The notes under the pieces are model-generated. The model made no database searches. It saw nothing but the letters and a program-made list of their open reading frames with translations, and was not told where the DNA came from. Positions 1 through 64,000 of a DNA stretch of 64,000 nucleotides are shown in pieces; the stretch's first letter is position 1, and every line of letters starts with the position of its first letter. This DNA comes from Phenylobacterium sp. J426 (GTDB lineage: Bacteria > Pseudomonadota > Alphaproteobacteria > Caulobacterales > Caulobacteraceae): assembly GCF_024699945.1 (NCBI RefSeq), contig NZ_JAJOMY010000001.1:62001-126000 (forward strand), written 5' to 3'. The position numbers and the translations under genes are program-made.

Positions 1-1505
1 GACTGCAGGAAGCCCAGCTTGCCCAGCGGATCGCCCTCGTAGGCGCCGAGCTCGTCGGCCAGCTGTTCGGCGTAGAGGCCCCACCCCTCGCCATACGCCG
101 CGAAGCCGAGCGACACCTGGCGCAGACGCGGGATCTCGGTGGAGGCCAGGGAGATCGAACCCTCCCATTGATGCCCCGGCAACGCCTCGTGATAGGTCAG
201 CGTCGGCAGGGTGAACTTCGGCCACTCGGCCGTGTCTTTCAGATTGATGTAGAAGCGGCCGGCGCGGGAGCCGTCCAGCGCCGGCGGCGTGGCGTAGCCG
301 TTGGGCGCGCCGTCCTGGATCTCGGGCGGCACCCTGACAATCTCCACAGGCGCCTTCGGCAGCGTGCGGAACGCCAGCGGCATCTTCGCCCGCATCGCCT
401 CGGTCTGTTCGTTCAGGGCCTTCAGAAGCTCGGCTCGGCCGGCGTCGGTATTGGGATAGAGCTGATCGGGGCGCTTGGAGAGCTGGGTCATCCGCTCGCC
501 CACCGTGCCCGCGATCAGGCCTTCGGCCCGCAGCAGGGCGTCCATCTGGGCCTCGAGCTCAGCCACCTGTCTGAGGCCCAGCTCGTGAGCCTGATCGGGG
601 GTCAGCTTGGTGGTGGTCTGGAACGCCAGGGCTCCAGCGTAGAACGCCTCGCCGTCCGGCAGCTTCCAGACTCCCGGATCGGGCTTCGCCTGCGGCCGCG
701 CTGCGGTGACGGCCGCGATCTGCCGGTCCAGCGCCGGGTAGACCTTTCCGGAGACGAGAGCCGCGGCGCGCGCCTTCCAGTCGCCGGCGATCTTGGCCTC
801 GGCCGCTCGGCGCGAGAGCGACGTGGTCAGGCCGTGCGCCTCCGCCGCGGGCTCGCGCAACTTCTTCAGCTGAGCCAGCGTGGCGTCGAGCGCGAAGTCT
901 GGCGCCAACACGCCGCGGGCGGCGTCACGCTGGAAGTCCCCGGTGTTGGCGTCCAGCACGCCGGCGAAGGCGTTCAGCCGCGCCAGATACGCCTCGGCGT
1001 CAGAGGCGTTCTTGACCGGATGGACGGAGTCCAGGAAGTCCGGGATCGACTGATAGGCGCCCGACAGCTGGCTCAGCACATAGGGCGAGTACGGCGCATA
1101 GGAGAAGCCGGCTGCGCCTTCGCCATACGGGAACCGCTCGCCGCCTTCGACGATCGTCCGGTAGGCGTAGGTCACCACATCGAGATCGGTTCGGCTGGCG
1201 GCCGACAGCTTGGCGGCGTCGATGCGGCTGAGCTGCGCCAGGCGCGCCTTCCGCGCTGCGACCCAGCGCGTCCGGCCAGCGAAGGAGAGATCGCCCAACT
1301 GGCTGCGCTGGCCTGCGCGCTTACCGACATCCAGCCCGAAGATCGTGGCCGACTCCGGCGACTCGTCGAGGTCGGCCTCGAAGAACGCGTCCAGCAGCGC
1401 GCGCAGGCGCGCATCTTCCGGCGTCGCCGCCTGGGCGCGGAGCGGCGCGACAGCGCCCGTGACGGCGAGCGCGGCGGCGCTCCCGAGGAAAACACGACGA
1501 TCCAT
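1..1505 (-). CDS. DUF885 family hydrolase (dipeptidase-like), C-terminus cut by window edge
   Basis: About 501 residues are visible, translated directly from the reverse strand. The start ATG at 1505 follows a purine-rich AGGGGAAGG about 6 bases upstream and begins MDRRVFLGSAAALAV, an export signal with twin arginines. Near the cut end are YHEALPGHQWEGS, the metal-binding HE..GH signature of DUF885 proteins, and YGEGWGLYAEQL, the second conserved block. The family is related to M32-like metallopeptidases, and characterised members are few. The neighbouring gene, on the same strand, is an M24 peptidase, so a role in peptide turnover is plausible but inferred. The C-terminal end lies outside the window. 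Confidence 0.85.
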   Translation of the reverse strand, partial: MDRRVFLGSAAALAVTGAVAPLRAQAATPEDARLRALLDAFFEADLDESPESATIFGLDVGKRAGQRSQLGDLSFAGRTRWVAARKARLAQLSRIDAAKLSAASRTDLDVVTYAYRTIVEGGERFPYGEGAAGFSYAPYSPYVLSQLSGAYQSIPDFLDSVHPVKNASDAEAYLARLNAFAGVLDANTGDFQRDAARGVLAPDFALDATLAQLKKLREPAAEAHGLTTSLSRRAAEAKIAGDWKARAAALVSGKVYPALDRQIAAVTAARPQAKPDPGVWKLPDGEAFYAGALAFQTTTKLTPDQAHELGLRQVAELEAQMDALLRAEGLIAGTVGERMTQLSKRPDQLYPNTDAGRAELLKALNEQTEAMRAKMPLAFRTLPKAPVEIVRVPPEIQDGAPNGYATPPALDGSRAGRFYINLKDTAEWPKFTLPTLTYHEALPGHQWEGSISLASTEIPRLRQVSLGFAAYGEGWGLYAEQLADELGAYEGDPLGKLGFLQ

Positions 1506-1598
1506 GAACATCCTTCCCCTGCTGCGAGGGCAGCATCATTGCCGCCCACGCTATTCGGGGACGGGAGGCCGAAACAAGGCGAAGCTTGCTCGGCGAGG

Positions 1599-2795
1599 TC
1601 AGACTGGCCGGTCGATCGCCGGCTGCGGCTCGGTGAACCAGGCGGCGCCGTCTTCCGTCACGCGGAAGTGGTCCTCGAGCCGGATGCCGAAGAGGCCGGG
1701 CACGACGATCATCGGCTCGTTGGAGAAGCACATGCCGGGCGCCAGCGGCGTCCTGTCGCCGCGCACCAGATACGGCGCCTCGTGGATCGAGAGGCCGATG
1801 CCGTGGCCCGTGCGGTGCGGCAGGCCCGGCAGCCGGTAATCCGGCCCGAAGCCCTCGGCCTCCAGAACGCCGCGCGCCACGGCGTCGATCTCTTCGCAGG
1901 GCACACCCGGCTTCACCGCGGCGAAGGCGGCCGCCTGGGCCTTCTTCTCCACCTCCCAGATGCGGATCATCTCCCGCGTCGGCTCGCCGAACACGTAGGT
2001 GCGGGTGATGTCGGAGTTGTAGCCCTGCACGCGGCATCCGGTGTCGATCAGCACGAGGTCGCCCCGAGCCAGCTGCTGCTCGCCCGGCACACCGTGCGGA
2101 TAGGACGAGGCCTCGCCGAACTGCACCGCGCAGAACGAACTGCCGTCGTCCGCGCCCAGCGCCCGGTGCGCCTGGTCGATGAAGCGGCGGACCTCGCCCG
2201 TGGTGATCCCCTCACGCAGGATGCGGGCCGCACGCCGATGGACCTCCAGCGTCATGGCCTTGGCCTGCGCCATCAGCGCCAGTTCCGCCGGCGACTTGCA
2301 CATCCGGCAGCCGTCGATCACCGCCGCGGCGTTTGTCATCTCCACATCCGGCGCCGCGATCTGCAGGCCGTCGAACATGAAGAAGGCCAGCGCCGGGTCG
2401 ATCGCCAGGCTCCTCGCGCCCATCTCCCGCAGCACCTGGGCAGTCAGGTCATAGGGGCTCTCGTGCTCCTCCCAGAGCGCCAGCGACGCTTCGATGCCAA
2501 GTGAGGCCGTCAGCGAGCCGTCCTCGAAGCGCGGGCAAATCATCACAGGCTCGCCCGAGCGCGGCAGCACCATGGCCACCAGCCGCTCGGTGGCGTTCCA
2601 CGCGACGCCCGCGAAGTAGCGCAGCGAGGCGCCCGCGCCGACGATCATCGCGTCCGCGCCGATCGAGGCCATCAGCCCCTGCGCCTTCGCCAGGCGGGCT
2701 TCGCGCTCTTCGCGGGCGATGGGCGGCGCAGGGTCCGGCCACGGCTCGAGCTCGGCCAGCTCCCGTTCCGCGGTCGATCCGCCGATGAAGCTCAT
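1599..2795 (-). CDS. M24 family metallopeptidase (Xaa-Pro peptidase type)
   Basis: 398 residues. The start ATG at 2795 is preceded by AGGAG at good spacing; upstream in-frame starts would extend into the divergent promoter. The N-terminal creatinase-like domain covers roughly residues 20-160. The C-terminal pita-bread domain carries the dinuclear metal ligands: LVLIDTGCRVQGYNSDITRTY (two Asp), a His in LPHRTGHGIG, then the Glu residues in FSNEPMIVV and GIRLEDHFRV. This is the usual set for aminopeptidase P, prolidase and creatinase relatives. No signal peptide is apparent, so it is probably cytoplasmic. It may cleave Xaa-Pro peptides or a related amide, and the exact substrate cannot be read from sequence. 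Confidence 0.88.
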   Translation of the reverse strand: MSFIGGSTAERELAELEPWPDPAPPIAREEREARLAKAQGLMASIGADAMIVGAGASLRYFAGVAWNATERLVAMVLPRSGEPVMICPRFEDGSLTASLGIEASLALWEEHESPYDLTAQVLREMGARSLAIDPALAFFMFDGLQIAAPDVEMTNAAAVIDGCRMCKSPAELALMAQAKAMTLEVHRRAARILREGITTGEVRRFIDQAHRALGADDGSSFCAVQFGEASSYPHGVPGEQQLARGDLVLIDTGCRVQGYNSDITRTYVFGEPTREMIRIWEVEKKAQAAAFAAVKPGVPCEEIDAVARGVLEAEGFGPDYRLPGLPHRTGHGIGLSIHEAPYLVRGDRTPLAPGMCFSNEPMIVVPGLFGIRLEDHFRVTEDGAAWFTEPQPAIDRPV

Positions 2796-2844
2796 ATGCG
2801 CAACTCCTCTTGGCCGCACTCTAGCGCTGCCTCTAGGGTGCGCC

Positions 2845-3756
2845 ATGCCCGGAAGCCAGGATTTCGCCGCCGACCCGCGCAACGCGGACCTGAAGATCTA
2901 TGTGAACGGCGCCCTCGTCCCGCGGGCGGAAGCGAGGGTTTCGATCTTCGACGCGGGCTTCGTCCTCGGCGACGGAGTCTGGGAAGGCCTGCGGCTGCAC
3001 AAAGGCCGGCTGCTGTTCCTGGAGACGCACCTCGAGCGGCTTTACCGGGGCCTGCAGGACATCGCCCTCGACATTGGGCTTTCGCCCGCCGAGCTCACCG
3101 CCGAGATCGAGCGCACGCTCGCCGCCAACGGCATGCAGGACGGCGCGCACCTGCGCCTCATGGTCACCCGCGGCGAGAAGGCGGCGGTGAACCAGGACCC
3201 GCGGAACTGGCTGGGAAAGCCCACCATCGTCATCACCGCCGAGTACAAGCAGCCCTCACCGCAGATCGTCACCCGCGGCCTGTCGCTGGTCACCTCCTCG
3301 ATCCTCTGCACGCCGGCCGAGATGTTCGACATGCGGCTGAACTCACACAGCCGGCTGAACCTGATCCGGGCGCTGATCGACGTGATGGACAAGGGCGGCG
3401 ACGAGGCCCTGATGCTGGACCCGCACGGCTTCGTGTCCAGCTGCAACGCCACCAACTTCTTCTGGGTCAGGGACGGCGAGGTGCGAACGTCGAAGGGCGA
3501 CTACTGCTTCAACGGCGTGACCCGGGCGAATGTCATCGCGCTCTGCGAGGAGGAGGGCCTGCCGCTGGTGCTGGACAACTTCCCCGTGGAGGACGCCCGC
3601 GGGGCCGACGAGGCCTTCGTCACCGGCACCTTCGGCGGTCTGACGCCGGTGCGCGAGATCGACGGCCAAACGCTGCCGGCGACCCTCCCCGGCCCGATCA
3701 CCACGCGGCTCCGGGCCGCTTACGAGCGCCTCAAGGACCGGGACGCCGCGCCGTGA
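2845..3756 (+). CDS. Class IV aminotransferase-like protein (BCAT/D-amino acid transaminase fold)
   Basis: 303 residues, starting at ATG 2845. Fold-type IV PLP landmarks are present: SIFDAGFVLGDGVWEGLR near residue 30, a Glu followed by NATNFFWV, NGVTRANV, and TGTFGGLTPVREIDG near the end. The catalytic Lys normally precedes L-N by two positions (K-x-L-N). Here the segment reads NSHSRLNLIRAL, so that position is Ser and the next is Arg. The gene overlaps the following P-loop gene by four bases (GTGA), implying coupled translation. It could be an active enzyme using another Lys, or a non-transaminase member of the family. Confidence 0.8.
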   Translation: MPGSQDFAADPRNADLKIYVNGALVPRAEARVSIFDAGFVLGDGVWEGLRLHKGRLLFLETHLERLYRGLQDIALDIGLSPAELTAEIERTLAANGMQDGAHLRLMVTRGEKAAVNQDPRNWLGKPTIVITAEYKQPSPQIVTRGLSLVTSSILCTPAEMFDMRLNSHSRLNLIRALIDVMDKGGDEALMLDPHGFVSSCNATNFFWVRDGEVRTSKGDYCFNGVTRANVIALCEEEGLPLVLDNFPVEDARGADEAFVTGTFGGLTPVREIDGQTLPATLPGPITTRLRAAYERLKDRDAAP

Positions 3757-4478
3757 CCGTCCGGATCGCCATGTGGTCGGGGCCGCGCAACATCTCGACG
3801 GCGATGATGCGCAGCTTCGAGAACCGGCCGGACTGCGTCGTCGTCGACGAGCCGTTCTACGCCGCCTACCTCGCTGAGACGGGCCTGCAACATCCCATGC
3901 GCGACGAGGTGCTCGCGTCCCAGCCGACCGACTGGCGAGAGGTTGTGGCGGAGCTCGATCGGCTCTCGGGACCCGTCGTCTACGAGAAGCAGATGGCGCG
4001 TCACATGCTTGACGGCATGGCGCTCAACTGGACGCGGGATCGCACGAACGCCTTCCTGATCCGCGACCCCGCGGAGGTCCTGGCGTCGTACGTCCAGAAG
4101 CGGGGCACGGTGACGCTGGCCGACATCGGCGTCGTGCGCCAGCGCGAGATCTTCGAGCGCGAGGCCGACCGCCTGGGCCACGCGCCGCCGGTGGTTCGCG
4201 GCGCCGATGTGCTGGCCAGCCCGCAGGGCGTGCTCGCGCGGCTCTGCGAACGCCTGGAAATCCCGTTCGAGGCCGCCATGCTCCGTTGGCCCGCGGGTCC
4301 CCGCGACAGCGACGGGGTCTGGGCGCCGGCCTGGTACGACAGCGTCGAGCGCTCGACCGGCTTCGAACCCCCGACACGCGACGCCTATCCGCCGCTGCCC
4401 GATGAGTTGCGCCGAACCGCCGACGCGGCCCGCCCCCATTACGAGGCGATGGCGGCCCATCGAATCGAGGCGCCCTAG
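3753..4478 (+). CDS. Sulfotransferase-like P-loop protein
   Basis: 241 residues from GTG 3753, which overlaps the stop of the aminotransferase gene; ATG 3771 is the alternative start. The N-terminus MWSGPRNISTAMMRSFENRP resembles the 5'-phosphosulfate-binding loop of the sulfotransferase family. VVDEPFYAAYL and the later NAFLIRDPAEVLASYV fit the 3'-phosphate-binding region (R..P.E...S). From memory, plant 'branched-chain aminotransferase-like' proteins fuse this kind of domain to a class IV aminotransferase domain, which would explain the pairing. Substrate unknown. The 3' end overlaps the convergent GntR gene by four bases. Confidence 0.7.
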   Translation: MTVRIAMWSGPRNISTAMMRSFENRPDCVVVDEPFYAAYLAETGLQHPMRDEVLASQPTDWREVVAELDRLSGPVVYEKQMARHMLDGMALNWTRDRTNAFLIRDPAEVLASYVQKRGTVTLADIGVVRQREIFEREADRLGHAPPVVRGADVLASPQGVLARLCERLEIPFEAAMLRWPAGPRDSDGVWAPAWYDSVERSTGFEPPTRDAYPPLPDELRRTADAARPHYEAMAAHRIEAP

Positions 4479-5242
4479 CCCGCCCGGGCCCGTGCGTTCG
4501 GCGTGAAGCGGGCGGTCAGGTCGTAGAGCTGGCCGGGGAAGGTGAGGCGCACCTGGGTGATGCTGTCGGCGTTTCGCCACGTGCGGCGCTCCAGCACGAG
4601 GCAGGCGGCGCCGGCGTCGATCTGCAGGCTGGCCGCCGCCGTGCGCTGCGCATTCGCGGCGCTGATGCGGTGCTCTGCCTCCGTCCAGGGCACGTGGCCC
4701 AGCAGCCAGGTCCCTGGAGAGACCGTCGCGAAATCGACGTCCGCCGCTTCCCCGAGGGCGCGCAGGTTGATCAGCCGTTCCTCGAGCGCGAAAGGCTGGC
4801 CGCCGGCCCAATGCAGGCACCTGAGCGCCAGGACCTCGACCACGCCTTTGACGTCGAGGGCGACGAGGTCCTGCGCGTCCGCCTTGCGCACCTGCCGGCT
4901 CAGCAGTTCATAGCCGTAGGTCTCGCCGCGCGACCGCACCTCCACGGCGATGTCCGGGATGTCGAGGACCACGGAGTGGATCTTCGGGAAGGCGACGAAC
5001 GATCCCGCCTTTCGCCGCCGGACGATCAGTCCGCTCTCGGCCAACGGCGCCAGCGCCTTGTTCACCGTCGCGCGCGAGCAGCCGTAGGCCTCCATCAGCT
5101 CGTGCTCGACGGGCAGCCGCCGCCCGGGCGGCCACTCGCCGGAGCGGATGCGGTCGACGATCGCGTCCCGGATCCGCAGGTGGAGCGCCGGCTCCTGGAG
5201 CTCGCCGGCGCGCGGCGGCGGCTCGCGGCCGCTACCGTCCAC
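4475..5242 (-). CDS. GntR family transcriptional regulator, HutC subfamily (UTRA domain)
   Basis: 255 residues, GTG start at 5242. The N-terminal winged helix (residues about 20-90) contains GEWPPGRRLPVEHELMEAYG and CSRATVNKALAPLAESGLI, the GntR signature. The remainder is a UTRA ligand-binding domain, ending VRLTFPGQLYDLTARFTP as in HutC proteins. HutC itself represses histidine utilisation in response to urocanate, but no hut enzyme is visible here, so I do not assign hutC. It is the last gene of the TonB receptor/peptidase/PepSY operon, overlapping the preceding gene by 11 bases. It probably regulates that operon through the site at 10558-10567. Confidence 0.88.
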   Translation of the reverse strand: MDGSGREPPPRAGELQEPALHLRIRDAIVDRIRSGEWPPGRRLPVEHELMEAYGCSRATVNKALAPLAESGLIVRRRKAGSFVAFPKIHSVVLDIPDIAVEVRSRGETYGYELLSRQVRKADAQDLVALDVKGVVEVLALRCLHWAGGQPFALEERLINLRALGEAADVDFATVSPGTWLLGHVPWTEAEHRISAANAQRTAAASLQIDAGAACLVLERRTWRNADSITQVRLTFPGQLYDLTARFTPNARARAG

Positions 5243-5954
5243 GGCGCCTCAGGGCCTCGGCGCCGTCCAGCAGCCACGCCACGTCCGAGCGGCGGAAACT
5301 CCGGAAGAGCAGGATCAGGCCGCTCAGCGCGAGCCACGCCGAGGCGGTGCCCAGGGTGATGATCAGCGGATGGTTGAAGCTCTGGCGGTCGTCGTAGTCC
5401 ATGATGTGGAGCATCCAGGCGATGTCCCACAGCCGCCAGGTGTCGTTCTTCGCCGCCAGCACCTCGCCCGTCGAGGCCGAGACCAGCAGGGCATGGCGCT
5501 CCTCGTCGGCGAACTCGACCCGCCAGATCGGCAGCGGCAGGTCGCGGGTCTCCAGGGTGTGCTGGTCGATGTATTCAACGGATCGCGGCGGCGCCGAGCC
5601 GCTCCAGCGGGCGACGGCCAGTTCGCGCGCCTTGCCGGCGTCGATCGCGACCGGCTGTCCGGTGACCGCATTGACGATCTTCACGCCGGCCGGCGTCGTC
5701 GCCTCGTAGACGTAGGTGTCGTACAGCGGCTTGAGCTGCAGCTTCTGGATCGGCTGTCCCACCGCCTGCGCCACCCGCGCCAGCGGCAGCAGCTCGGCCG
5801 GCGCCTGCAGGCCGGCGACCGGCAGAAGGGCGTGCTCGCCCGAGACCTTGTGATGGTCCAGCAGCGCCATGACCGCGCCGCTCAGCGCCCAAAGCAGGAA
5901 CTGCAGGCCGAGCACCAGGCCGAACCATTTATGCAGGGTGCGGATCAGGAACAT
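5232..5954 (-). CDS. PepSY domain membrane protein (second copy)
   Basis: 240 residues. A membrane segment lies at about residues 10-33 (FGLVLGLQFLLWALSGAVMALL). A periplasmic PepSY-like region follows, with WRVEFADEERHALLVSASTG, then DIAWMLHIMDYDDRQSFNHP and a second membrane segment near residues 195-217. This is the compact PepSY-TM architecture often found beside TonB receptors for siderophores or peptides. It shares WMLHIMDYDDRQ and the flanking layout with the gene just upstream, so the two are paralogues. Four bases separate them. The role may be modulation of a peptidase or assistance in ferric-substrate handling; this is not established for this gene. Confidence 0.8.
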   Translation of the reverse strand: MFLIRTLHKWFGLVLGLQFLLWALSGAVMALLDHHKVSGEHALLPVAGLQAPAELLPLARVAQAVGQPIQKLQLKPLYDTYVYEATTPAGVKIVNAVTGQPVAIDAGKARELAVARWSGSAPPRSVEYIDQHTLETRDLPLPIWRVEFADEERHALLVSASTGEVLAAKNDTWRLWDIAWMLHIMDYDDRQSFNHPLIITLGTASAWLALSGLILLFRSFRRSDVAWLLDGAEALRRRGR

Positions 5955-5958
5955 CGGC

Positions 5959-6690
5959 TCAGGCTCCGGCCTTGGCCGCGACCTTGGCGGCGGGTTTGCG
6001 GACGCGACGCTTGCGGCGGAAGCTGTAGAGCAGCAGCCAGCCTCCCGTCGCGGCGGTGGCGACGCCCATCCAGGTGAAGATCCGGATCAGGATGTTGTTC
6101 ACGTCCTGGCGGTCGTCGTAGTCCATGATGTGCAGCATCCAGACGAAGTCGAAGGTGCGCCAAAGGTCGCTGCGCTTGGAGACCAGCTCGCCCGTGCGCG
6201 GCGATATGTAGAGCGTCGGATGCCAGGCGCCCTCGAACTCCACCCGCCAGATCGGGACCGGCCGGGTCTGGATCTCCAGCGGAGCCTTGGTGAGCAGCTC
6301 GCTCTTCACGATCGCGCCGGCCTCGGCGAACAGGGCCCTGGCGCGCGCGCGGGCCGCGTCCTCATCCAGCGGCGAGAGCTTCGCGCCGGAGCGGGCGTCG
6401 AACAGCTCTGGGCCGTCGGTGGTCTGGACCACGTAGACCGGCTGCCCCAGCTGGTGGTCGAGCTTTGCGCTCCGAAACCCGGCCGTCGTCTGCGCCAGTT
6501 GCGCGGGCTCGATCAGGCCATCCATCGCCACGAGCTGCGGCGTGGCGGCCTTCACCAGCCGGTCGCCGTGGATGATGTCGATGTGGACGGCGGTCATGTA
6601 GACGCCGCTGAGCGTCCAGAAGACAGCCTGGATCGCCACGATCAGGGCGAGCCATTTGTGGGTCGTCCGGGCCAGAAACGGGAGACGCAT
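5959..6690 (-). CDS. PepSY domain membrane protein (first copy)
   Basis: 243 residues from ATG 6690; a GTG nine bases upstream is also possible, but AAGG spacing favours the ATG. An N-terminal membrane helix follows THKW (LALIVAIQAVFWTLSGVYMT). The middle is a periplasmic PepSY-like repeat with WRVEFEGAWHPTLYISPRTG. The motif FVWMLHIMDYDDRQDVNN precedes a second helix, and the tail is very basic (RKRRVRKPAAKVAAK), fitting an inside-positive C-terminus. It is a tandem paralogue of the downstream gene and sits 17 bases after the zinc peptidase gene, so all are probably cotranscribed. Confidence 0.8.
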   Translation of the reverse strand: MRLPFLARTTHKWLALIVAIQAVFWTLSGVYMTAVHIDIIHGDRLVKAATPQLVAMDGLIEPAQLAQTTAGFRSAKLDHQLGQPVYVVQTTDGPELFDARSGAKLSPLDEDAARARARALFAEAGAIVKSELLTKAPLEIQTRPVPIWRVEFEGAWHPTLYISPRTGELVSKRSDLWRTFDFVWMLHIMDYDDRQDVNNILIRIFTWMGVATAATGGWLLLYSFRRKRRVRKPAAKVAAKAGA

Positions 6691-6716
6691 CGGAGGCACC
6701 TTGTCAGATCTTCAGA

Positions 6717-7727
6717 CTACCAGTTCGGGTCCATGGCCGAGCGGCCCGGAAAGCGGACGACCTTGTCGCCGTAGAGGGGGTCGTAATAGTGCCCGCCCTC
6801 CTTGTAGTCGGGGTTCCAGGCCTTTGAGCCGTCGGCGCGCAGGCGATACACGAACGGCGAAAGGAGCAGCCGCTCGCGGTGCCAGCGCCCGTCGGCGCCC
6901 GCCGGGATGTCCTCGCCGGCGCCGTACAGCATCAGCCCGCCCTCGGCGAAGACCTCGTGCGCGGGGTCAACGTCTCTGTACTCGTGGCTGACGTTCATGA
7001 CCTTGTGGCCGATCTCGTGGGCCACGGTCCGCCGCTGGCGGCTGGGCGACGAAAGGTTGGTGATGGTGATCACCCCGCGCAGCCGCGGCGGCAGCGTCCG
7101 GTAGTAGGAGTAGGCCGGGAACGACAGGCCTCCGGTGCGAACCATCTTGATCGTCCAGTTCCGCCCTTCAGCCGGCTCGACGAACGGGAAGATCACGTCC
7201 TGTAGCGCGATCAGATAGAGCGTCCTGGCATTGTCGGCGTCGGGCTCGACGATGCTCTCGAAGGCGCCGAGCGCCATTTGCGTCGGCACGGTCGGGTGGC
7301 GCCGGCTGGCTTCATAGGTGTTGACGTACTCGGTGTCCGGCACGCCGGGGATTTCGTTGGACTGGATCGCCAGAAGCCGTGGATCGACAGCGCCGGTCTT
7401 GACCCACAGCAGGTGGATCTGCACCCCCGCCCGCCCATAGATCTGCTTCGCGGCGCGCACCGCTTCGAGCATCCGCGGCAAGCTGACCTTATCGAAGCCG
7501 GGATCGAAGTTGGACGGCAGATAGACCGCGACGTCGATCGTGGGACGGCCTGCCACCAGATCGCGGTTCATCGCGTCCACGTCAGCGGACGCGATCTCCC
7601 TCCAGGCCACCGGCGCGACCCGCTCGCGCGTCGGATGCGCCGCCGCCGCCCCATGCAGGGTCGCCCCCGCGAGCAGGGCCAGCGCGGATGCGCGGGCTCG
7701 GGTCTTCAGCGTGGCGGCGAGGCTCAC
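6717..7727 (-). CDS. Secreted putative zinc metallopeptidase
   Basis: 336 residues, GTG start at 7727. The N-terminal signal peptide includes ASALALLAGATLHGAAAAHP. A zinc-type motif VAHEIGHKVMNVSHEY lies about two thirds along, giving HExxH followed by a third His after six residues. Metzincins have five (HExxHxxGxxH), so this may be a different clan or an unusual spacing. A downstream Glu in AHEVFAEGGLMLYG could complete a site. The gene lies between a TonB receptor and two PepSY proteins in one operon, so a periplasmic peptidase that processes imported substrate is a reasonable inference. I do not recognise the exact family. Confidence 0.65.
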   Translation of the reverse strand: MSLAATLKTRARASALALLAGATLHGAAAAHPTRERVAPVAWREIASADVDAMNRDLVAGRPTIDVAVYLPSNFDPGFDKVSLPRMLEAVRAAKQIYGRAGVQIHLLWVKTGAVDPRLLAIQSNEIPGVPDTEYVNTYEASRRHPTVPTQMALGAFESIVEPDADNARTLYLIALQDVIFPFVEPAEGRNWTIKMVRTGGLSFPAYSYYRTLPPRLRGVITITNLSSPSRQRRTVAHEIGHKVMNVSHEYRDVDPAHEVFAEGGLMLYGAGEDIPAGADGRWHRERLLLSPFVYRLRADGSKAWNPDYKEGGHYYDPLYGDKVVRFPGRSAMDPNW

Positions 7728-7793
7728 GGTCCTGTCCTCATATCGGGAGAAGGAAGGGCCGGCGGGCGCGTGGGGTCGCCCGCCGGCCGCCGG

Positions 7794-10457
7794 CTAGAAC
7801 GAGTACGACAGCCGGACGTAGCCCCTGCGACCCAGCAGGTCGTAGGTCATGGTGTCGGTGTTCCCGTCCGTGTAGCTGGCGATGTACGGGACGTCGGGCT
7901 CGAAGATGTTGTCGACGCCGATCGCCACGCGGGCCTGGTCGCTCACCCGGTACTGGAACTGAGCATTGTTGTAGAAGACATCGCTGGTCTTGCCGCCGAC
8001 GGCCGTGGGCGCCGCGTTGAAGTCGCGGGCCTTGCCGATCCATTGCACGGACCAGGTGGCGCTCCACTTCGGATCGTCCAGCGAGAAGGTCGCCAGGCCG
8101 CGCCACTTCGGGTAACCGCCGTTCCCGCCGCCGATGAAGCCGCGGTAGATGATCGGCGCCCCGCCCGGATACGGAATGATGGTGTAGTCCTTCAGGTAGG
8201 TCACGCCGGCGTCGATCGAAGCCCGAACGCCCCGCACGTCCCAGCCATAGCGGACGGCAGCATCGATACCCTTCACGGTCTCGGCGCCGACGTTCACCTG
8301 CTGCGAGGACAGGAAGCTCACCTCGCCCGTCAGGCTGTTGCGGGTGAAGTTCTCAGGCCCGCAGAACGGGTGCGCGAGGTTCGGGGTGTTGTAGCAGACC
8401 GACAGCTTCGTCGAGCCCGGGATCGAGCGGATGGCGTTGTCGATCTCGATGGTCCAGTAGTCCAGCGTCAGGGCCAGGCCCGGCGCGAACTCCGGCTCCC
8501 AGACCGCGCCGATCGTCAGGGTCTCGGCCGTCTCCGGCCTCAGGTTCTCGTTGCCGCCGGTGGTCGTCAGGATGGTGTTGTTCGGCTGGATGTAGTTGGC
8601 CGGAACACCCGCGGCCTGGCAGTTGGCCCGCAGCGTCGCGTTCGTGCTCGTGCTGTAGCGGCTGCAAGGATCGGTGGTCGTCAGGTTGCCCTGGGTCAGC
8701 CCGCTGAACAGCTCGGCCACGTTCGGCACCCGGAACGCGGTGCCCCAGGTGGCGCGGGCGCGCAGGCCCCAGCCCAGCGTCCAGTCCAGGCCAAGCTTGT
8801 AGTTCGTGTCGCTGCCGAACTTCTTGTAGTCCGAGTAACGGATCGCCCCGTCGAGACGGACCATCTCCATCAGCGGCAGGTCGCGGACGACCGGAACGCT
8901 GACTTCCGCATAGGCTTCCTTGGCCTTGATCGAGCCGTCGATTGGGCTCTGCTGGTTGGAGTTGGCGATGCCGGCGACGATCAGCGGGTCCGGATCGCGC
9001 CAGCCCTTGTCCTCGCGGTACATGAGGCCGGCGGCGACCTGCAGCGGCCCGGCCGGCAGCTCGAACAGGCTGCCGGTCACGTCGCCGGTGACATTCATGG
9101 TCTCGTTGCCGCCGTGGTCGACGGTCGTGGTCAGGATGTAGTTGACCACCTGCGGCGTCACGTCGCCCGCGCCCAGGTAGTCGGCGCAGGGAATGGCCGC
9201 GCCGGCGGCGAAGCTGCAGACGGCGGTGTTGATGGTGTTGGCCACCCGCTGCCGGTTGGCGATGTTGGTGAAGCCGTCGATGCCTTCGTTGCGGCCCCAG
9301 TTGGCGGCCACTTCCCAGGTCCAGTCGCCGGCGAACTTGCCGCGGGCGCCGCCGGTCACCTGATAGGTGTCGGTCTCCTGGAAGGCCATCCGCGGACCGC
9401 CTTCGACCAGGCGGCGTTGGATGACGTTGATGTTCTGGCCCGTCGGATTGGTCGGGTTCGAGGCGGCGATCGCCAGGTTGGTCAGCGTGCCCGGGGCCGA
9501 GAGCTGCTCGGTCTCGCGCCAGGTATAGAGGGCCTCGGCGAACACCTCGACGCTGTCGGTCAGGTCATACTTGCCGAAGGCGCCGGTCGTGACCCGGTGG
9601 ATCGGGTTCACCGCATTGATGTACGGGTTGCCGTTGTAGCCGTGCAGGGCCGCCGAATAGGGCGCGTAGCTGTTGCCGCCCGTGAAGTTGATCACCTGGC
9701 CGTTCGGCAGCGAGGCGCGGCCGCCGGCCGTCGACCCGCTGCCCGAGCAGAGCAGCTGGCCGCTGGCGCCGCTCAGCCCGCAAGGGGCGCGGGTCGCCAT
9801 GTTGACGGCATCCGTCTTCTGCCAGGTCGCCGCCACGGCGAAACTGCCGCGTTCACCCTGCCAGCCGTAGGACGCGTCCACCGTCCGATCGTCGCCGTCC
9901 CATTCGTCGGTGATCGCGTACCGGGCGGAGATGTCGAAGCCGTCGTAGTTGTCGCGGGTGATGATGTTGACCACGCCCGCCACGGCGTCGGTGCCGTAGA
10001 CCGCCGAGGCGCCGTCCTTCAGCACTTCGATCCGACCGATGATGGCCGTCGGGATGGTGTTGAGGTCGGGCGCGCTGTTGGCGCCGGTGCCGCCGTTCAC
10101 CAGACGCCGTCCGTTGAGCAGGACGAGGGTGCGGTTGATGCCCAGGCCGCGCAGGTTGATCGTGGCCGTGCCCCAGCCGCGCGAGCTCCAGTAGGCGTTC
10201 GTCTGGTTGCCGCCGAAGCCGGCGGCGGCCGGCAGCCGCTGCAGCAGGTTCTCGACGTTGGCGATGCCGGTGGCGGCGATTTCCTTCTGGCCGACAACGG
10301 TCACCGGGCCCACGCCCTCGATGTCGGCGCGCTTGATGCGGCTGCCCGTGACGATGACCTCGTCGACCGCGCCCTGTTCCTGCGCCTGCGCGGCGCCGCC
10401 CAGACCGACCGCGGCGCAAGCGCTCGCGAACAGAAGGCCTTTGGAGAACCTGTTCAT
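7794..10457 (-). CDS. TonB-dependent outer membrane receptor
   Basis: 887 residues with a signal peptide ending QAQEQ. The TonB box DEVIVTGSRI comes next, then the plug domain (residues about 45-170) with LRGLGINRTLVLLNGRR and VLKDGASAVYGTDAVAGVVN. The remainder is a 22-strand-type barrel ending in the aromatic terminus RLSYSF. A full-length, intact reading frame. The plug style is typical of the large Caulobacterales receptors for carbohydrates, peptides or other nutrients, and the ligand is not predictable. It is the first gene of an operon leading to a peptidase, two PepSY proteins and a HutC-type regulator. The ribosome site is AAGGGGG just before the ATG. Confidence 0.92.
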   Translation of the reverse strand: MNRFSKGLLFASACAAVGLGGAAQAQEQGAVDEVIVTGSRIKRADIEGVGPVTVVGQKEIAATGIANVENLLQRLPAAAGFGGNQTNAYWSSRGWGTATINLRGLGINRTLVLLNGRRLVNGGTGANSAPDLNTIPTAIIGRIEVLKDGASAVYGTDAVAGVVNIITRDNYDGFDISARYAITDEWDGDDRTVDASYGWQGERGSFAVAATWQKTDAVNMATRAPCGLSGASGQLLCSGSGSTAGGRASLPNGQVINFTGGNSYAPYSAALHGYNGNPYINAVNPIHRVTTGAFGKYDLTDSVEVFAEALYTWRETEQLSAPGTLTNLAIAASNPTNPTGQNINVIQRRLVEGGPRMAFQETDTYQVTGGARGKFAGDWTWEVAANWGRNEGIDGFTNIANRQRVANTINTAVCSFAAGAAIPCADYLGAGDVTPQVVNYILTTTVDHGGNETMNVTGDVTGSLFELPAGPLQVAAGLMYREDKGWRDPDPLIVAGIANSNQQSPIDGSIKAKEAYAEVSVPVVRDLPLMEMVRLDGAIRYSDYKKFGSDTNYKLGLDWTLGWGLRARATWGTAFRVPNVAELFSGLTQGNLTTTDPCSRYSTSTNATLRANCQAAGVPANYIQPNNTILTTTGGNENLRPETAETLTIGAVWEPEFAPGLALTLDYWTIEIDNAIRSIPGSTKLSVCYNTPNLAHPFCGPENFTRNSLTGEVSFLSSQQVNVGAETVKGIDAAVRYGWDVRGVRASIDAGVTYLKDYTIIPYPGGAPIIYRGFIGGGNGGYPKWRGLATFSLDDPKWSATWSVQWIGKARDFNAAPTAVGGKTSDVFYNNAQFQYRVSDQARVAIGVDNIFEPDVPYIASYTDGNTDTMTYDLLGRRGYVRLSYSF

Positions 10458-11053
10458 GACTACCCCCTTCTTGTCCCGGCTCCGCAGGGCGTCGGGATAC
10501 GACGCAGACGGAACGGTCGGCCGGAAACTCGGGGCGGAGGCCGCGCCCTGTCAATAATGTCTACACATAACCGCCGGAATTTCAGGGGCATGAAATTTCG
10601 CAGTCCGGTGCAAATGGGTCGAAACGCGCCCGATTAGGACCTGATACTCCCACCGAATTCCTTCCGCGCGAGCAAACGAGGGAATCCGTTGGTTATTTTT
10701 TGTCGTCAGATAGCAATCGGTTCTGGGTGCGCGATGACGTCGGGTTAATCACGAGATGTACTATGTGTAAGCGAACTCCGGCCTAGCTCACGACCGTCTT
10801 TGCCCAGCCGACACTGCGATCAGCACTTCGCGCCTACACAACCTGACGGCGAATGGTTTCAGGCGTTACTTCATCGCGCCTGCGCTGGCGCGAACAAATA
10901 CCTGATGCCGCCAGGCGAAATCGCAGACTGGCGGCACGAAGGACGGGCGAGGCGCCGCGACGATCGGGTGCTATAGACCGATACGCGCCCGTACCACGCA
11001 GCCCTCACAAAAAATGGCGCGCCGCGGCTCTGTCTCCTCGACGCGCCGCAACG
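10458..11053. other. Intergenic region between TonB receptor start and cusF-like gene end (no gene seen)
   Basis: About 600 bases without a convincing coding frame. It is the most A+T-rich stretch in the first 15 kb, especially 10550-10620 and 10680-10770. It holds the receptor operon's upstream signals, including the candidate operator at 10558-10567 and TTGACA on the minus strand. I see no tRNA, no clear riboswitch and no strong terminator. Confidence 0.5.
10558..10567. promoter_or_regulatory. Candidate HutC-type operator upstream of the TonB receptor operon
   Basis: TGTCTACACA contains GT-C-TA-C-AC. It fits GT-N1-TA-N1-AC, the half-site arrangement described for operators of the HutC subfamily of GntR regulators. 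It lies about 100 bases upstream of the receptor start, close to a consensus-like minus-strand TTGACA (tgtcaa at 10549-10554). The operon encodes a HutC-type regulator as its last gene, so autoregulation is a natural reading. The core is only six fixed bases, so a chance match cannot be excluded. Confidence 0.45.
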
Positions 11054-11377
11054 CTACTGCTTGCGGATCGCGACGATCTGCTGGCCCTTGAGGGTGAAGC
11101 TCACCTTGTCGCCGGCGGAGAGGCCCTTCAGCGCGGCCGGATCGGCCTTGAACGCCATGGTCATGGCGCCCCAGTTCAGCGCCTTGATCGGCTCGTGGGC
11201 GATGGTCACCGACCCGGCCCGGACGTCGATCGCCTTCACGACGCCCTGCCCCTGGGCATTGGCCGCGGCCGGCGCAGCATGACCCGAATGAGCGCCGTGA
11301 TCGTGCGACTGCGCCATGGCCGGGGCCTGGGTGGCGGCGAGGGCGAGGCCGCCCACGAGGGCGATTGCGAACTTCAT
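11054..11377 (-). CDS. cusF: CusF/CopK-like periplasmic copper-binding protein
   Basis: 107 residues from ATG 11377, with AGGAG upstream. A signal peptide (MKFAIALVGGLALAATQAPAMA) is followed by a His-rich linker (HDHGAHSGH) and the CusF OB-fold domain. The copper site is readable: IAHEPIKALNWGAMTMAF, giving the His, the Trp and the two Met (W-x-x-M-x-M) that bind Cu(I) in CusF. It lies 25 bases after copB and is probably cotranscribed. In E. coli CusF shuttles Cu(I) in the periplasm to the CusCBA pump; no CusABC genes are in this window, so it may act with CopA/CopB here. Confidence 0.88.
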   Translation of the reverse strand: MKFAIALVGGLALAATQAPAMAQSHDHGAHSGHAAPAAANAQGQGVVKAIDVRAGSVTIAHEPIKALNWGAMTMAFKADPAALKGLSAGDKVSFTLKGQQIVAIRKQ

Positions 11378-11402
11378 AAGCGTACTCCTGAACAAGGGAA
11401 TC

Positions 11403-12557
11403 TCAGAACCAGGCGCGCAGCCCGAGGACGACTCGGGTGTCCTCGATGTCGTCGCCGTGGGCGCGGGCGAAGTCGGCCGTGTCGCCGAACTTCCGCTCAT
11501 AGTGGAGGCCAACATAGGGGGCGAACTCCTGGCGGATCGCGTAGCGGAGCCGAAGCCCCAGTTCCACGTCCTGCAGCCCGGAGCCCAGTTCCAGCGCCCG
11601 GTCGGCGCTGGCCGCCAGGTTGGCTTCCACGCGCGGCTCAAGGATCAGCTTCTGGGTGAGCCGAAGATCGTACGAGCCCTCCAGCCGCGCCGAGAGGTCT
11701 CCCTTTTCCGACAGGAACAGGGCGCCGCCCACCTCGAACCAGTAGGGCGCCACGCCCTCTAGGCCGATGGTGGCATAGGTCCGCTGCGGCCCAGGCTCGA
11801 AGTCATGGCGCACGCCCGCCTGCAGGTTGAAATAGGGCCCGATGGCGCGGCGATACAGCGCCTGAACCTCGGCGCTCTCGAGCTCGCCGTCGTGGCTTTC
11901 GCCCTCCGTCTTCAAGGCGAAGCGATTGATGTCGCCGCCGTAGGAGGCCTCGCCTTCCCAGGCCCAGACGTCTCCGCCGGCGCCGGGGCGCACCTCGGCC
12001 GTCTCGAGCATGACCTTGGACCACCGCATGTCGCCATGTTCGCGCCGCAACAGCGCGCGGGCGCGGGCCATGTCGCCGGGCGCGAAGATCCGGTCCGCGG
12101 CGTAGTCGGTCGGCGCCTCGGGCGGTGGCGCATTGCCCGCCGGCAGCGTCTGCATCACGTGGTCGGCGCCATGGCTCGATCCATGCCCTGCATGCGGATC
12201 GGCGGCGCCGTGGCCGGCATGGGGATCGGCTGACGCCCCGTGCGCCGCGTGCGGGTCCGACGGGGCATGAGCCCCATGTCCGGCGTGCGGATCAGCCGGC
12301 ATGGCGTGGCCCGCGTGGGGATCATTGGCCGCCGGCGCAGCATGACCGGCGTGCGGGTCCGTTGGCGCTGGCTGACGGGGCATGGCGTGACCGGCGTGCG
12401 GATCGGCCGGAGCCCGATGACCGGCATGGGGATCCGCTGCGGCAGGCGCAGGCTGCGCCGAGGGGCCATGCTGATGATGGGCGTGCGGGTCCTGCGCCCA
12501 GGCGGCGGAGGCGGCGAGCGCCAGCGGCGCCGTGGCGGCGATCAGCAGGCGCTTCAT
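11403..12557 (-). CDS. copB: CopB family outer membrane copper resistance protein with His-rich repeats
   Basis: 384 residues, ATG at 12557, which overlaps the end of copA (ATGA). After the signal peptide comes a repeat region (residues about 22-140) with nine DPHA(G/H/A)H units separated by Ala/Pro-rich spacers. Such His clusters can bind copper ions. The remaining 230 residues are the CopB beta-barrel domain, ending RVVLGLRAWF with an aromatic terminus. CopB works with the multicopper oxidase CopA in outer-membrane/periplasmic copper tolerance. A single open frame appears to run from copA into copB, but that is a product of the copA frame break, not a natural fusion. Confidence 0.9.
   Translation of the reverse strand: MKRLLIAATAPLALAASAAWAQDPHAHHQHGPSAQPAPAAADPHAGHRAPADPHAGHAMPRQPAPTDPHAGHAAPAANDPHAGHAMPADPHAGHGAHAPSDPHAAHGASADPHAGHGAADPHAGHGSSHGADHVMQTLPAGNAPPPEAPTDYAADRIFAPGDMARARALLRREHGDMRWSKVMLETAEVRPGAGGDVWAWEGEASYGGDINRFALKTEGESHDGELESAEVQALYRRAIGPYFNLQAGVRHDFEPGPQRTYATIGLEGVAPYWFEVGGALFLSEKGDLSARLEGSYDLRLTQKLILEPRVEANLAASADRALELGSGLQDVELGLRLRYAIRQEFAPYVGLHYERKFGDTADFARAHGDDIEDTRVVLGLRAWF
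12167..12495 (-). repeat. Coding repeat: DPHAGH units within copB
   Basis: The minus strand encodes nine spaced copies of a hexapeptide, mostly DPHAGH (one DPHAHH, one DPHAAH). On the plus strand they appear as recurring gcgtgcgggtc- or gcatggggatc-like blocks. Spacing is irregular and the repeats are coding, so this is a protein tract, not a CRISPR or intergenic repeat. Confidence 0.85.
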
Positions 12558-14345
12558 TGCGCGCCTCCCTCGAGGGGACGGACGGTCACGACCCGGAACA
12601 TCCCCGCGTGCATGTGCAGCAGCATGTGACAATGGAAGGCCCAATCCCCCGGCTCGTTGGCGGTGAGGTCGAAGGACACCTTGCCGCCGGGGAGGACGTT
12701 GACGGTGTGCTTTCGCGGCTGGTGCGTCCCGTGACCGTTGACGATCTCGAAGAAGTGGCCGTGCAGGTGGATCGGGTGGGCCATCATGGTGTCGTTCACC
12801 AGCGTCACCCGCACGCGCTCGTTGAACCGGAACGGGAATCGGCTTGGTGTTCTCCGAATACTTCTCCCCGTCGAAGCCCCAGATGAACCGCTCCATGTTT
12901 CCCGTCAGGTGCAGCTCCAGCTCGCGCGACGGCGCACGGGGATCGACGTTCGGCGTCAGGGACATGAGGTCGGTGTAGGTGAGCACCTTGTGCGGGACGT
13001 TCTCCAGGCCCGTGCCGCGGTCCCCGACCCGGTCGACCGGCATCGGCGAGATCATCTGCACGCCCGGGGTCAGCTTGACCTGGGGCGCATTCTTCGGATC
13101 GCGCATCGCCATGGCCGAATGATCCATGGCCGATGCCTCGCCGGCCGCCGACGCGCCGCCGTGGCCGGCATGGGCGTCATGGCCGCCGCCTTGCGTCGCC
13201 CCATGGGCCGAATGATCCATGCCGCCCATGCCCATGTCCTTCATGGTCAGGATCGGCCGTTCGCGCAGCGGCGGGACCTCGGCCGTCATGCCGGCCCGCG
13301 GCGCCAGAGTCGCCCGCGCCATGCCCGATCGGTCGGAGCCTTCCGCGACGATGGTGAAGGCCCGATCCTCGGTGGGCGTGACGATGACGTCATAGGTCTC
13401 GGCGTTGGCGATCTGGAACTCGTCCACGGTCACCGGGCGCACGTCCTGGCCGTCGGCCTGCACCACCGTCATAGGCAGACCCGGGATCCGCACGTTGAAG
13501 ATGGTCATGGCGGCGGCGTTGACGAACCTGAGCCGCACCCGCTCGCCCGGCTTGAACAAAGCCGTCCAGTTGGACGCCGGCCCGTGTCCGTTGACGAGGT
13601 AGGTATAGGTCGAGCCGGTGACGTCGGCGATGTCGGTGGGGTCCATCAGCATCCGGGCCCACTCGACGCGGTCCTTCAGCGGCTGATCCTTGCCCGCAAG
13701 CAGGCCCGCAACCGTCTGCTTCTGGCGGTTGAAGAAGCCTGGCTGCTGCTTCAGCCGCGCCATGATCGTGTGCGGATGCATGAAGCTGTAGTCCGAGAGC
13801 ACGATCACATGCTCCCGGTCGTAGGGCGCTGGCTCAGCGCCCGCCGGATCGATCACCATCGGCGCATAGTGGCCGATCAGCTCCTGCAGGCCGGAATGCG
13901 AGTGGTACCAGTAGGTGCCTGCGTGGCGGACCTTGAACTCGTAGTTGAAGGTCTCGCCTGGCCGGATGCCGGGGAAGCTGACGCCCGGCACGCCGTCCAT
14001 CTGGAACGGCACCAGCAGGCCATGCCAGTGGATCGAGGTATCCTCGTCCGTCAGGTTGTTCGTAACCGCGATGCGGACGTCCTGGCCCTCTTTGAGGCGG
14101 ATGAGCGGGCCGGGCACCGTGCCGTTGATGGCGATCGCATGGCCCTTCCGGCCGTCCACCTGGAAAGGGGCATGGCCGATGTTCAACCGGATCTCGCCGC
14201 CCTCCAGCGCCGTGGGCCGCGGGCTCAGGCCCGGCGTCTGGCTCCGCGCCCAACTGGGCAGCAGCAGGCCGGCTCCGCCGAGGGCGCCCGCCGCGGCGGT
14301 CCGGCGCAGCACGTCGCGTCGGGATAGGTCATGTGGTCGATGCAT
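12554..14345 (-). CDS. copA: CopA family multicopper oxidase (frame break near 12840)
   Basis: About 596 residues when restored. The twin-arginine signal is SRRDVLRR. Cupredoxin domain 1 has SIHWHGLLVPFQMDGVPG and YWYHSHSG copper ligands. A Met/His-rich segment (MKDMGMGGMDHSAHG and AMDHSAMAM, residues about 365-415) follows. The C-terminal domain has HPIHLHGHFFEI and HCHMLLHMHAGMF, completing the type 1-3 sites. The last 95 codons are in a different frame. An extra base near 12838-12845 (around ATTCCCGTTCC, minus strand) breaks it, and the total length of 1792 bases is one more than a multiple of three. It probably oxidises periplasmic Cu(I) in copper tolerance. It is the first gene of copA-copB-cusF. 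Confidence 0.88.
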
Positions 14346-14421
14346 CTGCGGAGATCGGCCCTGGTCGAGAGGTCTTGGGGAGGGTCTCGGTCGCCGACAC
14401 CCTGGCCGGCGCTTCCTAGGT

Positions 14422-14449
14422 TACGCAGCCGGGGGCGCGAACCCTCATT
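14422..14449 (-). promoter_or_regulatory. Putative ECF sigma promoter upstream of copA
   Basis: On the minus strand AATGAGGG (14449-14442) and GCGTA (14426-14422) are separated by 15 bases. Exactly the same two elements with the same spacing occur upstream of the sigma-factor operon at 15797-15770. The upstream element overlaps the stop codon of the sigma gene, and the downstream element lies about 77 bases before the copA start. Confidence 0.6.
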
Positions 14450-15017
14450 CGACGCGGGCGTCCTTCAAGATTTCCGCCAGCCTCTGCCGGGCGCGGTAGG
14501 CGCGGGTCTCGATGGTCTTGACGCTGACGCCGAGGAGATCCGCCGCCTCCTGCTGGCTCATTTCGGCGAAGTAGGTGAGCAGCAGGGGCTCCTTCAGCTT
14601 GGCCGGCAGCCGCGCGATGGCCTGGTCGAGCCTGCGCCGCAGTTCCACCTCGGCAAGGGCCGCCTCGGGTGTGGCGCCGGGGTCCGGCGCGCGCATCGCT
14701 TCGGGACTGTCGGCGGAACGCTCGCCCAGTACGATCCGGCGCACGGCGAGCCTGCGCGCCCGGTCCCGGCACTTGTTCAGGGCGATGGCTCGCAGCCAGG
14801 TCGCGAACGGCCGACGCGCGTCGAAGCGGTCGAGCGCCCGCCACGCGGCGATGAAGGCCTCCTGGGTGAGCTCATAGGCGGTGTCGGCGTCGCCGATGTA
14901 GCGGCGCACGAAGCGGTACAGCGGCTCCTTGTGCCGCCGCATCAGGGCGGTGAAGGCGCGCTCCTCGCCGGCCACGGCGCGCTGGGCCAACGCCAGGTCG
15001 TCGTCGCCTTCCGTCAC
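14445..15017 (-). CDS. ECF sigma factor (CnrH-like)
   Basis: 190 residues from GTG 15017, which overlaps the stop of the upstream gene (GTGA). Sigma region 2 contains LTQEAFIAAWRALDRFD and RPFATWLRAIALNKCRDRARR. Region 4 contains LTYFAEMSQQEAADLLGVSVK and RAYRARQRLAEIL. It is nearly the same size as CnrH (191 aa from memory). It is third in an operon after a short membrane protein and a CnrX-like sensor, the same order as cnrYXH. The copper genes follow immediately, so it probably transcribes them through the motif at 14422-14449 and autoregulates at 15770-15797. Confidence 0.9.
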   Translation of the reverse strand: MTEGDDDLALAQRAVAGEERAFTALMRRHKEPLYRFVRRYIGDADTAYELTQEAFIAAWRALDRFDARRPFATWLRAIALNKCRDRARRLAVRRIVLGERSADSPEAMRAPDPGATPEAALAEVELRRRLDQAIARLPAKLKEPLLLTYFAEMSQQEAADLLGVSVKTIETRAYRARQRLAEILKDARVE

Positions 15018-15454
15018 GGCGCGGGCTGGGTGAGCGCCTCCGCGACGCGCGCGTCGAACTTGCGAGCCTGCTCGGGCGTCAGCACCTGCCGCATCGCCAG
15101 CACATGGACGATGGTCTCCTTCTGCAGTTCGCCCATCGCGTGGTGGAACCGCTCGACCGAGGCCTGCACCTCGGGCGAATACTCGTGCCTCGCCTGAATG
15201 GCGGCGGCGAGTTCGGCGTTGGCGGCCCGCAGTTCGGCCTCCCGCACCTTCCGGCGCACGGCGAAGTCCTGCTCCAGCCGCGCCAGCTGCGTCTCCTGGT
15301 CGTCCGTCAGCCGGATCTCCTTGTGCACGAACTCGTGCAGGGACGCCGGCGTACGCTTCGACTGCAGATAATGCACGGTGCAGAGCGCCCCCAGGGCGCC
15401 GGCCAGAGTCGTCAGCAGCAGCGTCAGCAGCAGTCCGCGGCTGACGCCTTTCAT
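15014..15454 (-). CDS. CnrX-like periplasmic metal sensor
   Basis: 146 residues: an N-terminal membrane anchor (GLLLTLLLTTLAGALGAL), then an all-helical periplasmic domain. The metal ligands known for CnrX (H42, H46, E63, H119, M123, from memory) have exact counterparts at H40, H44 (LHEFVH), E61, H117 and M121 (IVHVLAMRQVL), a constant offset of two. This is strong evidence for a CnrX/NccX-type sensor that relays metal binding to its membrane anti-sigma partner. Cnr senses Ni/Co, but the neighbours here are copper genes. It overlaps both flanking genes by four bases. Confidence 0.85.
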   Translation of the reverse strand: MKGVSRGLLLTLLLTTLAGALGALCTVHYLQSKRTPASLHEFVHKEIRLTDDQETQLARLEQDFAVRRKVREAELRAANAELAAAIQARHEYSPEVQASVERFHHAMGELQKETIVHVLAMRQVLTPEQARKFDARVAEALTQPAP

Positions 15455-15738
15455 CCGCGGCCCTCGAGGAGGGTCGACGGGGCAAGCTGGGGCCCAACCG
15501 AGAAGACCGAGATCTCATCGGCATGTGGCCGGGCCGACGCCGCCGCCAGGCCGCCGGTGGCCACGCCGAGGAACAGCGCGCCGACCACCGCCGCCGTCCG
15601 GAACGCAAAGACCGCTCCGCCACGCGTCTCGCCGTCGCGGTCCAGGCGCGCCCACACCGCCGGCTCGAGCTGGTCGAGGCGACGATCCGCGGGCTGGTGC
15701 TTCAGCGCCGCCAGCAGGTTATCTAGGCGATCCGCCAA
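15451..15738 (-). CDS. Small membrane anti-sigma factor (CnrY-like)
   Basis: 95 residues, from a TTG start at 15738 with GGGAG upstream. The N-terminal half is cytoplasmic and charged (LDNLLAALKHQPADRRLDQLE), suited to binding a sigma factor. A single membrane helix follows (FRTAAVVGALFLGVATGGLAA), then a short periplasmic tail. Size and position match CnrY, the 95-residue anti-sigma of the cnr system, although short anti-sigma factors diverge quickly and I identify it largely by context. It is the first gene of the operon that continues to the CnrX-like sensor and the ECF sigma factor. Confidence 0.72.
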   Translation of the reverse strand: MADRLDNLLAALKHQPADRRLDQLEPAVWARLDRDGETRGGAVFAFRTAAVVGALFLGVATGGLAAASARPHADEISVFSVGPQLAPSTLLEGRG

Positions 15739-15769
15739 GGGTGGCTCCCGCAGTCTGTTCGCTGGAGTA

Positions 15770-15797
15770 TACGCGCAACACCCTCGGGTCCCTCATT
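15770..15797 (-). promoter_or_regulatory. Putative ECF sigma promoter of the CnrYXH-like operon
   Basis: AATGAGGG (15797-15790) and GCGTA (15774-15770) on the minus strand with a 15-base spacer, identical in elements and spacing to the site before copA. The GCGTA element ends about 32 bases before the TTG start, giving a short leader. The spacers differ completely, so this is a conserved signal rather than duplicated DNA. Confidence 0.65.
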
Positions 15798-15824
15798 TCA
15801 GGGGCGATGACAAGCCGGCGCGTA
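15797..15824 (+). promoter_or_regulatory. Possible related promoter for the DUF411 gene
   Basis: On the plus strand TTCAGGGG (15797-15804), a 15-base spacer and GCGTA (15820-15824) lie about 33 bases before the DUF411 start. The downstream element and spacing equal those of the two minus-strand sites. The upstream element matches them only partly (AGGG core). It abuts the divergent promoter at 15770-15797. Confidence 0.4.
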
Positions 15825-15856
15825 TTTTGGGAAGCGTCGTCCAAGGAGAGGTGCGC

Positions 15857-16324
15857 ATGACCGATACGACCTGCCTGCTCAGCCGTCGTCGTCTGTGCCT
15901 GGCCGGAGCCGCCCTGCTCGCCGCCGGACCGGCCGTCGCCGCCCCCCGCGAGATCACGGTCTACAAGACGCCCTGGTGCGGCTGCTGCAAGGGCTGGATC
16001 ACGCACCTGACGCGCGCGGGCTTCCGCGCGAAGACCGTCGAGGTCGAGGATCTGGCGCCGATCCGCCAGAAGCACGGAATCCCCTTCCGCCTCTCGTCCT
16101 GCCACACAGGCGAAATTGCCGGCTATTTCGTCGAGGGCCATGTCCCGATCGCCGACGTCCAGCGGCTGCTGCGGGAGAGGCCGAAGGCGCTGGGCCTCAC
16201 GGTTCCCGGCATGCCGCTCGGATCGCCCGGCATGGAAAGCCGGGACGGCGCCCGGGAGGCCTACGAGACGCTGCTGGTGCTCGACCGCAAAGGCACGACC
16301 CGCGTCTTCGCACGCCATGGCTAG
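15857..16324 (+). CDS. DUF411 family copper-associated periplasmic protein
   Basis: 155 residues from ATG 15857, preceded by AAGGAGAG. The signal peptide contains RRRLCLAGAALLAAGPAVA. The DUF411 domain follows with VYKTPWCGCCKGWITHL (a C-x-C-C cluster), LSSCHTGEIAGYFVEGHVP and VPGMPLGSPGME. DUF411 proteins are found in metal-resistance loci and probably bind copper through these Cys and Met residues. The divergent CnrYXH-like operon and nearby copA/copB support a copper role. Longer in-frame extensions upstream overlap the opposing operon and are not coding. Confidence 0.88.
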   Translation: MTDTTCLLSRRRLCLAGAALLAAGPAVAAPREITVYKTPWCGCCKGWITHLTRAGFRAKTVEVEDLAPIRQKHGIPFRLSSCHTGEIAGYFVEGHVPIADVQRLLRERPKALGLTVPGMPLGSPGMESRDGAREAYETLLVLDRKGTTRVFARHG

Positions 16325-16343
16325 ACGCTGAGGAGCGGTCGTC

Positions 16344-16955
16344 ATGCCCGCGCCTGTCTTCGATGACCACATCCGCGATCTCGCGATCGTGGTGCTCGCC
16401 GGCGGCGAAGGCCGGCGGATGGGCGGCGGCAAGCCCCTTCGCGCCTTCGGCGGAACCAGCCTGATCGCTCACGCGGTCCACCTTGCCCGCCGCTGGTCGG
16501 GGCCGGTCGCAATCGCCGTGCGAGACGCCGCACAGCTGCCGGACGCGCCCGCGCCCGTCATCCTCGACGCAGAGGGCGTGGACGGCCCGGCGGCCGGCCT
16601 GCAGGCCGCCCTCGCCTTCGGCGTCGCTCAGCGCGCAGGGGCGGTGCTCACGATCCCCTGTGATACGCCGCACCTGCCCATCGATCTTGCTCCGCGCCTC
16701 AAAGCCGCGCTCACCCCGGCCTTCGGCTGCAGTCTTGCGGTCAGCGGCGGCCAGGCCCATCCGACCTGCGGCCTGTGGCGGACCGGCGCCGCAGGCCGGC
16801 TGGACGATTATCTTGCGGGCGGGCGGCGCTCATTGCGGGGTTTCGCCGCTGAACTCGGCGCCGCCTTCGTCGAATGGCCCCTGGTGGACGGCGCCGACCC
16901 GTTCGCCAACGCCAACACTCCCGAGGAGCTCGCGGCCCTCCAGCCGCGCGGGTGA
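16344..16955 (+). CDS. mobA: Molybdenum cofactor guanylyltransferase
   Basis: 203 residues, ATG at 16344 with AGGAG ten bases upstream. The nucleotidyltransferase P-loop-like start VVLAGGEGRRMGGGKPLRAF is the MobA signature. VDGPAAGLQAAL and TIPCDTPHLPIDL (the metal-binding Asp region) follow. MobA joins GMP to molybdopterin to make the bis-MGD used by DMSO reductase-family enzymes such as the FdhF/YdeP-type protein at 42917-45325; fdhD is also in the window. It starts 19 bases after the DUF411 gene and converges on the alpha/beta hydrolase gene. Confidence 0.9.
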   Translation: MPAPVFDDHIRDLAIVVLAGGEGRRMGGGKPLRAFGGTSLIAHAVHLARRWSGPVAIAVRDAAQLPDAPAPVILDAEGVDGPAAGLQAALAFGVAQRAGAVLTIPCDTPHLPIDLAPRLKAALTPAFGCSLAVSGGQAHPTCGLWRTGAAGRLDDYLAGGRRSLRGFAAELGAAFVEWPLVDGADPFANANTPEELAALQPRG

Positions 16956-16965
16956 GCCCGGACGG

Positions 16966-17904
16966 TCACGGGGCGAGACCCTCGAGAAAGATCGCCAGGT
17001 CGGTGGCGGTTCGGTCCGGCAGCTGCTCCATCGGCACATGACCGCCTTCGGGGTAGACGATCAATCGGGCGCCGGGGATCGCGCTGGCGAATCCCCGCTG
17101 GTTCTCCACCGGTATGATCTCATCCTTTGCACCGGCGAGGATGAGGGTCGGCGCGCGTATGGCGGCGAAGGTGGCCGGCGTGACCTGACGCTCGTCTGCG
17201 CGACGCGCGGTCAGGATGTCGCGGTGGCCGGGGGCGCGAGCGAGATCCACATAGCGGTCGACCAGTTCGTCGGTGACGAGCGCGGGCGCGCCATAGGCCT
17301 TCTCCAGCCCGTTTCGGGCCATCAGCGCAGGATCGACGTTCCGCAGCACAGCACGGCCCAGCGGGTTTCCGAGCAGTTGGAAGACGAGCGGCGGCGGGCC
17401 GCCGCTGCTCCGCGCGGGCCAGCCTGCGGCGTTCAATAGGACGAGGCCGCGCACGCGGTCGGGGTGGGCCAGGGCATAGGCCCAGGCGACACCGCCGCCC
17501 ATGGAGTTTCCCCCCACCACGAACCGGCCCACGCCCAGCCGGGCGGTCAGCTGATCGACGATCTCGACGCTCGCAGCGGTCGACGGGACGTAGGCCTGCG
17601 GAGCCCGCGTGAGCCCATGGCCGGGCAGATCTAAGGTGATGACGCGGTAGCGATCGGCCAGCCGACCTCGCCAGCGCTCCCAGGCATGGAGCGAGGCCGC
17701 GAAGCCGTGGATCAGCACGATCGCCGGCGCGTCGCGTGGCCCTTCGTCCCGGTAATGCAGGCGCACGCCATCGCTGAGGTCGACATACTGCGAACTGACC
17801 GAGGCGTACTTCGCTTCCAGCGCAGCGTAGGGGATATCGCGGGCGAGGCACCCCGAAAGCGCCGCCGCGGCGAGGCAAACCCATACGATCGCAATACGAC
17901 GCAT
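16966..17904 (-). CDS. Alpha/beta hydrolase lipoprotein
   Basis: 312 residues from ATG 17904 with GGGAGG upstream. The signal peptide ends in a lipobox (AAALSGC), so it should be membrane-anchored. The alpha/beta-hydrolase landmarks are complete: HGFAASLHAWERW (oxyanion region), the nucleophile elbow GGNSMGGG, an acidic residue in GAKDEIIPVE, and the His in EGGHVPMEQ. It is similar in layout to lipase/esterase or haloperoxidase-like hydrolases; the substrate is unknown. It is divergent from the HD-domain gene, with about 135 bases of shared promoter region. Confidence 0.87.
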   Translation of the reverse strand: MRRIAIVWVCLAAAALSGCLARDIPYAALEAKYASVSSQYVDLSDGVRLHYRDEGPRDAPAIVLIHGFAASLHAWERWRGRLADRYRVITLDLPGHGLTRAPQAYVPSTAASVEIVDQLTARLGVGRFVVGGNSMGGGVAWAYALAHPDRVRGLVLLNAAGWPARSSGGPPPLVFQLLGNPLGRAVLRNVDPALMARNGLEKAYGAPALVTDELVDRYVDLARAPGHRDILTARRADERQVTPATFAAIRAPTLILAGAKDEIIPVENQRGFASAIPGARLIVYPEGGHVPMEQLPDRTATDLAIFLEGLAP

Positions 17905-18039
17905 TGGCGCCTCCCTCTTCACCTCCAGCAGGTCGCCGCGCCCAGCCACTGTCAAGGCGGCGGCGCAGGCGGCGCCAATCCACGCCTTGAGCTTCGGCGC
18001 AGCCGACGTAAGCTCGCCGGACAGATGCAGGAGAGTTCG

Positions 18040-18579
18040 ATGTTCGTCGACATGCGCCAGGGAACCCAGGAGCACTGGAAGGTGATCGGCGACGAACACC
18101 GACGGCATCAGCAATCCACTGCGCCCATGCAGATCATGGACACCCTTCGACGGCTGGAGCCCCTGCAGCTGGGTTTCGCGGCCAACCAGCTGACCCACAG
18201 CCTCATGGCCGGCACGTTGGCTCGTCGCGACGGCGCCACCGACGAGGAGGTTGTCGCCGCGCTCTGCCACGACATCGGCAAGGTGCTGTCGATCCCCAAT
18301 CACGGGCCGATCGCCGCCGAAATGCTGAAGCCCTACGTCCGGGAAGACATCTACCAGGCCATCTACTGGCACCAGGATTTCCAGGGCGCCTACTACTACG
18401 AATTCATGGGCAAGCCCGGCGACCTTCGGGAGAACTTCCGCAAGGAGGGTTGGTTCGAGTTCGCCGAGAAGCTGGTCGACCGGTGGGATGCCCCGGCGTT
18501 CGACCCGAGTTTCGAGGTCGATCCGCTGGAGTCGTTCGAGGATCAGGTGGTGAGGGTCTTTTCCCGTCCCAAGCGGTGA
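18040..18579 (+). CDS. HD domain phosphohydrolase-like protein
   Basis: 179 residues, ATG at 18040 after CAGGAGAG. The metal-binding residues are visible: NQLTHSLMAG (His), AALCHDIGKVL (the HD pair), a His in IYWHQDF and a C-terminal Asp in LVDRWDAP. The QLTHSLMAGTLARRDGA segment recalls the PhnZ-type mixed-valent iron oxygenase branch of HD proteins, which have QLEHS. The molecule could therefore be an oxygenase rather than a phosphatase; sequence alone does not decide. No phosphonate genes are adjacent. Confidence 0.78.
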   Translation: MFVDMRQGTQEHWKVIGDEHRRHQQSTAPMQIMDTLRRLEPLQLGFAANQLTHSLMAGTLARRDGATDEEVVAALCHDIGKVLSIPNHGPIAAEMLKPYVREDIYQAIYWHQDFQGAYYYEFMGKPGDLRENFRKEGWFEFAEKLVDRWDAPAFDPSFEVDPLESFEDQVVRVFSRPKR

Positions 18580-18595
18580 CGGCCGACGGCCACGC

Positions 18596-19307
18596 CTAAG
18601 GCGCGGCTTTCCGCGCCTCAAGCGCCGCCGCCACCGCCGGAGCTAGCCCACTGGCGATCCGGCGCACGCCCGCGGCGTTCGGGTGGATCCCATCGGCCTG
18701 GTTGAGGTTGTCCTCCAAGGCCACGCCTTCGAGCAGGAACGGATAAAGCGGCGTCCGGAACGTTCTCGCTAGCTCGGGGAATATGCGATCGAACTCGGCG
18801 GCATAGACGCCGTAACGCGGCGGCGCGCGCATGCCCGCCAACAGCACGCCGATGTCCCGCGCCTGCAGCCGCTTGATGATGCCGGCAAGGTTGTCGCGTA
18901 CTTGTCGCGGCGGCACTCCCTGGAGGAGGTCGTTGCCGCCGAGCGCCACGACGCAGAGGTCGGTGTCGTCCTGGACGCTGAAGTCGACGCGGTCGAGGCC
19001 GCCGGCGCTGGTGTCCCCCGGAGACGCCCGCTCCACGCACCCGAGCGGGCACGCCAGCCGCGCGCAAGGCCTGCTCCAGCTGCCGCGGCAGCGCGGCTTC
19101 GCTGGGCAGGCCAAGGCCCGCGGTGATGGAATCGCCCAGGATCGTGACGATCGGCCCTTCGGCGGCGGCGGCGGCCGGCTCAGGCGCAGGCGTGGCCGGC
19201 GACGGCGCCGCCTTCTCAGGCTCGCGGGGCGCGCAGCCGACCGCCGCTACGCCAAGGCCGCCGAGAAGGATGGTCCGACGAGAGAGGAACAGATTGCGCC
19301 TGGGCAT
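18596..19307 (-). CDS. SGNH/GDSL hydrolase, TesA-type arylesterase (frame break at 19016-19020)
   Basis: 236 residues when restored. The start ATG at 19307 opens MPRRNLFLSRRTILLGGLG, an export signal with a lipobox-like VGCA. Block I is TILGDSITAGLGL (catalytic Ser), block III is VALGGNDLLQGV, and block V is QADGIHPNAAGVRRIA (Asp and His). The halves lie in different frames: a run of five C (minus-strand G) at 19016-19020 has one base too many to give GVSGDTSAG, and the length is one over a multiple of three. The gene is divergent from a YbbA/YbbP-type ABC transporter, as tesA is in many proteobacteria. Confidence 0.85.
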
Positions 19308-19357
19308 GGCGTTCAGACTACATAGCTGGGCGTGACTTCCAAGGCGGCCTCCTCCCC

Positions 19358-20044
19358 ATGACCCCTCCCCTGCTCGTCCTCGAGGACGTGGCCCTGACCC
19401 TGCCTTCCGCCGCGGGACCCGTGGAGATCCTGCGCGGCGTGTCGCTCAGCGCTGCAGCTGGCGAGACGCTGGCGGTCGTCGGTCCATCCGGTTCGGGCAA
19501 ATCGTCGCTGATCGCCCTTGCCTCCGGCCTTGAGCGCCCCACTCGCGGACGCGTGTCGCTCTTCGGGCAGGATCTGGCCGCGCTGGATGAGGATGGCCGT
19601 GCGCGGCTGCGCCGTGGCCAGGTAGCCTTGGTGTTCCAGAGCTTCCACCTGCTGCCCAACATGACCGCCGAGGAGAACGTGGCGGCCCCGCTCGAGATCG
19701 GCGGGACGCGCGACGCCGTCACGACGGCGCGCGCCTGGCTGGAGCGCATGGGCCTGTCGGCCCGCGGCAGTCATTATCCGCACCAGCTGTCCGGAGGCGA
19801 ACAGCAACGGGTCGCGCTGGCCCGGGCGCTGGCGGTCCGCCCCGCCCTGCTCTTCGCCGACGAGCCCACGGGGAACCTCGACGCGGCGAACGGCGCCCGG
19901 GTGAGCGACCTGATGTTCGACCTGGTGCGCGAGCTTGGGACGACCCTGGTCCTCGTCACCCACGACCCGGCCCTGGCCGCCCGCGCCGAGCGGCTGGTGC
20001 GGATGCAGGACGGCCGGATCGTCGCGGCCGAGACGGCGGCCTGA
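19358..20044 (+). CDS. ABC transporter ATP-binding protein (YbbA/LolD-like)
   Basis: 228 residues. Walker A is VGPSGSGKSSLI, the Q-loop is VFQSFHLLPNMTAEENV, the signature is HQLSGGEQQRVALARAL, and Walker B is ALLFADEPTGNLD, followed by the H-loop VLVTHDP. This is the MacB/LolD/YbbA subfamily that partners FtsX-like permeases. The stop codon shares its A with the ATG of the following permease (TGATG). Divergence from the TesA-like gene supports the YbbA assignment over LolD. Confidence 0.9.
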   Translation: MTPPLLVLEDVALTLPSAAGPVEILRGVSLSAAAGETLAVVGPSGSGKSSLIALASGLERPTRGRVSLFGQDLAALDEDGRARLRRGQVALVFQSFHLLPNMTAEENVAAPLEIGGTRDAVTTARAWLERMGLSARGSHYPHQLSGGEQQRVALARALAVRPALLFADEPTGNLDAANGARVSDLMFDLVRELGTTLVLVTHDPALAARAERLVRMQDGRIVAAETAA

Positions 20045-22557
20045 TGCCTCTGTCGCTAAGGTTCGCCCTGCGCGAGCTCCGGTCCGGCGTCGCCGGGTTT
20101 CGGATCTTCCTGGCCTGTCTGGCGCTCGGTGTCGCCGCGCTGGCCGCTGCGGGGTCCACGGCGGAAGCCTTCCGACGCGGTCTCGCCGCTGAGTCCCGGG
20201 CGATCCTCGGCGGCGACGCCGTGTTCAGCGTCTCGCAGCGACGCTTCTCGGCCGCCGAGCGGAGGACGATAGAGGCGCTAGGGCCGACCAGCACGGCGGT
20301 GCGGGGCGCGGTCATGGCCCAGGCGCCATCCGGCGCGCGGCGCCTGGCGGACCTCCGTGGCGTCGATCCTGGCTACCCCCTCGTGGGCAAGGTCGAACTG
20401 GCGGGCGGCTCCGGGCTCGAGGACGCCCTGCGGCCGGAGGCCGGCGTCTGGGGCGCGGCGGTGGAGCAGCCGCTGCTCGACCGGCTGGGCCTGAAGATCG
20501 GTGACGGGTTCGAGGCCGGCGGTGCGCGTTTCGTGGTCCGCGCCGTCCTGGTCTCCGAGCCCGACCGCATGGGCCGCGGCTTCGCCCTGGCCCCGCGCGT
20601 GCTGGCTCGCACGGATGCGGTCCAGGCGGCCGGCGTACTCGCCCCCGGCGGCCTGTTCGGCGAGTCTATCCGCGTCCTCTTGCCCGCCGGCGCCGATCCC
20701 GTCGCCGCGATCAACCGGGTCCGGGCGGCGCATCCCGATCCCGGCTTTGACGCCCGCGACCGCACGCGGGCTGCCGCCGGCGCCGACCGGTTGATCGGCC
20801 AGCTGGAATACTACCTCGGCTTCATCGGCCTGGCGTCGCTTGTCGCCGGCGGCCTCGGAGTCGGCGGAGCCGTTTCCGCCTACCTGGAGGGGCGCAAGCC
20901 CTCCATCGCCACGCTCAAGGCGCTGGGCGCCACAGGCGCCCTGGTCCGCAACGTGTACCTCATCCAGGTGGCGGCGCTGGCCCTGCTGGGCGTCGGCGTC
21001 GGCCTCGCGGTCGGCGCCAGCGCTCCGCTCGTAATGGGCGCTCTCGTGGCCGACCGACTTCCCATCCCGGCGCTTTTCGCCGTCTACCCGGCGCCTCTCC
21101 TGCGCGCCGCCCTCTTCGGGATACTTGCCGCGGCGGCGTTCGCCCTGGCGCCTCTCGCCCGGGCCCGGAGGACCCCGCCGGTGGCCCTCTTCCGGCAGGC
21201 CGCCGCAGCCCGGCCGGGTCTTGGGCCGGAGGCGCTCGGCGCGACGGCCGCGGCGGTCGGTCTCGTGCTCGTGGCCATCGTCACCGCGCCCAGCCGAGGC
21301 GCTGCGGCCGGGCTCATCCTCGGAACGGCGGCGGCCTTCGGCCTGCTCTGGGGCCTGGGACAAGGCGGCGCTCGCCTGGCGGCGCGGCTCCGTCATGGCG
21401 CCCGCGGGACCTTGCGCCTGGGCCTGGCCAACCTCGCCGGGCCCCGCTCGGCGGCCCGCACGGCCACCCCCGCGATCGGGCTGGGCGTGGCGCTGCTGAC
21501 GGCGGTGATGCTCATCCAGTCCAGTCTGCTCGCTCAGATCCGCGACGTGGCGCCTCGCACCGCGCCCTCCACGGTCTTCACCGAGATCCCGGCCGACAGC
21601 GTCCCGGCCTTCGAGCAGATCATGGACGAGCCCCTCGGCAGACCGGGGGGCCGACCGCCTGCTCATCGCGCCGGTGACCAGCGGACGGATCGTCCGCCTG
21701 AACGGTCGGCCGGTCGACTTGAAGCGGATATCCCCCGCCGAGCGATGGGCCTACGACGAAGACCTGATGGTTTCGGCCTTCGACGGCGGCGCCGAAACGG
21801 GGATCATCGCGGGCCGCTGGTGGCCGCGCGGCTACGCAGGTCCGCCGCTCGCGGCCATGGAGGTGGAGGCCGCGCGCGGGGCCGGCCTGAAGGTGGGCGA
21901 CACCATCACCGTGGAGGTGCTCGGCCGGGAGGTCGACGCCCGCATCGCGGTGCTGCGGCGCGTGGACTGGAGCGGCTTCGGCCTCAACTTCGCCCTGGTG
22001 CTCAACAACGGGGCCATCGAGGGCGCCAAGCCTCGCCGCGTCGCCATCGCCCGCGCCACCCCTGAACAGGAGGCGGCGGCCATCCGCCGGCTCGGCGACG
22101 CCCTTCAGGGCGTCAACGTCATCAGCGTTCGCGAGCAACTCGAGCAGGCGGCCTCGATCTTCGACCAGCTCACCCTGGCCGTCCGGGGGAGCCGCCGCCG
22201 TCGCCGGCCTCGCCGGCCTCCTTGTGCTGGCCGGCGCCGTCGCAGCCGGCGCGCGGGGGACGCGCGCGGGAGGGCGCTGTCCTCAAGGTGCTGGGGGCGA
22301 CCCGCGGCCAGATCCTGCTCGCCTATGTCGCGGAGTTCGGCCTCGTGGGCCTCGCCGCCGGCGCAACGGGCGTCGCGCTGGGGGCGGCGGCGGCCTGGCC
22401 GGTCGTCACCCTGGTGTTCGAGACGGTGTGGCGGTTCGACTGGGCGGCGGTGGCGGCGCTGTTGGCCGGGACCGCGACCCTGGGCATGCTGGCGGGCGCG
22501 CTCGCCACCGCCCACGCGCTCTCCAAGCGGCCCGCGGCCACCCTGCGGGAGGCTTGA
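20044..22557 (+). CDS. FtsX-like ABC transporter permease (YbbP-like), three frame breaks
   Basis: About 836 residues when restored. The N-terminal helix is FRIFLACLALGVAALAAAG. A FtsX core follows (LIGQLEYYLGFIGLASLVAGGLG, then KPSIATLKALGATGALVRNVYL). A second FtsX core near the C-terminus has EGAVLKVLGATRGQILLAYV and ends KRPAATLREA. The frame shifts at G runs 21645-21650, 22185-22189 and 22255-22259. Removing one G from each restores a continuous YbbP-type protein (for example GRPGADRLLIAPV). YbbAP-type transporters are thought to move hydrophobic molecules out of the inner membrane. Probably one functional gene read with errors. Confidence 0.83.
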
Positions 22558-22576
22558 GCCGAGACCGCCGGAGGGA

Positions 22577-23710
22577 TCAACGGGCGGCGGACATGACCTT
22601 GTCCAGCGCCAGTCGCAGCCGCTCGACGCTGGCGGGGACGTCTTTCAGCTTGTCCAGACCAAACAAGCCCAGGCGGAAGCTGCGGAAATCCGCTCCCTCG
22701 TCGACCATCAGCGGCACTCCCGCGGCGATCTGCAGGCCTTCGGCGGCGAAGCGGGCGGGGATTGCGGGATCGTCGGTATAGGCCACCACGACGCCGGGCG
22801 CGCCGAAGCCTTCCGCCGCGACCGAGGCGATCTGCCGGTCCGCAAGCATCGCCCGGACCTTGCGGCCCTGCTCCCACTGCGCGGCGCGAAGCGTCTCGAA
22901 GCCGATGGCCTTGGCCTCCAGCATCGCGTCGCGCAGCGTGCGCAGAGCGTCGGTGGGCATGGTCGCGTGATAGGCGTGACCGCCCTCGAGATAGGCCTCG
23001 CTGATCGCCAGCCACCTGCCGAGATCGATGGCGAAGCTGGTGGAGCGGGTGGCGCGGGAGGCCTCCAGCGCCGCCTCCCGCAGCATCACCAGGCCGGCCG
23101 AGGGCGGCGCCGACCAGCCCTTCTGCGGCGCCGAGACCAGCACGTCGACGCCCAGAGCCGCCATGTCGACCCAGATGCAGCCGGACGCGACGCCGTCCAG
23201 GACGAAGAGGCCCCCGGCCGCGTGGGTCGCGTCGGCCACCGCCTTCACATACTCGTCGGGCAGGATGATCCCCGACGCCGTCTCCACGTGCGGCGCGAAC
23301 ACCACCTGCGGAGCCTCCCGGCGGATGGTGTCCGTCACCGCCTCGATCGGCGGCGGGGCGAAGGGCGCGGCCGGCCCCTCGCCCTGGCGATGCGCCTTGA
23401 GGACGATCTCCTCCGCGGGAATGGCGCCCGCTTCGAAGATCTGCGTCCATCGGTAAGAGAAGAGTCCGTTGCGCACCACCAGCACCTTGCGACCGGTGGC
23501 GAACTGACGGGCGACAGCCTCCATCCCGTAGGTGCCGCCCCCCGGCACGATCACGGCGCGTTCGGCCTTGTGGACCCCGCAGAGCGTGGCCTGGATGTCG
23601 CGCATGACGCCCTGGAACGCCGCGCTCATGTGGTTCAGCGACCGGTCGGTGAACACCACGGAGAATTCCAGCAGGCCTTCCGGGTCGATGTCTGGGCGAA
23701 GGGCCGGCAT
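22577..23710 (-). CDS. Class V aminotransferase (alanine-glyoxylate/serine-pyruvate type)
   Basis: 377 residues from ATG 23710; an ATG six bases further upstream sits on the Shine-Dalgarno GGAG and is less likely. Fold-type I, class V layout: GGGTYGMEAVARQFA (phosphate-binding loop), a large-domain segment VFAPHVETASGIILP, LFVLDGVASGCIWVDM with the PLP-contacting Asp, and VLVSAPQKGWSAPPS carrying the Schiff-base Lys. It probably transfers amino groups from alanine or serine to glyoxylate or pyruvate. It is convergent with the ABC permease end and divergent from nothing obvious. Confidence 0.85.
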   Translation of the reverse strand: MPALRPDIDPEGLLEFSVVFTDRSLNHMSAAFQGVMRDIQATLCGVHKAERAVIVPGGGTYGMEAVARQFATGRKVLVVRNGLFSYRWTQIFEAGAIPAEEIVLKAHRQGEGPAAPFAPPPIEAVTDTIRREAPQVVFAPHVETASGIILPDEYVKAVADATHAAGGLFVLDGVASGCIWVDMAALGVDVLVSAPQKGWSAPPSAGLVMLREAALEASRATRSTSFAIDLGRWLAISEAYLEGGHAYHATMPTDALRTLRDAMLEAKAIGFETLRAAQWEQGRKVRAMLADRQIASVAAEGFGAPGVVVAYTDDPAIPARFAAEGLQIAAGVPLMVDEGADFRSFRLGLFGLDKLKDVPASVERLRLALDKVMSAAR

Positions 23711-23862
23711 GGTCATCTCCGAAGCTTGACGCCCGGGTACGCTCCGGACGCTCCGGGATCAGCAGGAATACGCCCGCGCCGCAAGGCTTCCGCGCCTCAA
23801 GCGGAGGGAAGCGCGCGGACGTCGGACAACGGGTCCACGCGCAACCAAGCCTCCGGACAAGC

Positions 23863-24705
23863 CTAGTGGGACAGAAGCAGCGGCGTCTTGGGATCGTCCA
23901 GCATGTACTCGGTGGCGCCGCCGAGGATGAATTCCCGGACGCGGGATCTGCCGAACGCGCCCATGACGAACAGGTCGGCGCCGTGCTGCGCTGCGTACTC
24001 GGCGAACACCTGCCCGGTCTTCCGACGTGCGCCATCCACTTCGTCGGCCACGGCGTCGATCCCATGAACCTTGAGGTGACGCACCGCGTCATTCCCAATC
24101 CCTGGGCGGGCGTCCGGCTTGTCGTTCGTCACCGTGAGCACTCGCACCTGGCGCGCCTTCAACAGCACGGGGATCGCATCGGCCATGGCCCGGGCCGCTG
24201 AGCGGCTGCCGTCCCAGGCCAGCACTGCCGTGTTCAGTTCCGCGTCGGGCCAATCCCCGTGGGCGGTCGGATACAGCAGCACGGGCCGCCCAGATCCGAA
24301 CACCACGGCTTCGGCGATCGCACGCTGACCGTCCAGGCGGTTCCTCGTCGGCACGAGGCACAGATCACGCGTCCGCGCCTGGAGGGCGACGTGATCCCCT
24401 ACCAGATAGAAGTCCGCCTTCATCACGCGGCCCTCCCCGGTCACCTGGTGCTTGGCCAGGGAGCTCTCGAACGTGGCGAGCGCGACCCTGCAGGCGGCAA
24501 GGCTCTTGGCTTCCTGTTCTGCGCAAAGGCCGCTGAGGTTGATGAGGCGGTCCGCCAACCAGTTGCTGGGCGCTTGCAGATCGACCTGGACCGCCAGGGC
24601 GGTCAGTCTGCCACCGACCACGGCCGCAAAGCGGACCGCCTGATCGATCGCCTCGTCGGGCGTCGGCTCTGGATAGCTGTCGATGTGGAGGAGAATGTCT
24701 TTCAC
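23863..24705 (-). CDS. Universal stress protein, tandem UspA type
   Basis: 280 residues from GTG 24705 with GGAGG upstream. Two UspA-like domains: the first (1-145) is degenerate, while the second (155-280) keeps TAVLAWDGSRSAARAM and the nucleotide-binding loop MGAFGRSRVREFILGGAT before a C-terminal PLLLSH. A FNR/FixK-like box lies 67 bases upstream (24772-24785). The gene is followed downstream by unrelated convergent sequence; upstream it faces the end of the mrp operon. USPs of this kind are often induced at low oxygen or during growth arrest. Confidence 0.87.
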   Translation of the reverse strand: MKDILLHIDSYPEPTPDEAIDQAVRFAAVVGGRLTALAVQVDLQAPSNWLADRLINLSGLCAEQEAKSLAACRVALATFESSLAKHQVTGEGRVMKADFYLVGDHVALQARTRDLCLVPTRNRLDGQRAIAEAVVFGSGRPVLLYPTAHGDWPDAELNTAVLAWDGSRSAARAMADAIPVLLKARQVRVLTVTNDKPDARPGIGNDAVRHLKVHGIDAVADEVDGARRKTGQVFAEYAAQHGADLFVMGAFGRSRVREFILGGATEYMLDDPKTPLLLSH

Positions 24706-24771
24706 GGCAGCTTCGAACCTCCGGGTCTTTTTGAGGAGATTCCTTGTGCCTCGCAGGGGAACGACGCGGCA

Positions 24772-24785
24772 TTGACCGAAGTCAT
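24772..24785. promoter_or_regulatory. FNR/FixK-like box upstream of usp
   Basis: TTGACCGAAGTCAT matches seven of eight fixed bases of TTGA-N6-TCAA and is an inverted repeat (TGAC-CGAA-GTCA). It is 67 bases before the GTG start of the usp gene. Similar boxes precede the usp genes at 31066 and 37037. Confidence 0.45.
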
Positions 24786-24869
24786 GCCACGACCGCGGGC
24801 GGCGAGGGCCGCTTCGCGGCGCCTTCCGAGGTTGAGTGCGAGCCTATTCCGCTCGCCGACCGACGCGCC

Positions 24870-25262
24870 CTAACGGGCGCCGTCGAACGTGGCCCACCCG
24901 CCCTGCGCTGGCGGCGGGACCTCGTCCGGGATGTCGTCGGCGCGTTCACCGTCGAGCCCGCGCCGTTGGCGATGCAGGTGCGCCTTGGCGACCATGTGGG
25001 CCGCCACGGGCGCGGTGATGAACAGGAACAGCGTGATCAGGAGTTCGTGGGCCGAGTAGGTGTCCGCGAACACGGGGAAATAGATCATCGAGGCGATGAG
25101 GCAGGAGCCGACCCCGAGTGTGGTGGCCTTCGTCGAGCCATGCAGGCGGGTCATCAGGGACGGGAGCTTGGCCAGCCCCCACGACCCGACGAGAGCGAAG
25201 GCGCCGCCGAGGACCAGCAAGGCGGCGATCAGATATTCGGCGACGAGCTGCATCACGCTCAT
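24870..25262 (-). CDS. mnhG: Mrp/Mnh cation antiporter subunit G
   Basis: 130 residues from ATG 25262, overlapping the end of mnhF (ATGA). Three hydrophobic segments (LIAALLVLGGAFALVGSWGLAKL, TLGVGSCLIASMIYF, LLITLFLFITAPVAAHMVAKA) follow the MnhG pattern, including PSLMTRLHGSTKATTLGVG and the conserved ITAPVAAH. The tail after residue 100 is charged and lies outside the conserved domain. It is the last gene of a six-gene operon for the Mrp Na+/H+ antiporter. Confidence 0.9.
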   Translation of the reverse strand: MSVMQLVAEYLIAALLVLGGAFALVGSWGLAKLPSLMTRLHGSTKATTLGVGSCLIASMIYFPVFADTYSAHELLITLFLFITAPVAAHMVAKAHLHRQRRGLDGERADDIPDEVPPPAQGGWATFDGAR

Positions 25263-25537
25263 TCCACGATGTCCCCGCGGAGGAGGAATTTGCAGTACGC
25301 GACCGTCCCCAGGAAGCCGACCATGGCCAGCAGCAGAGCCGCCTCGAAGTAGGCGGCGGTCGCATAGGCGATGCCGAAGAGGACGATGACGGCGATGGCG
25401 TTGATGACCAGGGTGTCCAGGGCCAGGATCCGGTCCGCTGCGGTCGGACCGCGGAAGAGGCGAAACAGGTTGAGCAGGATCGCCAGGGAAAGGCACCCGG
25501 TCGCGAAGACGACGGCGGCGCTAAGCAAGGGGGTCAT
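25259..25537 (-). CDS. mnhF: Mrp/Mnh cation antiporter subunit F
   Basis: 92 residues, the usual MnhF size. It has three membrane helices and the signature LFRGPTAADRILALDTLVINAIA, where the Asp is conserved and functionally important in the family. The start overlaps mnhE and the stop overlaps mnhG by four bases each, so the operon is translationally coupled. Confidence 0.92.
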   Translation of the reverse strand: MTPLLSAAVVFATGCLSLAILLNLFRLFRGPTAADRILALDTLVINAIAVIVLFGIAYATAAYFEAALLLAMVGFLGTVAYCKFLLRGDIVE

Positions 25538-26039
25538 GGGAATATCCTCAACAACCGCGATTCATAGCGGGCCTTGATCCGTGCGACCTCCGCGACCGGG
25601 TCTTGGACGTCCAGGGCGTGGACCAGCAGAGCGCGGCCGTCGTCCGAAACATCCGACGACACGGTGCCCGGCGTCAGGCTGATGGTCCCGGCCAGGGCGG
25701 TAATGGCCTCCGGCGAGCGGACGTCGAGCGGGATCACGAGCCAATGGGTGCGCAAGTCACGGTTACGGCGCGCCAGGATGACAAAGGCGACGTGGAAGTT
25801 GGCCACCACGATGTCCCGGAGAACGATGGCCAGGTAGCCCAGAAGGGCGGGGCCGACGCGCAGGCGGGGTCGGTCCGGCCAGAAGCGTCGCGTGAAGATC
25901 GGCACGAGCACGCCGAACAGCAGGCCCAGCACGAGCCCCCCGCGGTCAGGCTGTTGAGCAGCAGCATCCACACGGCGACCAGGGTGATCGACAACAGGGG
26001 ATGCGGCAGTAGGCGCTCGGCCAGTCCGCGACGCGTCAT
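25534..26039 (-). CDS. mnhE: Mrp/Mnh cation antiporter subunit E (frame break at 25936-25941)
   Basis: 168 residues when restored. ATG 26039 begins MTRRGLAERLLPHPLL, then SITLVAVWMLLLNSLTAGG. After the break the frame continues LVLGLLFGVLVPIFTRRFWP and the conserved DIVVANFHVAFVIL, with SLTPGTVSSDV near the end. The run of six C at 25936-25941 needs a seventh to give NSLTAGGLVLGLL, which matches normal MnhE spacing, so a base appears to be missing. The length (506) is two over a multiple of three, consistent with one deletion. Confidence 0.87.
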
Positions 26040-27555
26040 GGCGCGCCTCCAAGTACGGCGCGCATGTAGACCTCCGGCCTGAAGAGCTGATTGGAAGCGG
26101 CCTGAAGATAGTCGGTCAGCGGACCTGCGGCGACCACTGCGGCCACCAGGAGACCGAGCAGGCCGACGGCAGGCGCGAGAGCCGCCCGCCCGCCGGGCTG
26201 CGCCTGCGCCCGACACTCGTCCACAGCGGCGGCGCTCTTCCAGAACAGCAAGCTGCCGGCCCGAGCGAAGCCCAGCAAGGCGATCAACGACGTTCCGAGG
26301 ATGACCGCCCAGATCCAGGCGCCGCCAACTGCGCCCTGCACGCCCTGGAGGATGAGGAGCTTGCCGATGAACCCGGAAAGCGGCGGCAGGCCGACGACAG
26401 CAATGGCGACCGCGAAGAACAGGCCCGACAGCGCCTCGGAGTCGGCGAAACGGGGGCCGCCCACCAGAGCGTCGCCGTACTCTCCCCTTCGGGCCGCGAC
26501 CAGGTCGGTGATCAGGAACAGGGCGGCGCCGGCTAGTGTGGAGTGGACCAGATAGTAGAGCGCCCCGGTCATCGCTGCCGGCTGGAACACCGCGACGCCC
26601 GCCAACAGGACCCCCATGGAACCGACGACGGAGAAGGCCGACAGGTCCCGGAGCCCCCCTCGCCCCCCAGAACGCCCGCAAATCCCAGCGCCATCGTGAG
26701 GAGCGCGGCCCCGAGGATCCACGGCGCCGGCGCCCAGGCCGAGGCCTGAGCCGTCGCCCCGAAGACCAGCGTGACCATGCGGATGATCGCATAGGCGCCA
26801 ACCTTGGTCATGATGGCGAACAGAGCCGCCATGGCGCCGGAGGTCGAGGCATAGGTGCGTGGCAGCCAGAAATGCAGCGGCACAAGGGCCGCCTTCAGGC
26901 CGAACACCACGATGAGGAGAAGTCCGCCGGCCTTGATCAGCGCCTGATCGCCCGGCGACGCGGCGGCGACACGGACCGCCATGTCGGCCATGTTGAGCGT
27001 GCCCGTGGCGCCGTACAGGAGACCGACGGCGACCAGGAACAGGGTCGATCCGACGAGGTTCACCACGACATACTGCAGGCCGGCCTTGAGGCGCGCTGCG
27101 CCCTGCCCGTGCAGCATCAGGCCGTATGAGGCGATCAGCAGAACCTCGAAGAAGACGAACAGGTTGAAGAGGTCGCCCGTCAGGAAGGCGCCATTCAGGC
27201 CCAACAGCTGGAACTGGAACAGCGGATGGAAATGCCAGCCCCTGCGGTCGAGATCGGTGACGATCGCGTGGACCAGCACGGGCAGCGCCAGGAGCGACGT
27301 CAGGGCGAGCATAAGGGCCGACAACCGATCGAGGACGAGCACGATGCCGTAAGGCGCCACCCAGCTCCCAACGGCGTAGACCTCGATGGCCCCGGTGCTC
27401 GCATGGCCCAACAGCACGATGGAGAGCACCGCCAGCAGGCCCGTGGCGACGATCGAGACCGTGCGAGAGAGCGCAAGCCGATGCCGCAGGCTCAGGAGCG
27501 TCAGCGCGGCCACGAGGGCGGGCAGCGCGACGGGCACGATGATCCAGGCGGTCAT
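26036..27555 (-). CDS. mnhD: Mrp/Mnh cation antiporter subunit D (two adjacent frame breaks)
   Basis: 505 residues when restored, about the usual length of the NuoN/M-like subunit D. Conserved blocks: FFEVLLIASYGLMLHG, VPLHFWLPRTYAS with the Lys/His region of proton-pumping antiporter-like subunits, then LRDLSAFSVVGSMGVLLAG, ALYYLVHSTLAGAALFL and VGLPPLSGFIGKLLIL. Two C runs, 26654-26659 and 26663-26668, each carry one extra base. Dropping both gives GVLGARGLRDLSAFS. The length is two over a multiple of three, as expected. Confidence 0.88.
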
Positions 27556-27932
27556 GCCGCCCCACCCTGCGAGGGTTCGCCGGTCCGGCGCTGGCCCGCC
27601 GCGTCGGAGCGGCCATCGACATGGTCGACTCCGCTTTCCAGATAGGTTCGCAAGGCCAGGATCACGACGAACGCAGTCATGCCGAAGGCGATGACGATCG
27701 CGGTGAGCACCAGCGCCTGGGGCAAGGGATCGGCATAGGCTTCCGCCGCCTTGTCGAACAGCGGCGGACGGTTGATCACCAGCCGTCCGCAGGCGAACAG
27801 GAAGAGGTTGATGGCATAGGACAGGAACGTCAGGCCAAGCACCACCGGGAATGTCCGGGCGCGCAGGACGAGATAGACGCCGCAGGCGGTGAGCAGGCCG
27901 ATCGCCGATGAGACGAGGAACTCGAGGCTCAT
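27552..27932 (-). CDS. mnhC: Mrp/Mnh cation antiporter subunit C
   Basis: 126 residues, NuoK-like with three membrane helices. Conserved: GVYLVLRARTFPVVLGLTFLS, AINLFLFACGRL and ADPLPQALVLTAIVIAFGMTA (the DPLPQALVLTAIVI block is diagnostic). It overlaps both neighbours by four bases. The charged C-terminus (LESGVDHVDGRSDAAGQ) is not conserved. Confidence 0.93.
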   Translation of the reverse strand: MSLEFLVSSAIGLLTACGVYLVLRARTFPVVLGLTFLSYAINLFLFACGRLVINRPPLFDKAAEAYADPLPQALVLTAIVIAFGMTAFVVILALRTYLESGVDHVDGRSDAAGQRRTGEPSQGGAA

Positions 27933-30906
27933 GCGGCGCCCTCCGGCGCAGGACGATTTTCGGCGGAGGGATCGATGTCCATGGGGCGGATGGCGGTCTC
28001 GAGCTTCTCGGCCCGCTGGCCGACGCGGGCGAGCTGGGCCAGAGCCAGCATCACGGCGCCGACGACGGTGAACGCTACGCCGATGTCGAACAGCATGGCG
28101 GTGGCCAGCTCGAATTCACCGATCACCGGCAGGCGGAAGTAGTCGAATGCGCTGGTCAGGAAGGGCGCTCCGAAGAGGATCGAGCCCATGCCCGTCAGCC
28201 CCGCGACGAGGACTCCCAGACCGATGAGGGCGTGATGGTCAGCCCGCATGCGCTCGTGAGCCCAGTGCCAGCCGGAGGCCATGTACTGCATCAGTAGCGC
28301 GATGGAGAAGATCAGCCCGGCGATGAACCCCCGCCCGGCTCGTTGTGGCCGCGCAGGAAGATGTACAAGCCCACGAGAAGGGTGAGCGGCAGCAGCAGGC
28401 GGGTGGCCACCACCAGCATCATCGGGTGTCGCTCGGGCGACTGCACGACATCGGCGGTCCAGAGCGCCAGCCGACGCCCCGCCGCCCCGCGGTCGGAGGT
28501 GTCGAGAAGTGCGAAGACGCCAAGGGCGGCGACGCCGAGCACGATGATCTCACCGAAGGTGTCGAAGCCGCGGAAGTCCACGAGAATGACGTTCACGACG
28601 TTGGTGCCGCCCCCGCCGGAATAGGCGTTCGCCCAGTGGAAAGTCGAAATGGAGGCGCCGTCCCGCGTCATGACGGCCCACGCGCCGGCGCCCACGGCCA
28701 CCCCAGCCACCGCCGCCAGGCTCGCGTCCCGAAGACGACGCACAAGCCCGCTTTCGATCGGCGTCTGCTTGGGCATGAGGTTCAGCGCCAGCAGCAGGAG
28801 CAGGATGGTCACCACTTCGACGGAAATCTGGGTGAGCGCCAGATCCGGCGCGGAGAGGTGGACGAAGGCCAGGGAGACGATCAGTCCGACCACGCTGATC
28901 AGGATGAGCGAGATGTAGCGCTCCCGGTGGCCGATCACCACCGCAACGCTCGCAGCGACGAGCGCCAGCCAGGCGACCACCGCCATCGGCGACGCGGGGA
29001 GTCTCTCCCGCGCGCCTTCGACGTAGTCCGCTCCGAAGAAACCGCCGAGGCCGACGAGGATCGCGGCCCCGATCAGAAACGCCAGGTAACGCTGCAACGA
29101 ACCGTTGTGCAGGCGGTAGGTCAGACGGCGGCAGGCTGCCGTAATCCGCTCCGTCAGGCTTTCGAAGATGGCCTTGGCTTCAGGGAGGCGCAGCCGCAGC
29201 CACGCCGCTTCGGCCTGGCGGAACCGCCAGAGGATCACCGCGCCCGCGGCGAGTGCGATCGCGCTCATGGCCAGGGCGGGGGTCAGGCCGTGCCACAGCG
29301 CGAGGTAGGCATCGGGCGCGTTGCCGCCTGTCACAGCGCCGGCGACAGCGGCGACCAGCGGGCCGGCCGTCAGGGCGGGCGCGAGGCCGATCGCCACGAC
29401 AAGCGCAGTCAGCACCGCCGGGGGCCCCCATAGGCCGACCGGCGGATCGTGCGGCGTCTTGGGGTAGTCGGTGCGACGCGCGCCGAAATAGACATGGACG
29501 ATGTAACGCAGCGAATAGGCGACCGAGAGCGTCGCGCCCAAGGTGGCGAGGATCGGAAACACCCACGATTGGCCGAGCCAGGCCGTATGCGCGGCTTCCT
29601 CGAGCATCATCTCCTTCGAGATGAACCCGTTGAGCGGCGGAACGCCGGCCATCGACAGTCCGGCGATGACCGCGAGCGTCCCGGCGATCGGCATCAGCCC
29701 GAAGAGTCCGCCTAGACGCTTGAGGTCGCGCGTCCCCGCCTCGTGGTCAACGATCCCGGCGTTCATGAACAGGGCGGCCTTGAAGGTGGCGTGGTTGATG
29801 ATGTGGAACACGCCCACCATCGCAGCCATCGGCGTCCCCAGGCCGAACAGCATGGTCAGGAAGCCGAGATGGCTCACCGTGGAGTAGGCCAGCAGGCTCT
29901 TCAGGTCGTCCCGGAAGAGCCCGATGGCTGCGGCGGCCACCATGGTGACGAGACCCGTCGTGGCGACGATCAGGAACCAGGCCTCGGTGCCGGCAAGCAC
30001 GGGCCACAGGCGGGCCAGCATGAAGACGCCGGCTTTCACCATGGTCGCGGAGTGCAGATAGGCGCTGACCGGCGTCGGGGCGGCCATGGCCTGCGGCAGC
30101 CAGAAGTGGAAAGGGAACTGCGCCGACTTTGTGAAGCAGCCCCCTAGGATCAGCAGGAGAGCCGGCAGGTAGAGCGGCGACGCCTGAATCGCCTCGCGGT
30201 TCTGCAGGATGACGCTCAGGTCGTAAGAGCCCACGACCCCGCCCAGCAGCATCAGACCGCCGATCAACGACAGCCCCCCGGCGCCGGTGACGGCTAGCGC
30301 CATGCGCGCGCCCTGGCGGCCCTCCGGCAGGTGTCGCCAATAACCGATCAGCAGGAATGACGAGAGGCTGGTGAGCTCCCAGAATATCAGCAGAAGCAGC
30401 ACATTGTCGGAGAGGACGATGCCAAGCATCGCGCCCTGGAATAGCAGCAGATAGGTGAAGAACCGGCCCATGGGATCCGCTTCGGAGAGGTAGAAGCGGG
30501 CATAGATGATGATCAGCAGGCCGATCCCCAGGATCATGCCGGCGAAGAGAAGACCAAGGGGGTCGAGGAAGAAGTTGGCGTTGAGCCCGAGCGCCGGAAT
30601 CCAGTCGATCCTGGACTGCACGACCTGGCCTGCCATCACCTCGGGGGCCATCGTGCTCAGCAGCACAAGCGCGCCGAGGGTGACGAGACCCGCCGACAGG
30701 GCGCACGCATCGCGCCCCCAGCGGATTGCCAATGCTGGAAGGAGCGCCCCGACCAGCGGAAGTATTGCCAAAATGCCGAGCAAGGTATCTCCGCTGACTA
30801 ATGGCTCAAGTTGCGCTCGCCGCAGACCCGAAACGGCAGCGGATCGGAACAGGGCATTCCATTCGGTCGCCTCTGACGGATCCCCGAGCGGTCGTGGCTG
30901 GTCCAT
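27929..30906 (-). CDS. mnhA: Fused MrpA-MrpB antiporter subunit (frame break at 28328-28332)
   Basis: About 992 residues when restored. The NuoL/MrpA part includes LIFWELTSLSSFLLIGYWRH, AQFPFHFWLPQAMAAPTPVSA, HSATMVKAGVF and HIINHATFKAALFMNAGIVDHE. The C-terminal part joins LRGHNEPGGG to FIAGLIFSIALLMQYMASG, the MrpB signature, so MrpA and MrpB form one chain as in group 2 mrp operons of alphaproteobacteria and pseudomonads. The C run at 28328-28332 needs one more base for GHNEPGGGFIAG; the length is two over a multiple of three. The N-terminal 40 residues before GDTLLGILAILPLVGALL are not conserved, so the start may be further in. Confidence 0.88.
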
Positions 30907-30959
30907 CGCGGCGGATAGATGACTACCTCAGCCGAGCCCTATGAGTGAAGGCTTCCCGG

Positions 30960-30973
30960 TTGCGTGAGATCAA
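30960..30973. promoter_or_regulatory. FNR/FixK-like box between mrp operon and usp
   Basis: TTGCGTGAGATCAA has the arrangement TTGNN-N4-ATCAA and matches seven of eight bases of TTGA-N6-TCAA. It lies 93 bases before the usp ATG at 31066 and 54 bases before the mrp operon start on the other strand, so it could serve either. Confidence 0.5.
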
Positions 30974-31065
30974 GGACAGATCGCGCAACCCGGTCAGAAT
31001 ACCGTCGAGGGCGCGTTGAGCAGACATCGAACTGAGCACGCCCCCGACAGCGGAAGGAGAAGATA

Positions 31066-31506
31066 ATGTTCCGGCACATGCTGATCGCCACCGACGGTTC
31101 CGATCTGGCGACGGAGGCCGTCCGCCAGGGAGCGGCGCTTGCCAAGAGCCTCGGGTCCAAGGTGACGCTGCTGACGGTCACTGAAGGCATCCCGATCTAC
31201 ATGGGGCTGGATGGCGGCGTCAGCGCCGTCATGTACGACGACTTCTCGGCTGCGACGAGGCAGTACGCGAAAAAGGCCCTGGCCGACGCGGCGGCGGCTG
31301 TGGCCCCGACGGGAGTCGCCGTGGAGACGGCGATCATCGAGAACGCATCGCCCGCAGAGGCGATCGTGGAAGCGGCGAAGGCGCGCGCCTGCGATCTCAT
31401 CGTGTTGTCGTCGCATGGCCGGCGCGGCTTGAGCCGGCTCATCCTGGGCAGCGTCACGGCAGAGGTGCTCGCCAAGAGCACCGTGTCCGTCCTGGTGGTC
31501 CGATGA
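31066..31506 (+). CDS. Universal stress protein, single UspA domain
   Basis: 146 residues, ATG 31066 after GGAAGGAGAAG. Canonical UspA: MLIATDGSDLATEAVRQGAALA at the N-terminus and IVLSSHGRRGLSRLILGSVT, the G-2x-G-9x-G(S/T) nucleotide-binding loop, then VSVLVVR at the end. It is an ATP-binding type USP and probably a dimer. It is divergent from the mrp operon, with a FNR/FixK-like box between them. Confidence 0.92.
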   Translation: MFRHMLIATDGSDLATEAVRQGAALAKSLGSKVTLLTVTEGIPIYMGLDGGVSAVMYDDFSAATRQYAKKALADAAAAVAPTGVAVETAIIENASPAEAIVEAAKARACDLIVLSSHGRRGLSRLILGSVTAEVLAKSTVSVLVVR

Positions 31507-31647
31507 CGCCGATCGGCGGCTGAACCCCTCAGCGCTTCCGCGCGGGGCGCATGGCCCGGCCCGGCGTCCTCAAGGCTGGACGATGGCGGCGCGCCGCCGC
31601 TGCAGGCGCAGCCCGCGCGCCCGGGATGGTCGGCGACATCGAAGCCG

Positions 31648-33015
31648 TCACCGCAGCACGTGCTCCTCACCCTCCTGCGGCACGACGCAGGCCCAACCCA
31701 GTTCGTCCTCGATCCGGCGCTTCAGGGCCTCGGGCGCATTCCCCTCGCCATGCACGATGAAGGCCTGTTGGGGCGGACGTTCAAAACCGCGGAGCCAGCG
31801 CAGGATTTCGTCGGCGTCCGCGTGAGCCGACAGCATCTGCAGATTTTCGATTTCCGCGCGGATCGGCAGCCACGCGCCGTGGATCTTCACCTCGCGCGCA
31901 CCATTGACGAGGGCTTCGCCACGGGTGCCCGCCGCCTGATAGCCCGCGAAAAGCAGGGTGTTCCTGGGGTCGCCGCCGAACGCTTTCATGTGGTGCAGGA
32001 CACGCCCGCCCGTCGCCATGCCGCTCGCCGAAATGATGACCTTGGGCATTGTGTTGTGGCTGAGCGCCTTAGACTGCTCCACGTCGGCGACATAGGTGGC
32101 GACCGACATCGCCTGAGCGCAGACTTCGGCCGATAGACGATGGTCGTCGAGGTGGTGCTGAAACAGTTCCGTGGCGTTCACCGCCATGGGGCTGTCGAGG
32201 TAGATCGGCGTCAACGGCAAACGCCCTTCCTGTTTCAGCTTCCAGCAGAGGTAGAGCAGTTCCTGAGCGCGCCCGACGGCGAACGCAGGGATGACGACTG
32301 TCCCACCGCGGCGGCTGGTCCGCTCGATCACATCCAGCAGCGCATCGGCAGGGGCGACCTTGGGGTGCGCCCGGTCGCCGTAGGTCGACTCGACCACGAG
32401 GTAATCCGTGGCTCGAACCGGCTCTGGGTCCGGCATCAACGGATCGCCATAACGCCCCAGATCGCCGGAGAACGTGACGGTGCGTCCGCCCCAGCGAACC
32501 TCGGCGGTGGCCGCGCCCAGGATATGCCCGGCTCGCCGAAAGCGCAGGGTCGCACCATGTCCCAGATCGTGAGAACGATTGAACGCCCGTGGCTCGAGGA
32601 GGCGGAGCGCCCTGAGCGCGTCTCTTTTTCCATAGAGCGGAAGGGCTGGGTGATGCTTCGAGAAGCCGTGGCGGTTGGCGAATTCCGCGTCGCTCTCCTG
32701 GATCTTGGCGCTGTCCATGAGCAGGAGCTCACAGAGGTCGGCCGTGGCCCGCGTGCAGTAAATCGATCCGTCGAACCCCTCCCGAACCAGCTTTGGCAAG
32801 TAGCCGGAATGATCGAGGTGAGCATGGGTTAGGACCACGCCGTCGATCTTTGCCGGCTCCACGGGAAAGCTTGCCCAGTTCTTCAGCCGCAGGGCTTTCA
32901 GGCCCTGGAAGAGCCCGCAGTCGACGAGAAGCTTGCGCCCGCCCAGGGACAGAAGATGGCGCGACCCGGTGACCGTGCCGGCGCCGCCGAGGAACTTGAG
33001 GCGGGGTGATGACAT
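31648..33015 (-). CDS. MBL-fold beta-CASP nuclease (RNA-processing exonuclease family)
   Basis: 455 residues from ATG 33015; longer in-frame extension upstream overlaps the next gene. Zinc ligands: THAHLDHSG, a His in FRRAGHILGAATAEV, a Asp in FSGDLGRYGDPL and SAHADADEI near the C-terminus. The beta-CASP insertion includes VVESTYGDRAHP, GGTVVIPAFAVGRAQELL and KVIISASGMATGGRVLHHM. The family includes the CPSF-73-like RNases and bacterial homologues. In alphaproteobacteria it often sits with USP and phosphoketolase genes, as here. It follows a small exported protein gene at a 31-base gap. Confidence 0.9.
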   Translation of the reverse strand: MSSPRLKFLGGAGTVTGSRHLLSLGGRKLLVDCGLFQGLKALRLKNWASFPVEPAKIDGVVLTHAHLDHSGYLPKLVREGFDGSIYCTRATADLCELLLMDSAKIQESDAEFANRHGFSKHHPALPLYGKRDALRALRLLEPRAFNRSHDLGHGATLRFRRAGHILGAATAEVRWGGRTVTFSGDLGRYGDPLMPDPEPVRATDYLVVESTYGDRAHPKVAPADALLDVIERTSRRGGTVVIPAFAVGRAQELLYLCWKLKQEGRLPLTPIYLDSPMAVNATELFQHHLDDHRLSAEVCAQAMSVATYVADVEQSKALSHNTMPKVIISASGMATGGRVLHHMKAFGGDPRNTLLFAGYQAAGTRGEALVNGAREVKIHGAWLPIRAEIENLQMLSAHADADEILRWLRGFERPPQQAFIVHGEGNAPEALKRRIEDELGWACVVPQEGEEHVLR

Positions 33016-33046
33016 CCAACGGCTCCGAAGATGGCGGTGTTCGTCG

Positions 33047-33454
33047 CTACCGCCAGGCCTTGCCGGCGGCGACGATGTCTGGTCGCTGCGCGCGCCGGGC
33101 GATCGAGACTCCATCGAGACGACAGATGGCCCGGACCTCGCCGCGTGCCGGACGAAGCACAGTACAGGTGACGTTCTCCGCGAAGGCCGCCGCCATCAGA
33201 GCTCCGCGCCCCTGCCGCGCCCAGGACTCCCCTCGAGGCAGGTCCGCGAGGCGCACCTCGATCCAGTCTGCGGGATCAGCCCCGGTCGCGACGCACACCC
33301 TGGTGGCGTCGGCGACGTGCAGGACAGGGCCCCGCACCTCGCCGCCCGACGCGGGAGCAACGCCGGTGCAGACGGACGCCTCCGCCACCGCGGCGGCGCT
33401 CAGGACGCTGGCCGCGGCCACCATGGCCGAAAGAGCTCTCGTGCAGGCAACCAT
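33047..33454 (-). CDS. Small exported protein resembling a degenerate thermonuclease-like (SNase) domain
   Basis: 135 residues with a signal peptide (MVACTRALSAMVAAASVLSAAAVAEA). The body follows the order of SNase folds: GPVLHVADATRVCVATG where SNases have V-x-DGDT, WIEVRLADL where they have IRLxGID, then GRGALMAAAF, VTCTVLRPARGEVRAICRL and a GKAWR end. The catalytic Asp/Arg/Glu pattern is not convincing, so it may be inactive. Family assignment is inference from pattern only. Confidence 0.5.
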   Translation of the reverse strand: MVACTRALSAMVAAASVLSAAAVAEASVCTGVAPASGGEVRGPVLHVADATRVCVATGADPADWIEVRLADLPRGESWARQGRGALMAAAFAENVTCTVLRPARGEVRAICRLDGVSIARRAQRPDIVAAGKAWR

Positions 33455-33547
33455 CGGATCATTCGTACCGGGCCCGTATGGCGCGGAACACTCGGGGCGC
33501 GCACCTAAGTACTCGTCCGGAGGCCCGGACGACGTCGTCGGGAGCCG

Positions 33548-35902
33548 CTAGCGGAGCGCGACTGGATCGCCTCGGCCAAGCACGGCTTCTCGCTCTTCGG
33601 CGACCAGGAACTCCTCAAGCGGCACGGCCAACAACTCCGCCGCAGAGCCGACGAGGTGCGCCCACGTGCACCGGTTGGCGAAGAGCATCCCGGCGGCGTC
33701 GAGGGTCCCGCCCCGGCTGATGTAGCCGTGCGCCCGCAGCCGGGATGGCCCGCCGTCGATGCGGCGTAGCACGCCAAGCAGCGGCTCCGGTCGGGTATGG
33801 CTGACGAGCACCCGCGGGAGGTCTCGAGGGAATAGCGACATCACCTCAGGGTCCGCCATCACGACGCTCGCTTCGTAGTCGTCTCGTGGCGCGCGGAGGC
33901 GGCCCGGCTCGAGAATGCACGCGACGTTGGTCCGCAGGCCCCTCGCCCTCAGCCGCGCGGCGGCGCGACGCGCCTCCACGAGCTGGTACGCGCCGACGGC
34001 GACAAGCTGCAGCTCGGGGTCGCGGTCTGCCTCCACCTCGGCCGCCCCGCAATCCATGGCCGCGCGGGCCGTTTCAGGCTGAAACACGCACGGCGTGGGC
34101 CGCTTCGACGCCACGATGCAGGCGACAACCCCGCGGTCGGCGTAGATCGTTCGGAGCGCCTCGACGGCCGTCGCGGCGTCCACGGGGAACAGCACCCGGG
34201 AGACGTCTGACATCTCGCCGAGCAAGGCTTCACCGATCGTGGGGTCCTGATGGGATTGCTGGTTCTTGCCGTTTTCCCAGGTGTGGGAGGTCACCACGAG
34301 CGGCATGCCGATCCATTGCGGCGGCCCGCCGGCCTCGACCTGCTGCCGCGCGAAGATGATGTCCTGGCGCAGCGCGCCCAGCATCTTCACAGCGAACGCC
34401 TCGTAGGAGACGGCGAGGTTCAGACCGCCCTTGTTGCCGAGCGCAGCCCCGATCACGGCCTCCTCGTTCAACGCGGTGATGACTGCCCCGGTGACCGCCT
34501 CCGGCGAGCCGGGTTCCGGACGGTTCACGCGATGCTTGAGGAGCTCGAGCGTTCGTCCCATCTGATTGCTGCTGAGCTCGTCCGGGTTGCCCACCCGGAA
34601 GCGGTGATTGGGATTGGCGTGCACGAAATCCACGAACCACGCGTCCATCGCCGCCATGGCCGAGGCCGCTCCATCCGACGGCGCCCGTGAGGCCGGGAGG
34701 GCTGGCGGCGGCGGGTTCCGATGCGCCAGGGGGTGGTCGCGCTCCTTCGGACGACCGGACTCCGCGTGCCGGGTGAACGCCTCGCGCGCCTCGGCGAGCA
34801 GTCGAGGGGGAACATGCAACACGGCGGCCGCAGCGTTGAAAGCCGCCCGCGCGGACTCGTCGGTGCTGGGGAGCGCGCCGAGCGGGAGGTTGTGAGCGGC
34901 GTTCGTACCCGCGCCCGGGAAGCCATAGCCCTTTACGGTCGAGGCGATGACAAAGGGAAGTCGGACGGGATAGTGAGCGCGACCCGCGACGCGTTCTGCA
35001 CCGGCGAGGCTGAGGCGCGACTCCGCTTCAAGGATGGCCCAGGCGTAGGCAGCAGGATCCCGACCATCGATCGTGATCGGGTCGAAGCCGTTGATTTCCA
35101 GATGCCGGCTGAGCCACGCGGCGCCGCCGTCCTGAGCGACTTCTGTGCGTTGCTCGATGCGACGTCCGTTCAGCACCATCATCGGAGCGACCAGCCCGCA
35201 GTCTTCGGCGCGCCACCACCGTTCCGACCAGTCGCTCCCCCGCTGCTCCTCGAAGGCGCCATCGCTCAGGATGGCGACGAGCCGCTCGCCCGGCAGCGGC
35301 ATATGGACGTACTGTACCTCCGCGAACCCGAGATAGCCGCCCTCGGATATGCCGCCAGCGGTATGGGGGTTCACGTGACTGCCCAGGGGCGCGCTCGGCC
35401 GCCCGTGGCGGTCGATCGCGTAGCTGTAGAAGTCGGCGCAAAGCCGGCTGAGGCCCTCTTCATCCGGGCCATACCGGCCTTGCTGCGCCGGCGAGAGATT
35501 GTCGATCAGCGCGTTGGCGGCCTCAATCGCGGCGACGCAATGGCCCTGGCCTAGGATCCAGCCGCGGGTCGTCGACGTAAGGACGTTCGCCGCAAGGTAA
35601 CCCACATAGGCGGGCGCGACGTTCAAGGCGCCTCCCGTGTGGCCCTCCGGGACCGCCTTGAAGGCTTGGGCGGGCAGCGGCGCCCCTGAAAGGTCGACGC
35701 GTTGGGCGTACGTCATGTGGGCGACAGTCCACATGACGGCGCTGGTCAGACGGTCCGCCGCCGCGAGCGCGGCGAAGACCTCGTGTTCGCCGGCCGCCAG
35801 TCCCGCCGACACCAGGCTCTGCGCGAGGCTCAGCACGCGCGCCTGCGTTTCCGGTGCATGGCGGATGACGCCGTATCCCTTGGCCCAATCCTCGAACGTC
35901 AT
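33548..35902 (-). CDS. Phosphoketolase-like (XFP family) thiamine diphosphate enzyme
   Basis: 784 residues, intact. Features of the XFP family: GHTGGALNVAPAYVGYLAAN near the N-terminus, NPHTAGGISEGGYLGFAEVQY, the ThDP/Mg region LVAILSDGAFEEQRGSDW, then APMMVLNGRRIEQ and a C-terminal domain ending TWAHLVGSAAELLAVPLEEF. Classical phosphoketolases have GDGEAETGPLATSW where this has SDGAFEEQRGSDWSERW, so it is a divergent subgroup. Related proteins are sometimes labelled 'xylulose 5-phosphate 3-epimerase' in databases. The likely chemistry is cleavage of xylulose-5-P or fructose-6-P to acetyl-P, unproven here. It starts 12 bases after the exchanger gene and is probably cotranscribed with it. Confidence 0.78.
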   Translation of the reverse strand: MTFEDWAKGYGVIRHAPETQARVLSLAQSLVSAGLAAGEHEVFAALAAADRLTSAVMWTVAHMTYAQRVDLSGAPLPAQAFKAVPEGHTGGALNVAPAYVGYLAANVLTSTTRGWILGQGHCVAAIEAANALIDNLSPAQQGRYGPDEEGLSRLCADFYSYAIDRHGRPSAPLGSHVNPHTAGGISEGGYLGFAEVQYVHMPLPGERLVAILSDGAFEEQRGSDWSERWWRAEDCGLVAPMMVLNGRRIEQRTEVAQDGGAAWLSRHLEINGFDPITIDGRDPAAYAWAILEAESRLSLAGAERVAGRAHYPVRLPFVIASTVKGYGFPGAGTNAAHNLPLGALPSTDESARAAFNAAAAVLHVPPRLLAEAREAFTRHAESGRPKERDHPLAHRNPPPPALPASRAPSDGAASAMAAMDAWFVDFVHANPNHRFRVGNPDELSSNQMGRTLELLKHRVNRPEPGSPEAVTGAVITALNEEAVIGAALGNKGGLNLAVSYEAFAVKMLGALRQDIIFARQQVEAGGPPQWIGMPLVVTSHTWENGKNQQSHQDPTIGEALLGEMSDVSRVLFPVDAATAVEALRTIYADRGVVACIVASKRPTPCVFQPETARAAMDCGAAEVEADRDPELQLVAVGAYQLVEARRAAARLRARGLRTNVACILEPGRLRAPRDDYEASVVMADPEVMSLFPRDLPRVLVSHTRPEPLLGVLRRIDGGPSRLRAHGYISRGGTLDAAGMLFANRCTWAHLVGSAAELLAVPLEEFLVAEEREAVLGRGDPVALR

Positions 35903-35914
35903 GACGGCTTCCTC

Positions 35915-36905
35915 TCAGGTGCGGCTTGCAATCAGGTAGCTCAGGAATGCGACGTAGCCGGCGACGAGGACGCAACCCTCGAACCGGTCGAGACGACGGC
36001 CTGACATGAACAGCGGTGCGCAGGCGAGCACCGCAAGCGCCATGACCGGCAGGTCGAAGCCGAGGAACTCAGGCGGGATCAGGATACCGCCGTTGGCGGC
36101 CAAGGCCCCCGCGCCTACGACCAGGAGGACGTTGTAGGTGCAACTGCCAAGCAGGTTCCCCAAGCCGATGTCCCGCTGCTTCTTCGCGACGGAGATGATG
36201 GTTGTCGCCAGCTCGGGCGAGGTGGTGCCGAGGGCCACGATCGTAACGCCGATGAAGGCCTCGGAGACCCCCCCAGAGGCGCGCGAGTCCGACTGCGCCA
36301 TTCACGAACCACTCCGCCCCCACCAGGATGATGGCGATGCCGGCGGCGAGGAGCGCGAGCTCCCAGGCGGCTCCCCGCAGCGCATCGCGGCCTCTTTCGA
36401 CAGGCGGCGTGAACTCTGCCGTGAACGCAAGCTTGGCGGCGCGGCTTTCCCCGAGCGCGAGCCAGACGACGAGCACCGTGTAGGCGACGGCGCCGGCAAG
36501 AAGCAGCCCGCCCTCCATCCGGGTCAGGCGGCCGTCGACCGCCAGTCCGACGAGGATGAGCGTGGCGAAGACGGCGACCGGCAATTCCACTCGGATCGTC
36601 TGCAGGCGAAGCGGGATCGGCAGCAGGATCGCGCTCAGTCCCAACACCAGCAGCAGGTTGATGATGTTGGCGCCTGCGACGTTGCCGATGGCCAGTGCGC
36701 CGTCGCCTTGCGCCGACGCCTGGATCGCAACGGCGAGCTCAGGCGTGCTGGTGCCGATGGCGGCCACCGTCAGGCCCACCACAATCGGCGGCAACCCGAG
36801 CCGGGCCGCCAGCCCCGCGCCGCCGCGCGTGATGAGATCGGCGCCGAGGATCAGGGTCGCCAACCCTGCGAAGCACAGCGCCAACACGGACGGCAATGGA
36901 GGCAA
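35915..36905 (-). CDS. Calcium/sodium antiporter (CaCA family), frame break at 36268-36274
   Basis: 329 residues when restored. The two inverted alpha-repeats are present: AAIGTSTPELAVAIQAS with GNVAGANIINLLLVLG, and ALGTTSPELATTIISVAKK with GNLLGSCTYNVLLVVG. About ten membrane helices. The run of seven C at 36268-36274 has one too many; removing it gives LARLWGVSEAFIGVTIVALG. The length is one over a multiple of three. It is first in an operon with the phosphoketolase-like gene, and divergent from usp/P-type ATPase, with the FNR/FixK-like box 36962-36975 between them. Confidence 0.88.
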
Positions 36906-36961
36906 ACCTTCGGTCTACGGGGTGACCATCCGATCTTGGCCGTTCGGCCGGGCCTGTTTCA

Positions 36962-36975
36962 TTGTGACATATCAA
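36962..36975. promoter_or_regulatory. FNR/FixK-like box between exchanger and usp/ATPase operons
   Basis: TTGTGACATATCAA fits TTGNN-N4-ATCAA and seven of eight bases of TTGA-N6-TCAA. It is 62 bases before the plus-strand usp start and 57 bases before the minus-strand exchanger start, well placed for either promoter. Confidence 0.55.
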
Positions 36976-37036
36976 GGCGGGAGATCCGTCGCCTTGCTTC
37001 GCTGGGATTCACGAGACCAGTCGAGGAGCCAGTAGG

Positions 37037-37948
37037 TTGACAACTCCCGCATGGGCCGGCGGCCCGCCGAGAACCATCCTGCTGGCGACGGACCTGAGCG
37101 CCCGCTGCGACAGGGCCACTGATCGCGCGGTGCAACTGGCCAAAGCCTGGCAGGCGCGGCTGGTGGTCCTGACCGCGATAGAGCCCGATGTGCAAGAGGC
37201 CTTGCGCCGCGAGCCCTACGAGGCGCCGAGCTGGCGGCGGGACGCGGGGCCGGAAGCCCTGGCCGTCGCGCGCATTCGGCGGGAGTTCGGTCGTATCGTC
37301 CAGGACGCGGATGTGCGGGTCGTGGAAGGCGAGCCGGCGTCCGCCATCGATGCGATCGCAGAAGAGGTGGGCGCGGAACTGATCGTGACCGGTGTCGCCA
37401 GGGACGAGACGTTTGGACGCTACTTCCTTGGCTCGACCGTTGAACGGCTCGCACGGCTGACGCCCGTTCCGCTCCTCGTGGTGAAGGCGCGCGTCGAGCA
37501 CTACGGGGAAATCCTGGTCGCGGCCGACTTTTCCGAGCCCTCCCAGAACGCGCTGACGGCTGCGGACCGGTTCTTTCCCAATGCGCCTGTCACCGTTCTC
37601 CATGCCTGCGAAGCGCCGTTCGCTGGCCTCCTCGACAAGAGCGACTTCCGGGATCAATGGCGTGCGCAGGAGCAACGGGCCTGCGAAGCGTTCATGGAGC
37701 GCTCCCAGCTGACGTGGGAAGCGCGAGCGCGCGTTAAGGTTCTCGTCGACCACGGGTCCCCCGAGGCTCTGGTACGCCGCTACATGCTCGACAGGGGCGT
37801 GGACCTCGTGGTGGTGGGAACGCACGGATACGGCGGCGTTTTCGGCAGGCGGCTGGGCGGCACGGCGAAGCGCATCCTCGCGTTCGCACCGGGAGATGTG
37901 CTGCTCATTCGCGAGCCGCGGGCCGTGCAGCGCCGACAGACGACGTGA
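37037..37948 (+). CDS. Universal stress protein, tandem UspA domains
   Basis: 303 residues from TTG 37037 with GAGGAG upstream; no in-frame ATG is near. The first UspA domain (1-150) has TILLATDLSARCDRATDRA and a loop VTGVARDETFGRYFLGSTVE. The second (155-300) has EILVAADFSEPSQNALTAA and VVGTHGYGGVFGRRLGGTAK. The nucleotide loops are partly conserved. Its stop overlaps the GTG of the following P-type ATPase gene (GTGA), so the two are made together, and that ATPase itself carries two USP domains. Confidence 0.87.
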   Translation: MTTPAWAGGPPRTILLATDLSARCDRATDRAVQLAKAWQARLVVLTAIEPDVQEALRREPYEAPSWRRDAGPEALAVARIRREFGRIVQDADVRVVEGEPASAIDAIAEEVGAELIVTGVARDETFGRYFLGSTVERLARLTPVPLLVVKARVEHYGEILVAADFSEPSQNALTAADRFFPNAPVTVLHACEAPFAGLLDKSDFRDQWRAQEQRACEAFMERSQLTWEARARVKVLVDHGSPEALVRRYMLDRGVDLVVVGTHGYGGVFGRRLGGTAKRILAFAPGDVLLIREPRAVQRRQTT

Positions 37949-40900
37949 GCGCGTCACCCATGGGACCGACCGCCCGTGACGAAACGCCGACCTCGAGCCC
38001 CTCTGCCTGGCATTCGATAGAAGCCGCGACGGCGCTGGAGCGGCTCGAGAGCCGCGCTGAAGGTCTTACCGCGGCCGAAGTCGCCGCGCGGCTGAGAATC
38101 CACGGCCGAAACGAACTGCCCACCGCAAGGGAACGGTCAGCGACGAGGCGCTTCCTCGCGCAGTTCCACCATCTGCTGATCTACGTGTTGCTAGGCTCCG
38201 CAGTCGTCACCGCCGCCCTGGGCCATCTGATCGACACGGGCGTGATCCTCGCGGTTGTCCTCGCCAATGCGATCATCGGCTTCGTCCAGGAGGGACGGGC
38301 GGAAAAGGCCATGGATGCCATCCGCCAGATGCTGGCGCCGAAGTGCGCCGTCATCCGCGAGGCCCAGCGCGTAAGCATCGACAGCGCGCTGGTCGTACCG
38401 GGCGATATCGTCCTGCTCGAGGCAGGCGAGAAGGTTCCGGCCGATCTGCGCCTTCTCGCTGCGAACGGCCTGCGGGTCGAGGAAGCGGTCCTCACGGGCG
38501 AGTCGGCCCCTGTCGACAAGGCTGTCCGTCCCGTCGTCTCCGACGCGGCGATCGGCGACCGGTCCAGCATGGCGTTCAGCGGAACGCTGGTGACCGCGGG
38601 AACAGCGCGCGGCGTCGCCGTGGCGACCGGTGGAAGCACCGAGATCGGCCGCATCAGCCGTTTGCTCGCGCAGGTCGAGACCCTGACCACGCCGCTCGTC
38701 CGACAGATGGATCGGTTCGCGCGCTGGCTGACGGTCCTGATCCTGCTGATGGCCGGCAGCCTGCTCGTCTATGGCTACTTCGTCGGCCATGAGGACTTCG
38801 CCGAGCTCTTCATGATTGTCGTCGGGCTCTCTGTCGCGGCCATCCCAGAGGGTCTCCCGGCTGTCCTCACCATAACCTTGGCCGTCGGGGTCAAGGCGAT
38901 GGCGCGCCGCAACGCCATCGTCCGCCGCCTGCCGGCCATAGAAACCCTCGGTTCCGTCTCGGTGATCTGCACGGACAAGACCGGCACGCTCACCCGGAAC
39001 GAGATGATGGTGGCGACGCTGGCGAGCGGCTGCCGCACCTATTCCGTATCCGGCCAAGGATACGCGCCGAACGGCGACATTCGCCTCAGGGAGGCGGAGC
39101 CCGGCGAGGTGGATCTCGAACGGCTGGAGATCGCGGCCCGCGTCGCCGCCCTTTGCAATGACGCGGCCCTGCGGAATTCAGGCGGCGAATGGCTCGTGGA
39201 AGGCGACCCCATGGAGGGCGCCCTGAAGGCGCTGGCGGGGAAGATCGGTGGTCAGACATCGAGCGCATGTGGCGCGTGGCGCCGCTTGGACGTCATCCCG
39301 TTCGACGCCGCGCACCGTTACATGGCCACCCTCGATCGCGACCCGCACGGAGGCGTCCAGATCCACGCCAAGGGCGCGCCGGAGCGGATCCTGGCCATGT
39401 GCTCCGCTCAGCAGAGGTCGGACGGGGGGGTGGAGCCGCTCGACACCCTCTATTGGACGGCGAAGATCGACGAGATCGCGGCCGAAGGGCAGCGGGTCAT
39501 CGGCCTTGCGTACGGAGCTGCTCCTGAGGGCTGCACGGAGCTCCGCCCGCACGACTTCGATGGCCGGATGACGTTCGTCGGCCTGGTCGGTCTCATCGAT
39601 CCGCCGCGATCCGAAGCGGTGGCGGCCGTGACGGAATGCCATGCCGCCGGCATTCGCGTGAAGATGATCACTGGCGATCATGCCGGCACCGCAGCCGCGA
39701 TCGCGCGCCAGATCGGCCTGCAGAACCCGGGCAGGGTTCTCACGGGAGCCGACCTGGACAAGCTGGACGATGTGGCGCTTGCCGCCGCTGCCATCGACGT
39801 CGATGTGTTCGCCCGCACCAGTCCCGAACACAAGTTGCGGCTGGTGGCGGCGCTGCAATCTCGCGGGCTGATCGTCGCCATGACGGGCGACGGCGTTAAC
39901 GACGCCCCTGCCCTGAAGCGAGCGGATGCCGGCGTCGCGATGGGCCAGAAGGGCAGTGAGGCGGCCAAGGAAGCCGCCGAGATCGTTCTCGCTGATGACA
40001 ATTTCGCTTCTATCGTCGCTGCGGTGCGCGAGGGCCGGACCGTCTACGACAACCTCAAGAAGGTAATCAGCTGGACCCTGCCCACGAACGCCGGGGAGGC
40101 GCTGACGATCATCGTCGCGCTGTTGGCGGGCCTTTCCCTGCCAATCACGGCCATCCAGATCTTGTGGGTCAATCTCGTAACCGCCGTGACCCTTGGGCTG
40201 GCGCTCGCCTTCGAGCCGACCGAAGCGAACACAATGAAGCGATCGCCGCGTCCGCGCAGCGAGCCGCTGCTGACCAGCGGTCTCCTCTGGCATGTGGTCC
40301 TCGTCTCCAGCCTGTTCCTCGCGGCGGTCTTCGGCATCTATTCGTATGCGGTGGACAAGGGCTATGCGCCCGAGCTCGCCCGCACCATGGCCGTGAATAC
40401 GCTCGTGGTGCTCGAGATCTTCCATCTGTTCTTCATCCGCAACATCCACGGCGCATCTCTGACTTGGAAGGCGGCGAAGGGCACGCCGGTCGTCTGGGCA
40501 TGCGTCGTCGCGGTCACTTCGGCGCAGTTCCTTGTGACCTACCTTCCGCCGCTTCAGCAGGTGTTCGGCACGCGCGCGGTGCCGCTGCTTGATGGTGTCA
40601 TCATCGTCACTGTCGGCGTCGTCTTCTTCGCAGTGATCGAAGCCGAGAAGCAGATACGCCCGGCCTTGCGCGCCACCGGCGCTTCGCCTCAGCTGGCGCG
40701 GGCGACGGCGAACAAGGACGACCAGGGGGTGCGAGGAGGCTTCGGCTTGAAGCGGATTCTCGTGGCTTACGACTTCTCGCCGGGAGCTGACCGGGCCCTC
40801 CGGAGAGCCACGCTGCTCGCGAAGACGTCAGGCGCGGGGATCTTGCTCGCCCACGCCGCCGACGAGGCCGCCACGGCCGAGGCCGGCCGCGAGACCGAGG

Positions 40901-41622
40901 CTTCGCTGACGGCGCTCGCCAAGACGATCAGATCCGTGGACGGGGTGGCCTGTGAGATACGCATCATCGCCGGTCGCGCTCCGGAAACCATCGCCCACCT
41001 CGGCGCCAACGTGGGAGCCGATCTGATCGTCAGCGGGCCGCCGCGCGCGAACGCCGTGCGTAATCTGTTCCTCGGCACGACGGCGGGACGATCGGCCAAG
41101 GGCGGCCGGGCGCCTGTTCTGGTGGCGGCGGGCGTTCCGAGCGGCGTCTACCGTCGAGCACTGTTCGCGACCGACCTGTCGCAGGGCTCCGCCGACGCAG
41201 CGGCGGCGGCGCGCGGGCTCGGCCTCCTGGACCGCAGCCGCCTTGCGGCGCTCTACGCCTTCCCGGCGCCCGCCGTGGGCCTGATGCGGCGGACGCCGAC
41301 GCCTCGCGCGGATTTCGCCGCTTACATGGCCGAAGAAGCAAGCCGTTCTCGCGAGGCGCTGCGCGCCTTCCTCGACCGGCATGGCATCTCCGCGGACCAG
41401 CAACTCGTCGAACCTATCGACGTCAACGCTGCGGTGGTGGTCCGGGCGATCGCGCGGCGCGTTCGCGCAGACCTCATCGTCATCGGCGCGGGCGGTCGCA
41501 GTGACCTGGAAACGGTTCTGCTCGGCAGCGTCGCCACGAGTATCCTCGCGGCGGCGGATCGCGACGTCTTTCTCGCTCCCTCGTCGGGAGTTCCGCCTGC
41601 TCGGGCCGTGCCTGCGCCCTGA
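37945..41622 (+). CDS. P-type cation ATPase fused to two C-terminal UspA domains
   Basis: 1225 residues in one unbroken frame; GTG 37945 overlaps the upstream stop, ATG 37960 is the alternative. Residues 1-905 are a P2-type cation pump: LTGESAPVDKAV (actuator), AIPEGLPAVLTITLAVG (helix 4 ion site), ICTDKTGTLTRNEM (phosphorylated Asp), KGAPERIL (nucleotide domain), GDGVNDAPALKRAD, and ILWVNLVTAVTLGLALAFEP. Residues about 930-1070 are one UspA domain (KRILVAYDFSPGADRAL), and about 1075-1215 a second (RALFATDLSQGSADAA, ending LLGSVATSILAAADRDVFLAP). The ion is probably Ca2+ or another cation. The USP tail may be a nucleotide-responsive regulatory module. Confidence 0.9.
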   Translation: MSASPMGPTARDETPTSSPSAWHSIEAATALERLESRAEGLTAAEVAARLRIHGRNELPTARERSATRRFLAQFHHLLIYVLLGSAVVTAALGHLIDTGVILAVVLANAIIGFVQEGRAEKAMDAIRQMLAPKCAVIREAQRVSIDSALVVPGDIVLLEAGEKVPADLRLLAANGLRVEEAVLTGESAPVDKAVRPVVSDAAIGDRSSMAFSGTLVTAGTARGVAVATGGSTEIGRISRLLAQVETLTTPLVRQMDRFARWLTVLILLMAGSLLVYGYFVGHEDFAELFMIVVGLSVAAIPEGLPAVLTITLAVGVKAMARRNAIVRRLPAIETLGSVSVICTDKTGTLTRNEMMVATLASGCRTYSVSGQGYAPNGDIRLREAEPGEVDLERLEIAARVAALCNDAALRNSGGEWLVEGDPMEGALKALAGKIGGQTSSACGAWRRLDVIPFDAAHRYMATLDRDPHGGVQIHAKGAPERILAMCSAQQRSDGGVEPLDTLYWTAKIDEIAAEGQRVIGLAYGAAPEGCTELRPHDFDGRMTFVGLVGLIDPPRSEAVAAVTECHAAGIRVKMITGDHAGTAAAIARQIGLQNPGRVLTGADLDKLDDVALAAAAIDVDVFARTSPEHKLRLVAALQSRGLIVAMTGDGVNDAPALKRADAGVAMGQKGSEAAKEAAEIVLADDNFASIVAAVREGRTVYDNLKKVISWTLPTNAGEALTIIVALLAGLSLPITAIQILWVNLVTAVTLGLALAFEPTEANTMKRSPRPRSEPLLTSGLLWHVVLVSSLFLAAVFGIYSYAVDKGYAPELARTMAVNTLVVLEIFHLFFIRNIHGASLTWKAAKGTPVVWACVVAVTSAQFLVTYLPPLQQVFGTRAVPLLDGVIIVTVGVVFFAVIEAEKQIRPALRATGASPQLARATANKDDQGVRGGFGLKRILVAYDFSPGADRALRRATLLAKTSGAGILLAHAADEAATAEAGRETEASLTALAKTIRSVDGVACEIRIIAGRAPETIAHLGANVGADLIVSGPPRANAVRNLFLGTTAGRSAKGGRAPVLVAAGVPSGVYRRALFATDLSQGSADAAAAARGLGLLDRSRLAALYAFPAPAVGLMRRTPTPRADFAAYMAEEASRSREALRAFLDRHGISADQQLVEPIDVNAAVVVRAIARRVRADLIVIGAGGRSDLETVLLGSVATSILAAADRDVFLAPSSGVPPARAVPAP

Positions 41623-41677
41623 GCCAACGCCCGACCGAGAGGCGGGTGTGGGGCAAAGACGTGTCGGGGCTCGGGGG

Positions 41678-41699
41678 CGCGGCCTCCCGGGAGGCCGCG
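41678..41699. other. Perfect 22-base GC palindrome
   Basis: CGCGGCCTCCCGGGAGGCCGCG is self-complementary over all 22 bases. It is located between the ATPase stop (41622) and the AI-2E gene start (41781). There is no downstream T run, so a classic intrinsic terminator is doubtful. It could be a terminator-like hairpin or a protein-binding site. Confidence 0.5.
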
Positions 41700-41780
41700 G
41701 ACGTCCCGCAACGGCGTGGCCGTGAGTTGCGAAACCGAACCGCCGCCTGCGCCTTCTCGCCAAGAGGCAGGAGGCGATGC

Positions 41781-42843
41781 TTGGAACGGTGGACGAACGG
41801 CAGGCTGTTCATGGCGGCGGTGATGCTCGTGGGCGTGTACCTGCTCGCCCAGGGCCTGCTGCGCCTTTCAAGCCTCTGGATGCTGGTGTTCGGTTCGGTC
41901 GTGGTGGCGGTCGTCATCCGCGCGCTGGCGGATCCGCTCGTCCGTCGGGCAAGGCTGAGGAACGGCCTGGCGGTGGCCGCATCCGTGCTGATCATCATCG
42001 CCCTCCTCACGCTGATCGGCTTCCTCTTCGGTCGCGAGATCGAGATCCAGATCCAGCAGTTGGCGGAAAGGCTGCCGGCGGCTTGGGACGCCTTCCAGAC
42101 GCGGTTGGCCTCCTCGCCCGCGTCCGGCTGGCTGGTGGAGCAGGCGCAGAGCCTCGCCTCGAGCGCCGGTCGGGCGCTTGCGATCGCGCCCCGCATCGCC
42201 ATGGAGGCGGCCTCTGCGCTCACGACGCTCGTGCTGGTTCTGGTCGCGGGGGTGTTCCTCGCTACGCAGCCCCAGAAGGCGCGCGAGGGCGTACTCGCGC
42301 TCGCGCCGCTCTCCGCCCGCCCGCGCCTTCGGGAGGTGATGGACGCAAGCGGACGCGCGCTGAAGGGCTGGCTGCGCGCACAGCTCATCTCGATGGTGCT
42401 GGTCGGGACCGTGACGACGATCGGGCTCGCCCTGATCGGGGTTCCGGCGCCGCTGGCGCTGGGGCTCTTCACCGGCCTGGCCCAGTTCGTGCCGATCGTC
42501 GGCCCCATCGCCTCTGCGGTTCCGGCCTTGCTGGTGGCGGCGACCGGCGGCTCGCAGATGCTCTGGCTGACGGTGCTGTTGTACGTCGGCGTCTCTCAGC
42601 TTGAGGCGAACCTGATCCACACCCCTCGTCCAGAGAAACGTGGCCGCCCTGCCGGTGGTGCTGGGCATCTTCGCCGTCGTCGGGCTCGGAACCCTGTTCG
42701 GCCCCCTTGGCGTGCTGTTCGCCACACCGCTGACGCTGGTGCTCTACACGGCCGTGACCATGCTCTACCGCCAGGACGTGCTTCACGATCCGGCCGCCGT
42801 GGCGCCGGGCGAGCTCCCTCCTCCAGCCGACGGCGCTCCTTGA
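41781..42843 (+). CDS. AI-2E family membrane protein (frame break at 42622-42625)
   Basis: 353 residues when restored. I chose TTG 41781 because AGGAGG lies six bases before it; ATG 41811 is the alternative. The family's paired N-terminal helices, a helical middle (IQQLAERLPAAWDAFQTRL), and the conserved LGLFTGLAQFVPIVGPIASAVPALLVA are present. After the break the frame continues NVAALPVVLGIFAVVGLGTLFGPLGVLFATPLTLVLY. An extra C in 42622-42625 causes the break; the length is one over a multiple of three. The family includes AI-2 exporters and Na+/H+ antiporters, and the substrate here is unknown. Confidence 0.86.
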
Positions 42844-42916
42844 TTCCTCCCGACCAGGCGGCGTCGGCCATGCGAGAGGCGCGCTTATCTCCGCCCCGGG
42901 TCACCTGGCGCCGGGT

Positions 42917-45325
42917 CTAGGACGCGGCGTGCGCCGCGCCCGACCGCGTCACCCGCACCGGCGTGGCCTTGTAGGCCGGCGTATGCGCCTTCTTGTCGTG
43001 GTGCTGAAGGGGAATGAGCGGGTTCGCCTCGGGGAAGTAGGCGCCCAGGCAGCCCTCCGGGATGTCGTAGGGCACCACACGGTATCCGCGGATCACTCGC
43101 GTCACGCCATCCTCGATGGCGGTGCTGAGATCCACGAGATCGTCGGCTCCGAGCCCGTGCCGCGTCATGTCAGCGGGGTTCATGAACACGACGGTCCGGG
43201 TCCCCCGCACGCCGCGGAACCGGTCCACGTCGCTATAGACCGTGGTGTTGAACTGTCCGTTGCTGCGGAAGGTGACGAGCTGCAGCACGTCCGGGCGCCC
43301 GAAGCTCGCGACGTCGCCCGCGAACATCTGTGTGGGCGTGATGAAGTTCGCCTTGCCGCTCCGTGTCGCCCACTTGCGCTCGCGGGCGCCGAGAGGCCGC
43401 GGGAGACCGCCCGGGTCGAACATCCTGGCGTTCAAGCCCTTGAAGGTCGCAGGCCAGGTCGCCTCGATCCGCGCTCGGATCTTCGAATAGTCCGCGATCC
43501 ACGCGTCCCATGTGACCTTTGGGTTCGGCGGGAGCGTCGCCTTCGCGAGGCCGGCGATGATCGCCGGCTCCGACCTGAGGTGGGGACTGGCCGGCTTCAC
43601 CTGGCCTCGCGAGCCGTGGAAGTGAGCCAGGCTGCTTTCCATGGACACGGCCTGGGGCCCGCCAGCCTGTTCGTCGATCTCTATCCGGCCAAGGCACGGC
43701 AACAGATAGGCCACCTGGCCGTGGATGACATGGCTCCGGTTAAGCTTGGTGGCGATCCCCACGGTCAGGCGGAGCCGGCGCCAGGCCGCCTCCACACGCG
43801 TATGATCCGGCGCCGCGCGAGGGAAGTTGCCGCCCAGGGCGATGAACGCCTTCACCTCGCCGGTGATCATCTTCTCGCAGGCCGTCACCGTCGTCAGGCC
43901 CTCGTGTCGCGGCGGCTCGAAGCCATACTGCGCCTTGAGCTGGTCGAGAGGCGCGAGCTCCGGCTTCTCCGTGATCCCGACCGTGCGCTGCCCCTGCACG
44001 TTCGAGTGGCCGCGCACGGCGCAGATGCCGGCCCCGGGCTTGCCGACATTGCCTCGCAGCAGGAGCAGATTGACCAGCATCTGCACGTTCTCCACGCCGG
44101 CGACGTGCTGCGTGAGGCCCATGCCGTAGATGGCCATCACCGCCTCGGCTTCGGAGTAGAGCTTGGCCAGGTCCTCGATGGCTGGCCGTTCCAGGCCAGA
44201 GACGCGCTCGATTTCGGGCCAGCTGGCGTTGCGGCAATAGGCGGCGAAAGCCTCGAAGCCCTGGGTGTGGGCCGCGATGAAGTCGTGATCCAGCATCCGT
44301 CGGCTGCGCGCGGCGGCCGCCGCCGCCTTCACCGAGTACCCGGCGTCGCTGTCGGTCGCCACGAGCAGGGCGTCCCGATCGGTCGCACCCGCTTCACCCT
44401 GCGCCGCCAGCGCATCGTCCCACGCGATGAGCGCCTTGCAGACGCCGGTCAGCAGGGCGATGTCGCCGCCGTTGCGGACCTGCAGGATCTCGTCGGCGAT
44501 CTCGGTTTCGCGCCAGGTCAGCATCTGGCCGGGCCGCTGCGGATTCTTGAACCGTTCGAGGCCCCGCTCCCGGAGCGGATTGACGCCGATGATCCGCGCG
44601 CCCCGCTCGGCGGCCGCCTGCAGCTGGTGAAGGATCCGGGGCGAGGACGTGCCCGGATTGTGCCCGATGTACAGCAGCAGGTCCGCCTGCTCGAAGTCCT
44701 GTAGCGACACCGTGCCGACCGAAACGCCGAGGCTCTCAGGCAGGGCGACGGACGTGCTCTCGTGGCACATGTTGGAACTGTCCGGCAGATTGTTGGTGCC
44801 GTACAGGCGGGCGAAGAGCTGCCAGAGGTATGAGGCCTCGAGACTGGCGCGTCCGCTCGCGTAGAAGACGGCCTGGTCCGGCTCGTCGGCAAGCGCCTGC
44901 AGCTCGCGCCCGATCTCGGCGAACGCCGCCTCCCACTCCACCGGGACGTAGCGGTCGGTTTCGGCGTCCCAGCGCATCGGTTGGGTCAGGCGGCCCGCTG
45001 CCTCGAGGTCGTGATCGGGCCACGCTTCGAGTTCGGTGAGCGTATGTTGGCGGAAGAAGTCCTGGTCGGCGCGATGGCGGGTGACCTCCCACGCTGTGGC
45101 CTTGACCCCGTTCTCGCAGACCTCGAGCGGATGCGCCGCGGCCGGCTTGCCCCAGGCGCAGCTCACGCACATGAAGCCGTCAGCCTTGTTCTGCTTCAGC
45201 AGAAGCGGTGGCCCGTCCACCTGGAGACCTTCGCGGACCAGGATGTCCTCGACCGAGAAGGCCGATCCGTAGCCGCCGGCCGGGCCCTTGTAGGGCTTGA
45301 TCCGCCCCTTCCGGGATTTCGCCAT
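42917..45325 (-). CDS. FdhF/YdeP-type molybdopterin oxidoreductase alpha subunit
   Basis: 802 residues from ATG 45325 with GAGG seven bases upstream. The N-terminal Cys motif GFMCVSCAWGKPAAAHPLEVCENG is typical of the YdeP/FdhF-like (TIGR01701) group. SSNMCHESTSVALPESLG, YIGHNPGTSSPRILHQL and GNVGKPGAGICAVRGHSNVQG mark MGD binding. The C-terminal domain has VTFRSNGQFNTTVYSD and FMNPADMTRHGL. Members need bis-MGD, supplied with MobA (16344) and FdhD (45438, divergent, 112 bases away). Physiological substrate unknown; E. coli YdeP is linked to acid resistance. Confidence 0.9.
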   Translation of the reverse strand: MAKSRKGRIKPYKGPAGGYGSAFSVEDILVREGLQVDGPPLLLKQNKADGFMCVSCAWGKPAAAHPLEVCENGVKATAWEVTRHRADQDFFRQHTLTELEAWPDHDLEAAGRLTQPMRWDAETDRYVPVEWEAAFAEIGRELQALADEPDQAVFYASGRASLEASYLWQLFARLYGTNNLPDSSNMCHESTSVALPESLGVSVGTVSLQDFEQADLLLYIGHNPGTSSPRILHQLQAAAERGARIIGVNPLRERGLERFKNPQRPGQMLTWRETEIADEILQVRNGGDIALLTGVCKALIAWDDALAAQGEAGATDRDALLVATDSDAGYSVKAAAAAARSRRMLDHDFIAAHTQGFEAFAAYCRNASWPEIERVSGLERPAIEDLAKLYSEAEAVMAIYGMGLTQHVAGVENVQMLVNLLLLRGNVGKPGAGICAVRGHSNVQGQRTVGITEKPELAPLDQLKAQYGFEPPRHEGLTTVTACEKMITGEVKAFIALGGNFPRAAPDHTRVEAAWRRLRLTVGIATKLNRSHVIHGQVAYLLPCLGRIEIDEQAGGPQAVSMESSLAHFHGSRGQVKPASPHLRSEPAIIAGLAKATLPPNPKVTWDAWIADYSKIRARIEATWPATFKGLNARMFDPGGLPRPLGARERKWATRSGKANFITPTQMFAGDVASFGRPDVLQLVTFRSNGQFNTTVYSDVDRFRGVRGTRTVVFMNPADMTRHGLGADDLVDLSTAIEDGVTRVIRGYRVVPYDIPEGCLGAYFPEANPLIPLQHHDKKAHTPAYKATPVRVTRSGAAHAAS

Positions 45326-45437
45326 TCGCATTCCTCGAGGCTGCCCCCTTTCGGAACGCGCCGCCGTGCGCTGCGATGCATCGGAGCGCACGGCTTGAGC
45401 GTTAGATGGGATCGCTGTCGGCCGGGGGCCTCACCTC

Positions 45438-46241
45438 ATGACGCTCACCGCTTCGACCCCTCTGCCCCGCTGGGGCTGGCGCCTCGGCCAGGCCGAAGAG
45501 GGGGTCCGCGAAACGGCCGAGGAGACGCCGATCGCCATCTCGCACGACGGCTCGACCGCGGCGGTGATGATGGCCACGCCCACCGACCTTGAAGACTTCG
45601 CGGTCGGCTTCAGCCTGACAGAAGGCGCGATCGCCTCCCTCTCAGAGATCCGGGCCATGGATGTCGTCGAACAGCCTTCCGGCGTCGAGGTGCGGCTCTG
45701 GCTGACGTCGCGCCGCTCCGCGGAGCTCGCGGCCCGGCGGCGACGCCTCGTGGGTCCCACCGGATGCGGCCTCTGCGGTCTGGAGAGCCTGTCGGAGGCG
45801 GTCAAGGCTCCGCCGACCGTCTCGACGGACGTCCGGGTTTCCGCCGAGCAGATCGTCAGGGCCATGGGGGCCCTTGCCGCGCAACAGCCTTTGGGAGCGG
45901 CCACGCGCGCCGTTCATGCCGCCGCCCTTTGGGCCGAGGGGAACATCGTCCTCGCACGAGAGGATGTCGGCCGCCACAATGCGCTCGACAAGCTCGTGGG
46001 CGCAGCGGTCCGGGCTGGCGAACCGCGGCGGCAGCTCCTGCTCCTGACCAGCCGGATCTCGGTGGAGCTGGTCCAGAAGGCCGCGGTCCTTGGAACCCCC
46101 GTCATCTGCGCCGTGTCTGCGCCCACCGCGCTCGCCGTGCGCCTTGCGGACGAGGCGGGCATCACCCTCGTCGGCATCGTGCGCGAAGACGGGCTGGAGG
46201 TCTTCACCCATCCGCGTCGCGTGAGCTTTGCACAAGGCTGA
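45438..46241 (+). CDS. fdhD: Formate dehydrogenase accessory sulfurtransferase
   Basis: 267 residues. FdhD landmarks: EETPIAISHDGSTAAVMMATP, DLEDFAVGFSLTEGAI, the catalytic Cys pair GPTGCGLCGLESL (the sulfur-transfer C-x-x-C), then AREDVGRHNALDKLVGAA and LLTSRISVELVQKAA. FdhD transfers sulfur to the Mo cofactor of formate dehydrogenase-like enzymes and is essential for their activity. It is divergent from the FdhF/YdeP-type gene, which is its obvious client. Confidence 0.93.
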   Translation: MTLTASTPLPRWGWRLGQAEEGVRETAEETPIAISHDGSTAAVMMATPTDLEDFAVGFSLTEGAIASLSEIRAMDVVEQPSGVEVRLWLTSRRSAELAARRRRLVGPTGCGLCGLESLSEAVKAPPTVSTDVRVSAEQIVRAMGALAAQQPLGAATRAVHAAALWAEGNIVLAREDVGRHNALDKLVGAAVRAGEPRRQLLLLTSRISVELVQKAAVLGTPVICAVSAPTALAVRLADEAGITLVGIVREDGLEVFTHPRRVSFAQG

Positions 46242-46365
46242 TCCGAGCTCGCTCGCAGGCTGGGCGGCCGCCGTAAGGTCGAGGCAGCGCTGCGCCCGCA
46301 GGCTTTCTCCCGCGCCAAGCGGACATGAGGGCGTCAGCTTCGAGGACGCTCGGATGGATTTGGAC

Positions 46366-46383
46366 GTCCGTGCTTGGACGGAC
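46366..46383. terminator. Weak hairpin between convergent fdhD and cytochrome c genes
   Basis: GTCCGT-GCTTGG-ACGGAC forms a six-base stem with a six-base loop in the 158-base convergent gap. There is no U tract on either strand, so termination by it is uncertain. Confidence 0.25.
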
Positions 46384-46399
46384 TGCTAGGCTTGCGGCG

Positions 46400-46820
46400 T
46401 CAACGCGCTTCACGCGCCGGGGGCAGCGTTCGGATATAGGCGATCAGGTCCGCCCGGGCTTGTGGATCCGGAACCGCCATCACCATGCGCGTGCCCGGCG
46501 CAAACGTCGTCGGCGCCGCGAGGAAGGCCTCGAGGTTCTCTACCGTCCAGGCCTCGCTCGACTTGGCCTTCAAGCCTTCGCTGTAGCCGCCAAATCCCGA
46601 GACGCTCGCGATGGGTCGATCGGCCACGCCCCGCAGAGTGGGGGGCGATCGAGACGGTGTGGCATCCCCGGCACTGCGCGGCATAGAGTTCAGCCCCTGC
46701 TTCCTCGTCGCCGGCCCGTTGGGGTTCGGCCCAGGCGGCCCGCTCGCTCCCGCCGACCGCCGCCGCCACCCCGCCCAGGATCGCGATCACCGCCATCCGC
46801 CGCCGTCGCACGCACTTCAT
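46400..46820 (-). CDS. Class I c-type cytochrome (frame break at 46640-46645)
   Basis: 139 residues when restored. ATG 46820 begins MKCVRRRRMAVIAILGGVAA, a signal peptide. The haem motif CRGCH is in AELYAAQCRGCHTVSIAP. The restored frame continues TLRGVADRPIASVSGFGGYSEGL, and the axial Met is in FAPGTRMVMAVPDP before RADLIAYIRTL. The run of six G on the plus strand (46640-46645) has one base too many; the length is one over a multiple of three. It is divergent from the DUF1592-type gene by 111 bases and is a likely electron acceptor for that cluster or for the PQQ dehydrogenase. Confidence 0.88.
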
Positions 46821-46854
46821 TATTCACCTCCGCCTGGGTAGCGAACCTTAGCGG

Positions 46855-46874
46855 AATTGTTTATTGGTGCAATT
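46855..46874. promoter_or_regulatory. Candidate operator AATTG-N10-CAATT in divergent promoter
   Basis: A 20-base inverted repeat, AATTG-TTTATTGGTG-CAATT, in an A+T-rich patch between the cytochrome c and DUF1592-type genes. The same core and spacing (ATTG-N10-CAAT) recur at 56114-56133 between the TonB receptor and the amidohydrolase. Two TetR regulators encoded between the sites are candidate ligands. Confidence 0.4.
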
Positions 46875-46931
46875 ATCGATTAAGTGACGGGAAGGCCGCA
46901 GAGCCGACGTCAGCCGGTTGGGAGGGTGTCC

Positions 46932-48624
46932 ATGTCCAGGTTCAGAGCCGTCACGGGCTCCGCCCTCGCCATTGGGCTGTTGACGGGGGTCAGCGGTTTC
47001 GCCGCCCATACGGCCTGGGCGCAGGCGGGCCGGTCCAGCGACGCCGCCGCCACTGCGATCGTCGCCGTCCGCCGCCTGACGGAAAGCCAGTACCGCCATG
47101 CGATAGCTGACGCTTTTGGTGCGGACGTTGGGATTGAAGGTCGCTTTGAGCCCGAACGTCGCGAGGGCGGCCTGCTGGCCGTGGGCGGCGGCCAGCTGTC
47201 GATCACCTCGTCCGGGTTCGAACAGTACTTCCGCCTTGCGGACGACATCGCCGCCCAGGCTGTGGCGCCAGAGCGCCGCGCACGGCTGGCCGACTGCAGG
47301 CCGGTGTCCGACAAGGCGCCGGACGAGGCGTGCGCCCGGCAGATCATCGCCCATGTCGGCGAGCAGCTCTTCCGCCGCCCCCTGACGGAGGCCGAGCTCG
47401 CCCCTCGGGTCCGAACGGCGACGCTCGGCGCCGAGCGCACCGCCGACTTCTACGGCGGAGTCGCCCTCGCCCTGAAGAGCCTGCTGGTTGCGCCCGAGTT
47501 CCTGTTCCGCATGGAGCGCGCCGAAACGGATCCGGCCAACGACGGTCAGCCGCGCCTCGACGGCTACAGCAAGGCCTCTCGTCTCTCCTTCCTGTTCTGG
47601 GACGCTCCGCCTGACGCAGAGCTGCGCCGCGCCGCCGCGTCCGGCGAACTGCACACCGTCGACGGCTTGAATCGGCAAGTCACCCGTCTGGCCGCATCGC
47701 CGCGCCTGCACGACGGCGCCCGCGCGTTCTTCGCCGACATGCTGCAGCTGGACCATTTCGACGGTCTGACGAAGGACGCGAAAGCCTATCCGAAGTTCAG
47801 CCAGGCGCTCGCCGACAGCGCCCGCGAACAGACCCTGCGGACGACGGTCGAACTGCTGATCAGGCAGAAGCGCGACTATCGCGAGCTCTTCACAACCAAT
47901 TCCACCTACATCAACCGCCACCTTGCGGCGGTCTACCAGGTGCCCTTCACCTCGACGGCGGACTGGACGCCCTTCACCTTCCCGAAGGAAGCGGAACGGT
48001 CCGGCATCCTCACCGAGGTGACATTCCTGTCGCTGTTCGCGCACCCCGCGGCCTCGTCGCCGACGCGGCGCGGCGTCAAGCTGCACGAGATCTTCATGTG
48101 CGAGCCGACGCCGGATCCCCCGGCCGACGTGGACTTCTCGAAGGTTCAGGCGCTGGAGAACGGTACGGTCCGGACCCGCCTGCTCGCCCACATGGAGAAC
48201 GAAGGCTGCGCCGCCTGCCATCGCGTCAGCGACCCGGTCGGCCTGGCCCTCGAGCACTTCGACGGCATCGGGCAGAGGCGCACGCTCGAGAACGGGCAGC
48301 CCATCGACGTCAGCGCCGACCTCAATGGGTTCCGCTTCACCGGCCCAAGGCGTCGGCGCTTACCTCAAGCAGGAGCGGAAGATCCCGGCCTGCCTGGTGC
48401 GCAACGTCTACGCCTACGGCGTGGGCAAGGCGCCCGACGAACGCGACGAGGACTATCTGGCCGACCAGACCGAGGCCTTCGCCAAAGACGGGTACCGCGT
48501 GCCCGAGATGATGGTGCGCGTCGCCGCCAGCCCCGAGTTCTTCAAGGTGAAATTGCCGGCGCGGGCGCGGCCCGCCGCAAGGGTGGCTGCGGCCCTGACC
48601 GGCGCGACGGGAGGAAATCCATGA
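46932..48624 (+). CDS. DUF1592/DUF1588-type exported protein with CxxCH motif (frame break near 48343-48349)
   Basis: About 563 residues when restored, with ATG 46932 after GGAGGG. A signal peptide ends AAHTAWAQ. The order resembles the planctomycete-type multi-domain proteins: DUF1587-like RRLTESQYRHAIADAFG, DUF1595-like ACARQIIAHVGEQLFRRPLT, DUF1592-like LKSLLVAPEFLFRME, and DUF1588-like SGILTEVTFLSLFAHPAASS. Then ENEGCAACHRVSDPVGLALEHFDGIG (a CxxCH that could bind haem), and a DUF1585-like end (PEMMVRVAASPEFF). The frame changes near 48345. Biochemistry of the family is unknown; a periplasmic redox role is suggested by CxxCH. It overlaps the DUF1552 gene by four bases. Confidence 0.78.
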
Positions 48625-49972
48625 GCCAGCGCTTCAACCGGCGCTCCCTCGCTGCGCGGCATGCTTGGCGGCGGTGCGGTCACCCTCGGGCTTCCGGCCC
48701 TCGACATCTTCCTGGACGGCCACGGCCAGGCCTGGGCCGACGGCGCTCGCCTGCCCGTGCGCTTCGGAACGTACTTCTGGGGCTTGGGGCTCACCGACAC
48801 GCCCGCCGGCGGAACGCGCTGGGTGCCCAAGACCATCGGCGGCGGCTACGAGATCACACCGGAACTGGAGGCGCTGCGGCCGGTCAAGGACAAGGTGTCG
48901 GTTCTGTCCGGCTTCCGCGTCATCGGGGACGGCCGACCCAACATCGTCCACTGGACGGGGCACGCCGCCATCCTGTCGGGCCTCGCCCCCTCCGTGACCA
49001 ACCGGATGGACGCCCCCTCCTTCGACACACGGATCGCCGACGCCATCGGCGGCGGTGTGCGCTTCCGGGTCCTCGACGCCTCGGCCTCCGGCAAGGTCGT
49101 GAGCTATTCGACGCGGACGGGCTCGGCGTTCGCGACCCCCGACACGACGCCACTCGAACTCTACACTCGCCTGTTCGGCCCCGGCTTCCAGGATCCGAAC
49201 CGGTCGGACTGGAAGCCCGATCCGTCGATCCTGCTGCAGCAGAGCGTACTGTCCTCCGTAACCGAACAGCGCCAGGCCCTCCTGGCCGACGCGGGCCGGG
49301 CCGACCAGGTCAAGCTCGACCAGTACTTCACCTCGGTGCGCGAGATGGAACAGCAGCTCGCCCTCGGCCTCGAGCGGCCCGAGAAATGCGAGTCCTGCGT
49401 CGTGCCCGACGCCCCGAAGGCGCCGGTGAAGGGCGCGTCCATCGATGTCGTCAACGCCAACACCAAGACCATGGCCAAGCTGCTGGCGATGGCGCTCGCG
49501 TGCAATCAGTCGAAGGTCTTCAACTTCGTCCACACGCCGGGCGCGTCGGAGACCTATGTGCCTGGCGAGACGAAGATCTATCACCAGATCACCCACGACG
49601 AGCCCACCGACACCCGGCTGGGCTACCAGGTGGAGACCAGCAAGCTCGCCGGACTGGTCATGCAGGGCCTCGGCGACTTCCTGGCCGAACTGGACGCCAT
49701 CCGCGAAGGCGACGGAACCCTGCTCGACCGCAGCCTGGTGATGGCCTTCAGCGACACCGGCTACGCCAAGATCCATTCCATCGAGAACATCCCGATCTTC
49801 CTCGCCGGCGGCGCCCGGCGGGCGTCACAAGGCCGGCCAGCACATCGCCGGAAAGGGCGAGGCCGTCACGCGGGTGTCGCTCACCGCCCAGCAGCTTGCC
49901 GGCGTGGCGGTCGGGGAGTTCGGGGTCGGCGGCATGCGCACAGCCCGGCCGATCACGGAGCTGATGGCATGA
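48621..49972 (+). CDS. DUF1552 exported protein with Tat signal (two frame breaks)
   Basis: 449 residues when restored. ATG 48621 begins MSQRFNRRSLLRGMLGGGA once the extra base near 48648-48652 is removed: a twin-arginine signal typical of DUF1552. The domain continues FGTYFWGLGLTDTPAGG, LSGFRVIGDGRPNIVHWTGH and ALGLERPEKCESCVVPD, then VMAFSDTGYAKIHSIENIPI. A second break near 49814-49816 restores KAGQHIAGKGEAVTRVSLT and the C-terminus MRTARPITELMA. DUF1592 and DUF1552 genes are paired in many genomes and are likely partners. The ATG of the next gene overlaps its stop. Confidence 0.8.
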
Positions 49973-51256
49973 GCCGCGCCCGCACGCTCCGCCTGACCCT
50001 TCTGGCCGGCCTTGTTCTCGCAGCGCCGACGTCGGCCCTGGCCGGCTGGAGCCGGACCTTCGTCGTCGAATGGTACGAGCCCGCCATGTACTACGGGGGG
50101 CAAAAGCGGCACGACCGAACCGGGAACCGACTGTCCCGCCGGGACCAATCCGGAGCCGGATTGGATCAAGGTGATGACCGACGCCGGCTACACTCGCGAG
50201 CAGGCGCTCTGGCTGCGCGATCCGGCCAACCCCACGCGTAGTCCCATCCATGGCCAGAACCAGATGGCGTTCCGCGGCGAGGGCCGCGCCAATGTCTACA
50301 TCAACCCCACGTCCACACCCGACGGGGGACTCGTAGGCGTCAGCGGCGACGTGGCCGAGGGTCTGGATCTCGACGGCGACTCCCGGACAGGTTTCGTCAG
50401 CCCCACCGGCGCCCGCGGCGTCGACAACATGTTCTACAAGGCGCTCGGCTGCTGGAAGACCTTCCGCGGCCCCCCGCGGCTCTCGAGCGGTGCGCTGTCC
50501 AACAACGACGCCATGCGCGACGGCGCCTGGACCGTGGTGGTCGTCGTCGAAGGTCGCGGAAAGGATCCGCGGAACGACAGCGACGTCACCGTCGGCTTCT
50601 ATCCGAGCGCGGACAAGCTGGTGAAAGATGCGATGGGCGACGTCGCGGCGGACTATACCTTCCGCATCCGACCCGATCCGAAGCTGGAGGCGATCTTCAA
50701 GGCGAAGAGCGTCAACGGCCGCATCGTCTCGACGCGCGCAATGGACGAGGTCTGGATGCGCGATGCAGGCGCCGCGCGCGAACTGCAGCTGCTCAAGGCC
50801 CGGATCGACCTGACGCTGAAACCGGACGGCGGCCTCTCCGGCTACATCGGCGGCTACCGGCCGTGGCGGCCCGTCTACGACGGCTACGTCCGCGCCCGCG
50901 GACCGGTGATCGAGGCGCTGACCTGGGTGAAGCTGCCGGACGTCTACTACGCGCTCCGCCGCAACGCCGACTACAGTCCGGCCGGAGCCAAGGGCGAGAA
51001 GACCCACATCTCCTTCGCCTACCGCCTCGACGCGATCCCGGCGTTCGTGGTGTCTCCCGACGCGACGCGGCTCGCGACGGCGACCTCCTACAAGGCGCTG
51101 GCGAAGTCCGGCGAGACGCAGATGGCCGACCGCGCGCCCTTCAACGTCGTGGATGGCATCGTCGTCGCCAAGGGCGCCAAGGCGGAGTCGCAGCCGGAAA
51201 GCGCCCTGCTGCCGCCGGCGTCCAGAACCGGAAGCGGGGCCGGAGGCGCGCCATGA
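49969..51256 (+). CDS. Exported protein of unknown function (frame break at 50095-50100)
   Basis: 428 residues when restored. ATG 49969 overlaps the DUF1552 stop (ATGA). A signal peptide (LTLLAGLVLAAPTSALAG) leads to SRTFVVEWYEPAMYYGG. After dropping one G from the run 50095-50100 it continues KSGTTEPGTDCPAGTNPEPD. Visible features: VYINPTSTPDGGLVGVSG, GLDLDGDSRTGFVSPTGARG, DNMFYKALGCWKTFRG, VTVGFYPSADKLVKDAMGD and GYIGGYRPWRPVYDGYV. It is rich in Gly, Asp and aromatic residues and has few Cys. I do not recognise the family. Its position between DUF1552 and a periplasmic VOC protein suggests a shared periplasmic job. Confidence 0.7.
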
Positions 51257-51717
51257 ACCTGCTGCGCGTCCTCTGGGCCGCCGCCGCCCTCCTCCTGCCG
51301 CCGACGGCCGCCTGGGCCGAGGGCCTCCCGGCCCTTCCCGAGCCTCTGAAGCTCACGCGCATGTCCGGCGTCGGCCTGGTCGTGTCCGATCTGGAGCGCT
51401 CCAGACAGTTCTACACCGAGGTCCTTGGCTTCAAGGTCGCAGCCAGGGTTCCCGCCCAGGGCCCGGCTCAGGAATACCTCCTGGGACTCTCGGGCGACGT
51501 TCGCGCCGACACTCTGGTGGTGATCCGGCAGGGCCAGGTCCCGGCGGGCGCGACGGGGTTCGGCCGGGTCATCGTCGTGGCGCCGAACGCCCGTGGTCTT
51601 GCGGAGCGCGCGGCTGCGGCGGGCTACAAGCCGGCGCGGATCGTCGACGGGACCAATGTCGTCCGCGACCCGGACGGCTACGCCATAGAGCTCTATCAGC
51701 GACCCGCGACCCGCTAG
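51253..51717 (+). CDS. Exported VOC (glyoxalase/dioxygenase-like) domain protein
   Basis: 154 residues, overlapping the previous stop by four bases. A signal peptide (LLRVLWAAAALLLPPTAAWA) is unusual for a VOC protein. The VOC fold is evident: MSGVGLVVSDLERSRQFYTEV, LGFKVAARVP, GFGRVIVVAPNARGLAERAA, and VVRDPDGYAIELYQRP with the C-terminal metal-type Glu. The usual N-terminal metal His is not obvious. It is the last gene of the DUF1592-DUF1552 operon and could hold or transform a small periplasmic substrate. Confidence 0.82.
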   Translation: MNLLRVLWAAAALLLPPTAAWAEGLPALPEPLKLTRMSGVGLVVSDLERSRQFYTEVLGFKVAARVPAQGPAQEYLLGLSGDVRADTLVVIRQGQVPAGATGFGRVIVVAPNARGLAERAAAAGYKPARIVDGTNVVRDPDGYAIELYQRPATR

Positions 51718-51760
51718 GCCCCTCTGGCGGCGAGCGACCCGCGCGTCTACCGTCGCTGGG

Positions 51761-52651
51761 ATGCACGACGTTGCGCAGACGCAGACGACGACGCTGAGCC
51801 GGCGGGCCCTCTACGAGCGGGTCTGGAGCCGCCCCCTCAGCACGGTCGCGCAGGAGCTGTCGCTCAGCAGCAACGGCCTGTCGAAGATATGCGATCGCCT
51901 GATGATTCCCTATCCGGGTCGCGGCCATTGGTCGAAGGCCGCGGCGGGCCGCGCCCCGGAACGGCCGCCCCTTCCGCCCACGCCGGAGGGGGTCGAGGAG
52001 CAGATCGTCATCGGCGGCGCCCGCCCCGCGTCGCGGCGGCAGCGCACCCGCTTCTCGACGGAGCAGCGCCGGGAGCAATTGGTCGATGCGGCCGCCGAGA
52101 TCATCACGGCGGAGGGCCTGCCGGCCTTGACGATGAAACGGGTCGCCCGCCACGTGGGCATCAGCGAGGCCCAGGCCCACAACTACTTCGCCCAGCGCAA
52201 GGACCTGCTCGTCGCCCTGGCGCGCCGGGAGTTGTCGGCCATGGAAGCCCGGCGGCGCTCCGAGATCGATCGCGGACACGACCGCTACACGAAGATCGCG
52301 TTGTCCACGATGGCCTACCTGCGCGAAGCGGCCGGCCGCGGTGCGCTGATCCAGGTGCTGACGCAGTCTCCGGAGGTGCGGGAAGCGCTCCGCCAGGAAC
52401 GTGAGATCACACAGCAAGCCGACCGGCGTCAGGTGATGTCGAACCTCACCGACACCTACGGCGTGCCCTCGGACACGGCCCGGGTCATGACGAGCGTCCT
52501 CACCGCGGTCTGCCTCCGGGCCGGCCGCCTCGTGGCCCGCGGCAAGCTCGACCTCGCCGCCGCCGAGCGCCTGACCCTGGCGATCACCATGACGGGCAAC
52601 CGGGATCTGATGCGAGCCTATCGCACGCGGCCGGCGCAGGACGGGGATTGA
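51761..52651 (+). CDS. TetR family regulator with extra N-terminal helix-turn-helix-like module
   Basis: 296 residues, about 100 more than usual. Residues 10-65 (SRRALYERVWSRPLSTVAQEL, then LSSNGLSKICDRLMIPYPGRGHW) resemble a stand-alone DNA-binding-like module known from other bacterial proteins (YERVWSxPM...KICxxxxIPxPPRGYW). Residues about 100-150 are the TetR helix-turn-helix (REQLVDAAAEIITAEG and TMKRVARHVGISEAQAHNYF). The C-terminal ligand domain is generic. It may regulate the adjacent exported-protein operon or the amidohydrolase/TonB receptor pair. Confidence 0.82.
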   Translation: MHDVAQTQTTTLSRRALYERVWSRPLSTVAQELSLSSNGLSKICDRLMIPYPGRGHWSKAAAGRAPERPPLPPTPEGVEEQIVIGGARPASRRQRTRFSTEQRREQLVDAAAEIITAEGLPALTMKRVARHVGISEAQAHNYFAQRKDLLVALARRELSAMEARRRSEIDRGHDRYTKIALSTMAYLREAAGRGALIQVLTQSPEVREALRQEREITQQADRRQVMSNLTDTYGVPSDTARVMTSVLTAVCLRAGRLVARGKLDLAAAERLTLAITMTGNRDLMRAYRTRPAQDGD

Positions 52652-52664
52652 TCGCGGCGCAGCC

Positions 52665-53252
52665 CTAGCGCGGCCGCAGCGCCGCCAGAGACGAATCGAC
52701 GAGCCGGGCGGTCATCTCACGGGCGCGGTCGAGCTGCAGCTCCCCCTGCCACGCCAGCCGGCCCATCTCCTCCGGGATCGCCGCGACCATGAAGACCACG
52801 GCGACGGCTTCCGTCGCCGGCAGGCGAAGCTCCCGCCTCAGCAGGCGTGCGAAGCCGCGCAACAGGCGGTCCCGGAGCCGTGCGGCATCGGGTGCGATCC
52901 GCCCCGCCATGAAGCTGTCGCGCAGGATGTAGTGGACGAGCGGCCCCCGCGCGGCGACGTGCTGCAGATACAGGTCCGCGCAGCCCCGGGCCCGCGCCGA
53001 CAGCTCCGGCGCCTCCGCCGCCTGGTCGAAGCCCGACGACCTGAGGACGTCCAGTTCCTCGAGGAGCACCGCATTGAAGAGGTCCCACTGGGTGGGGAAG
53101 TAGCCGTACACCAACCCCTTGGAGACGCCCGCCGCGGCCGCCAGCCCCTCCATCGGCAGCGGCAGATGGCCCCGCTCCAGAAGCAGTCCGGCGGCGGCCT
53201 CGACGATCTGCCGACGGCGCACTTCCGGTGTTAGGCGCTGCCTCGCGGCCAC
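52665..53252 (-). CDS. TetR family transcriptional regulator
   Basis: 195 residues from GTG 53252. The N-terminal helix-turn-helix is RRRQIVEAAAGLLLERGHL then LPMEGLAAAAGVSKGLVYGYFP. The C-terminal half has the all-helical ligand domain (ALYLQHVAARGPLVHYIL-like, then AVAVVFMVAAIPEEMGRLAW). It lies between the TonB receptor and the other TetR gene, both in the same cluster. Targets probably include the inverted repeats at 46855-46874 and 56114-56133, but which TetR binds which is unknown. Confidence 0.88.
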   Translation of the reverse strand: MAARQRLTPEVRRRQIVEAAAGLLLERGHLPLPMEGLAAAAGVSKGLVYGYFPTQWDLFNAVLLEELDVLRSSGFDQAAEAPELSARARGCADLYLQHVAARGPLVHYILRDSFMAGRIAPDAARLRDRLLRGFARLLRRELRLPATEAVAVVFMVAAIPEEMGRLAWQGELQLDRAREMTARLVDSSLAALRPR

Positions 53253-53360
53253 CCTCGTCCTCCTGTTCGAGGACCTTCTTAGTCGGCTTCGACGTACGGC
53301 GCGATGGTCGCCGAAAAGGCGGGCGGCGGCGCCGGCCGCCGCCCGAGGGGGGGAACGTCG

Positions 53361-56065
53361 TCAGAAGCCCTTGGTGATCGAGACCCCGTAGGTGCGGGGC
53401 TCGAGCAGGATGACATTGCGCAGCGCGCCGAGGTTCTCGTCGGCGATGTCGAAGCCCACGATGGTGTCGTCATCGAGCAGGTTCTTGGCGAACAGCTGAA
53501 CCCTCAGGTTCGCCTCGGCGCGCTCGAAGTTGAGCGTCGCGTTGACGTTCTCCCAGGACCGGATGCGGTCGAAAGGATTGTTGTTGTAGCGCATGAAGCT
53601 CTCGGACTGACGGTAGTAGTCGCCGCGCAGCGTCGCGCCCCAGCCACCGGGCAACTCCCAGCTGTACTGGGGCCCAGGGCGACGGTCCATTTCGGCGCGC
53701 CGGGCAGCTTGTTGCCCTCCAGATCCTGGATCACACCCTCGCCCGCCCCGGTGGAATAGCGGGTCACGTTCGGATCGTAGGCGTAGACCCCGTTAGTCAA
53801 TGCGCTGGCCGTGGCCGGCGCCACGCCCGCCGCCGTCAGCCGGGCCAGCATCGTCGCCGGGCCGCTGCAGGCCACGCCGGCCAGCACGGCCGCCCCGGCC
53901 GGATTGCGCAACAGGTTGGCCACGCCCTCGGCGTTGAGGATGCAGCCGCCGGTCGTGGCGTTGGCGTAGATGTACCGGGTGTCGCCGCGGGTCCGGTTGA
54001 AGGTGTCGACCACCCGGCCTTCGTCGATCCGGGTGTCGAGGTAGCCGATGTTGGCGTTCAGGCGCAGGTTTCTCACCGGCTCCCAGACGCTCTCCAGCTC
54101 GACGCCCTTGATCGTGGCGTCGATGTTCTCGTTGTAGATCGAGCGGTTCACGCTCCGGGCGATCTGATAGCCCTTGTAGTCATAGTAGAAGCCCGTGAGA
54201 TTCAGGATCAGCGTTCCGTCCAGCAGGGTGTTCTTGGTGCCGATCTCGTAAGCGTTGACGAACTCCGGCTGGAAAGACTCGCGCAGTCCGAGCGCAACGA
54301 CGCCGGGCGGGTTGAAGCCGCCGCCCTTGTAGCCCTTCGAATACGACGCATAGACGAGCGTGCTGTCGGTGAATGACAGGTCGGGCGACCAGTCGATGTT
54401 GAGCCGGCCGGTCGTCTCCTTGAAGCGCACGCGCTGCTCGGCTCCGAAGATCGGTCCTCGGCCGGGCGCCAGCAGCGTCGCGCCGGAGCCCCGGGTCTTC
54501 TTCTTGTCGTCCGTGTAGCGAAGGCCGCCGGTCACCCGCAGGGTCTCGGTGGCCTGCCAGTACAGTTCGCCGAACAGCGCCTTCGAGGTCAGGTCATACT
54601 CGGTGAGGCTGATGAAGTAGTTGTGGCCGGTGAAGTCGGGGTCGGCCAGCGGGTCGACGTAGGCGGTGGGGGCCAGAGTGCGGGCGGCGAGCGTCGTGAC
54701 GTTCGACGCCGAATAGGTCGTGCTGCTTGAGCTGTAGTCGATATAGATGCCGCCCACGTTGAAGTTGATCGGGCCGTCGAAATCGGACTGCACCCGCAGT
54801 TCCTGGGTCCACTGCTCGTTGTGCCCGGCGCCGCCCGAGGCCGCTTCGAAGCGATCGGTGACGCCGAACTGCCCGTCGGTCAGGGTTCCGGTGGGCGTGA
54901 ACCGCGTGACGCCGAACGGCGTCGGCGTGCGCAAGCCGCTTGAGTCGCCGCGCGAGTAGTTCTCGTTCTCCGTGTAGCTCGTGAGCGACGTCAGCGTCAG
55001 ACCGGGCGTCGCGTCCCACGCGAGCTCCAGTTGGTAGATGTCGGTGCGGGGCCGATAGATCGGCCGGCCCGTCACCTCGACCTCACGAAGATTGCGCGAC
55101 ACCGACCCCCCGGCGTTGGGATCGGCGCTCCAGAGGCCGATCTGCCGGCCGAGGATGCCCGGGAAGGTCGCCAGCAGATTGGTCGCGTCATAGACGTCGT
55201 CGTCATAGACGGACGCCGGCAGGCAGCCCTGGCTGAGCGCCGCCTGGGCCACGCCTGTGGCGACGCCGCCAACGCTGGCCAGGCCGGGGTCACGCTTGCA
55301 GAGCGCCTTGCGCGCCCCGCGGGTGTCGTCCTCGGCGAACCCTTCCCACATCGCGGTGGCTCGGAAGGTCGAGCTCGGCTCGAAGGCGACCGTCGCTCGC
55401 CCGGCCCAGATCTGACGGCCATCCAGGCGCTGATCGTTGAGGGTGTTCTTCGTGTAGCCGGCGCGATCCAGGCCGAAGGCCGCCAGCCGCACGGCGAACA
55501 TGTCGCCGATCGGGAGGTTGACGAAGCCCTGCGCGCGGATCGTGTCGTAGTTGGCCACCTCCGCGGTCACCGAAGCGGCGAAGTCATGGCCGGGCTTGTT
55601 GGTGATGACATTGACCACCCCGCCCGTCGCGTTGCGCCCGTACAGGGTCCCCTGCGGCCCGCGAAGCACCTCCACCCGCTGCACGTCGAAGAATTCCGCG
55701 TCTGCGATGCGGTTCGCCGTCAGTGGCGCGTTGTTCAGGTGCACGCCGACGCCATCGTCGCCGGTGCTCGCAATCAACTGGGCGCCGACCCCGCGGATCT
55801 GGAAGTTGGTCCGCAGCGATCGCCGCTGAAACGTCAGGTTCGGCACCGAATTCACCAGGTTGCCGACCCCGTCGATCCGCTGCGCCCGCAGCGCGTCCTC
55901 GCCGTAGGCCGAGACGGCGATCGGCACGTCCTGGATTGATTCCTCTCGCTTCTGGGCGGTGACGATCAGCTCGTCGACCAGACCGCCTGCCGCCTCCTGG
56001 GCGAAGGCCGGCGCGGCCAGCGCCAGAACGAAGAAAGACGCCGACGCCATGAGCGTGCGCTGCAT
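53361..56065 (-). CDS. TonB-dependent outer membrane receptor (frame break at 53669-53672)
   Basis: 901 residues when restored. The signal peptide ends APAFAQ and the TonB box is DELIVTAQKREESIQDVPIAV, of the type seen in sphingomonad/Caulobacter receptors. The plug has QIRGVGAQLIASTGDDGVGVH and VLRGPQGTLYGRNATGGVVN. The barrel ends RTYGVSITKGF. The last 100 codons are in another frame: four C/G at 53669-53672 lack one base, and correcting it gives WTVALGPQYSWELPGG. The length is two over a multiple of three. It is divergent from the amidohydrolase gene and probably imports the compound that cluster degrades. Confidence 0.9.
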
Positions 56066-56113
56066 TGAATCCCCCTATCGGTCCTTGTTGTTTCAGCGGC
56101 CGAAATGAGGTCA

Positions 56114-56133
56114 TATTGGTTTGATCGTCAATA
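56114..56133. promoter_or_regulatory. Candidate operator TATTG-N10-CAATA in divergent promoter
   Basis: A 20-base inverted repeat with the same core and spacing (ATTG-N10-CAAT) as the site at 46855-46874. It lies 49 bases before the TonB receptor start and about 120 bases before the amidohydrolase start. Its centre also contains TTGATCGTCAA (56121-56131). Confidence 0.4.
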
Positions 56134-56251
56134 CGGCTTGGCCAGAGCTCTCGTTCATATGGCGAGGCAGCCGACGTGCGATCCACTCAAGCTCCGGAAA
56201 ATGGAGTGATTTCGGCTGGTGCTCATGTCAGCAACAATCCGGGAGGTCGAA

Positions 56252-57396
56252 ATGCCATATGCCCACGGTCGGGTCGTCCACGACGCAGACAGCCACATCA
56301 TGGAACCGCCAGGCTGGCTCACCCCCCCACGCCGATCCTCTGCTCGCCGAGCGCCTCACAGACCGGGCGACGCCGGAACGGATCCGTAGCCAGGTTGAGA
56401 AGGCCCGCGCGAGGCGGCTCGACCCCGACGCGGCGCGCGCGGCGGCCGAAGCGCCTATCGCCGGTCCGAAGGGATGGATCGCCTACGGGGCGTTCGATCC
56501 TGACGAACGGGCGGCCGTCCTCGACCAACTCGGATTCAACCGGCAACTGGTCTTCGCCACGAGCTCGCTCGGCGTCTTCCGCACCTCAAGCGACCCGGAC
56601 GTCCTGTACGGGGGCGCACGCGCGCACAATCGCGCCATGGCCGCCTTCTGCCGCGACCCGCGTCTCGTGGGGGTCGCCTACACGCCGCTGGACGATCCGC
56701 AAAGGGCGCTGGAAACGGCGGCGGAGGCCATCGACCTGGGCTGCGGTGCGATCTGGGTGCCCTCCACCCCGGCGGGTCCACGCTCGCCCGGCCACCCCGA
56801 CCTCGACCCCCTTCTGGCATCTGCTGGCCGACACCCGAACGCCTTTCATGTTGCACATCGGCCCGGGGTCCCGGGTGCTGCCGGCCGAGTACACGAACAA
56901 CGGCAAGCCGCGCTCCCCCGACCTGCACGGGGGCGGCGAGAACCTCAGGTTCAAGGACTTCGTCGTGCTGCCGTTCTCCGCCCAGATGTTTCTCGCCGCC
57001 CTGATCTATGACGGCCTCTTCGACCGTGTTCCCGAACTGCGCGGCGGCGTCATCGAGTTCGGCGCGGCCTGGGTGCCCGGCTTCCTGCGCCAGCTCGATC
57101 ACGGCCACCGCAGCTTCAGCCGCACCGACCCCCTGCTCCAGGCCATGGTCATGAAGCCGTCGGACTACATTCGCCGGCACGTGAAGTTCACACCGTTCCC
57201 GGGCGAGGACGCGGGCTGGCTGATACGCGAGGCAGGCAAGGAGCTGTTCCTGTTCTCCAGCGATTACCCGCACCCCGAGGGGACCAACGATCCGATCGGC
57301 CGGTTCGAGCGGACCTTCACAGGACTCGACGAGGACGCCAGGGACAGGTTCTATCGCCGCAACTTCGAAGAGATGATGGGCGCGCCGGCCGGCTGA
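56252..57396 (+). CDS. Metal-dependent amidohydrolase, TIM-barrel (two frame breaks)
   Basis: 380 residues when restored, ATG 56252 after GGGAGG. Start: VVHDADSHIMEPPGWL, the Asp-x-His metal motif of the ACMSD-like amidohydrolase group. The run of seven C at 56322-56328 has one extra base, restoring WLTPHADPLLAERLTDR. A second extra C at 56807-56811 restores LDPFWHLLADTRTPFMLHIGPG, with the barrel His. Later landmarks are GGVIEFGAAWVPGFLRQLDH and LFLFSSDYPHPEGTNDP (the catalytic Asp). Members decarboxylate or hydrolyse carboxylated aromatics and related rings. Substrate unknown. Confidence 0.83.
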
Positions 57397-57468
57397 GCCG
57401 CCCGCGCGGGGGATTGTTCAAGGGGGGAGCGGCGGGCGACCGGCAGGGGTCCGCCGCCAGTGTGTTCC

Positions 57469-59560
57469 ATGCGTCAACGTCACGTCTTCGCCGCGCTTTC
57501 CGCGGTCCTTCTGGCCGCGTCCGCGGCCGCCTCGCAGGGCGTCGACGACCGTCGGCTCAGGGGCGCCGACCGAACCTCCGAATGGCTGGCCGCGGGCCGG
57601 ACCTATTCCGAGCAGCGCTTCAGCCCGCTCGCGCAGGTCAACCGCGACACGGTGCAAGGGCTGGGCCTCGCCTGGTACGGCGACCTCGACACTGAGCGGG
57701 GCCAGGAGGCGACACCGATCGTCGTCGACGGCGTGCTCTATGTGACGACCGCCTGGAGCAAGGTGAAGGCCTTCGACGCGGCGACGGGCGAACCGCTCTG
57801 GACCTACGACCCCAAGGTGGACCCCCGCCGTAGCGCAGATCGCCTGCTGCGACGTGGTCAACCGGGGCGTCGCGGCCTGGAAGGGACGGCTCTACCTCGG
57901 CGCCCTCGACGGCCGTCTGATCGCCCTGGACGCCAGGACCGGGGCAGAGGTCTGGTCCGTTGCGACCGCGGACCCGACCAGGGCCTATACGATCACCGGC
58001 GCCCCCAGGATCGTGCGCGGCAAGGTGATCATCGGCAACGGCGGCGCCGAGTACGACGCCCGAGGCTATGTCACGGCCTACGACGCCGAGAGCGGCAAGC
58101 AGCTCTGGCGGTTCTATACGGTGCCGGGGAACCCTGCGGACGGCTTCGAGACACCCGAACTCGCGCGGGCGGCGAGGACCTGGAACGGAGAATGGTGGCG
58201 GCTGGGCGGCGGCGGCACCGTCTGGGACGGCATGGCCTACGACGTGGAAACCGGGCTCTTCTACATCGGCGTGGGAAACGGCACGCCCTGGAACCAGAGG
58301 TTCCGCAGCCCCGGCGGCGGCGACAACCTGTTCCTGTCCTCCATCGTGGCGCTTGATCCCGACACCGGCAGGTACCGCTGGCACTACCAGACCACGCCCG
58401 GCGAGACCTGGGACTACACGGCCGCCCAGCCGCTCATGGTGGCCACCATCCCCTGGCAGGGCCGCCCACGCCGGGTGGTCATGCAGGCGCCGAAGAACGG
58501 CTTCTTCTACGTCCTGGACGCCAGAACCGGGACGCTGCTCTCGGCGGAGAAGTTCGCGCCGGTCGACTGGGCCGAGCGGGTCGACATGAAGACCGGCCGG
58601 CCGGTCGAACGCGCGGCGGCGCGATACGACAAGACGGGCCAGCCCGTGATCATCTCGCCCGGGCCGCTCGGCGCCCATAACTGGCATCCGTGGTCCTACA
58701 GCCCGGTGACCGGCCTGGTCTATCTGCCGGTGACGGAGAACACCGGGCCCTACGGCAACACCACCGAACTCAAGGTCAACGCCCGCGGCTACAACACCGG
58801 CGTCGACGCCGCGGCCGCCCTGCCCCTTTACCGGGCGCCGGGCGCGCCCAAGGGGGCTATCACAAGCTATCTTCAGGCTTGGGACCCCGTGCGAGCCAAG
58901 GAAGCGTGGCGGGTCGAGAACGAGGTCTACGGCTCGAGCGGCCTGATGGCCACGGCGGGCGGGCTGGTCTTTTCCGGCGACCACGCCGGCGCCTTCTCCG
59001 CCTTCGACGCGGCGACTGGCCGGAAGCTGTGGTCGACGCCCGCGCAGGCGAAGATCGTCGCCGCGCCGATGTCGTACGAAGTCGCCGGAGAGCAGTACGT
59101 CGCGGTCCTGGCGGGCGCGCGCGGGCTGCCGGACGGCCAGGTCCGGACCAGCGCCCTCAGCGCCAACAACTCCCGCCTTCTCGTCTACAAGCTGGGCGCC
59201 CGCGCGCAGTTGCCGACGGCGCCGGTGACGGTGGCGCAGGAGAGCACCATCCTCAGCCGGCTCAATCCGCCGCTGCTGACCGGCACGAACGAGCAGGTGA
59301 TCGACGGCCAGGCCAGCTACGCCCGCGTCTGCTCCGGCTGCCACGGCGCGGGCGGCGTCGCGGACAAGTCGATCCCCGACCTCCGCTATTCCACGACCTT
59401 GAACAGCCTGGCCGCCTGGAACGCAGTGGTGATCGATGGCGCGCGGGCGCCCCAGGGCATGGCGTCCTTCCGGAACGCGCTCGCGCCAGGCGAGGCGGAA
59501 AGCATCTGGCACTATGTGATCAGCGAAGCGAACAAGGCGAAGGCGGCGCAACGGCCGTGA
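57469..59560 (+). CDS. PQQ-dependent quinohaemoprotein dehydrogenase (frame break at 57822-57826)
   Basis: 696 residues when restored. A signal peptide precedes the eight-bladed PQQ propeller, with repeated W-motif blades such as GARTGAEVWSV and DPDTGRYRWHYQT. The vicinal Cys pair is in the restored AQIACCDVVNRGVAAW; such adjacent Cys form the ring near PQQ in alcohol dehydrogenases. TTPGETWDYTAAQPLM and SYSPVTGLVYLPVTENTGPYG follow. The C-terminal cytochrome domain has YARVCSGCHGAGGVAD (CxxCH), so it is a quinohaemoprotein. One extra C at 57822-57826 breaks the frame. It probably oxidises an alcohol in the periplasm and passes electrons to a cytochrome. Confidence 0.9.
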
Positions 59561-59581
59561 CGCGCGTCTGGAAAAGGACGC

Positions 59582-59657
59582 TGGTGGGCCCGGCAGGACT
59601 CGAACCTGCAACCAGACCGTTATGAGCGGCCGGCTCTAACCATTGAGCTACAGGCCC
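59582..59657 (-). tRNA. tRNA-Ile2 with CAU anticodon (may be labelled Met by simple tools)
   Basis: 76 nt with encoded CCA end. On the minus strand it starts GGGCCTG-TA-GCTC with all seven acceptor pairs (one G-T). The D stem is GCTC/GAGC, the anticodon stem GGCCG/CGGTC with loop CTCATAA, and the T arm GCAGG-TTCGAGT-CCTGC, then ACCA. The anticodon is CAU. The body resembles the isoleucine tRNA whose C34 is changed to lysidine by TilS to read AUA, rather than initiator or elongator Met tRNA. Confidence 0.8.
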
Positions 59658-59769
59658 CAGCAGCGGAGGCGCCGGTTACCACGGGCTGCACGGACCTTAA
59701 AGCTTGCGTTCAGCTTCAGCTTGGGAGTTTCAGAGCCAAGGTCCGCTCCCCAGGACCAAGGAGACCCCG

Positions 59770-60525
59770 ATGAAGACCCTGATGCGTGCGTCCGGCCTGG
59801 CTCTCGCGCTGGCCGCCTCGGCAGCGGCCCCCGCGGCCCTCGCCCAGACAGTCGCCCCCGCCGCGCCGCCGGCCGCCGACACCATGTTCCGCGCCACGAC
59901 CCTCAACCTCTCCGCCTATGGCGAGACCAAGATCGCCCCCGACATGGCGATGATCACCCTGGGGGTCATGACCGAGGGCAAGACCGCCGCCGAGGCCATG
60001 CAGGCCAACGCCGCGCGGATGAACGCCGTCGTCGCCAGCCTCCGCAAGGCCGGCATTCCGGACCGTGACATCCAGACCTCGAACCTGAACCTGAGCCCGC
60101 AGTATCGCTATCAGGAGAACCAGCCCCCGCTGCTCATCGGCTACCAGGCGTCCAACAACGTCACCGTGACGGTCAACGACCTGAAGCGGCTCGGCCCCGC
60201 CGTCGACGCCACCGTCACCGCGGGCGCCAACCAGGTGCACGGCGTCAGCTTCGGGCTGAAGGATCCCACCACCGCCGAGAACGCCGCGCGTGAGGCGGCC
60301 GTGAAGGCGCTGGCCTCCAAGGCGGATCTCTACGCCCGGGCCACCGGTCATCGCGTGATGCGCCTCGTCAGCCTGAGCGAAGGCGGCGGCTACAGCGTTC
60401 CCCCGCCGATGCCGATGGCGGCCTATGCGGCCAAGCGCGAGATGGACGTCTCCGGCACCTCGATCTCGGGCGGCGAACTGAAGGTCCGCGTCGACATCAG
60501 TGGCCTCTACGAGCTTACTCGCTAG
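59770..60525 (+). CDS. SIMPL domain (DUF541) exported protein
   Basis: 251 residues from ATG 59770. The signal peptide ends AAPAALAQ. The SIMPL domain has LNLSAYGETKIAPDMAMITLG, VVASLRKAGIPDRDIQTSNL, YQASNNVTVTVNDL and AAREAAVKALASKADLYARA. The C-terminal strand is [16 protein letters not shown]. Family members are periplasmic, linked to oxidative or membrane stress responses, and of uncertain molecular function. The upstream neighbour is the tRNA; the downstream gene is convergent and overlaps the stop by 11 bases. Confidence 0.9.
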   Translation: MKTLMRASGLALALAASAAAPAALAQTVAPAAPPAADTMFRATTLNLSAYGETKIAPDMAMITLGVMTEGKTAAEAMQANAARMNAVVASLRKAGIPDRDIQTSNLNLSPQYRYQENQPPLLIGYQASNNVTVTVNDLKRLGPAVDATVTAGANQVHGVSFGLKDPTTAENAAREAAVKALASKADLYARATGHRVMRLVSLSEGGGYSVPPPMPMAAYAAKREMDVSGTSISGGELKVRVDISGLYELTR

Positions 60526-60997
60526 AGACCTTCGCGCGGCGGAAGGCGGCCTCCAGCCGATCGGCCATCATCCGGCCCGGGAAGCTGCGGTCGCCTTCCA
60601 TCACCGCCGCATACACCTGGTCCTTGCCCGGGATCGGCGCTGCGGCCCAGCCGACGCCGCGAGATCGGTCGGCCAGGGTCGGACAGCTCAGGTAGCGGGG
60701 CCGCCCGTCCTTGCCGACGGCGTCGAGCAGGTCGCCGACGGTCATCTCGCCCGCGCCGTCGCAAGAGGTGTATCGCTTCGCGCACGTCGTGGCGGTGTTG
60801 TAGCGGTAAAGTGTGCGGCCGCCCGTCTCGGCGATCACCACGCAGGTGTTGGGATCGCCGATGGCCCGCGAGATGGCGGCGTCGAGCGCGTCCTTGTCCA
60901 CGCCGGGCGGCGCGTCGGGCGCGCAACCGGAGAGAAGGCCGCCGACGAGCGCAGCGGCCGCGAGGGCCTTAAGCGGCTTTCTTGATCTCGTTGCCAT
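60515..60997 (-). CDS. Small lipoprotein of unknown function
   Basis: 160 residues from ATG 60997 (ATG 61000 also possible). The signal peptide ends in a lipobox, [15 protein letters not shown]. The body has three spaced Cys ([33 protein letters not shown]) and [40 protein letters not shown] do not recognise the family. Similar short periplasmic proteins occur in Caulobacterales. It starts inside the 3' end of panD (29-base overlap), so the two may be cotranscribed. Confidence 0.7.
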
Positions 60998-61325
60998 CAT
61001 CCAGGAGCACGACCGTCGGCGCATAGTTCCGAGCCTCCTCGGCCGGCAGCATGCCATAGGTCACGACGATGACCTTGTCGCCCTTCTGCACCAGGCGCGC
61101 GGCTGCGCCGTTCACGCCGATCACCTTGGACCCGCGCGGGGCCTCGATGGCGTAGGTGGTGAAGCGGGCGCCGGTCGTGATGTTCAGCACGTCGACCTGC
61201 TCGTGCGGGAGGATGCCCGAGGCGTCCAGCAGATCGCGGTCGATGGCGATGGAGCCTTCATAGTCCAGGTCGGCCTGGGTGACCGTGGCCCGGTGCAGCT
61301 TGGACTTCATCAAGGTGAGCAGCAT
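60969..61325 (-). CDS. panD: Aspartate 1-decarboxylase proenzyme
   Basis: 118 residues from ATG 61325, with GAGG upstream. Start [20 protein letters not shown] matches PanD. The self-cleavage site DYEGSIAID (Gly-Ser) gives the pyruvoyl group after processing. The active-site region [13 protein letters not shown] and [22 protein letters not shown] follow. The enzyme makes beta-alanine for pantothenate and CoA. An in-frame extension upstream reaches 61439 but is not PanD-like. Confidence 0.95.
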
Positions 61326-61668
61326 GCGGTGATCGTCCTCGTCGAACGCTGTGAGCCGCGGGAGGCACACACAAAGCCCAAACCCGAACTGGGGCCCGCA
61401 CTGAAGGCGACGCGCATATACGCACGAAGGCTCCGCCATTCAATGCCGCAATGCAGCGATAATGCCGCAGCGGAATGCAAGGACCGGAGCCCTTGCCCGG
61501 TAAGGCCTTGCCGGTAGCGCTCTCCTCGGCTGTTCGGCGTCGGCGCCGCGATTTCGGTGCGCTGCAGCACGGGCGCGGCCCTTCCGCAGGAGGCGCCCCC
61601 AGCGGTGCGCCTTGACGGACCCCGCGTCATCCGGGCGCTATGCCGGGTCGGCGAACAGGGAGGTCCGA
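61326..61668. other. Divergent intergenic region between panD and beta-lactamase-like gene
   Basis: About 340 bases with no convincing gene. It holds both promoters. I note two near-copies of the 9-mer AATGCCGCA around 61442-61475 and a repeated TTGCCCGGTA/TTGCCGGTA pair around 61492-61515. Neither resembles a known operator. Confidence 0.4.
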
Positions 61669-62916
61669 ATGGACGGCGCGCAGGTTCCGGGCGGCTTCGA
61701 CCGCGAAGCTCTGGGGCAGGTCCCCACCGCCATGCAGGCGATGCTCGATCAGGGGGCGCTTTCGGGCATGGTCACCCTGGTGTGGCGTCGCGGCGAGGTC
61801 GTGCAGGTCAACGCGCTGGGGTATCGCGACCTGGCGGCCAAGGCGCCCATGCAGCGCGACACGCTCTTCCGCATCGCCTCCATGACCAAACCCGTCACCT
61901 CGGTGGCGACGATGATGCTGGTCGAAGAAGGCAAGCTGAAGCTCGACGATCCGATCACCCGCTGGATCCCCGAGTTGTCCCACATGCAGGTGCTGAAGGA
62001 CGCCGCCGGTCCGCTGGACCAGACCTATCCCGCCCCGCGAGACATCACCGTCGAGGATCTTCTGACCCACCGCGCCGGGCTCGCCTACGCCTTCACGTCC
62101 GTCGGTCCGATCGCGCACGCTCACGAAAAGACCCTCGGTCCGCCGCTGGGCTATGGCGTCACCCCCGACTGGTGGCTGCAGAAGCTGGGCACGCTGCCGC
62201 TCAGCTACCCGCCGGGCGAGCGTTTCCACTACAGCCATGCCACGGAGGTGCTGGGCTTCCTCCTCGCCCGCCTCGAGGGCAAGACGCTTGGCGAGGTGCT
62301 GCGCGATCGCATCTTCGCCCCGCTGGGCATGCACGATACCGACTTCTGGATGCCGGCCGAGAAGGCCGACCGCATGGCCAAGCTGTACAAGGCGCCGGTC
62401 GACGGAGGCCCGCTGGAGGACGTGTCCTGGCCTGAGCCGCCTCAGCGGTTCGACTTCGAAGCCGGGGGCGGCGGCCTGATCTCCACCGCAGACGACTACC
62501 TCAAGTTCGCCCGCATGATGCTCGGCGGCGGCGAGGTCGACGGCGTGCGCCTGCTGAAGCCTGAGACCGTCGAACGGATGCGCGCGAACCGCCTTACCGA
62601 GGAACAGCGCAGCCACGGCTTCCTGGGCATGCCGTTCTGGCTCAGCCAGGGCTTCGGCCTTGGCGTGTCCATGATCCTGGACTCCGAGAAGCACCAGTGG
62701 ATGGGCGCCGGCGGCGAAGGCGCTTTCGGCTGGCCCGGCGCCTTCGGCACCTGGTGGCAGGCGGATCCGACCGAGGACATGATCCTGATCTTCCTGATCC
62801 AGGATTCGATGCCGCTCGGTCCGGAGGCGGTCACCGCCATGCAGGGCCAGCGTCCCAGCGGCCGCCTGGCCCTGCCGGTGTTCCAGAAGGCGGTCTACGC
62901 GGCGCTGGGGAAGTAG
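61669..62916 (+). CDS. Serine hydrolase, class C beta-lactamase/esterase family
   Basis: 415 residues from ATG 61669 with AGGGAGG upstream. The penicillin-binding-type motifs are RIASMTKPVTSVATMMLVEEG (S-x-x-K), FHYSHATEVLGFLLAR (Y-x-H in place of Y-x-N) and a C-terminal GAFGWPGAFGTWWQADP. It has no clear signal peptide, so it is more likely an esterase or peptidase of the EstB/LactB type than a resistance enzyme. It is divergent from panD. Confidence 0.87.
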   Translation: MDGAQVPGGFDREALGQVPTAMQAMLDQGALSGMVTLVWRRGEVVQVNALGYRDLAAKAPMQRDTLFRIASMTKPVTSVATMMLVEEGKLKLDDPITRWIPELSHMQVLKDAAGPLDQTYPAPRDITVEDLLTHRAGLAYAFTSVGPIAHAHEKTLGPPLGYGVTPDWWLQKLGTLPLSYPPGERFHYSHATEVLGFLLARLEGKTLGEVLRDRIFAPLGMHDTDFWMPAEKADRMAKLYKAPVDGGPLEDVSWPEPPQRFDFEAGGGGLISTADDYLKFARMMLGGGEVDGVRLLKPETVERMRANRLTEEQRSHGFLGMPFWLSQGFGLGVSMILDSEKHQWMGAGGEGAFGWPGAFGTWWQADPTEDMILIFLIQDSMPLGPEAVTAMQGQRPSGRLALPVFQKAVYAALGK

Positions 62917-62920
62917 AGCC

Positions 62921-63283
62921 TCAGGACCGGCGGGGCGCCACGCAGATCTGCCGCCCGGCCACCTTGTCGCCTTCGAGCGTGCCGTCGCGATAGCCATCCC
63001 GCCGCACGCGGTTCAGCGCGAGGTTCTCCGGCGGCGGCTTCTCGCCGGGGCCGCAGATCGGCACGCGCGTGCGCATGCCGCCCGCCGGGCAGCTGCAGAT
63101 GAACTCGCTTTGGTCGACCCGGCTTGCCGGGACGTTGCAGCGGGCGGGGACCACGTCGCCGCTGACGTCGACGCACTGGATCGTCCAGCTGGGCTGGCGT
63201 TCGCTGGCGGGCTGGGCCTGTCCCGGCGCCTCCGCCGCGCCCCAAATGAGGACGGCCAGCGCGGCGATCGTGGGTACGCGCAT
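62921..63283 (-). CDS. Small exported Cys-containing protein
   Basis: 120 residues. The signal peptide (VPTIAALAVLIWGAAEAPGQA) is followed by a hydrophilic body with six Cys (TIQCVDVSG, PARCNVPAS, FICSCPAGG, VPICGPGEK, RQICVAP), probably disulfide-bonded in the periplasm. I do not recognise the family. It is convergent with the beta-lactamase-like gene, only four bases apart. Confidence 0.6.
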   Translation of the reverse strand: MRVPTIAALAVLIWGAAEAPGQAQPASERQPSWTIQCVDVSGDVVPARCNVPASRVDQSEFICSCPAGGMRTRVPICGPGEKPPPENLALNRVRRDGYRDGTLEGDKVAGRQICVAPRRS

Positions 63284-63383
63284 GTCGGGGCTCCTTACCT
63301 ATTCGGCGGATGATACGCGCAGCCGCCGCGTTCACCATGTCCTTCAGCAGGCGCTTAACGGCGTCTGCGGCAGTCTTGCGGCC

Positions 63384-63605
63384 ATGGACGTGTTTTCCAT
63401 CGCCAAGGGCGGTCTGGCCGCCGCGGAGCGCCGCTTCGAGACGGCGGCGTCCCGCGTCGCGCAGGCGGCGACCGACGAGCGCATCGACCTCGGCCATGAG
63501 ATGGTCGAGATGATCCAGGCGAAACACCATGTCTCGGCCAACCTGAAGGTCATCCGGTTCGCCGACGAGATGTGGAAGTCGCTTCTCGAAATCCAGGTAC
63601 GCTGA
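63384..63605 (+). CDS. Small protein resembling flagellar rod/hook terminal segments
   Basis: 73 residues from ATG 63384. The start AKGGLAAAERRFETAASRVAQA and the end EMVEMIQAKHHVSANLKVIRF, then ADEMWKSLLEIQVR, echo the N- and C-terminal coiled parts of flagellar basal-body rod proteins (EMVxMIxAQxxFxANxKVIxTADEM...LLDI). No middle domain is present. It may be an orphan rod-like protein. The assignment is by pattern and uncertain, and no other flagellar genes are in the window. Confidence 0.55.
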   Translation: MDVFSIAKGGLAAAERRFETAASRVAQAATDERIDLGHEMVEMIQAKHHVSANLKVIRFADEMWKSLLEIQVR

Positions 63606-63698
63606 ACCACGCCGGACGGTGGACGAACGGCCGCGCCGTGGCGCACAATGGCGCGTTCGCGCGGCGTCCAGGATCGCGCGCATCTCGGGGGAAATGCC

Positions 63699-64000
63699 GT
63701 GTTTCGTCTGTCCGCCATGGCCGCCGCGGCCCTGTTGCTCGCGGCCTGCCAGCCCAAGCCCGAGGCCCAGTACACTGGCCTCGACATGCAGGAGCTCATG
63801 GTTCACGTCGTGGATCCGGCGGCCTTCCAGTTCTGGCGCGGCTCGGGCTTCGAGCTCACGGAAGACGGCGAGCGCGACCTGTCGCCGACGACCGAGGAGG
63901 GCTGGAAGGTCGTCGAGGACGGCGCCGCCACCGTCGCCGAGGCCGGCAATCTGCTGATGCTCCCCCGGCCGCGCCCGCGAACCGCAGGCCGAGTGGAACA
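63699..64000 (+). CDS. Lipoprotein, cut by window end (frame break at 63962-63966)
   Basis: From GTG 63699 with GGGGGAA upstream. The lipobox LLLAACQPKPEAQ is clear. The body reads YTGLDMQELMVHVVDPAAFQF, then EEGWKVVEDGAATVAEAGNLL. A run of five C at 63962-63966 appears to hold one extra base: removing it gives MLPGRAREPQAEWN. The C-terminus lies outside the window. A small periplasmic protein of unknown function, possibly of the cytochrome c-like type. Confidence 0.6.
   Translation, partial: MFRLSAMAAAALLLAACQPKPEAQYTGLDMQELMVHVVDPAAFQFWRGSGFELTEDGERDLSPTTEEGWKVVEDGAATVAEAGNLLMLPRPRPRTAGRVE

Follow-up and report, generated by a model that had tools for sequence, protein, structure and literature searches.

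A putative CnrYXH-type sigma switch on copper resistance genes of Phenylobacterium and its relatives, with a conserved bipartite promoter motif

A cluster of copper resistance genes in Phenylobacterium sp. J426 is headed by three genes that probably encode a transmembrane sigma switch of the CnrYXH type, governing periplasmic copper defence. The evidence for it is by sequence: the homology of X and of the sigma factor, the predicted fold of X, the order of the genes, and a promoter motif with its spacing, its place and its co-occurrence with X. The window, i.e. the whole stretch of 64,000 nucleotides that was analysed, is G000:C1:62001-126000 of a 4.64-Mb genome. Its minus strand encodes, in this order, Y, X, an ECF sigma factor, copA, copB, cusF and a TonB-dependent receptor (Table 1). 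An earlier reading of the same DNA from its sequence alone (the sequence-only reading) had described a 95-residue membrane protein, a CnrX-like protein and a sigma factor of CnrH size, and this trio is real.

Table 1 Features of the copper locus and exact promoter motif sites elsewhere in the genome. Positions are those of the window unless given as C1.
Feature	Position	Strand	Basis or remark
Y, CnrY-like short membrane protein, predicted anti-sigma factor, 95 aa, TTG start	15451..15738	-	Open reading frame and tail motif
X, CnrX-like membrane-anchored periplasmic metal sensor (predicted), 146 aa	15014..15454	-	Ligands H40, H44, E61, H117, M121; extra H104, M107
CnrH-like ECF sigma factor, 190 aa	14445..15017	-	Sigma70_r2 and r4_2; GTG start overlaps X stop
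copA/pcoA multicopper oxidase	12554..14345	-	TIGR01480, 680 bits; Cu-oxidase_3, Cu-oxidase, Cu-oxidase_2
copB outer-membrane copper resistance protein	11403..12557	-	PF05275, E 6e-84
cusF-like periplasmic copper-binding protein	11054..11377	-	PF11604, E 1e-23
TonB-dependent receptor, possible last member of the copper regulon	7794..10457	-	Plug and beta-barrel domains
DUF411 protein, divergent from YXH operon	15857..16324	+	PF04214, E 3e-26
Candidate YXH operon promoter, AATGAGGG-N15-GCGTA	15770..15797	-	31 nt before Y start
Candidate copA promoter, AATGAGGG-N15-GCGTA	14422..14449	-	About 76 nt before copA start
Third exact core, TGAGGG-N15-GCGTA	10982..11007	-	Between cusF and TonB-dependent receptor, about 525 nt before receptor start
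Divergent degenerate site, TCAGGG-N16-GCGTA, one mismatch	15798..15824	+	Before DUF411, back to back with YXH promoter
Exact sites before two copC genes	C1:420396, C1:431781		CopC domains
Exact back-to-back site pair	C1:440268/440297		Between second YXH operon and acyltransferase gene

X is homologous to CnrX and NccX by sequence match and has the same fold by comparison of a predicted model; its nearest named relative is found in Phenylobacterium sp. J367 (83% in the best segment). Structural alignment of the model (residues 37..143) onto CnrX structure 2y3d (39..145) placed the five ligands of X at a constant offset of two from the metal ligands of CnrX, which we take to be H42, H46, E63, H119 and M123, as the sequence-only reading had proposed. 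PDB titles name E63 and M123 as mutated CnrX residues, and M123 is also named in the available part of PMC7689651. A copper-bound crystal form of CnrX exists (3epv, from its title), so the fold alone does not discriminate between metals. For the ECF sigma factor, CnrH (4cxf) is the best PDB sequence match (E 2e-28); the protein ends after region 4, has a single Cys and has no Cys-rich C-terminal extension. Y matched no family model in Pfam or NCBIfam. Its size, its first place in the operon and its tail motif agree with a CnrY-like anti-sigma factor, for which it is a candidate: the tail LAPSTLL is kept in relatives (among copper-context and accessory rows, 99% have P87 and 93% have L91), and the tail of CnrY is SPFGLLIG. 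The Y frames of relatives were picked by their hydrophobic segment, which itself is no independent evidence.

Relatives were collected as loci with X, 28 from a genome_contigs scan, 12 annotated from plasmid records and more from whole-genome searches. Removal of 18 loci with an identical X region reduced 135 loci to 117, and later additions brought them to 126; near-copies were kept, and the window (L055) and the second copy in its genome (L058) are included. Before the counts, sixteen loci from the window's genome that overlapped or held the motif only were set aside, and L035, which is cut off, was left out of the residue counts. Because the query was a copper-like X, the set is biased to copper-like X. 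Gene context, as read from fetched stretches of differing length, comprised copA, copB or copC in 95 of the 126 loci. Another 15 had no copper genes but accessory ones, five had a cnrC-like pump gene directly behind the sigma gene, and 11 had nothing recognised; this strongly supports the earlier proposal of a CnrYXH-type switch on copper genes. At E 1e-8, X is present in five of 385 class-wide alphaproteobacterial genomes (that of the window included); within its family, 92 of 199 genomes have it. The TonB-dependent receptor adjoins copper genes in L008, L012, L015 and L030 as well, and has a counterpart at 63% identity in a second copper island of the same genome.

A small clade (L142, L144, L146, L147 and L151) has a weak X with few or no metal ligands, and all five members carry Y117 and Q104. 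Copper queries matched nothing in the stretches of this clade. Among the neighbours, Pfam identifies in L146 a flavokinase and a class I tRNA synthetase, and in L144 a TonB receptor. L146 and L147 have a strict TGAGGG-N15-GCGTA upstream despite their ligand-poor X. Such a CnrX relative may sense something other than metal; the five rows were kept in all counts.

In the window the bipartite motif AATGAGGG-N15-GCGTA occurs exactly twice, before Y and before copA, as the sequence-only reading had reported. The leading AA is no part of the signal: over 150 relaxed sites in relatives, the information at the two bases preceding the T is 0.19 and 0.10 bits, and only 16 of 171 fetched loci match the form with AA, several of these being overlapping copies of the window. 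In the candidate copA promoter, the TGA within the -35 box doubles as the stop codon of the sigma gene. Two further sites had been missed, a third exact core in the gap between cusF and the receptor, where sites are also found in L012 (N15) and L008 (N14), and a divergent site before DUF411, which is weak alone, as one-mismatch N16 matches in the window number 2 against 1.0 expected. The receptor leader (window 10458-10981, about 525 nt) has similar lengths in L008 and L012 and is poorly conserved apart from short stretches near the receptor start; no Rfam family was found in 7500-17500 at E 0.5, so that none explains the long leader. When up to three mismatches are allowed, the window holds 9 matches where 12.5 are expected, which is no excess. 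The window alone is therefore no proof of the motif; proof comes from the relatives.

The motif is conserved upstream of orthologues, and the absence that the sequence-only reading had named as grounds for refuting its proposal was not seen. Strict TGAGGG-N15/16-GCGTA was found within 230 nt before Y on the sense strand of 52 of 116 loci and on the other, divergent strand of 21, and in the gap between the sigma gene and copA in 28 of 68 loci; about 500 letter-permuted control patterns averaged 0.018, 0.006 and 0.006 in these three zones, with maxima of 4, 1 and 1. When the boxes were fixed, spacing 15 gave 44, 15 and 28 sites, spacing 16 gave 8, 6 and 0, and the remaining spacings between 10 and 21 gave zero. 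The relaxed form, [TC]GAGGG with [GTC]CGTA, was found in non-RND loci before Y in 80 of 120 and in the gap between sigma gene and copA in 51 of 74. The strict motif is absent from 64 of the 116 regions upstream of Y, and the relaxed one from about a third of the non-RND loci in the places searched (40/120 and 23/74). Spacer letters are near background, with a mean pairwise identity of 0.32 over the 150 relaxed sites. At the Y promoter a minority of loci has spacing 16 (L058, L064-L066, L067, L011, L013 and L046), and the strict copA sites all have spacing 15; the two spacings may be the mark of two sigma specificities.

Among the 199 family genomes, strict sites number 312 in the 92 genomes that have X, against 96 of a control pattern, and 136 against 109 in the 107 that lack it. 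X-positive genomes are richer in sites (Mann-Whitney p 2e-12, kinship ignored), and control counts do not differ. Conservation, spacing, place and co-occurrence with X thus give strong support to the suggestion that the bipartite motif is the recognition site of this sigma subgroup, and we are highly confident that the predicted sigma factor recognises TGAGGG-N15(16)-GCGTA.

Across the genome 11 exact sites with spacing 15 or 16 were counted, against three for a reversed control. They include three in the window (before Y, before copA, and between cusF and the receptor) and those listed in Table 1 for the copC genes and the second copper island. Some sites are arranged in back-to-back pairs, as at C1:440268/440297. 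This island encodes Y2, X2 (65-66% identical to X), a sigma factor with a broken frame, copA, copB, DUF411 and more. Four distal sites (C1:510373, C1:1254460, C1:484451 and C3:32363) were not accepted as regulon members, their number being at the chance level given by the reversed control. Two of these, C1:510373 (L006) and C1:1254460 (L007), lie in promoter-like positions shortly before TonB-dependent receptor genes, the latter about 45 nt before its gene.

A sister motif is found in the Cnr family. The region before cnrC of the C. metallidurans-type cnr locus (L041) includes CGAGGG-N16-CCGTATA, and its cnrY region has a looser form only. L152, whose CnrX is 84% identical to that of L041, and Cupriavidus sp. 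USMAA2-4 (L042) have CGAGGG-N16-[CT]CGTA before both cnrY and cnrC. According to the available part of PMC9045368, cnrYp and cnrCp are mapped CnrH-dependent starts. The sites of the copper loci occupy both promoter places of the CnrH type, before the operon and after the sigma gene, with box letters and spacing slightly unlike those of the Cnr type. Two genomes of the own family (L143 in G507 and L145 in G551) encode a cnr-type YXH with a cnrCBA-like RND pump; neither form of the motif was found there in the places searched, which leaves a gap in the picture. G551 also has copper-type X copies.

The ligands of X are nearly invariant in the 95 copper-context loci: E61 and H117 are present in all, H44 in 94 (L44 in one), M121 in 92 (I121 in three) and H40 in 90 (D40 in five). 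As these five are the ligands of the CnrX Ni/Co site, the metal cannot be read from them. Two other residues separate the sensors by context. H104 and M107 are present in 95/95 copper-context X and in 14/14 copper-accessory X (one of the 15 is cut off), and all five pump-linked X have E104 and A107. The 11 loci with no recognised context have H104 in six and Q104 in five, and M107 in eight and V107 in three; the six that lie outside the ligand-poor clade have H104/M107. Protein searches without gene context gave H/M in all of the best 120 of 734 matches to a copper-type profile, a count that concerns near relatives, and E/A in all 64 CnrX relatives that cover both positions (65 found); the broader evidence is that of the 126 loci. 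Outside the ligands, no His, Met or Cys column other than H104 and M107 is invariant in the 109 copper-context and accessory rows. Position 74 is acidic in 85 of the 95 copper-context rows (R in four) and R in all five pump-linked rows; in the wider CnrX set, no more than 42 of 64 have R. This hints at a predicted exchange of E74/H104 for R74/E104 across helices, in a register taken from helix counting and not from coordinates.

In a sigma tree, which a quick method built from 100 rows (124 before thinning), the five pump-linked rows make up a single clade (SH-aLRT 98) and most of the remainder is copper-linked; the root, where long branches join, is not placed. The RND rows being one clade, the contrast at positions 104 and 107 may reflect a single evolutionary event. 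The claim that the sensor had been recruited to copper is not supported as stated, since with an unplaced root nickel and cobalt could equally be the derived use. We suggest only tentatively that H104 and M107 form or shape a copper-selective site. With similar reserve, a widespread copper branch of CnrX can be envisaged in which the complete five-ligand site is joined by the invariant His104-x-x-Met107 pair, which sits 10-13 residues along the same sensor helix, as a second, copper-selective site or as a relay of copper to the main site; this might have retuned the switch together with a promoter shift between CGAGGG-N16-CCGTA and TGAGGG-N15-GCGTA, in either direction.

In the mechanism that we propose, X, anchored in the inner membrane, would act as the sensor on the periplasmic side, and Y would hold the ECF sigma factor at the membrane via its short cytoplasmic part. 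Excess periplasmic copper, most likely Cu(II), would bind X and the change would be passed on to Y, which would let go of the sigma factor and allow it to direct RNA polymerase to TGAGGG-N15(16)-GCGTA promoters. Its targets would be its own operon, as positive feedback, and copA-copB-cusF. Probable further targets are DUF411 and the TonB receptor next to the cluster; the second copper island would add two copC genes and the second YXH operon. Control of copA and of its own operon by the sigma factor is very likely by homology with CnrYXH, and we hold with good confidence that Y and X would retain and release it as in CnrYXH. Copper is the likely main signal, judging by gene context and the H104/M107 pair.

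The switch could also control copper genes while X senses nickel, cobalt or zinc, or several of these, as a general periplasmic metal alarm. The retention of all five Ni/Co ligands in nearly all 95 copper-context X fits this, as do the copper-bound form of CnrX itself and the RND-pump query matches found somewhere in the stretch of 20 of the 113 non-RND loci, some of which coincide with cusF. Yet copper or copper-accessory genes accompany X in 110 of the 126 loci and a cnrC-like gene follows the sigma gene in only five, H104/M107 replace E/A, and the same family has a separate cnr-type lineage with its own cnrCBA-like pump (L143, L145), so that we regard a general alarm as unlikely.

More improbable still are two readings that take the YXH genes or the window cluster out of the regulation. 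A CueR-type gene is encoded in some islands (L036, L038 and L045), and the motif might be the operator of another copper regulator such as CueR or CopR, or a sigma-70 promoter variant, with YXH merely co-regulated; against this, the motif consists of two boxes at a fixed spacing of 15 or 16, on the sense strand, 31 and 76 nt before the starts in the window, site counts per genome track X, a sister motif stands in cnr promoter regions, and the SigF motif given in the available part of PMC3511200, GTAACC-N16-CGAA, differs. Scarcely more credible is a decaying locus, with the window cluster a relic and the second island doing the work, for which the copA gene speaks: its reading frame is broken near 12,815-12,840, and Cu-oxidase_2, the last cupredoxin domain, lies in another frame (12554-12814). 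Neighbouring reading frames, sites and ligands are intact, however, and copA is well conserved in both of its parts (82% and 94% against L008). Since the sigma gene of the second island is similarly frame-broken (L058, about 5018), the copA break suggests an assembly indel, and a true lesion is also possible. A copper-linked switch of the CnrYXH type remains our preferred reading.

With it, alphaproteobacterial copper islands, a large group both chromosomal and plasmid-borne, would gain a regulator along with a promoter signal and a regulon, all readable from DNA; no described regulator of such kind was found for them. The two sensor families also offer a natural experiment in metal selectivity, as they share their primary ligands, one stands beside copper genes and the other beside a nickel/cobalt-type pump, and two residues split them, with no exception among the context-labelled sequences examined. 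How a sensor with a Ni/Co site might come to answer copper becomes testable via exchange of residues 104 and 107.

CnrYXH and the copper-responsive ECF systems CorE, SigAb and SigF are already known. The literature searched, listed as titles and abstract starts, gave no report of a CnrYXH-type switch on copper genes, and a prior mention is possible. According to the available part of PMC10141476, CorE of Myxococcus xanthus is likewise a copper-linked ECF sigma factor and activates a multicopper oxidase gene, but it senses copper via its own Cys-rich C-terminal extension and has no anti-sigma factor, whereas here X and Y accompany the sigma factor. SigAb of Acinetobacter baumannii is a copper-stimulated ECF sigma factor, and its partner AabA, in the SigAb-AabA-AabB system, was modelled on the sigma factor like CnrY; unlike here, sigAb lies ahead of the genes for its two anti-sigma factors, its action on metal genes is indirect, and the available text describes no CnrX-like sensor (PMC12153292). 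In a close relative, Caulobacter crescentus, SigF-NrsF is a copper-induced ECF system too (PMC8224329, in part), but with another anti-sigma factor, the motif GTAACC-N16-CGAA (PMC3511200, in part) and a regulon of other genes. In strain NA1000, pcoAB was copper-induced only under some conditions, and the SigF regulon was common to all tested copper responses (PMC8224329, in part); strain K31 carries a further copABCD cluster and has a fivefold higher copper tolerance (PMC4221894, in part).

The nearest known systems are the nickel-cobalt switches CnrYXH and NccYXH of Cupriavidus metallidurans and relatives. They share with the locus described here the order of Y, X and sigma in overlapping or abutting genes, the protein sizes (95/146/190 aa here and 95/148/191 aa in L041), the X fold and metal ligands, the tail of Y, and sites at the operon and right after the sigma gene. 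In contrast to them, the genes downstream are copA-copB-cusF instead of the cnrCBA RND pump, the promoter motif is TGAGGG-N15-GCGTA instead of CGAGGG-N16-[CT]CGTA, and X has H104, M107 and the glutamines of both LTxxQ motifs (Q53 and Q129), positions that hold E, A, E and H in the Cnr type.
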